A DNA stretch of 38,249 nt, from NCBI GenBank assembly GCA_015499985.1, contig JAAAUF010000349.1:1-38249 (forward strand). Direction: 5' to 3'. Shown piece by piece: positions 1 to 38,249 of this stretch. Each line of letters begins with the position of its first letter. The stretch's first letter is position 1. Made by a program: the position numbers and the translations under genes. The notes beneath the pieces are model-generated. The model was not told where the DNA came from, ran no database searches, and saw only the letters and a program-made list of their open reading frames with translations. Origin of the DNA: Haplosporangium gracile (lineage: Eukaryota; Mortierellomycota; Mortierellomycetes; Mortierellales; Mortierellaceae).

Positions 1-274
1 GGGCCGTCACCTGTCGTCTGAATCTCTGCTTAAGTGTGAGCGCTGCCTCTGCTGCATCTTTTGCCTTCCTGCTATTCTCTGTTCTGACCTCCTTGCGCTG
101 TGCCGCCTCCTTCAGCTTCTTGTCTAGTTTCTGTTGCCTCATTCTGGCCTCATGGTCCTTGCGGTAGATAATGTACTCGTCGGTAGTTCTGTTCAGTGCT
201 TTTCGGTATAGTCGTTTGTTATGTTTGTCTGTTTTGTTGTTTCCTGTTCGGGGCGGGGTGATCGGTAGTTCCAT
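1..274 (-). CDS. Partial 5' end of an unrecognised charged protein
   Basis: A minus-strand reading frame begins at an ATG at 274 (MELPITPPRTG...) and stays open for 91 codons until the left window edge, so this is the N-terminal part of a longer protein. After a Pro/Thr-rich start the residues are strongly charged and helical, rich in Lys, Arg, Glu, Gln and Ala (for example KLDKKLKEAAQRKEV), which suggests a coiled coil. I do not recognise the family. The start was chosen because it is the first in-frame ATG and it sits head to head with the cyclophilin gene, leaving a 276-bp shared promoter. An intron inside the visible part cannot be excluded, but none is needed. Confidence 0.6.
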   Translation of the reverse strand, partial: MELPITPPRTGNNKTDKHNKRLYRKALNRTTDEYIIYRKDHEARMRQQKLDKKLKEAAQRKEVRTENSRKAKDAAEAALTLKQRFRRQVTA

Positions 275-364
275 CCGCTTGAGGGGCGAGACCGTTGCTT
301 CTACAGCCAAATCCAGACGGAGCCAAAAAAGAATAGTAGGCGTTAGGAAACAGGAGCTTACGCG

Positions 365-379
365 TGACGTTTGGCCAAT
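365..379. promoter_or_regulatory. CRE-like TGACGT next to a CCAAT box in a divergent promoter
   Basis: The 276-bp gap between the two divergent starts at 274 and 551 holds TGACGT at 365-370, followed four bases later by CCAAT at 375-379. TGACGT is the core bound by CREB/ATF-type bZIP factors and CCAAT is the core bound by the HAP/NF-Y complex. Both are short and could occur by chance. Their adjacency upstream of an ER chaperone-type gene makes a stress-response role possible. That role is inference. Confidence 0.3.
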
Positions 380-550
380 AAGAGAGTGTGAAAGCGTCCT
401 GTTCTTTTTTTCCGTTTTTAGTGGCTTGGATTAGATAAGTTTGGTACTTGGGAAAAACTTAATCTGTTCTTTCTTCATTATCTTTTCCATCTCATCATCC
501 TTTTCCATCTCCCTCCCTTTTCTTCACAATCCCTACCACAAACAAGAAAA

Positions 551-1757
551 ATGGTCTCGTTCAAGCGCGCCTTGGTCTTTGTCGTTGCTGCTGTCGCCCT
601 TGCAGTCTCTGCACATGCTGGCAAGGGCCCTGTCATCACCAACAAGGGTAATTCAACCTTTCATCTTAACCTAAATCTGAGTTATTCTGGAAGAACGCGC
701 GTTTGGGATACTTATGTGTTTGAAGAAACCTTATCTATTTTTTGTCACATCTGATGTAGTCTACTTTGACATTGAGCAGGATGGCAAGCCCATGGGCCGT
801 GTTGTTATCGGTCTTTTCGGAAAGGTATTTTATGACATTGAACAGCAGCACAAACAGGGACACCGGATCAACCAGTATTTTGTGTATATTAACGAACCTG
901 AGTATGATCTCGATACCGGTCCAATCTTGTTGCTGTTATTAGACTGTCCCCAAGACTGCAGAGAACTTCCTTGAGCTCGCCAAGGGAACTCATGGCTTTG
1001 GTTATGCCGGATCGTCCTTCCACCGTGTCATCAAGGTACTTGTTGCTACTAATTTCGTCTTTTTTTCTTGAACTCCCTTTTCATTAATTCTTACTTTTAT
1101 GCTAGGGTGCCGTTGTAATTAATTTCTTTTGTGCACCACTAAACCTTACTTACTAATTATATTTGCACTATTCTTAATACTCTTAAACTTAGCAATTCAT
1201 GATTCAAGGAGTACATACAACTTACATGGGATCAAAAAAAGAGAGGTATATTACAATGGTCTGGAAGAAAGGCACTAATATAGCATTTGTGATGATCGCT
1301 TGTGCTTAATAGGGTGACTTTACCAATGGCAACGGAACTGGTGGGAAATCGATCTACGGAGCCAAGTTTGCTGATGAGAACTTCAAGCTTCGCCACACCG
1401 GCCCTGGAATCTTGAGCATGGCCAACTCCGGCAAGGACACCAACGGGTCCCAGGTAGCGTATTAATTTCATTTTATCTAACGATTGTTAAAGGTTCGTGT
1501 GTTCTTCCGAAATCAGACGTCGCCGTTTTGTTAACCCATACACTCTCTTCTCATAGTTCTTTATTACGACTGTCAAGACCTCTTGGTTGGATGGACGTCA
1601 CGTTGTTTTCGGCACTGTCTTGGAAGGCATGAATGTTATTACTGCGATTGAGAACACGCCCACTGCTCCCGGCGACCGCCCCAAAGCTGCTGTCACCATC
1701 ACCGCCTCTGGCGAGCTCGAGATGGAAGCTGACAAGATTCTCCATGCTGAGCTTTAG
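551..1757 (+). CDS. ER-type cyclophilin B (peptidyl-prolyl cis-trans isomerase)
   Basis: Six exons close in phase: 551-647, 760-824, 943-1035, 1193-1210, 1313-1453, 1557-1757, giving 204 aa. Residues 1 to about 23 form a signal peptide ([19 protein letters not shown]...), followed by one complete cyclophilin domain opening with [23 protein letters not shown]. The active-site residues are present: Arg in FHRVIK, Phe-Met-x-Gln in QFMIQG, Trp in [11 protein letters not shown] and the following His. Proteins of this family isomerise prolyl peptide bonds and help folding in the ER. The protein ends in HAEL, which resembles the HDEL/KDEL retrieval signal with one change, so ER residence is likely but retention may be weak. 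Exon 4 is only 18 nt. A polyadenylation-type AATAAA follows the stop directly. Family assignment is secure; a CYPB/PPIB-type name fits. Confidence 0.93.
1193..1210 (+). other. 18-nt in-frame microexon of the cyclophilin gene
   Basis: A CTTAG acceptor precedes and a GTACAT donor follows six codons reading Gln-Phe-Met-Ile-Gln-Gly. The segment is phase 0 at both ends and supplies the FMxQG stretch of the cyclophilin active site. Skipping it would keep the frame but delete residues 86-91. Confidence 0.85.
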
Positions 1758-1759
1758 AA

Positions 1760-1765
1760 AATAAA
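1760..1765 (+). terminator. Polyadenylation signal of the cyclophilin gene
   Basis: AATAAA lies 3 bases after the stop codon at 1755-1757, and the next gene starts at 1934. This is an unusually short 3' UTR if it is the signal used. Confidence 0.4.
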
Positions 1766-1933
1766 ATTGATATCGGTGGCTTAGCTTCCACATTTCCAAA
1801 TTGCATCTTTACTGCGCGCGCTGCTTCTTTAACCTCGTTGACATTCTTGTACCCTAACAACCATCAACGACCACAACAAGAACTTCCCGACATCCGCAAG
1901 GGGGGCCGATCAAGTACTGCCTATCATACAGCA

Positions 1934-4900
1934 ATGGTTGACAGCAGCGACCCGCTCGAGGTCTTCATCGACCTGCTGCCTCGCCATCAACAGTACCATG
2001 ACCAACTCGCTGCTGACCTCGATCGCATACTTACCTCTAAACAACAAGCTTTGTGTTTCATGCAGCCAGCAGCCCCTGTTGCACGTTCACGAAACAACCA
2101 CACCACCACTACCACCATTACTACTCCCGGCTTTTCCAAGCAGATCAAGCGATTAGTTAACCAGAGCATGTCAACCCTCACGCAATGGACTAAGCTTCTT
2201 AATGCGTCTATTATTTCGGACATCGTCTCAATGCAATCTCCTCCAGACCTACAACCCGCTCTCATCACTCCTTCGTCGGCCAACACAGAAGCTACGGTAA
2301 AGACTGGCAAAAGTCTGGCCCACGCACCTCAAAGTCTATCGGCTGTAAGATTAACAAAAAAGGCTCTCCCTGGAGTTTCCCACACTATGTCCAACAACAG
2401 CACCGGATCAACATCGCAGATATCATCTAGAGGACGAGCGCAGCACTCAGCTGCAGACACAGGGGCAAGACCCTGGACGCCAGCGAGCGGGACAAATACC
2501 AGAAAAGGAAGTACATTCAAAGAAGCCCAACCTATACCACCGACTGATGGATTAGACACGGCAGACTCGGAGGTCTTGCGAGACTCCGTTTATCGCACCG
2601 ATCAGCCCACCTACTCGCACGTCGCCATGTTGGTCGACATCAGTTTCTTAAGTGTGCGCGCACTGGAAGCCTTGGAGAGCAGGGCTTCGACCGGTCTGTT
2701 TGAGATCGAAAAGGCCCGATCCAACCTGATCACTAAGATTATAGCCCTTGGCATGGTAATACCAGTAGTGAATGTTTTATTATTCGAGTCATCAGAAGGA
2801 AATGATTGCAAGTGAATGATGGATTTACTCTTATTTTTTCTTTTCTTTACTGTGTGTACTAGAAAAAGCGGGCACTGCAGGAACTGAGGATTTTACGGGA
2901 GCAGTTGATCGCAGGAGCCATGGTTGTGTGGGATGAGCCAGATTTGGCCATCAAGGGCCAACAACTTCCGTCCGTACCCAACACTCGATTATATCCAACA
3001 TCGATATTGTCCTCAAGCGAATCATTACAAAGGACGTATCAGGATTTGTTCTCCTTTCCATTTCCCAACAAGGTTGTCAGCGATCTGGAGGCTTATCCCT
3101 CAGTACAATCGCCCACGTCCTCGCCTTCAGGTAGCGTCAGTCCCACCCAGACGTTTGTCCTGCTAGTTCAAGCACTTCACAACAATGCCGTGCGATGCTG
3201 GATGGACGTTAGAAATGGATCCTTAGCTCACGTGAGTAACTAAAGATATCGATTGCCTCAATTGCTCTGCAAATAATATGGTCCGCCTACTTAATTCCAT
3301 TTCATTTTATGCTTAGTTACTTTATCCTATGCTCACCAGGAAAGATTCGCCCTACGATTGGTGTGTTTGTATCGCCAAGTCTCAGCCAAAGCTGGCACAG
3401 CAGTCCTTGGACGCTCTTTTCCGGCTTTTGTTTATCTCGGCAGGAAAGGCAGTTGAAAACGACTCAAGCCGAGGTACAGTCCAATTTAAACAATATGGGT
3501 GCACACTGGATTGGCGAAATGCAACTTTTACGATGTCCTCTGACAGTATTCATTCATTACTTTCTTTTGAATTTAGATGGACATCGTAGCGCTTTTTTAT
3601 TAAGAATGCTAGGGATCAGATACCACGCCGCTTTCAAGCATTTTTCGGGGACCAACGACGGGAGTATCTGGGACAGGATCATGCGATGCGGAGCGGAATA
3701 TGAAAAGTCAACCAGAGAAGGACAGACTCAAAGGGATATCATAGTTCTCGTTACAGCGTACAAAGGGATCTTTGAATTTGTGCAGGAACTGTCTCTCATC
3801 GACTACTCCAGCAGTCACTACCAATCTTGGTACTCGCACATGGCGCATTTGGGCTCTAAGGTACTGAACATTTACTTATCTCACCATCATGACAGGAATA
3901 TACCAACTGCAAGCAAATTACTGACGACGTTTGCTGCATCTGGGTAGATGGATGATGAAGCGACTCAAGCCTTTGTCCACAGCATTAATCCGAGTATCCG
4001 AGACAGCACGCCTTTCCCGTTGTCAAAATCGCCCACACCACCAGCACACCTTCCGTCTCAACTAACAACCCTCGTTGGGACTAACGAAGCTTTTCTACGT
4101 ACTTCGCGCTCTATTGCGACCCAACCAACAATCTCGCCCACGCCACTGGCTGGCTACGTGCCCGTGCCTCAGGTCTTTAACTATCTCGAAGAAGCTGTCG
4201 AGGCACTTCGAAAGTTTCAAGACTTTTTACCTGTGTGGCAGCATGACTCTTTACCAGGTATATTTTCAACAATGATGGCTCATTGTGAAGATAATTGTCT
4301 TTCTAACCTCACACTAACCATGCATGTCGGCTTGATATACACTGTTATGTAGCGAAGGATTTAGAGCAGTCGCTGTCAATTACCAGGTCTTCTCTGTTGT
4401 CCTTGCAGTGCGCTCTTTCAGCATCTCCAACAAAGTCTTGGACGACGGTTGCTCTACAAAACATCGCGAGGATATTTCGATCGATGGACACCCTGCGCAA
4501 AATCGGAGCGAAGACACTTGACAGGAATGAGAAGGAAGCGTCGAGCGGCGGTCTCAAATGCATCCAAGACTCACCATCAGGCACGATCATCGCTACAGGA
4601 TTGACAAACAGGCAATTGCAACTGCTTGGGTATATTCAAACTATCCTTCCGTTTTTGTCAGACCTGACAGAGGTCCTCTGGAATGCAGCCCATGCCTGCT
4701 ATCAGGTTTGTCGGCCGATTTACGAAACTGCATGATAGAGCAATGCACGAATCCGCTTTTGTATTGACAGCCTTCATCGCCTTCCTAACACAAATCCTGC
4801 ACACTTTATAGGAGTGGTACGAGGGAGATCGGAGAACCCGCCCTGATCCACTGAAACTATCGTACGCACGGGTTGATGCGATATTATTCATTTCTCGACT

Positions 4901-7900
4901 TTACTTGCTCAACATGGCTATTTCGATCAGACAACCTCTGCCTAAACCGATGACGACATACCTGGAATCAGCGCTTCGGACCGCGGGAAGGATGAACGAT
5001 CGAGTATCGCTTCCCTGGATATCGAACGCATTTTACAACTACGGTGGCTCCCTTTTCAAGACGAATCGGCAGAAGGAGGCCATTCGGCCTCTGGAGCTGG
5101 CCATCCAATCCTACCGACTTTTCCTCGGCGACAGTCTTTTGGAGTGCTCTATGCCTGCCGCTCGTGGAATTATGCATACCTCTGCCAAAACAGATTCAAT
5201 GACAGAGGGCCGCCTGGTACTGGCCAACCGATACGACGTCTTGGGTGTGTGCTTTCAATCCCTTGACCAAATTGATCAAGCCTTGGAGTGTTTTAACACA
5301 GCCTTGCGCATCCTACCTGTGGAGGCTTTTCGGCAGATCGATCATGTTGCACTCGGAGATATAAAGACCAACCATCTACCGGCCGCCAAACTTCTCAACC
5401 GTCGTGCCCGAACTCTGCTGATGATGGCCCAACCTCGGTTTGTTTCTTTTCTATCGTCTGCACCTGAGCTCGAGGCGAGGCTGACACGACATGGACAGGA
5501 GCCATACTTGGCGGGCGCAGTTCAGGAGTATGAAGTAGAGCTACTCTCAGTATTGGGAGTGAAGGCGAACCAAACACGAGTTCGCAACTTGGAGCAGATC
5601 GAGATTTTGAACCACCTAATCACCAAGGTCTATCCAGGAGGCAATCGTCTCGCTCATCCGGTTCGGCGTGCGAGAACCTTGGTTCGCCTTGCCATGCTCT
5701 ATCAAGGTCAGGCAAATCAAGCCTTGCAGGGCCAAGCCCTTCAACTAGTCGAAGAGGCGATTGAGATTCTGAAGGAACAGGATCTTAAAGGCGACGGATG
5801 CTTGGAGCCAGTCAGGAATCACCACCTTGCGATGGCATACACCTGGCAAGGCGTTTTTGAGCATAACAGGAACGAGAATGGGTCGCCTCAGAAGTCCAAG
5901 CCGTTCCTGATTGCTCTTCAACTATGGGAAGTTATTTTGTCTGATGTTGAATGCTTTGCTTCTTGGGAGAAGTCTAGTATATTAGTAGGGTCTGGTCAGC
6001 AGAGCGGGATCGAGAAGGTTCGAACACAGATACCAGACCCAGAGCAGCTCTATGGGCACCTTCAAATGCTCGCGGATTGCTTTGGGATGGTTGATTACAG
6101 AGTCTTGCAGGTGCAGATCTATCGGCTAATGCTACGCCTGTGTAACGGGATTCTTCCAATGTCGGAGCAAACGTGTGCTGGTAGGCTATACGTGGGCCGC
6201 ATGTCGAAGGTTTTTTATGATATTATGGCTCTGTGTAACGTAATTATTAAATATGTTTTTCCTCATATAAATAGACTCCGTACGGATTTATTCGAGAATG
6301 GGTCAAGCATACTTGGCTCTTGGATACTCGGGAAAGGCAAAGACGACCCTTGATTATGGCAAGGCTATTCTGGAGGAGATGTCGAAGCGCTCGGAAGGTC
6401 TCACCACGCAAGGCGAGGTCTATCCACTTTGGCTGCTTGCACACAGCCTGTACTTGACGTCCGTTGGTCACAAGTCCCAAGGTGTAGCCGCATACAATCA
6501 AGCACAGCAGTACTCCCAAATGTACATGAACCAAGCCTTATCTAAGGCCGCCAGCACGTCGCGTCATGCACCCAGCGTTGGCGTAATTTCGGGATTTGTG
6601 GAAACCAAGGTACAAAGGGCCATGGTGGTAGTAGAAGCATCCTTGGCGCGATCCCGGCTACTTTTCTTCGAGGACGGTCTCTCAGAGTCCATTGCTGATG
6701 CAATGAGAGCACTCAGGCAGTTGAATAGGATCATTTCGACGCTTGCCACCGCAATTAAGGCTTCGCAACAGGATTCGACTGTAATCTGCCAACGCCCCAT
6801 GGATAACCCTTTCCTTATCCGAGAGGAACATACGGATCGTGACACTCCTGCAACCAAGGCAACCACTGAGAGCAGTCAACGGCGACAAGGTATCGAGCTG
6901 CTGGCCACTCAGCGCTACCAGTGCTTTATTTTCCGGTTGCTCAGCGAGGTCTATCACCAACTCTCACGGCTGCATCTTGTCCAGGGCAGTGTACAGGAGA
7001 CGGAATATTTCGTCAAGGAGGGCCAGCATATTGCTCGACTGTCAAGGGCCGCCAAGTCTCTGGGTTGGTTCATGCTGGACCAGGCGCATGTGGGTTTATT
7101 GAAGCACGAATGGGAGGAGAGCCAGCAAATTCTTCATGGTCTGGTGCTGGACGATGACGATGTGGATACCGTTGTTGGGTCATTGGAGATTCAGGACGCT
7201 CGGATTCAACTGCTGCATGGCGACCTGTATTTCGCAACAGAGAGATTCGACCGATCGCTGCGCGCTTATTATCGGACAGATGAAATCCTGACGTACTTGA
7301 TGGACAAGTCGGTAATTATGGGCCTGGAACAGCTGGTGATACGAGAACCTCAAACGCCCAGAGAGAAGAGACTGGTAACCCTTTACCAATGCCGAGGGTC
7401 GAGTCACCAACCGTTGCAGGAGTCGCCGGGGATGGATTCTGCTCGAGGATCGCCAAGAACCGAGAAGCTGGAGTGTGCTTCTTTGAGTGAGATCAAGGCC
7501 ATGATGGGATACCGAACAAGTTTGATCTTTGATCGCTTGGGACAACGAGCGCAGGCGAGGGAGTTGGTCGAAAAATCCAGAGAAGAGGATCCTACGGCGC
7601 TTACATCCGCAGAGTATCACCTCACCATGGCCAAAATGCTGATGTTAGAGTTGGAGGATGCGATGGCCAAGCACTTAATGTACGCCATGATTCCGGAGTC
7701 GGCTCTGGCCGTCGGTCTTTTTCAGAAAACTCGAGCACAAGGACTGGTCCCTTCATCGATATCGTTGCCCCAGGCTGTTGGCCCAAACAGCAGTAATACA
7801 TTCTCGCCGCTGGAATCTCACTCGGCTTTCCCGTCGACTTCACCTTCTGTGCGGGTTACAAGGATGTCACGCCGTCGCCGCTCGCAACTTGCATTCCAGC

Positions 7901-10721
7901 AACCTTCGGGTCAAAGCCCTCTTGGTCCTCGTCTGGGAATAACTGGGCTCTCACAAGGAGCAAAGATGAATTCGACGCGACAGTACGTGGACATCCTAGT
8001 CGAAGCCAGAGCGCACCTTATTGGCGCGTTTCAGAGCTCCTTCCACACTTGCCCAACCCATGTCGTCGCGGACATATGCTCCAGGCTCGCCTACCTTGCT
8101 ATACTGGAATCCTGCTTCTACGTTGAGATTCTCAAAGGTGATTGCACGAACGAAATCTTGCCGAGTGACGAGCGATCGAATCGGCAAACGGATGTGTGGA
8201 GGGTGGCTGCTCGAGCCGCTTGTTCGTTGGAGATGGCGAAAGCTGTCACACAGCGGAGAGAGATGCACGGATTGATCAAGCAAAAGCTCTACCCCACGTT
8301 GCCACAAGAAGATCAGGCATGGCCAAAGGATATTGCGAGCAAGGGTGACCAGCACGTCCTGTCGCACAAGCCTGAAGAGTTGCATTTGCTTCATGGACCA
8401 GAAGTACAGCCCCACAAGCACAAGATTGTCACTCTTGTCGGATTGGAAAAACCTCGTCCCTTGCGGCTGTTCCCAGCATCTGATGTTGACAGCGACATGG
8501 GAGATTGCCGAGGTGATGGTGTGGAGACGAAGGAGGATGCGAGGATGAGTTGCGACAGACACCAGACCGGCTCAGAAATGCAAGCGCAGCTGAATCGCGA
8601 GCTTTCGCTGCATCCTTCATCGACATTAGGCAACAACAGACCGTTCTTAACGAAGCTGGACAGGATATATGACCAGGACGCCAAGATGATGTCGGGAACG
8701 GCGGACGATTCTTTGGCTTTCCAGCGGGACTTTGTCGACATTTTGCCGCAGAACTGGACTGTGGTCTCCCTCACGATGGATGTCAACCGTGGTGTGCTCT
8801 ACGTTAACCGCCTTCGCGCCAACACGATGCCACTAGTTGTATGCCTTCCCTTGAATCGAGCCCAGCTGCGAGAGGGTGATGGGGACGTTGGCTCGGATTT
8901 GGGCTTTGGCGCGGAAGTTGACGGAGAACAGGGCTTTAGTAGGGCAGAACCTTTGTCGTACGCTGGGGCCTTCGAAGAACTGCAGAACATTATGAAGGAG
9001 AGCCAGGAAACACTTTCTATAGCGTCGACAGCGATCTCTGGTCACATTCCTGCAACAGGGATCTACGGAGTGACAGCCACATCTTTTACATCTAACCGCC
9101 AGCCTGTCGAACTGACCAAAGAGGCCAAGGCTGAGTGGTGGAGCCGACGCCAGAATCTGAATGATCGCTTGCGTTTCTTGCTGAGCACTATGGAGGACCA
9201 GTGGCTCTGTGGACTGAAGGGTTTAATCCAGTCGCACAACACACCGGCGAACGAGGATACCTTGCTGGGCTTTAAGAGGACTTTGGAGTTGATTATGTCG
9301 CAGGCAGGCAACAGTATGTCGGCAACTCCTGCTCGCAATTTACGATCCGCTGGCCGAGGACATACCGAAATGGAACGAGCTTCCGCGGTCCAAATTGAGA
9401 TCAACGTCGACCTCTGCCGAGCTATACTGAACCTGGGCGACCAACCTACCAAGTCGGAACTGCGCGATCTGATATACTTTTTGCTGGACGCCTATCTCTT
9501 CAAGAACGTTACAGCACCTGGGCCCATGGGTGCTTCAAGCAGCGGCAGTCCCTGGTCCACAGCTTCATCCTTTATCGAGTATTCCGAGGAGCAATTCGGC
9601 CGCATCGCGATGCAGATCCGAGAGGCGTTACGATGTTACTGGGAAGCTGAGGTTGCGGCCAACAACAATGGCTACGACGAGGGTGCCCATGTCATCTTGG
9701 TCCTTGACAAGCACCTACAAATGTTCCCATGGGAATCGTGCCCCGTTCTGAGAGATGAAGCGGTGTCAAGGGTGCCGTCTATCTGGTTCTTACGGGACCG
9801 GATACTTCAGCAGCGATACTTTCTCTCTCAGCCTCAATCTCAGGATAGTCCCGTGCCAACGAACAAAGCAACGGAGAATACGGCTCTTGTCGAACAGGAC
9901 GATTGGAGAGATCTGGAAGTAGATGGACAAAAGACGTTTTATTTGCTGAACCCCGGCAAAGACTTGAAGAATACGGAGGAGGAGTTCAAGAACTATGTGC
10001 TAGCCCAGTCAGGCTGGAACGGAATCATTGGTCGTACGCCCCTGGATATGGAGTGCATTCAAGGTCTTAGCAAGAATGACTTGTATATGTAAGTGATTTT
10101 TTTTGTATTTTTTCCGTCCACATCAACCAGTTTTTCATTCTCCTGCTCAAAACTGACCAGAGTTGCTTGGGGGTGGGGTTTTTTTCTTGTGATCATGACA
10201 GCTACTTTGGTCACTCTGGAGGCGAACAGTACATCAAGCCGACGCAGATACGTAAGCTTGGGCATTGTGCGGTTTCCATTTTACTCGGCTGCAGTTCTGG
10301 ATTGCTTAGGGGCAGTGGAGAGTTCGATCCTACCGGAAACGTGATGAACTACATGCTGGCGGGTTGCCCCACGGTTGTGGCGAATCTGTGGGATGTTACT
10401 GATCGAGATCTGGACCGCTTCAGCAAAGCTCTTTTCACACTCTGGGGACTTGACGACGTCTCTGGCAATGGGAACGAAGGCGCCCTGTCAAGTACATCGC
10501 GAGACTCTGTATGGTCATCCGACTTGCCTATGAAAGGATCGCACAGTGACATGGACAATTCCAGCGTCATGGGTACAAGGACGCGTCCTTCTTTACAGAG
10601 ACCAAGGCTGTCGATTGTTGAGGCAGTCAAGGAAGCCAGGGAGGAGTGCAGACTGAAGTATTTGGTTGGTGCGGCTACAGTGGTGTATGGTATACCCTGT
10701 TTTCTGAAGAAGAGATCCTAG
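1934..10721 (+). CDS. ESP1: Separase (ESP1/Cut1-type cysteine protease)
   Basis: Nine exons close in phase: 1934-2755, 2863-3231, 3317-3473, 3577-3860, 3948-4257, 4353-4705, 4812-6180, 6275-10088, 10202-10721, giving 2665 aa. The last 350 residues are the family C50 protease domain. They contain FPWESCPVLRDEAVSRVPS (about residue 2372), TFYLLNPGKDLKNTEEEF, the catalytic-His motif YFGHSGGEQYI (His2497) and the catalytic-Cys motif LLGCSSG (Cys2523), then a YLVGAATVVYGIP end. The long N-terminal part is predominantly helical, as expected for the separase alpha-solenoid. Separase cleaves the cohesin kleisin at anaphase onset and is held inactive by securin. The protein is long compared with most family members. 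The first in-frame ATG (1934) was chosen; the frame upstream has only non-ATG codons. The last intron splits the exon just before the catalytic His. The extreme C-terminus is uncertain (see findings). No securin gene is seen here. Confidence 0.95.
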
Positions 10722-11396
10722 AGGCAACAGGTAACTTTACATGTATATAACAACGGCGACCGTTTGAACTAACTAGTCACTCGACACAATCAGGCCGATG
10801 GCTGCATAAGGATATTGTAAGCACGCGGTCATTGGAGAATCAGGATTAGGGCGATTAATCCACCTTCCCCACCCCTTGTCTAAGGCTTCTACTGCGCTAT
10901 CAACCAAACGACCATCACAAAACTAACGCTTTGGACCTCCACAATATGAAATTATTTAGTATTTGCTGAAGGCGTTGTTGAGGTGGCAGAAAGGAGAGGC
11001 ATAGGGGAGACAGGAAACGCATAGAAGAGGCAGGATAGGCATACCTGTCAGATGTCGCCTTTCTGCTTCGGATAGTGCAAGGAGAGAGACTGGACATCTA
11101 ATTATATTTTCAACCTTGACTTCTCAGCCCAGACAACTCTGAACCCAATGCCGGCCTCCCCCATGACAGCATCCCCACTCCTTCCTCCTGATTGGCGACA
11201 TCCTATCTATCATCTGGGGACAGGCCATCGATCCTCGCATCGTCCTGGTCATTGTAAACCTGGCCATCACCCAAGTTAGTGCCTAGCTGGTTAAGAACAA
11301 CGTCAGAACAAGAAATAGACATGACCTCCTCTCGTCAAACCTGTATGGATGTAATCATGTGAAGAGTACGTATTTTAATCTTTTGAGCAGTAGTTT
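10722..11396. other. Convergent 3' intergenic region between separase and SMC2
   Basis: This 675-bp gap lies between two converging genes. It contains an intron-like segment close to the separase stop (10731-10793, GTAACT donor, CTAAC branch-like sequence, CAG acceptor), reported separately. Beyond that I see no gene, RNA or repeat. Short open frames here are not coding-like. Confidence 0.6.
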
Positions 11397-14300
11397 TTAG
11401 AGTTTGATGCGTTTCGTGCTCGCATGGGATGCTGTCGAAGACGCTGAAGGTGCCTCGTTCTCCTTGCCTGCTTCCACTCGACGGCTGGAGGTCGAAGAAG
11501 ATCCCTTGGAACCCCGAGACTGGTTCTGTGCCGTACGCTGTATATGTGTAACATAGCTGTCAGTTATGCATTCTTTATCTATTTCTAGTGCATTGTTATC
11601 CACACCTCATACGATAAAAACAAAGCATAACGAGACAACAACAACATAACGACTCACCTCAACAATGGAAATGCCCTCCCTGAATCGTGCCTTGAAAAGG
11701 ACATTGGCATTGTTGAACATGCCCTCCTTGAGCGAGACGACAATAAACTGTGACCCCTTGAAGCGCGTCCGGAGGAGCTGCCCAATGTTCTGAGTGTGTG
11801 ACAGATCAAGCGCAGCGTCAACCTCATCCAAAATGTACATCGGTGCCGGCTTGAACTGGAGCAACGATAGGATCAGCGCCAAAGCGATCAACGATCGTTG
11901 ACCACCACTCAGCTCTGTCAGACTTGACTTCCAGACACCTCCCAGACAAACCTTGACCTCCAATCCGCCTGTGATGTTTTGTCCTTCCAGCAGCTGCAGC
12001 TTAGCATCGTTTCCAGGTAAGAGGTCACCAAAGATCGCTCCAAAGTCACCGTTCACCTTGGTGTATGTTCGTTCCAACGTCTCGTACTTGTAGTTGTCCA
12101 GGGTCACAATCGTGTCCTCAATCTTAGTCTTGTCCCTCTGAACCGTCGCCAACATCTGCTTCAGCGACGTCTCGCGCTTTTCCTGACTCTCGAGCATAGT
12201 CATGACCTTGGGATTCACCTTGTTCTTCATCGACGAGTGCTTCTCATCCAGCTGCTTCAACTTCTTGCGACTCTCCGAGGGATTCTGCGTTGCAAAGTCG
12301 TACAGACCACCAGACTGCCCAAACAGACTATGGTAGCGAGCGAGCAATAAAGAAGGCTGCTTAGTAGATCAAACATGTTGAATAACGAAAAATCTTGCTC
12401 AAACTTTTACGATTTCGAAGCTTACTGCCTCTGATCCATGATCCAGTCATGCTCCTCCTCCAGATCTTTCATAGTCGTCGACAGTGCTTGTTTCTCCTTG
12501 GACAGGCGATCAGTTTCATGTGTAATGTTTTGAAGCTCCAAACGACTGTCGGCAAGAGACTTGGCCTTCAGCTTGGCGAGCGCCTCGAGTTCCTTCAGCT
12601 CTTCATCGTAAGCACTCAGCTGTGCCTTCTCTCGTTCAAACTCGGCCTGAGCCTTCTCCAGCACGGTCTCTAAGGTCTTGATCTCAGCTTGAAGATGGTC
12701 ACGGTCACTCTTCAGGCTGGCGATCAAGGTGTCGCTCTCTGACAACTCCTGGTTCGCCATGCGAACATCCTTCTCCAGTTGTTCTATGAAGTATATTAAT
12801 CCACATCGCGTCAGCTTGATTTAAAGACACGAATATTTCGCAACATTGGCGTCCTTTCCTCTGTCGTACACATTGTCACTCCTTACCGAGCTCAAGCTCT
12901 AGTGTTTGGTGCTCGCGCTGCATGGCCTTGACGCGAGGGGCGTCCTTGACAAGTTTCGCCTTGGCTCTTGCATGATTTTGCTATCGACAATAAATGATGA
13001 CAGTAAGTCGTTGTAAATGCGCCTGATAAGTCATATGAACTATCAACATATAATGACTCACCGTTAGCTCCTGTAGTTTTCCGTCTTTGTTGTTCTTAAA
13101 GTCGTTCATCTCCTTTTCAATCTCCTGACATCTTCGGACTGCATCTTTCTTCCTGAAATTTCCTTCCTCAATGACTGCCTTCGTAGTTTCCAGTTCCTTC
13201 TCCAGCTGCTCAACCTTCTCCAACAACTGTACATGCTCACTTGCTGAGAGCTGCTGCTCGCAGAGACGAAGCTCATGACCCTTGAGTTCCAACCTCTGCT
13301 TCGCTTCCGCGTAAACCCTGCCTTCATTTGACAAGCTGGCAAGTTCCTGATCGAGTCCTTGAAGCCGATGTCGATGATTCATCAGCTGAGACTTGAGGTC
13401 ATGCATCTCTTGAAGGCTGGTCAGAATTCCATCCCCGCTGGCTTTGGATCCTCCCTGAAGGGTCCCACTGGGGTCATAAACATCGCCTTCGAGAGTCACC
13501 GATTTCATCCTGACTTCTTGGTGAAATGTAACTTTCTTAGCAGTCGCAGCATCAGCACAGATGAGGGTGTTGCCAAAGATGTATGCCATCGCCGTTTCCA
13601 AGTGTTGATCGAAACCGATGAGCGTCAGGGCCAAGTCGACTTTACCCGGGGCGAGTCGTTGAGCTGTCACAATTTTCTATCAACAAATTCGCATTAATAT
13701 GGAAGCGCAAGCAGTCAGGCCCGAGTAATAAATCCTTTGAGGAATGTCCCTTTAAACAAGAGTTAATAAAGATTTACCTGTGCATGGGCCCTGAAGGCTT
13801 GGATCTTGTTGAGAGGAATAATTGTGACTCGCTTACGCAACTTGCCGTTCTTAAGCAATTGGGATCCGACAACCTCGTTGTCGACGACCACCTGTTCAAA
13901 ATTAAGAAGTATATACCATGTCAAAGATTGAATTATCCATTTCTTAACTTACATTCCAGTATGCATCGCACAGCAAAGGGAGAGAGTAGCGAGGAAAACC
14001 TACCTGATAGAGGCGTCCTCCGGCGCAAATCTCGAGGGCAGTGGCTGCATGGCTATGCTCGGGAGGGACTGTGAACAGCTCCGCTACCAAACCCTTGACA
14101 GTGGACCGGTCAAAGTTGGGAGTGGGGTTGTAGTACTGAAAGTCGAGCCGTGACAGCTTGCGGGACATGGTATCGATCTGTTCCGAGATCTTGGCGAGGG
14201 CCTCTGCTTGCGAGGTTTTTTCGATGAGCAAAGCGCGCTCCTTTTCAGGGTCAAATGTCTGACGGCGCAGAGCATCCTCGCACTGCCTGACCTGTTGCTT

Positions 14301-16127
14301 GGCCACCTCCAGTGCTTCACCCAGACCCTTATTGCTTCGCTGAGCAGCCGCAGCCTGCATTCTCTTGTCAGCCAAGTCAACCTCGAGATGCTTCAGCTTG
14401 AGCTTCGACTGCTCAACTAGAGTGGTTTCCTGTGCGACCGTTGCTTTAACTCGTTGCAGCTGCTCCATGTATCCGTTTTCGTGACCCTCTTCAGCGGCGA
14501 GACCGGTAGAAAGTGTCTGGATTAACTCCTCGTTCATGCGGACTTGTTCCTGCTGCTGGTCATACTCGCGCTTGAGGTCGTTGTAGGTCACTTTTAGCTT
14601 CTCAAACTCTGTCAACTTTTCCTGCTTGCTCTTCTCTGTCTATATATCAAAGAAATGGAAAGTATCATTGAAATGTGAGAACAACAAATGGAATACCTTG
14701 TACTAGAGGTAATAATAAGTTGTTGCTTGCACATTTAAAAAATATACAATAAATCTTACTTCTTTCTTAGACTTAACGAGACTCGTTCGATTATGCTCTT
14801 CCTCCTTTTCCTCCTTGCCTTTTAGATCCCGCTGCGTCTTGACCTTCACCAGATCCTTGGACAAGTCCTTGACTGTAGCATCTAATGTCTGGAACTTGCC
14901 TCCCAGAGTCATCTCCTTGAGTCGGTTGGTGGTAATGGACTCTATGTCTTGCCCAATGTTTGAAATGGTCATCTGCAATTGCTGGATACCCTCTGTAGTC
15001 TGAGTCGTCAACGCCACCTTGGCTTCATACTCTTCCTTGGCTTTCGAGTACCGTTGCTAAAGCCAAATGAAAATAGAAAGGTACCAGCATGGTTGTGGAG
15101 GGGTATCATGAGAGGGTGGCTCACTTGTGATAAGATAATGATGCCAGATCAAGAAACAGCAAACAACAAACAATAAAGCATATTGACATACCTCGTATCG
15201 TGAATAGTCGTACGAGACCACAATCCGCGAGAGTCGCTCGATTTCCGTCTGAGTCTTTTGAAACTCGAGGTAGGCCCTCTTCTCCCCGCGCAGCTTGTCC
15301 AGCTTAGGCACAATCTCCTCAGCAAGTAGTTGTGTGATCTCGGCCACTTTCTTGTCCTTCTTTGCGATCGTCTTGAGCGCCTTTTCCTTTCTCTCCTCGA
15401 ACATGCGTGTTCCAGCCGCTTCTTCGATCATGGCTAGGATCTCCGGGGGCTTCATGTTGAGGACCTTGGTAATACGGCCTTGCATAATGAGAAAGTGGGG
15501 GTTGTTGATGTTGAGCTGAACCGACTGGAAGAGGTTTTGAACAACGTTTTGTTGCATGGAATGTCCGTTTACCAAAAATTTGCTCCGTCCTCCGACCAAG
15601 ATCTAAAACGAAAATGTTTGTCAGTTAATGTCTTTCATCCAGTTGCATGCTCTAATATAACTAGATGCAGAAAAAAAAAATCTCTTACCTGACGAGTGAC
15701 GGTAATTTGTTTGAATGATTCAAAGCCGACTGGGCATTGCTTGGGGTCGTTGTTGTCAAATACGACGGTGACAGTGGCCTTGGTCACGCCTGCTTGCCCT
15801 CGCTTATAAATGAGATCCTGTATATTGCTTGCTCGTACCTGTTGAGCGATTAGATATTCGAAGAGAGTATAGCAGTCTGATTTAGTCGAACAAAGTTGAT
15901 ATTTATCACAAAGTAATATCAAACAGACTTCACGTTATGCTAGTTGAGGGTGACTTCACCTGCGACCAGTTAGTGATACCGAGGACGAAGCAGATGGCAT
16001 CGAGAACGTTTGACTTTCCAGAGCCGTTGAGTCCCGTGATGGCGTTGAAGGAGGGGTCCCAGCCGGGGATGGATGTTCGAGTTGCATAACTCTTGAACCC
16101 GTCGATGATGAGCTCCTCAATATGCAT
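11397..16127 (-). CDS. SMC2: Condensin ATPase subunit SMC2
   Basis: Eleven exons close in phase (5' to 3'): 16127-15960, 15838-15689, 15602-15192, 15056-14760, 14639-14004, 13891-13778, 13676-13062, 12980-12887, 12783-12426, 12327-11658, 11537-11397, giving 1217 aa. The N-terminus [18 protein letters not shown] and Walker [10 protein letters not shown] (residues 32-40) identify SMC2 rather than other SMCs, as does the downstream [20 protein letters not shown] segment. Two long coiled coils flank a hinge at about residues 500-680 ([18 protein letters not shown]). The C-terminal head has the signature [11 protein letters not shown] (about 1084-1094) and Walker [12 protein letters not shown] (about 1112-1122). 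SMC2 pairs with SMC4 in condensin to compact mitotic chromosomes. An unusual Ser-rich 46-residue tail encoded by the last exon carries GKENEAP and ends KRIKL. The gene converges with separase and lies 235 bp downstream of the prenyltransferase stop on the same strand. Confidence 0.96.
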
Positions 16128-16207
16128 GTTGATCCTCCGAGACTGAGAGGGTTAGTTGTTGTCGCTTGCTGAAAGAGTGCTGACGGTCGAGTACGCTTTT
16201 TTGTAAG

Positions 16208-16250
16208 TGTATTTGTGTTTGTGTTTGTGTTTGTTCTTTGTTTCTTTGCT
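16208..16250. repeat. TTTGTG hexanucleotide repeat upstream of SMC2
   Basis: Three to four near-perfect copies of TTTGTG followed by degenerate TTTG runs sit about 80-120 bp upstream of the SMC2 start (read as CACAAA on the coding strand). It is simple sequence in a 235-bp intergenic gap. Confidence 0.6.
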
Positions 16251-16362
16251 TGCCGCTTGGTAGATCAAAAGGAAGCACAGGTGATGATGAACAAACAGAA
16301 GGCGAAAGACAAGAGCGCGTCCTGTTGAAAGCCCGGTGTGACTGTCCTTATTTATTGCTGGC

Positions 16363-18081
16363 TTACTGCAAATGCACGATCGGACAGTTAGGAAGGCGGC
16401 CGCGGTGGTGCAGAAAGCTGCTCACCCGCTGCCTCTTCTCAAGCATCGGGCCGCACGGCGGCTCTGCTCCCATAATCTCATCCGTTTCGGAAGTCACCAG
16501 CGTCGATTCGGACGAGTTCCTCTGGTTCATCACCACAAAGCCCTGTTCCTGCTCCGATGACATCTCCCGGGCTTCACTAACATCTGTATTATGCAACACA
16601 CTTTCATCACCGTCATCTTCTCCTTCCCCTGTCCCTTCTCGGCCGTACTCTTTCCTTGACTGGGCGATGGATATCGCTCTAAGCTGATACCTCAGAAGAA
16701 TCGGTAACAGCTTCCAGAACGTAAACTCGGGCCAGAAACAATCTACAAACTCCACATGACATGCTCTCGAACTCTGCCAGAGCATGAAGTCACTAAGGCG
16801 AATCTCTCCCGAGGTGCGGATCAAAATATCCATTGGCGGACACGAACGGGTGTATAGACTCTCCTCCAACACGCTCGTCGAAATGTCGCTATTGTACGAG
16901 AAGGCGCCATGCGACGTGTGAGTTAGTTCACTGAATGAGTTAAGCCAATCAGACCGTAAATGAATTACCACAAGGTTTCATAACTCTCTACAACAAATAC
17001 ACATGAACGGACTTACCTAGGGTTGAGATCATGGGCTTCGATGCCGCTCACTAAAGATCGAGTCGCCATAGTAAGTTCCTCCCGGGATGTGTAAGGGAAG
17101 CACATGTTCAGGATGGCGCGGTTGTTCTTCTTGGTGAGATCGACTGCCTTGCGGATAACCTTGCGGACATCTTCTGGAAGTAATGAAGTGTCGCCCAAGA
17201 CCCGGATCCCGATGCCATACTGTCGGACGAGTTCACTATGAGAATTGCATGGTGGTGTTGAAAATTGGTTAATGAAATACGTGGATGTCGTTTACTTGTT
17301 TATTTGTTTGTGTGTTTGTTTGCGCCCGCTAATTGGAATGTGAGTGTAACCGGTTCCCACATATGAATATCGAAATTTAAATACGAAACCAGACTGAGCC
17401 CACCTCCGACAGCCGCTCAGATACGCACACGCCTACATGTATTCTCCCCCTCTGCCTAACTATCCCTGTCTCTCTCGTCCCCAATTCATTCTGGCGGTGA
17501 ACATTATAGGACTCTCAACGAGAAGCAGGGCTTTCATGTGCCAATTGTACTGAAGGGTAATCGTATGAAAAATAAAACACATGCAGTGGAGTAGTCGTCA
17601 TTCCTTTCTTCGAGTGATTTTACCTTTGTTCGCATAATTCAGCAAGCTTTACTTTTGCCAGCTCCATAAGTGTCTCCACTTGATCGGCCGGCCTCTTAAA
17701 GTTCTCAATGCTGAAGGCATATACCGTAACGACCTTGACGCCCATCTCCATACACACTGCCAAGATCTAAACACATATCGAAAGAGTTGGCAGACGATAT
17801 AGATCGTTAGTTATAATCATAGTATCGTAAGTACTTGCGGCGCAAATTAAGCGGATAATAGCTTAGAAAATGGACTTCGATGCTAGGAAAAAGCTAGGAA
17901 GCAACGAGCGAACCTCCTCGAGAGTTTCGTAACCGAGGTAATATCCTTTGCCGTTGCCGACGTAGACCTTGCGTCCATAGCGACGGTTTCCGTCCATGAT
18001 AAGACCGATGTGTTGAGGGATCGAACCGCACTGCAGTGCCTTGATGGCAACTGCACGCATTGTTCTGCTGAATGTCGACAT
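16363..18081 (-). CDS. RER2: Dehydrodolichyl diphosphate synthase (cis-prenyltransferase, RER2/DHDDS type)
   Basis: Four exons close in phase: 18081-17914, 17766-17624, 17235-17017, 16930-16363, giving 365 aa. Landmarks of the UPP synthase family appear in order: IPQHIGLIMDGNRRYGRK with catalytic Asp30, TVYAFSIENFKRPADQV, IRVLGDTSLLPEDVRKVI, and DILIRTSGEIRLSDFMLWQ followed by FWPEFTFW. The enzyme adds cis isoprene units to farnesyl diphosphate to make dolichol precursors for protein glycosylation at the ER; in eukaryotes it normally works with a Nus1/NgBR partner. After the conserved core there is an acidic, Ser/Glu-rich tail of about 90 residues (GEGEDDGDESVL...) that is extra for the family and of unknown role. 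Intron 1 has a weak GTTCGC donor. Intron 2 is long (388 nt) but the flanking protein is collinear with the family, so no exon is missing. A different paralogue name (SRT1-like) is possible. Confidence 0.93.
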
Positions 18082-18988
18082 GATGTCAATTTTTTTTTTT
18101 TTAGTTCGTCTCTTGTAGGCTGTGGCGGTGTGGTGGTGTGTATGAATGTAAAATAGAGGAAGGTAAGACGCAAGTGAAGGGAAGGAGTTAGCGAAGGATT
18201 GATGAAGGAAGCAAAAGAACCGGCGGGATAAGAAAGGGGAAAGGAAGGATGCAAGAAGGAAGTGGAAAGAAAGTTGACCTATTTGACGTCGCTGAGTGAT
18301 TCAGGAACAAAAAGAGTACCCTAACCTCTGTAATCGATTGTTTTTTCCGCGTCCAAATTTAAGAGGTCACGAGCTTCACTGTCCTTCACTCTGGCACTGG
18401 TAGCCCCTGGCTCACGCCGAGTGGCTTTGGCTGGTTGCAGGCAACCCCTGGGTGATCGAAGGTGGCAGCTTGGAGTTTGGCATTGTATCCACTGTGTGTA
18501 AGTGTGAACGAGAGAGAATTGGACATGGACATGGGCATGGATACAAACGACGAGTAGCCTATGCCTATTCCACTAGCTAAGAATAGAAGTCAGTCAGCCA
18601 GTCGACATTTTTCTCTCCTCTTTTCTCGCCTTCTCTCTTCTTTTCATCCCTTCCCTGTCCTTCCTTCTCCCTCCTCTTCATCCTCTCTCATACCAAATCC
18701 TTGTCCTTGCGACAACAGCAACAACAGCAACAGCAGCAACGATAATTGCAGAAAAAAAAACAACAACTTCCTCAGCCTTTCTTATTCCTTCCCTTCCCCT
18801 TCCCCATCACCCGTCGGTTCAGTCCGTTGGGTAAGTCCTCCTTTTCGTCCTCGTCCTCGCTCATCCCGTTCCACCTTGTCCACGAGACCGCTCGTTCTCC
18901 CTCCGCGCCCTCATGTACTCCTCACCACCACACCACGCACTTCAGTTGACCTAACCCACTCTCTTCTACATCATCAGAACTACTTTAG
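18082..18988. other. Divergent promoter and leader region, prenyltransferase / Munc13-like gene
   Basis: This 907-bp gap separates two divergent genes. It begins with an A/T homopolymer run directly upstream of the prenyltransferase start (about 18090-18102) and contains a purine-rich stretch (18150-18270). A pyrimidine-rich stretch (18600-18700) and a CAACAG-type simple repeat (about 18711-18740) lie on the Munc13 side. Open frames here are not coding-like. A probable leader intron occupies the right end (separate entry). Confidence 0.55.
18831..18977 (+). other. Probable 5'-UTR intron of the Munc13-like gene
   Basis: A strong GTAAGT donor at 18831, a CTAAC branch-like sequence near 18953 and a CATCAG acceptor ending at 18977 frame a 147-nt segment. 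It stops 11 bases before the start codon at 18989. Lengths and signals match the coding introns of this window. It is unconfirmed without transcripts. Confidence 0.5.
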
Positions 18989-21900
18989 ATGGCGGACCCG
19001 CGTTACCATCGACCTCCCTATATGCCAGGGCAACCACCTTCTGCATACCCACATCAGAACAACAACATGCCTGGTGGTCCAAGACCCCATGGACCCCCAC
19101 TCCACCACCAGCAACAACAACCCTATGGCCAAGGTTACTTTGCCAATATGCCACAGCAATCTGGCTTCAACAACGGCCCCCCTCAACCCCACTATCCTCC
19201 TGCGTTCAATAACCACGGCCCCGGTGGGTTCAATGGGCCACGCCCGGGAATGGGACCAGGACCAGGACCAGGGCCAGGACACGGACAAGGGTTTGGCCCC
19301 AATAATGGAATGGGACCTGCCCATGGCTTTGGAGGAGGTGGAGGAGGTGGACCCGCGCCAGGAGGGATGGGAGGTAGTCCTCGACCTGGGTTCTCGCCTG
19401 CGCCCAACCACCCCAACATGATGATGCCACAGCCACCGGCAAGGCAAGAATGGCCAGTCTCGGGAAGACCTCCAAATAACGGGTACCCTCCTCAACACGG
19501 ACCTCCAGGACCAGGACCAGGACCAGGACCAGGGCATAGTATGGGCCCACCGCCTGGACATTCGCCGGGATTTATGCCAAGGCCGTTTGGCTCGCCAGCA
19601 ATGCCTCCACCACCTATGCCAGTATTTAACAATCAGTCGTCAGTATCGCCTTTCAACAATCAGCCCGGCTTTAACGGATCAGTGGCTGGACGCCCTTCTT
19701 ATAGCCCCAACATGAGACCCGCGCCCCACCTTCCTTCTGCTCAAATGCCTCCAATATCTGCACCACCACCGCCAAAGTTCACAGAAGGACCACCAGCACA
19801 TCCCAACGTCCGTCCATCTCACCCGGTGGTGCCTCCCAATCCTCTTGTGAATCCAATGACCGCCCTCCCAGCGACATCGTATCAACCAAAGACAAAATAC
19901 CAGGCTGTCCCGGCCCCTTCTCCCCAAAAGGACCCTGCAAAACCCCTTGGTATGCCTTCACCCAGCCCCTCCTGGCAATCGACGTCTTCTGCAACGGCAC
20001 ATAATGCTAGCGGCTACCAGACCTCTCAAAGTCAACACCGACCCTCTATGCACCCAACGGAGTCGTACGATGCCGATGACAGACCCACCGAGCTCATTCC
20101 TCTTGACGACGAGTACCAGCCAATGGCAAAGCCGAACGCGACGTCGCTTTTGCAGTCGCCCTCGACAGTCCCTTCGATTCCCAATTCTGCGGCTGTGTCG
20201 CCCTCGCTGTCCTTCACGGCTGTGTCCTACCTTCCATCGTCGCCTAGTTTCTCGGAAGCGGATAGCCGTCCAACAGAGATGCCGGAGAGTGAACTCATTA
20301 AGAAAGTCGAGCCTTTCAGACCCGCTGACCTTGCCTCGTCTGCTCAATCGCAAAACAAGACTCCCTTGACACCCTTGCCCTCGTCTGGTACTAAATTCCA
20401 GGGTAACAACAGCACCTTTACTCCCTCGTCATCCTCATTTACACCCCCAGCATCCTTTGCTCCGTCATCCTCTTTTACACCTCCAACAACCTTTGCTCCC
20501 TCGACCACTTTTACGCCTTCGACCACCTTTGTTTCCTCGACCTCCTTTGTCCCCTCGACGACCTATAAGCCCACCAAAAAGGATACTCCTAAGTTTCCAT
20601 CGACCCAACAGCCATCACATACTCTTGGATTTGACCTCACTGTCAAAGTTGAAATTTCGGATCTCAGACCGTCTTCATCCGCGCCGTTCGGAGACAGCTC
20701 CAATATCAAAGTGGCCGTTGACGATATCTCGCCTCCTACGCCAGCTCGAAAGTCTTTGCCCGCCACGGATGCTCTGGACAGTCCTATTTCGTTGGATGGA
20801 TTGATGGAAAGCATTGAGGCGATGACTAAGCCCAGCTCGACACTATCGACTTCTACCACCTTTGCCGCCTCCAGTACTTCTCAGCAGACTTCTTCTGCCA
20901 ACTATTTCAAGCCGCTACCCTCGATCGGCGGAGAGTCCGACGACCAAAAGAGGTACTCGCTGTCAGACGGACCTACTAATGGCCCAGGATTATCCCAGTC
21001 GCCACCTATCTCGCGCTTGGTCCCCAAACGGCCTGTCAGCAACTATACTCCACAGCCATCAATTGACCATAATACCCAGCATGTCAACAACGATACCGCA
21101 GCAGCTGCTTCAGTCCCGACACCGGCCCTTGCACCTTCGTCTGGTCAATTTCAGGGAACCCCGTTCACCACTCTATCCCCAGCTGTATCCCAACCATTCT
21201 TTCCATCGCCCCAGCCTCCACGGCGCGAGGAAGTGCAGCAGATTTCCTTTCTACCCTCTCCCAATCAACAGAGCCCACTTTACCAGAACAACCACAGCAA
21301 CCAGCACAACCAACACCACGGCCGATTGGGTGGAGATATGGCAATTTTGAACCAGCCAGAGTTTGCTCAAAACCCAATCATGTCCATTGCTGCATTATCG
21401 GACCGCCCTGTTCAGAAGGCGCCATCGATGATTCAACGTGGCAAGACTTTGCGCAGAGCGGCGGGAATGACCGGAGTTACTCATCCACCCGACATGTCAT
21501 CGTCTGCTCCTGCACCTCCTGCCAAGGTGACGCCCGATGAACTCTATCCCTATCTTCTCAGGCTCGTTTTGCTGGCACAGGCTGACGAAGTACCGCCTCC
21601 ATCACAGCCCCTGCCCGTTACTAACAAGGATACATACAAGGATCTCATCAAGGCTCTGAAACCACGACTGAAGGATATTCACGCTGGAAGGGACATGGTA
21701 TATCAGGACCCTATTGTCAAGAAGGCTCTGACTGCAATGGAACCCAAGTTTAAGACTGCAACCAACGGAGAGGACTTGGTATTAGGTTTCTCTATTGAAA
21801 TGACCAGGGTTCAGCAATCGATGAATATACCTACCACCAGTCGAGATGCTCAAATGGCCGTTATGGCTGGTCTCTTGCGTGACGTTATCCAGAAGGATCC

Positions 21901-24900
21901 CTTCACTGGTCATGAGGCTGTCATGCAACGCTTGGATAGCCTCGTCAAGACTGTGACCATCAAGCCCAATAGCACTGCCGCACAGGCGGATGGACTTACC
22001 AAGGTTATCAAGGAGCTCTTTAGAATGCCAGAGACCGTCCGACATTCCAAGATGAACGACCTCCGTAAGAGTTCAACCAAGCAGGTACGTATTTTCAATT
22101 GTTTTTATGTGCATAATGCTAGAGGAAGAGCATACGTTTTGATATGCCGCGCTTTCCGTTTGAACTGGTGCTACTAGACTGCGATCGAGGACCTCAAGAA
22201 GTGCGCCTCAAATCTTGAGCTGGATTTGTTCCCATATCCTGGTATTGGCGATTATCATCACAAGGATCATCACGAAGAGTTCAAGAATAGAGAGCGATCA
22301 GCCCTTTCTGGAAACATCCGCGCTCTCTCGGCGGGCCACCACGCATCACTTGACATGCCTTCACGACAGTTCCATCCCGTAATTCAATGTGGCCGAGCTT
22401 TTGTTACAGACTCTGGCCTGAAGCAATCATCAGTGACCATTGTATTAACGTAAACGCTTCATTTTACTTGTTCTGAACCGATATAGAGCGAGTTTACGTT
22501 CGTTCCTCAGGATCCAAAGGCATACTACCACTTGTTGCTGGAAATGTGTGTCGACCACGCCCTTGCCACACGTCATCAGGACGATATGGCTGTCAACTTG
22601 ATTTCTCCACCAACAAAGGCGCTGTTGAAAGAATGCGGTGTTCGCTGGAGATTGACTTCCAGCTGGAGGGAAATCATACTAATGGAAGTCATCAAGGAGC
22701 GGTACAGAGAGGCTAAGATCTCGATCGGCTTCTTGCTCGATTTCCTCCAGACAAAGTTCTACAAGGACACGGAAGTGCATCAATGGCACATTTCCGAGGT
22801 AAGAACGCGCCTGTAACTGCACAGCATGTTCTTGGTAAAGTATAGCAGATCTAATTCTAGCTTTGTTCAATTAACATTGACTTAGGTCAACATGTTGGGC
22901 GATGTTTATGGAGGACTGAACCACATGATTTTTGACAATATCAATCACGACATCAAAGATTTGGGCAACGTCAGCGCGGATTACTTCCAACCCATGCTGG
23001 AGATTCTGGATCGCGTTCACCAACAGGAAGTCTATCAGCGATTGAACATCGAGCTGAAGCCATTCTTTGACGACATTACGGATACAGTGTTGACGGAATC
23101 ATTCCAAAAGTACAGGGAAAAGGACGAAGAGATCCAAAAGGTGCCCTACGAGAACGAGACTGTACCCTTGTCCCAGATGGCGCTGTACATTGTATCAGAG
23201 CACGCCGTCATGAAGAAACGCTTCCCCAAGCCATTGTTCGGGTAAGGACCTTTTGATTTAGTGTCTATCATTAATAAGAATGGGCAGAATGGGTAGTAGT
23301 TGCAATATGAATATGTCATATGGCCGGGAGTGAACCCCTGGGACTTATATGATTTTCATCATTTTACGTCTTAGGAATGTCGATGTCGCTGGAATTGTGG
23401 TAGAGCACAACCTCAGGAACTTTGTACCCCTGATGCAAAACATGGCCAACATGGATGGAAGAAAGTTGCCTACCGGCGATGTCTTCCCCCTTTACCAGCT
23501 GTGTCGTGAGTTGGTCTCGCTCTTTGAAGAGTATGCGCCCAGGTAAGTCAAGAATAGGCAAAAATAGTGTCTGCGGCATGTGCTCAGAGGCGAAGTCATT
23601 GCTCTTACCAATGCATATGCATTTTTGTTCCTCATGGTGCTATAGCTCAAGTGTTCACTTCAACATCTCCACATGGTTCAGGCCGTATGTTCTCAAGTAT
23701 CTGGAAGACCTGGACTTATCTATTTTGGGCTGGGTGACAGCCGCTATCCAGCAAGATAAGGTATGCGCTCACTATTGAGGTCGAATGCAATCCATTCTTA
23801 TTGCAAGTACGTATAATGACAGTATATAAGCTAATATCTACCAACATGACAATGCCATACATAGTTCGAGGAAGTGAGTGTCGGTGCAGGTCACTCTTCT
23901 TCTGCAAGCGACCTATTCGCTTTCTTCTACGACCCTCTGCGATGGATTCGTGGATTGAACTGGTCCAATGACTACCAGCGTGCGACTTTCATGTCAAAGC
24001 TGGCCAAGGTCTTTTGCAAGGCTGTCGATCTGTACGCACAATATATGGAGTCCATGTTCTTGGAGTTCATGCCATCGTCTGTTTCGGCAGTAACGTCCAA
24101 GGAGGCCAAATCATTCTCAGAGCAGTTCGCATCTTTTACTTTCCGGTCTGAGAGTGCCGAAGCCAAGAAGGCGTCTCGCTTCGTCTTTACACCCAAGGTG
24201 CGATTTCTTGAGCCTTTTCCTTGGCAAAATCCAGCGTTTGTTTTCATTCTCAATGAGTGGATTCTTTTAGCTGACTATGTTGCATTATTGTTATATTCTA
24301 GATGTGTGTTTTGATGAACAACATTGAGGCTGTCCGCCAGCGATTGGATGAGCTGTATCGTGACATGGATGTGGATGAGATTGTCCAGATATTGAGGGAC
24401 AACGAGGCAGCGCCAGAGCAGACGGAGGAAGAGTCCCATCAATTTGAGGTGGTTATTGTGTCTGCGGAAAGATTGCTTCCTATGGATACGAATGAGAAGA
24501 GCGACCCCTATGTGGTTCTGTCTCACGACGAGAAAGAGCTTTTCAGGACAAAAACGATTTATGCCAACATCAACCCTCGTTGGAACGAGGTTTACGAGAC
24601 GACGTTGACCAAGGAAATCACGTACCTCGTTTGCGTTTATGACGCGGAGAAGACGCAGAGTAGCCGGTTGTGCGGTTGGCAGTACCTTTGCATCGACCCT
24701 CAGGAGTACGAGGATTACATGCCTCACGATGTTTGGCTGGATTTGGCACAGATCGGTCGACTTTTGTTAAGAGTCACGATGAAGGGCGAGCGTGATGATG
24801 TCCAGTTCTTCTTTGGCAAGACCTTCCGATCTCTCAAGCGCAAGGAGGCTGACCTTAGTGGCATGATTGTCGACGCTGTAAGTTCTTCCTCTTCTTAGGT

Positions 24901-25899
24901 TCTTTTCAGATTTTCATGTTTTCAAGGCGGGAATGATTTTCTAATGCTCGGCTTGTATGTCTCCTGTATCCGTTCTTTATATACGCTCATAGATGATCCC
25001 AAGTGTCCAAGCATGTTTGACGGAGAAGGTACTGTTCAGTAACTTTAGGTCCAAGGCTTCGCTGCTCGGATTCTTTAACAGCTCGGTGTCATCGGCCAAG
25101 GTGACCAAGGTGTCGGACGAAGACTGTGACAATGCATTGGACCAGCTTCTCGACTACTTGGAGGACTCGCTCCCAGTCCTCTACGACTACTTGACAACCG
25201 AGGGAATGACGATGGTAATTACTCGCCTCTGGAGGGAGATGCTTATCACAATCGAGTCACTGTTAGTGCCTCCACTTTCGACGGAGGTCTCTACGCGCAC
25301 TCCCTTAACCGAGATAGAGATGCACGTCGCTTTTAAGATTATCGAGGTATGTGTATCCTGTACTTTTATGCTTTTGCTCAAACCCTTTTTGCTGCTTGAT
25401 ATTACCTTCAGTTAAATGGAACGGTGTCGGTTTAAACTAATTCTTTGCTTTTTTTGTATGTCCTAATATAACCATACAGTTCATCAAACTTTACTTGAAT
25501 GGTGGTGATGCAGGTGATGGATTCCCACTGAAAGTGCTGGAGATTCCCAAGTACAAGGATCTGTTGACCGTCCGTCCGATCTACGACTCGTCGAGCGAGG
25601 AGTTAATAGAGGAGTACAACCGGTCGCTGTCTGTTCCTGGTCGGGGTCGGCTGAATCGACAGCAGAGTGACTTTGAGCGCCGACCTGCGGGAGCGGCAGC
25701 CAAGAGACCGGGTCCTGGATCGATGACACCCAACCCAGAAACGGTGCTGAGGATCCTGAGGATGCGACAGGGCACGGCTGTGGAGGAGTTTTTGGCGAAG
25801 GCGATTGAGACGCAGTCAATGGCGCGCCAAGCCCGAGCCAAGGCGAAGCGGGAGCAGGTGCTGTACCAACGACAGTTGATGAAGGACCAAGTGTACTGA
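18989..25899 (+). CDS. Munc13/Ync13-Git1-like protein with MUN (MHD) and C2 domains
   Basis: Ten exons close in phase: 18989-22084, 22178-22378, 22511-22798, 22886-23241, 23375-23542, 23646-23760, 23865-24197, 24302-24877, 24993-25346, 25480-25899, giving 1968 aa. Residues 1 to about 840 are low complexity: Pro/Gly/Gln-rich with GPGPGPG runs, then Ser/Thr/Pro-rich with repeated TFxPS units. From about residue 850 a helical MUN-like region follows, including the MHD1 hallmark CVLMNNIEAVRQRLDELY (about 1520). A C2 domain lies at about 1567-1690 (FEVVIVSAERLLPMDTNEKSDPYVVL, then VYDAEKTQSSRLCG), keeping several calcium-loop acids. An MHD2-like helical part follows. Fungal relatives include S. 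pombe Ync13 and Git1; Ync13 acts in vesicle fusion and cell-wall integrity at the division site. A similar role here is inference. The donor at 22378 is the least certain junction. Confidence 0.82.
19248..19535. repeat. GGACCA-type repeats encoding Gly-Pro runs
   Basis: Two clusters, at about 19248-19280 and 19505-19535, repeat the hexamer GGACCA/GGGCCA and encode (Gly-Pro)n in the N-terminal tail of the Munc13-like protein. Slippage here could change tail length between strains. Confidence 0.7.
20410..20570 (+). repeat. Degenerate 24-nt tandem repeat encoding Thr-Phe-x-Pro-Ser units
   Basis: Within the Munc13-like gene about eight copies of a roughly 8-residue unit follow each other (forms such as TFAPSTTF, SFTPPTTF and SFVPSTTY). 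The phenylalanines are evenly spaced in a Ser/Thr/Pro background. The unit is translated in frame throughout, without stops. Confidence 0.75.
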
Positions 25900-26273
25900 G
25901 TTTCTTAGGTTGTTTGTTGTAATTGATAATATTATATATTGAGCGTGCGTGCAGTGAAGGCTGGTCCTCACGGTGTAGTCTAGTTTCTGCCGTCCAAACC
26001 GTGTCCCTGATCTAGCTCTTGTTGCCCAATTGGCCGGGTGTTCTATTTTTGGAGTGGATAACACCAGCCCCTTTAAAATTATTGCTGTCGTTGTTTTTCT
26101 TTTGTTTTCATTTTCCGTTTCATCATCCTCACTCATCAACCACCTCTCATTAATCAACCGCTCACCCACTCCTTCTCACTATCCTTTACTCTGTCCTCAC
26201 TTACTCACCCTTCTTCATTCCAACTCGACACATACTTTATACAACATCAACTGCAAACCCGACAGGCGAAAAA
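25900..26273. other. Intergenic region with a CCAATTGG palindrome
   Basis: This 374-bp gap separates two plus-strand genes. CCAATTGG at 26026-26033 carries the CCAAT core on both strands, 241 bp before the next start. The stretch from 26090 to 26260 is pyrimidine-rich, as is common in fungal leaders. I see no gene. Confidence 0.4.
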
Positions 26274-28090
26274 ATGTTTAAGTCTGGGAACAAATCATCT
26301 TCGCTGCTCCCTTCGTCCGGGGCCTCGTCGCCGACCTACAGGTCCAACCATCCAGTCGCCAAGGTCCTCAAATCCAAGCCCGCAAAAGCAATCCTTGTCG
26401 CCTATGTCGGCTTCTGCACCCTCTTCACCCTCAAACACATCTTCTCCTACCACTCCCAGCCAAAGTCTATCGTCTACAAGCACTTCGACCTTCAGCGCAC
26501 ATACGATGCCGGTAAGTCAGCAGCCTTCCTAACCTATTGCATCCCAGTACAATTATTCAGTTGCCTGTTTGCATTCAATACATCAACAACAAGACTGAAG
26601 TGAATCGGCGTTTGTGGTCAATGGCTTCATGCCAACCATCCATCATCTTTTTTCTGGCGTATAGATGCACCCTATTCTGTGGTGGCAAATTTATCGTCGA
26701 GTGTGATCTTGTCAAAGATGTTTACCTTCCATACACCGGCTATAACTGATAGTATTCAGCCCTTCTACATCCGGTCGACCTCAACACCCAAGCCAGAAGA
26801 CATCACCCTTGCGACTTTTGTGCCCCAGGACGAGCTCTCTGAGTTGGTCTCTCTCGTGGAGCGTTATCCAGGTAATATACTCAAGAGAGACGCCTGTCCG
26901 TTCATCGCTTTGCTTGCCTTTTAGTTTTTCTTCTTCGGCTAGATCGATGAGACGGGGCTAACAGTTCAATGACCGCATTCTTTTTTATTGTCTTGTGCAG
27001 GTCCCATCTCCGCAGTGTTGCACATCGACCAACCCTCAGATATCCCAGGAGCACCCAGCCCGATTAAGCGTTTGTTGGCCATGAGGGCAAGCAATCCCAA
27101 AGTCCGTGAACAGGTTGACATTCATCTAATGACCACTCCAGCAACCCATCGACAGGCCGCTGTTCAACAGCAGGCCAACCTCCATCGTAACCTGGCACGA
27201 TTCTTTGCTCGATCAGATTACGTCCTGTTGATGGATTCGGACGGCTCGCTGCCTATGACCAACGTGGCCAGGAGCTTTGAGCAGCACCCTCAGTGGATGG
27301 AGAAATTGAGAGCTGGAAACGTGTTTGTCTTGCCTGGATTCAACGTCTCGACTACGACCACATCGACTTCTCAGGACGATATGACTGCGACTGATGCCGG
27401 GCTGGTTCCCGCACTGTTCGTTGCCAACTTGCCCGCAGACAAGGAGTCGTTGTTGGGGTACATCCGAGAGGGCCAGGTTTCGCTTTCCGAAAAGACTTGG
27501 AAGAAGACGATCAGAAATGTGGACTTTAATGCATGGGCTGGCCAGACACGGTTGAGTGCAATCCAAAACTACGACCCTTACTTCAGCCCGTCGGTGGTCA
27601 TTCGGAGGGACAAGATGCTCTGGTGCCCTGAGAGGTTCGGGGATAACCATGCGGCATGCATGTTTGAACTCTACTTGAGCGGAGCTGATTTCTGGGTGCT
27701 TCCCAATGACTTTACCGTCAATGCTGCAACCCGCACCGAGATTGTTGTTTCTGACCGCGAGGTAAGGCCATTGTTGCTGTTATTTCTTGGATGCAGGCAG
27801 TGAGGTAGTCGCTGTTGAAGACAAAGGCAACTAAACAAAAGGCAACCAACTCCTTTTCTTATACTCAAATTTTTTTTTCGTCCTTTTTAGCAAATGATTA
27901 ACATCCGTTTGTACCAAAAGTTTCACGAGGAGTCGTGCTTGAAGCATGCGCGTGCGTTCTATGCTGCTGGCGAGTGGGATTCTGACCGGGCGCGCCACTG
28001 CCGCATTAGTTGTCAAAAGGGTATGTTCTACCTGCTTCTCTTTTGCAAATTCGTTCTTTGTCTTTTGCAGGCTTGTTATTTTTATGTTGA
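26274..28090 (+). CDS. GT49 (LARGE-like) glycosyltransferase, type II membrane protein
   Basis: Exons 26274-26511, 26665-26871, 27001-27761, 27891-28020 and a short terminal 28071-28090 close in phase, giving 451 aa. A short Ser-rich cytosolic tail precedes one hydrophobic anchor at about residues 38-57 (AILVAYVGFCTLFTLKHIF), typical of Golgi type II enzymes. The lumenal part has GPISAVLHIDQPSDIP, the metal-binding DxD motif in VLLMDSDGSLP (about residues 227-229), NYDPYFSPSVVIRRDKMLWCPERF, and the FELYLSGADFWVLPNDFTVN block followed by HEESCLKHARAFY. This pattern matches family GT49 (LARGE/B4GAT1 C-terminal domain). The acceptor is unknown; matriglycan, the animal product, is not expected in fungi. 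The C-terminus is uncertain: if the last 50-nt intron is not spliced, the frame runs to 28112 (475 aa). Confidence 0.82.
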
Positions 28091-28474
28091 AGTCTTTCAA
28101 GAATCATGTTAATAACAACATTATTCCTTTGATGCTTAATGTTAATAGTCCTTGCCGTTTGGGGTCTTGTTATCCGTCAAGCATAATGGCGCAACAGACA
28201 TAGTGAATAGTTGGACATTGTAGACACAGAAAATAGAACCGCATTCATTTATCAGTGCAGGGAAATGACCAGGAGAGTTGGGCTGTTTGTTTGCTGGCCA
28301 ATTGCTAATTTAAATTTGGGGAAAGTGGACCCACCCACCTTCTTGTCTTCTTTTCTTGCACCCTTTTCTTTCTTTATCCACAAACCACTCTTTCTCGTCT
28401 CGCTCCCAATACCAGCAGCTCTCCACTGCAGCACAAAGCCAGCAAACGACAATCACATATAAATACAGCAAAAA
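28091..28474. other. Intergenic region with a CCAAT box
   Basis: This gap of about 380 bp contains CCAAT at 28298-28302, 173 bp upstream of the next start, followed by a pyrimidine-rich leader. No coding-like frame is visible; an 83-codon open frame here looks random. Confidence 0.4.
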
Positions 28475-30005
28475 ATGACAACGACGATACAACGCTATCG
28501 ACAACGGGTCAAGCAAGAGTGGCCGCGGCTCATCGTGGCCTTTGTCTCGCTCTACGGCATCTACTACGCCGCCAACATCATCCGCACCACCACCAACCAG
28601 TTCAAAGCCCTTGACGCCCTCAACACCCGTAACACATCCTCTTGTCCTTCCGCCATCCTAGTACACTCTCCTCTACCCACATGGGAACTCCACACACACA
28701 TATATATATGGACATACACTCTATCTTCATACATTCACACTGTCTTCGCGCTCACATCTTTCACGTTCTCTTCATACACTCTCTATTTCTCCTCTCTCTC
28801 TTTCACGCGCTGATTGCTCCACGAAGAGACGCTAATATACGTTCATTGCTGACTCTCCCTCTCTCTTTTTCAATCTCTCTCTTACTCCCTCACTCATTTC
28901 CACTCTCTCTCCTCTTCCTCCACTTTCGTACACCTGTTTGTCACCGATAGTCAGGGGAGAAACGCTGGGAGGCCAGTCATCACCTTCGTCAATAGCGTTC
29001 GGGACTCCACAGATAATGTTCAACGACTACAGCCAAAACGATATTCTTCCTCGAGATCCAACACCATACCATGCTCCCCTCGCTAGCAACGGCAAGAAGG
29101 GACACAAGGAACGTAGTAATAGCAGCAGTAGCAGCAGCAACCACCACCATGCTGTCTCGCCAAGGCCAGGCAAGTCGCTCTTGAATCAAATCCGAATTTT
29201 GCAGAGCGCGACAAACCTTGAACTGGACTTTGAGGGCCAGAGAGAGGCAGCGGCAATCTACACGTTGCTTGTGATATCGTCATTGTCGATTGTGGACAAC
29301 CTGATTGGAATTATGGTTGCGACGAGGCGGTCTTTGAGGTTGGCGCAGGTGGCATTTGCGATTTGGTGTTTGAGGTTTCTTTTCCGAGCATTGTCGTTGA
29401 TCTCGGTTGGATTTATGCTGGCCGTCAGCGCTGAGTTTCGGTGGAACCATTCGCCAGACGTGATTGTGCCTTCCCCTCAACAACATCAGCAACATTCTAA
29501 TTCGACGAACATTGACGCAAGTGGAGGAGGATTGGACTTTGGTGAGAGTGAACAGCCAACGATGTACACGATTACGGCGCTGGAGATTATTGTAGCGATT
29601 GTTCACGGATGGTCGTTGTTGGTGTTGATTCGGGATCTCAGGAACCAACCACGTCCCAGAACTGTGATTGTCAGGGTTTGGGCATGGTTCTGTGGAACTA
29701 AGTTTGGGGACCGACTTGGCTTGAGTTGGTACCAGAACTACAACCCTTACCTGAGCGTAGGAGGAGGGGTCAGTAGCGGTGGTGGTGGATACAGAGGAGC
29801 GGAGGGATCCGTTGGAGTAGCGATAGGGGGAGAAGGCGGTGTGTGGGATAGGGAGATTGCGGCTAGTCTTGGGCTGAACAGCGGTCTTTTGAGCAGCGGA
29901 AGTAGCATACGGAGTGTTGCAGTCTCTGTGCCGGAGATGGGTGTTGTCACTGGGCGGTCCAGAGCGTCGAGCATTTGTAGTTTCAGCAGTGTTGAAAAAC
30001 TGTAG
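28475..30005 (+). CDS. Unrecognised four-helix membrane protein
   Basis: Two exons, 28475-28628 and 28951-30005, join in phase 1 and give 402 aa. One hydrophobic segment lies near the N-terminus (LIVAFVSLYGIYYAANII, about 20-37). After a Ser/His-rich loop three more follow: AIYTLLVISSLSIVDNLIGIMVA, LAQVAFAIWCLRFLFRALSLI...GFMLAV and ITALEIIVAIVHGWSLLVLI. The C-terminal 130 residues are Gly/Ser-rich and probably cytosolic. I do not recognise the family, so no function is given. The 322-nt intron is rich in CT runs and contains a CACACATATATATA simple stretch. The start was chosen as the first ATG after a pyrimidine-rich leader. Phase agreement across the intron and the hydrophobic pattern support a real gene. 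Confidence 0.7.
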
Positions 30006-30293
30006 AGCAATGCCAAGACATCCATCATATCATAAGAATGCGTCAAACAAGTATGTTCCTGTGCGCTCGGTCGGTTCAGATGAACATAATAGGATCAACT
30101 GATGTGTCCCACTACCAAAAAAGGATAGTACGGTGGCAAAATAGCCATCCAACGTTCACGCGCCCATAAAAATGGCAGGAATGGAAGGGGGGGTTTTTTT
30201 TGTTTATTTCTTTCTTCTCTTCACTCTCAACTCCTACTTCACATTCCACACTCACCTCTCAATCCCCTGTACATAGCACACCTCATACCCACG

Positions 30294-31385
30294 ATGAAGC
30301 CCCAGTTGAACCAAAAGAAACCCCTTCAGGGTCGCAACCGCGGTCTGAACAATAACCATAGTAACAACAATAGCAACACGCCTGTGGACCCAAACAAACC
30401 CGCCGCCCCAAGAATGCTCCGACGCATGACGCGACAGTCGTTCATGGACGTCGACCTCCAGTATCTCCTCCGTTGTGACCCCTCTACCCCGGATCCCTTT
30501 GAAAACTCGTCTCCTATTCTCTCGGACCCACCATCCTTGTTCCGCCCACTGCCACCTGTGGCTGCTGCTGCTCAGGCAATTGCTCAAGGTGCGGCGCCAT
30601 GGTCTTTCCACGAGGCAGCTCGACTTCAAAAGGAGCAGGAAGACCTTCGAGCCCAATACTTGCAATTCCTACATCAGCTCCATCTGGCGAACCCCCATGG
30701 TTTCCTTGCCCACATGAACACGTTCGCAACCGAGTACCCTCAAGAGTTCCTTCAGCTGCAGTCATACATCAAGTTCCAGGAACAGCAAGCTCATCAGCGT
30801 CAAGTCGAGCAGCGACAGAAGGAGGAATTGGTTCAGTATCAAATGGAGCTGGAGAGACGCAACAAGGCTGAGCAAGACCTGCGACAATTTCAAGAGTTTC
30901 AAGAGCTCCAGCACCAAAAAGAGGAACAGAAGCGACAGGAGGAGCTGCTGCAGAGTTGGTTGATCCGTCGCCAGCAGACGAGGGCTACCTATAAGAAGGA
31001 GATGGATCTAGCGGACTTGTTCACTTTGGCCTTTCAGAGGGACCGACAGCTTGTTGGCAAGGTCACTTCAAGTCCTGGAGGGATTGATATGGTATTGACG
31101 CCTCAGCAGCAGTTTGAATTTGGACAGTTCTTGCAGGCGAATCAGACGGAGGAGGAGAAAAAGCGTAAGGAAGCATTGTTGTTGGAAAGCTTTGGATTGC
31201 AGCAGTCGTCATCAACTGCCAGTGGTTTTGGTGGAGGTGCTGGAGGAGGAGGACTATTTGGCGGAATGGGTTGCAACAGTAGTTGGGGTGGCGTCAACAG
31301 CAGCCCTGGTGGAGGGTTCGGAGCGAACGACGGACCTCGCCGCAGCGGTCGCAACCAGAATCGTGTCACACCTCGGTATCGCTGA
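30294..31385 (+). CDS. Unrecognised Gln-rich coiled-coil protein with Gly-rich tail
   Basis: This is a single uninterrupted exon of 363 aa, the only complete intronless gene in the window. Residues 1-50 are basic and Asn-rich (NNNHSNNNSNTP). Residues about 105-240 are a strongly helical, Gln/Glu-rich coiled coil (QRQVEQRQKEELVQYQMELE and similar). Residues about 300-350 are Gly/Ser-rich (GFGGGAGGGGLFGGMG) and the end is basic (RRSGRNQNRVTPRYR). The composition resembles adaptor or ribonucleoprotein-granule proteins, but no domain is recognisable and I assign no function. A composition-based prion-like or condensate-forming property is only a guess. An AATAAA lies 40 bases after the stop. Confidence 0.75.
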   Translation: MKPQLNQKKPLQGRNRGLNNNHSNNNSNTPVDPNKPAAPRMLRRMTRQSFMDVDLQYLLRCDPSTPDPFENSSPILSDPPSLFRPLPPVAAAAQAIAQGAAPWSFHEAARLQKEQEDLRAQYLQFLHQLHLANPHGFLAHMNTFATEYPQEFLQLQSYIKFQEQQAHQRQVEQRQKEELVQYQMELERRNKAEQDLRQFQEFQELQHQKEEQKRQEELLQSWLIRRQQTRATYKKEMDLADLFTLAFQRDRQLVGKVTSSPGGIDMVLTPQQQFEFGQFLQANQTEEEKKRKEALLLESFGLQQSSSTASGFGGGAGGGGLFGGMGCNSSWGGVNSSPGGGFGANDGPRRSGRNQNRVTPRYR

Positions 31386-31424
31386 GGCCTAATTTCTGTT
31401 TTTCTCTATTTATTGCAACTATCA

Positions 31425-31430
31425 AATAAA
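31425..31430 (+). terminator. Polyadenylation signal of the Gln-rich gene
   Basis: AATAAA lies 40 bases downstream of the stop at 31383-31385, in an A/T-rich context, before the tetranucleotide repeat that leads into VPS45. Confidence 0.45.
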
Positions 31431-31487
31431 AAAGTAATCGCGTCTGGTCACTTTTTCTTTCTTTCTCCCTTCTTTCTTTGTTTCTCC

Positions 31488-31537
<50 letters not shown>

Positions 31538-31538
31538 C
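31488..31538. repeat. (TTTC)n microsatellite
   Basis: About twelve uninterrupted copies of TTTC occur within a longer pyrimidine tract (31451-31590). It lies 140-190 bp upstream of the VPS45 start, in the only gap between the Gln-rich gene and VPS45, so it is probably in the promoter or leader. Confidence 0.9.
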
Positions 31539-31678
31539 TCTTTCTCTCTTACTTTCCATCTCTCTTTCTCTTCTTTCTCTTCTTTCATTGTTTACCCTTA
31601 TCCTCTTTCACACCCGCACTCACACTCACCTCCTCTTCTCTCCTTCTCGACACTCACCCTGCCCTTCAACTCGTCACA

Positions 31679-34526
31679 ATGAACGCCATCACGGCTTTGC
31701 AGTTCTATATCGACAAGATGCTCACCGACACCCTCGGGATGAAGGTCCTCCTCCTTGACGCAGAGACCGTAAGCAACCACATTCACATTCACAACCCCAG
31801 CCGCACTCACACTGCTCGCTTGCCTGCCATTCAATTTGCATCCACTTGCAAATTCTGCAACCAAACTAAACTGACTACACATGTCACCGCACTCGTCCAC
31901 GTAGACACCCATCATCTCAATGGTCGCCACGCAATCGCACCTGCTCCAGAAAGAAACCTACCTCGTTGACCGGATTGAGAACAACTCGCGGGACAAGATG
32001 CGGCATCTGAAGTGCGTTTGCTTCCTTCGGCCTACGGCCGATTCTCTCGAGAAACTGATTCAGGAGCTGCGGGATCCCTGCTATGGTGACTACTATCTCT
32101 GTAAGTGTGTGTGTTTATGCATACACAGTTCTCTTGTTTTTCCCCTCCCTTTGAAATTGGAACGGCTTGTAGAGTAAAAGAAAGAGAGTGAGAAAACTGA
32201 CCATCGGATTGATATTTTTCGACGTGATATGGTAGATTTTAGTAACCGCATCAAAAAGACGGCTATCGAGCGGCTTGCAGAGATGGACGAACATGAAGTC
32301 GTGCGGGAAGTTCAGGTACATACTCGGCACAGCTCAAACCGAAAACATTGAGCGATTGGACGACAGCATGGAGCTGGAACAGCTGAACGACGACCACATC
32401 AGGAATAATGTATCTTCTACGACAAACAGCTGAAAACGAAGCGCGAGCCGCCATGTCTTTATTTATCATTGCAGAGTAACGACTTAATTCCACACACCTA
32501 TCCTTTTGGTCTTGAGCGGACAATAGGAGTTCTACGCGGACTACTATGCGATCAACCCCGACTGCTTCTCGATCAACATGGACCCAGAGATAACACCCCT
32601 GTATGGAGACTCGTTCACTTCTTGGGATGGCACTAGTTTCATTAGAACAGTTGATGGACTCATGGGCCTTTTGCTCTCCTTGAAAAAGAAGCCCTTGATT
32701 CGGTATCAGAAGCAAAGCGCCATGGCCAAGCGTCTCGCCACCGAAGTCCAGGTACATTACCAATTCTTGCTCTGCTACGTTAATGTACTAGTTGTCGCTC
32801 ATTTTATACTGACGACGAATATGCCTTGCCATCACTATCATAGTTTCAAATTCAGCAGGAGGGTCAGTTGTTTGATTTCAGGAAATCGGATACGCCGCCT
32901 ATTTTGCTTGTGTTGGACCGTAGGAACGATCCAGTGACGCCGTTGCTTTCTCAATGGACATATCAGGCCATGGTCCATGAATTGATTGGTATCAGGAATG
33001 GAAGAGTTGATCTCTCAGGCGTACCAGATATCAAACCCGAGCTTAAGGTAATCTATCTGCATTGTTAAAATACATGTTATCAGGCTACTGTGGCTCCAGT
33101 AATGAAAAACTTTGGAAACGAACGCCCAGTTTACGTTGCCATTGTTATTCAACAAATTATAGGAGATTGTATTGTCGTGTGATCAGGACTCATATTTCCA
33201 AAAAAACATGTTTCTAAACTTGGGAGATCTGGGCGCAAACATCAAGAGCTATGTGGACGAGTACCAGACAAAGACAAAGTCCAACATGAACATCGAGTCG
33301 ATTGCAGATATGAAGCGGTTTGTGGAAGATTACCCAGAGTTCAGGAAGTTGTCCGGCAACGTCTCGAAACATGTCACTCTAGTCGGTGAACTCAGTCGCT
33401 TGGTCGATCAGGGAAACGTCCTGGAGGTTTCTGAGCTAGAACAGAGCCTGGCCTGCTCAGATTCGCATAATAATGACCTAAAGGTACGTGTAGTTTGGTT
33501 CGCTATTGTATTTCCTATGTATAGGTATGGTGAGTATAAAATGATCATTAACTGTTTATGTGTTTACTGAACTACCGTACTTAGAACTTGCAAAGACTGA
33601 TTAGCAGCCCAAAGGTCAGTGATGCGAGCAAGATTAGACTGGTTCAGCTCTATGCTCTGCGCTACGAAAAATTCCAGGGAAACGCAGTTGCTTCCTTGAT
33701 CGACCTCTTGTACAAGAACGGCCTCAGTGAGCGGGAGATCAGCGTAAGTTCATGGAGGATCCTAAATCGCGCCTGCGATCGATATATGACTGAATCTATT
33801 CTGGTAACATCCTTACGCTCATCTGACTGTTTTGATTCGTAGACGTTGGATACGCTGATGCAGTATGGCGGATCTTCACAGAGACAAGACGATCTGTTCT
33901 CGAACGAAAGCATCCTCTCAAGAGGACGCAGCGCCTTGAAAGGACTGAAGGTACAGCATGACCATGTTTTCTTGCATTCGTCAATGCGCTACATTGCTTG
34001 TCTCGCTTTCCAATATTGACTACTGACTGGCGCATTTTATACTACTTTTCGATATCATAGGGCGTTGAAAACGTGTACACGCAGCATCAGCCTCAATTGG
34101 GTCAGATCTTGGAATTGCTGTTGAAGATGCGGCTGAAAGAGGCAAGCTATCCATTCGTCGAGGGTAGTACAAGTCGGGACAGGCCCCAGGATATCATTAT
34201 ATTCATGGTGGGTGGCGCCACCTTTGAAGAGGCGAGGTATATCTCTATGCTCAATGCTACCACCCCCGGTGCCCGTATCATCCTTGGTGGAACTACCATT
34301 CACAACAGCCGAAGGTAATTACCGTGCGTGTTGTGCTGAAATTGTGTGGTGTTATTATCCGACCCTTTTTGAGTGGAGCGGAACCCACATACTCACGCTT
34401 TTTACTTTTATACTTATCGTTTGTAGCTTCATGCAGGAATTAGTGAGTGCACAGAGGACGACGATACCCGATCAAGGTTCGGACTCTGTCCGCAGTCGAA
34501 GGACACAAGGAGGCATTCAGCTGTGA
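31679..34526 (+). CDS. VPS45: VPS45, Sec1/Munc18-family SNARE regulator
   Basis: Ten exons close in phase: 31679-31768, 31905-32100, 32236-32315, 32527-32751, 32844-33047, 33163-33483, 33585-33743, 33843-33950, 34061-34314, 34427-34526, giving 578 aa, normal for the family. Signatures run the whole length: [21 protein letters not shown] at the start, [64 protein letters not shown], and the closing [20 protein letters not shown]...[13 protein letters not shown]. This pattern distinguishes VPS45 from Sec1, Sly1 and Vps33. VPS45 binds the syntaxin Tlg2/Syntaxin-16 and supports membrane fusion at endosomes and the trans-Golgi network. A short Arg/Ser-rich end follows the conserved region. The gene converges on the ASX-like pseudogene, whose remnant ends 180 bp downstream. 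Confidence 0.96.
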
Positions 34527-34568
34527 TCATCAAGTTTGTTGCTCGTTCCCACTCAACCAAACAGAAAG

Positions 34569-34574
34569 AATAAA
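34569..34574 (+). terminator. Polyadenylation signal of VPS45
   Basis: AATAAA lies 42 bases after the VPS45 stop, followed by a T-rich stretch, in the short convergent gap before the pseudogene remnant. Confidence 0.45.
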
Positions 34575-34705
34575 AAATCCTCATCATTTTTGCCTTTTTT
34601 TGAACTAATGTACAAGGGACTTCCAGACTGTCCACCTTACTAGTCTTCAGTCATGTCAGCAGCGGCAGCAGCAGCGTCTTGCAGCAGGACTACTTTTCTG
34701 CGTCC

Positions 34706-37700
34706 TTACTTTGAAGATGGTTTGTAAATGTCCATTCGTACGGCAAACAGCGAGACCACCTCCACTTCCTCCTGTTTCACCTTCTCCTGGTCGTCAAGTA
34801 CACCGCGTGCAGTCGGTCGGGATGCGTGAATGTGTTTCCAAGACTCGGAGGCGTTCTTGCGGTCTGCTTTGGGGACGTGTCCGTCGCGCTCTAAACAGAT
34901 GCGCTCGATCGTCATGGCACTGTCGACTTCGTAGGTTCTTGTCAACTTGATAGAGATCACAATCGAGTATCGTTTCTGTGGCTGTTGTCCTTTCTCGCTT
35001 TTCCTTGGTGATGACCTCGTGGTCACTGTCAACATGTTGGGCCACCACTACTCCTGCTGCCACTAGTTCGGACTTTTGGCCATCAGTTGGATTGTGGTCC
35101 TTTGGTTTTCTGCGTCTGTCACCGTTGATAAACTCGATAATGGGCCTTCCAGCCTTTGTCATTTCGACCACTCGCATCAACTGGCCAGCCCTGGCTTCAC
35201 CAGCCCCAGAGAACGACAGTGCCTTGTCTTCGTTGTCCTGTTTGTCGATCATGACAACAGCGATATCCGTTGACGTCTCTCATTTTGTTCCTCTGATACT
35301 GGCTCTATTGTAGGCACCGTCGTCGTAACTGTCGTCGTTCTCGTCGTTCTCATTGCAGCCGGTGGTTCCGTTGTCACCACTATGTTGACATTAGATTTCC
35401 ACCTTGCCGATGATTGTTGTTGTGATGGTGGTTGGACGGTCCCGGACGTACAGCAACTGGTCTCCGATTTGAATCCCCTTGTTGAGACAGACCTTGGCCA
35501 GCGATGTCTTTGAAGAGTCCCCAGCCTCCATCTTGCGCACGCTGGTCTGGATCACCTTCTCGCCATAAAGCCTTTCAAAATCATTTGATTTCCACGTCTC
35601 GCCCTCGCTTCCCTTCACCGTTGTTGCTGTTGTCGTCGCTGTTGTTGTCGTCCTGGTAGCACTCATCATCATCTTCCTGCCATCGTCCTCTCGTCTCAAG
35701 GCTGCAATCTTGGTCTTGTATTCGTTCGTAAACTTGTCCTCCACCAGGGTCTTCTACCAGTCGAGTTTGGCAAGGCTGCACGAAAACATGTTGAAGAATG
35801 CCTCAGTCGCGGTGCCGGTGTTGCTGTCGAGATATCATGGATTGGCCCGGATGCAGGCTGGGAGAAGATCGACAAAGGCGTTGAGTTGTGATGGAGAACC
35901 GAGTATACGCCTCGTAGGAAATCACCTTGCTGATGTCGGTAATGGCGTATTTGGAATGGGGACCTGTGAGCTGGTCAGATAGGCTTGGTTTGGCAACGGT
36001 AAGATTTTTAAGTGGGCCGGTGCTGAGTTGGGATGTAGTCTGGTCATCAGGAGTGGTGCTTGTTGTCTGACCAGGCTGACTCGTGGCTTCGTTGTCATGG
36101 ACGGCAGCAGATAGTGTATGCAAATGGTGTATTTCCATGGGGTTGAGTGCTGGCCTGGAAAAAATCGATAGTTGTTGCATTTGCAGAACTGACGATGCTA
36201 CAGTCGATGATGAGCACTTCAGGGGTGTCACCAAATTGAGCCGCACGAGCGCCAGAGTCGTCGAGAGGATTTTTCGCATTATCGAAGTCACCACTGTTCC
36301 CGGCCACCTTGGCGGCTATTGCGGAAGTCTGTGAATTCATCTGTTCTGGGATACTGGGATTGGCATCGCAGCCAGCGAGGACTTTCAGCAGATCGCCCTA
36401 TATCGGATCGCTATCGACAAGGGTCGTACTTATGTCCTCCGGCTGAGACGAACCTGTTATGGTACGCTGGGTCATCGTCGTCTCGTGCTGGGAATATTCA
36501 TCACGAACAAGACCGTTCTCGATGGCGAGAGGCGAGCTGTCAGTGTCTGTTGCAGGCTTATGGAGAGAAGAGGCGTCGAATTTGTCGGTATCGTCTTGAT
36601 CACTGACCCTCGAAAGCGGATCTTCGTCGACCCTGTTGTTGCTGAAAGGTGAGGGCTTGGTATAGGAGGAGGGCTGAAAAGGCCCTGAATGCTGTCGATA
36701 AGCACTTGCACGCTTGGTTTGCGAAATCTGTTAATTGTCTGTACAGTGAGATACTTTAGTTTGGTGTCGACAAAGATGTTGTTGTCACTGCTGATAGGGC
36801 TGCCATGGATTTGATCATCTGATTTACTGAAGCTGTCGTCTAGATGTACATCGAGAGGGCCAAGTTTAACGTCAGTGGACGCATTGTTATCACCGCTTCG
36901 ACGGACGTATAGGTCTTCTCCACGGTCGAGCGATTTGTCGTTGTCGATGTCGTCGGCTGTGTTGCTAGGGGGTATGAGGGTATTGAAATTGACGGGGATG
37001 ATGCTGTCAATGTTGCTGTCGCTCGTTTCGCCTTTGTAGTGGTAGGTAGCGTTTGTTATGGGGACAAAATAACCGCAGCGGAGCTGGTGGTAATAGAGGC
37101 GCTGTCTTCGATCCTGACTTGAGTTACAGAGGGCTTGATGCTGGTTTTGATGTCAATATGAAGAAATCTTTGTGGCCGTCCGCTGGAGGGTCTCGAAGGT
37201 ATCGCATTTGATGGGATCTCGATGCACGCCAATCGTTCAGACGTGATACCCGTTAACTCTCTCGCATCCAGTTTGGCCGCCGCCCTTGCTCGAATCATCT
37301 GCTTGGAGAGCTTGGCTTTATGTGCGGCCTTGCGAGCAGCGATGGCAGGAGTCCACACGTCGTCCGACTGGAGCCCTGCTTGCTCCATGCCTGACGCTTT
37401 GGAGGATGCGATCCACTTGTTGTCGTTGTTCGTCTTGTGCGGTAGTGCGGTAAGGTCGATGATAAAGTCGGCATGTTTAACGCGATTGCCGGACAGTCTG
37501 GTTTTGAGTCGCTGGTAATATACTTTTCCTTGGCGTCCCGTTAGTGTTCCATGTACTTCTTCCATTGTGGTCGCCATATTCTCCGCTGGATGATAGTCCT
37601 TGAGAGGTATCGTGAACGAGGAAGAGGAGGTGGTGGTAGTGACATTATTTGGAATACGTCGCTTGCACCGCCTCTTCAAGCTTCCAGCTCCAGTCTCCTC

Positions 37701-37917
37701 CGCCGACAAATCCAAGGCCATATGGAGCGTTTTTTTCCGAGTCGTCAATTGCCGAGATATCTAACCGGGGTAACAAGAATGGAACAAGTTAAAGATGCGA
37801 ATATGAGGAAAAACTCGCTGTTCCTTGAACGTCCTGACGATTAGACAAACACAACAGAACACCATGCAGACGCTGGGTGGCGTACAGATTCCGGACGTCC
37901 AATTGTTTTCTTGTCAT
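34706..37917 (-). pseudogene. Decayed ASX-homology (ASXH/DEUBAD) domain gene
   Basis: Read 5' to 3' on the minus strand, a start at 37917 and exon-like blocks 37917-37863, 37760-37669, 37598-37128, 37083-36772 and 36727-36398 join in phase to 419 codons ending at a TAG at 36398-36400. The same frame continues coding-like past this stop. Further down, a domain resembling the ASX homology/DEUBAD domain of animal ASXL proteins is visible at about 35940-35500: ISYEAYTRF, then NAFVDLLPACIR, TEAFFNMF, KTLVEDKFTNEYKTKI and WKSNDFERLYGEKV. It is broken by a frameshift near 35880 and in-frame stops at 35835-35837 and 35754-35756; the same frame has further stops at 35391-35393 and 35280-35282. Another frame change lies near 35020 before a final stop at 34706. 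In animals this domain activates the BAP1-type histone H2A deubiquitinase. Coding-like composition with many lesions indicates a pseudogene. A truncated N-terminal product is still possible. Two of the inferred 5' introns are only 44 nt, shorter than the other introns here. Confidence 0.72.
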
Positions 37918-38249
37918 CGAGATCTAAAGAAACAGTAGCAACAGGAGTAAACGGGAGGGAGTGTGTTGCGGTTAGTCTTCATTTTTTTTTGAATGGCGAT
38001 TTCGGGACGTGAGAAGTGGGCTATCGATGAGTGTGGGTGGTGTTGCGTTGCAGTTTAGAGGATGAGAGAGAGTAATGTATAAACTACGAACTGTACCTGT
38101 GTGTGCAACGGCGACTGTGACTAAGGTTGAGGGGGATGGAGGATCATTTGAGGTGAGGTAAGTCGGGGGGGAAGAGTGAGAGGGCGGTGAGTCGATGGCC
38201 ATAAGAAAATAAAAGTGTGAAAAGGGGAGTACGAAAGTAAGAGAGGAAA
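37918..38249. other. Region upstream of the pseudogene start to window edge
   Basis: These 332 bases would hold the promoter of the minus-strand pseudogene. I see a run of ten T at about 37983-37992 and purine-rich stretches at the right edge. No coding-like frame is visible; the 76-codon open frame on the minus strand (38202-37972) is Pro/Ser/Thr-rich low-complexity and not convincing. Confidence 0.5.

Follow-up and report, generated by a model that had tools for sequence, protein, structure and literature searches.

A probable decayed ASX/DEUBAD-type gene in Haplosporangium gracile

Near one end of a contig of the fungus Haplosporangium gracile (Mortierellaceae), scattered minus-strand peptide fragments raise the question of whether the locus once encoded a chromatin adaptor of the ASX type, whether it still does, and which enzyme such a protein might have served. 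The analyzed window of 38,249 nucleotides is the entire contig (C462 in our numbering, JAAAUF010000349.1) in a draft genome of 37.5 Mb and 1157 contigs. A preliminary description made from the sequence had placed at 35450-35990 the remnant of a fungal ASX/DEUBAD-type deubiquitinase adaptor, based on five peptide blocks. All five were confirmed on the minus strand within this interval and in the order given. ISYEAYTRF lies in one frame, and NAFVDLLPACIR, TEAFFNMF, LDW-stop-KTLVEDKFTNEY and WKSNDFERLYGEKV share a second one. The best overall explanation, to which we give a probability of roughly 90%, is that the locus is an orthologue, inactivated recently, of the ASX-DEUBAD genes of Linnemannia and Mortierella.

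Extent and family of the locus

A reading of the whole locus with its frames joined matched four UniRef proteins with E values up to 0.01, at 47, 47, 44 and 33% identity over 92, 94, 88 and 92% of the query. A second search with the conserved half of one of the orthologues, P0004, yielded seven proteins, namely P0004 itself, the same four and two more. Both searches scored the 7984 candidates sharing most words, and the orthologue set comprises at least seven proteins. Those with a species or strain name come from L. gamsii (BGZ96_005859, P0002), L. exigua (BGZ95_011265, P0016), L. zychae, Mortierella sp. AD032 (BGX24_010052, P0004) and Mortierella sp. NVP41. UniRef already names such fungal proteins 'ASX DEUBAD domain-containing'; the family is thus known and its fungal members are annotated, the locus being a decayed member. 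It corresponds to the same gene, with homology along nearly the whole length and 52-68% identity to the seven orthologues in the DEUBAD region.

We aligned a profile of the orthologues to the locus with a frameshift-tolerant program. The score was 1547, as against 30-40 for all eight shuffled copies of the locus and 32-50 for all 18 tiles of window positions 1-33900 on both strands. The match is far above chance. With the L. gamsii protein as a query against the genome, six significant pieces were found at the locus. The homology extends well beyond the interval first described, from about 34670 to 37760 and perhaps to 38190 when introns are allowed. The locus is laid out as follows.

34670-37760, minus strand: very probable ASX-type pseudogene, full homologous span by frameshift-tolerant profile alignment (990 codons), with possible 5' exons to 38190
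37067-37760, minus strand: N-terminal part in a single open frame (open to 37059), lesion-free, by profile alignment
35963-37066, minus strand: variable middle part split between two frames; three frame changes, the first of them at its start, and an in-frame TAG at 36400-36398
35553-35962, minus strand: DEUBAD/ASXH region, its limits taken from the sequence, interrupted by two in-frame stops and, near 35.88 kb, by a frame change
34670-35552, minus strand: C-terminal region common to the orthologues, with five frame changes, by alignment

The preliminary description had proposed a Pfam ASXH/DEUBAD check of the translated frames, with the lack of a match above threshold counting against it. The broken frames alone fail this check: the two frames joined across the DEUBAD region matched ASXH (PF13919) with an E value of 0.0012 and 19.3 bits, where the cut-off is 25.8, and four single-frame pieces of the locus gave nothing except a DUF below its cut-off. 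A genome-wide ASXH search returned no match at all, missing the locus itself and the control genomes too. Nevertheless, all seven orthologues pass (39.7-54.3 bits), so that the ASX identity stands, and with it the proposed remnant of an ASX/DEUBAD-type gene. We assign the locus to the ASXH family, an assignment that makes no claim of orthology to ASXL1.

The RPN13, INO80G/NFRKB and ASX proteins all have a DEUBAD domain, and the sequence match of the orthologues to Drosophila Asx chains is marginal (E values of 0.0039 for 9v33_L, 0.02 for 6cga_B and 0.34 for 6hgc_C), so an ancestor of the RPN13 or INO80G/NFRKB type might be envisaged. We consider it very improbable. ASXH is the sole Pfam family above its cut-off, and it is so in all seven orthologues, whereas the RPN13 DEUBAD domain belongs to another Pfam family and was matched separately in this genome, on contig C827, at 98.9 bits. 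In addition, the solved DEUBAD chains that match the orthologues, by sequence and by fold, are those of Asx and ASXL1. For the predicted model of one orthologue, the ASX/ASXL1 DEUBAD chains were the best matches among 119 chains re-aligned; Foldseek, run on the orthologue model, returned 39 rows at E values of 1.7 and above, none of them meaningful. RPN13 chains did not appear among the rows of the re-alignment, an absence that carries no weight against an RPN13-type ancestor.

Lesions and age of the loss

With introns disallowed, the profile alignment over 990 codons contained three in-frame stops and nine frame changes. When introns (GT-AG, 45-400 bases) were allowed, there were three stops and ten frame changes, which rules out introns as the source of the frame changes. 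Each of the single orthologues P0001 to P0004, aligned with introns allowed, also gave three stops and nine frame changes. Besides the TAG at 36400-36398, the stops are a TGA at 35837-35835, replacing an arginine found in six of the seven orthologues, and a TAG at 35756-35754, replacing a glutamine found in all seven. The frame changes lie near 37.1, 36.6, 36.1, 35.9, 35.4, 35.3 and 35.0 kb, with two near 34.7 kb. In contrast, the Linnemannia/Mortierella orthologues are predicted full-length proteins.

A separase gene on the same contig served as a control for the program:

about 4143-10722, plus strand: separase gene (Peptidase C50), with introns

Its product shares 92% identity with the separase of Linnemannia schmuckeri, the nearest among 11 matches, and 51-53% with those of three named Mortierella species, by which the fungus appears Linnemannia-like within the Mortierellaceae. 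Aligned with the L. schmuckeri protein, it showed no stop and no frame change over 2067 codons. Against two more distant separases, P0009 (59% identity) and P0010 (58%), there was again no stop, with one frame change at the extreme C-terminus and three frame changes, respectively. As regards an alternative genetic code, the stops of the ASX locus are of two types, TAG and TGA, and the separase frame contains no stop. Three stops and nine frame changes that introns leave unexplained bear out the view that the gene is decaying, and the locus is very probably an ASX-type pseudogene.

Might the gene nevertheless be a working one whose frame was spoiled by assembly or sequencing errors? The contig ends about 0.5 kb from where the homology begins, and coverage is often low near contig ends; conservation also remains good along much of the sequence. 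Errors would nonetheless have to produce 12 lesions in about 3 kb, including two in-frame stops inside the DEUBAD region, next to a separase gene that has none over 2067 codons when compared with its nearest relative. Moreover, 14 of the 116 covered invariant residues are lost, including the glutamine replaced by a stop, which indel errors cannot account for, making this explanation very unlikely. A shortened gene that is still expressed is another alternative, in which the N-terminal part (37059-37760, 234 codons) would be translated into a protein without the DEUBAD domain. The first 0.69 kb is free of stops and frame changes; if lesions fell at random, a lesion-free 37067-37760 with all 12 lesions downstream would have about a 5% chance of occurring, which gives this alternative some weight. 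That chance is not negligible, however, and Pfam finds nothing in the open part (37056-37748). In animals, truncated versions of ASXL have activity, but they retain the DEUBAD domain (PMC5644247), which makes the parallel weak. We thus regard an expressed shortened product as unlikely and favor inactivation of the whole gene.

How recent this inactivation might be was estimated from residue losses, rate tests and a tree. The broken copy spans 116 of the 119 columns that are invariant in the seven orthologues, and it retains 102 of them. When each orthologue was left out in turn, the number of invariant columns lost was 4 of 123 for P0001, 1 of 120 for P0002, 6 of 125 for both P0003 and P0004, and 8 of 127 for P0016, with larger losses for P0017 (35 of 154) and P0018 (47 of 166). 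In the sets of P0001 to P0004 and P0016, the broken copy lacks 17-19 columns, uncovered columns counted. By these counts it appears to have changed more than its near relatives, though not much. Tajima relative-rate tests over the whole length gave p < 0.05 in two of 12 cases (70:41, p = 0.006, and 74:46, p = 0.011), both with P0017 as the outgroup; the test with P0002 and P0004 gave 81:63 (p = 0.13), and none of eight separase control tests reached p < 0.05. The acceleration expected of a pseudogene thus seems weak here. In the tree, the copy groups as the sister of P0001-P0003, its branch being somewhat longer. At a probability of a nonsense change of 0.031 per substitution, three stops correspond to about 97 substitutions. 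This would mean neutral change at roughly 3% of the gene, an estimate of very large uncertainty. Together, the residue losses, the rate tests and the tree position suggest that the pseudogene is probably young and its loss recent.

Other copies and candidate enzyme partner

The preliminary description had also called for a search for an intact paralogue, and none was found with intact orthologue queries in the draft genome. With P0002 and P0004 as queries against all 1157 contigs, matches below an E value of 0.06 occurred at the ASX locus only, those elsewhere having E values of 0.062, 1.4 and 2.8. Pieces of the broken copy retrieved their own locus plus contigs C179 and C238 (E = 0.012 and 0.031), which proved on reading to be threonine-rich low-complexity stretches and were rejected as paralogues. 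The N-terminal part as a query found itself and nothing else in the genome. No L. schmuckeri ASX protein was among the matches of either orthologue search, an absence whose meaning is weakened by the fact that L. gamsii, which has the ASX protein, is missing from the separase list.

A UCH37/BAP1-type partner was likewise suggested as a target, and the search for it had a mixed outcome: an apparently intact UCH37-type gene was found, but a second, more divergent UCH gene looks broken. Peptidase_C12 matches were obtained on four contigs (C304, C577, C725 and C1024). The gene on C304 is UCH37-like, with UCH_C present and no stop or frame change over 313 codons aligned with UCHL5. The genome thus appears to retain an intact UCH37 as well as the RPN13 DEUBAD match. 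In our own reading, C577 would be of the UCHL3/YUH1 kind. Its alignment with UCHL5 at 27% identity contained no stop, two frame changes and nine implausible introns, which shows that the frameshift program may invent frame changes at low identity. A UCH-like match of 30.1 bits with five stops on C725 (10784-11293, L011) was set aside, its alignments scoring 30 and 36 compared with 34-44 for six shuffled copies; it is either an old relic or a chance match.

The fourth contig carries the remaining gene:

contig C1024, about 5174-6394 (L010:992-2212): second, divergent UCH gene (Peptidase_C12), apparently broken

Peptidase_C12 matched it in two pieces of 56.3 and 29.9 bits (cut-off 27). The motifs DACGTQ and CHYIAC occur in one frame, and their Cys and His are presumably the catalytic residues, judging by the alignment with UCHL5. 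The same frame reads TAG, TAA and TAG, the TAA lying inside a stretch that the alignment treats as an intron. The alignment, at 41% identity, contained two stops, and one frame change with strict penalties or five with loose ones, one near L010:2104 being common to both. Since the program can invent frame changes, these are less secure than the stops. The first exon scored 41.5 bits with UCHL5 and 26 bits with BAP1. In a genome search for UCH_C (PF18031), only C304 was found, not C1024. A ULD-like stretch, NYRPALDSFMQAFASL, was noticed by eye in another frame of C1024 and has no profile match. The UCH gene is flanked by long open frames, three of the six tested having Pfam matches, and no intact orthologue of it was seen.

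Drosophila Asx and human ASXL1 are the DEUBAD adaptors of Calypso and BAP1 (PR-DUB). In animals, deubiquitination requires the Asx/ASXL DEUBAD domain, which binds to the ULD of Calypso/BAP1 (PMC7660087). By analogy, the DEUBAD helices of the ancestral fungal protein might have clamped and activated a deubiquitinase of the UCH37/BAP1 class, as in Asx-Calypso and ASXL1-BAP1, and the C-terminal region of the working protein might have served in targeting. We give this role of a UCH adaptor about an even chance. The proteasomal DEUBAD protein RPN13 and UCH37 are likewise an adaptor-UCH pair, and no lesions were seen in their matches here (C827 and C304). As UCH37 is already paired with RPN13, the second UCH is a natural candidate for the ASX partner. 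The likely enzyme would then be the one apparently broken on C1024, and selection could have ceased to act on adaptor and enzyme at the same time, with UCH37 and RPN13 retained. What is new here is that, besides the ASX gene, this second UCH gene appears to be disrupted as well, by stops and a frame change. Their joint loss remains a tentative proposal that we hold to be somewhat doubtful, the partnership itself being inferred. If it is true, this fungus would be a natural knock-out revealing the fungal processes that need the module, and if the second UCH is the partner, the joint decay would name an enzyme-adaptor pairing without a pull-down.

Fungal ASX proteins and contig neighbors

In none of the seven fungal orthologues did the HARE-HTH domain or the PHD finger give a Pfam match at E values up to 1. 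As Drosophila Asx also lacks HARE-HTH (PMC7660087), this domain does not define the family. The NEF motif was named for ASXL1/2 (PMC7660087); the Drosophila NEFFARA sequence aligned with a fungal stretch without NEF, although misalignment could have displaced a nearby TEAFF. Unlike Asx and ASXL1, the fungal orthologues have a conserved C-terminal region without a Pfam match above cut-off, which might represent a domain of fungal ASX proteins that has so far gone undescribed. In P0004 it spans residues 608-840, with equivalents after the DEUBAD domain in the other orthologues, and a model of low confidence shows it with both helices and strands. We took it to resemble a RAMA domain and dropped this idea, as the segments from three of the seven orthologues gave no Pfam match above cut-off.

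To our knowledge, ASX-BAP1 complexes have been studied almost only in animals. The statement in the preliminary description that such genes are little described in fungi agrees with our searches of the open-access literature, mostly outside subscription journals, which yielded no account of ASX adaptors from Mortierellaceae. PRC1 is the H2A ubiquitin writer. A search for its RAWUL domain gave no match in the genome, and none in the control genomes. An ASXH gene is among the fruiting candidates in Flammulina (PMC12295547), and the main text of PMC5644247 and PMC7660087 contains no word beginning with 'fung'. PRC1 orthologues are reported in several deep-branching fungi, contrary to the general belief that fungi lost them (PMC10638273); that paper has no word beginning with 'Mortierell'. 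Species with full-length ASX genes and a relative whose copy is broken would provide a comparison for the role of the adaptor where PRC1 is generally believed lost (PMC10638273).

Elsewhere on the contig, an open frame on the plus strand (18989-22177) encodes 1062 residues, proline-rich near the start and without a Pfam match. It contains a repeat array at 20414-20564, and an open frame of 193 residues lies at the same place on the opposite strand (18980-19561).
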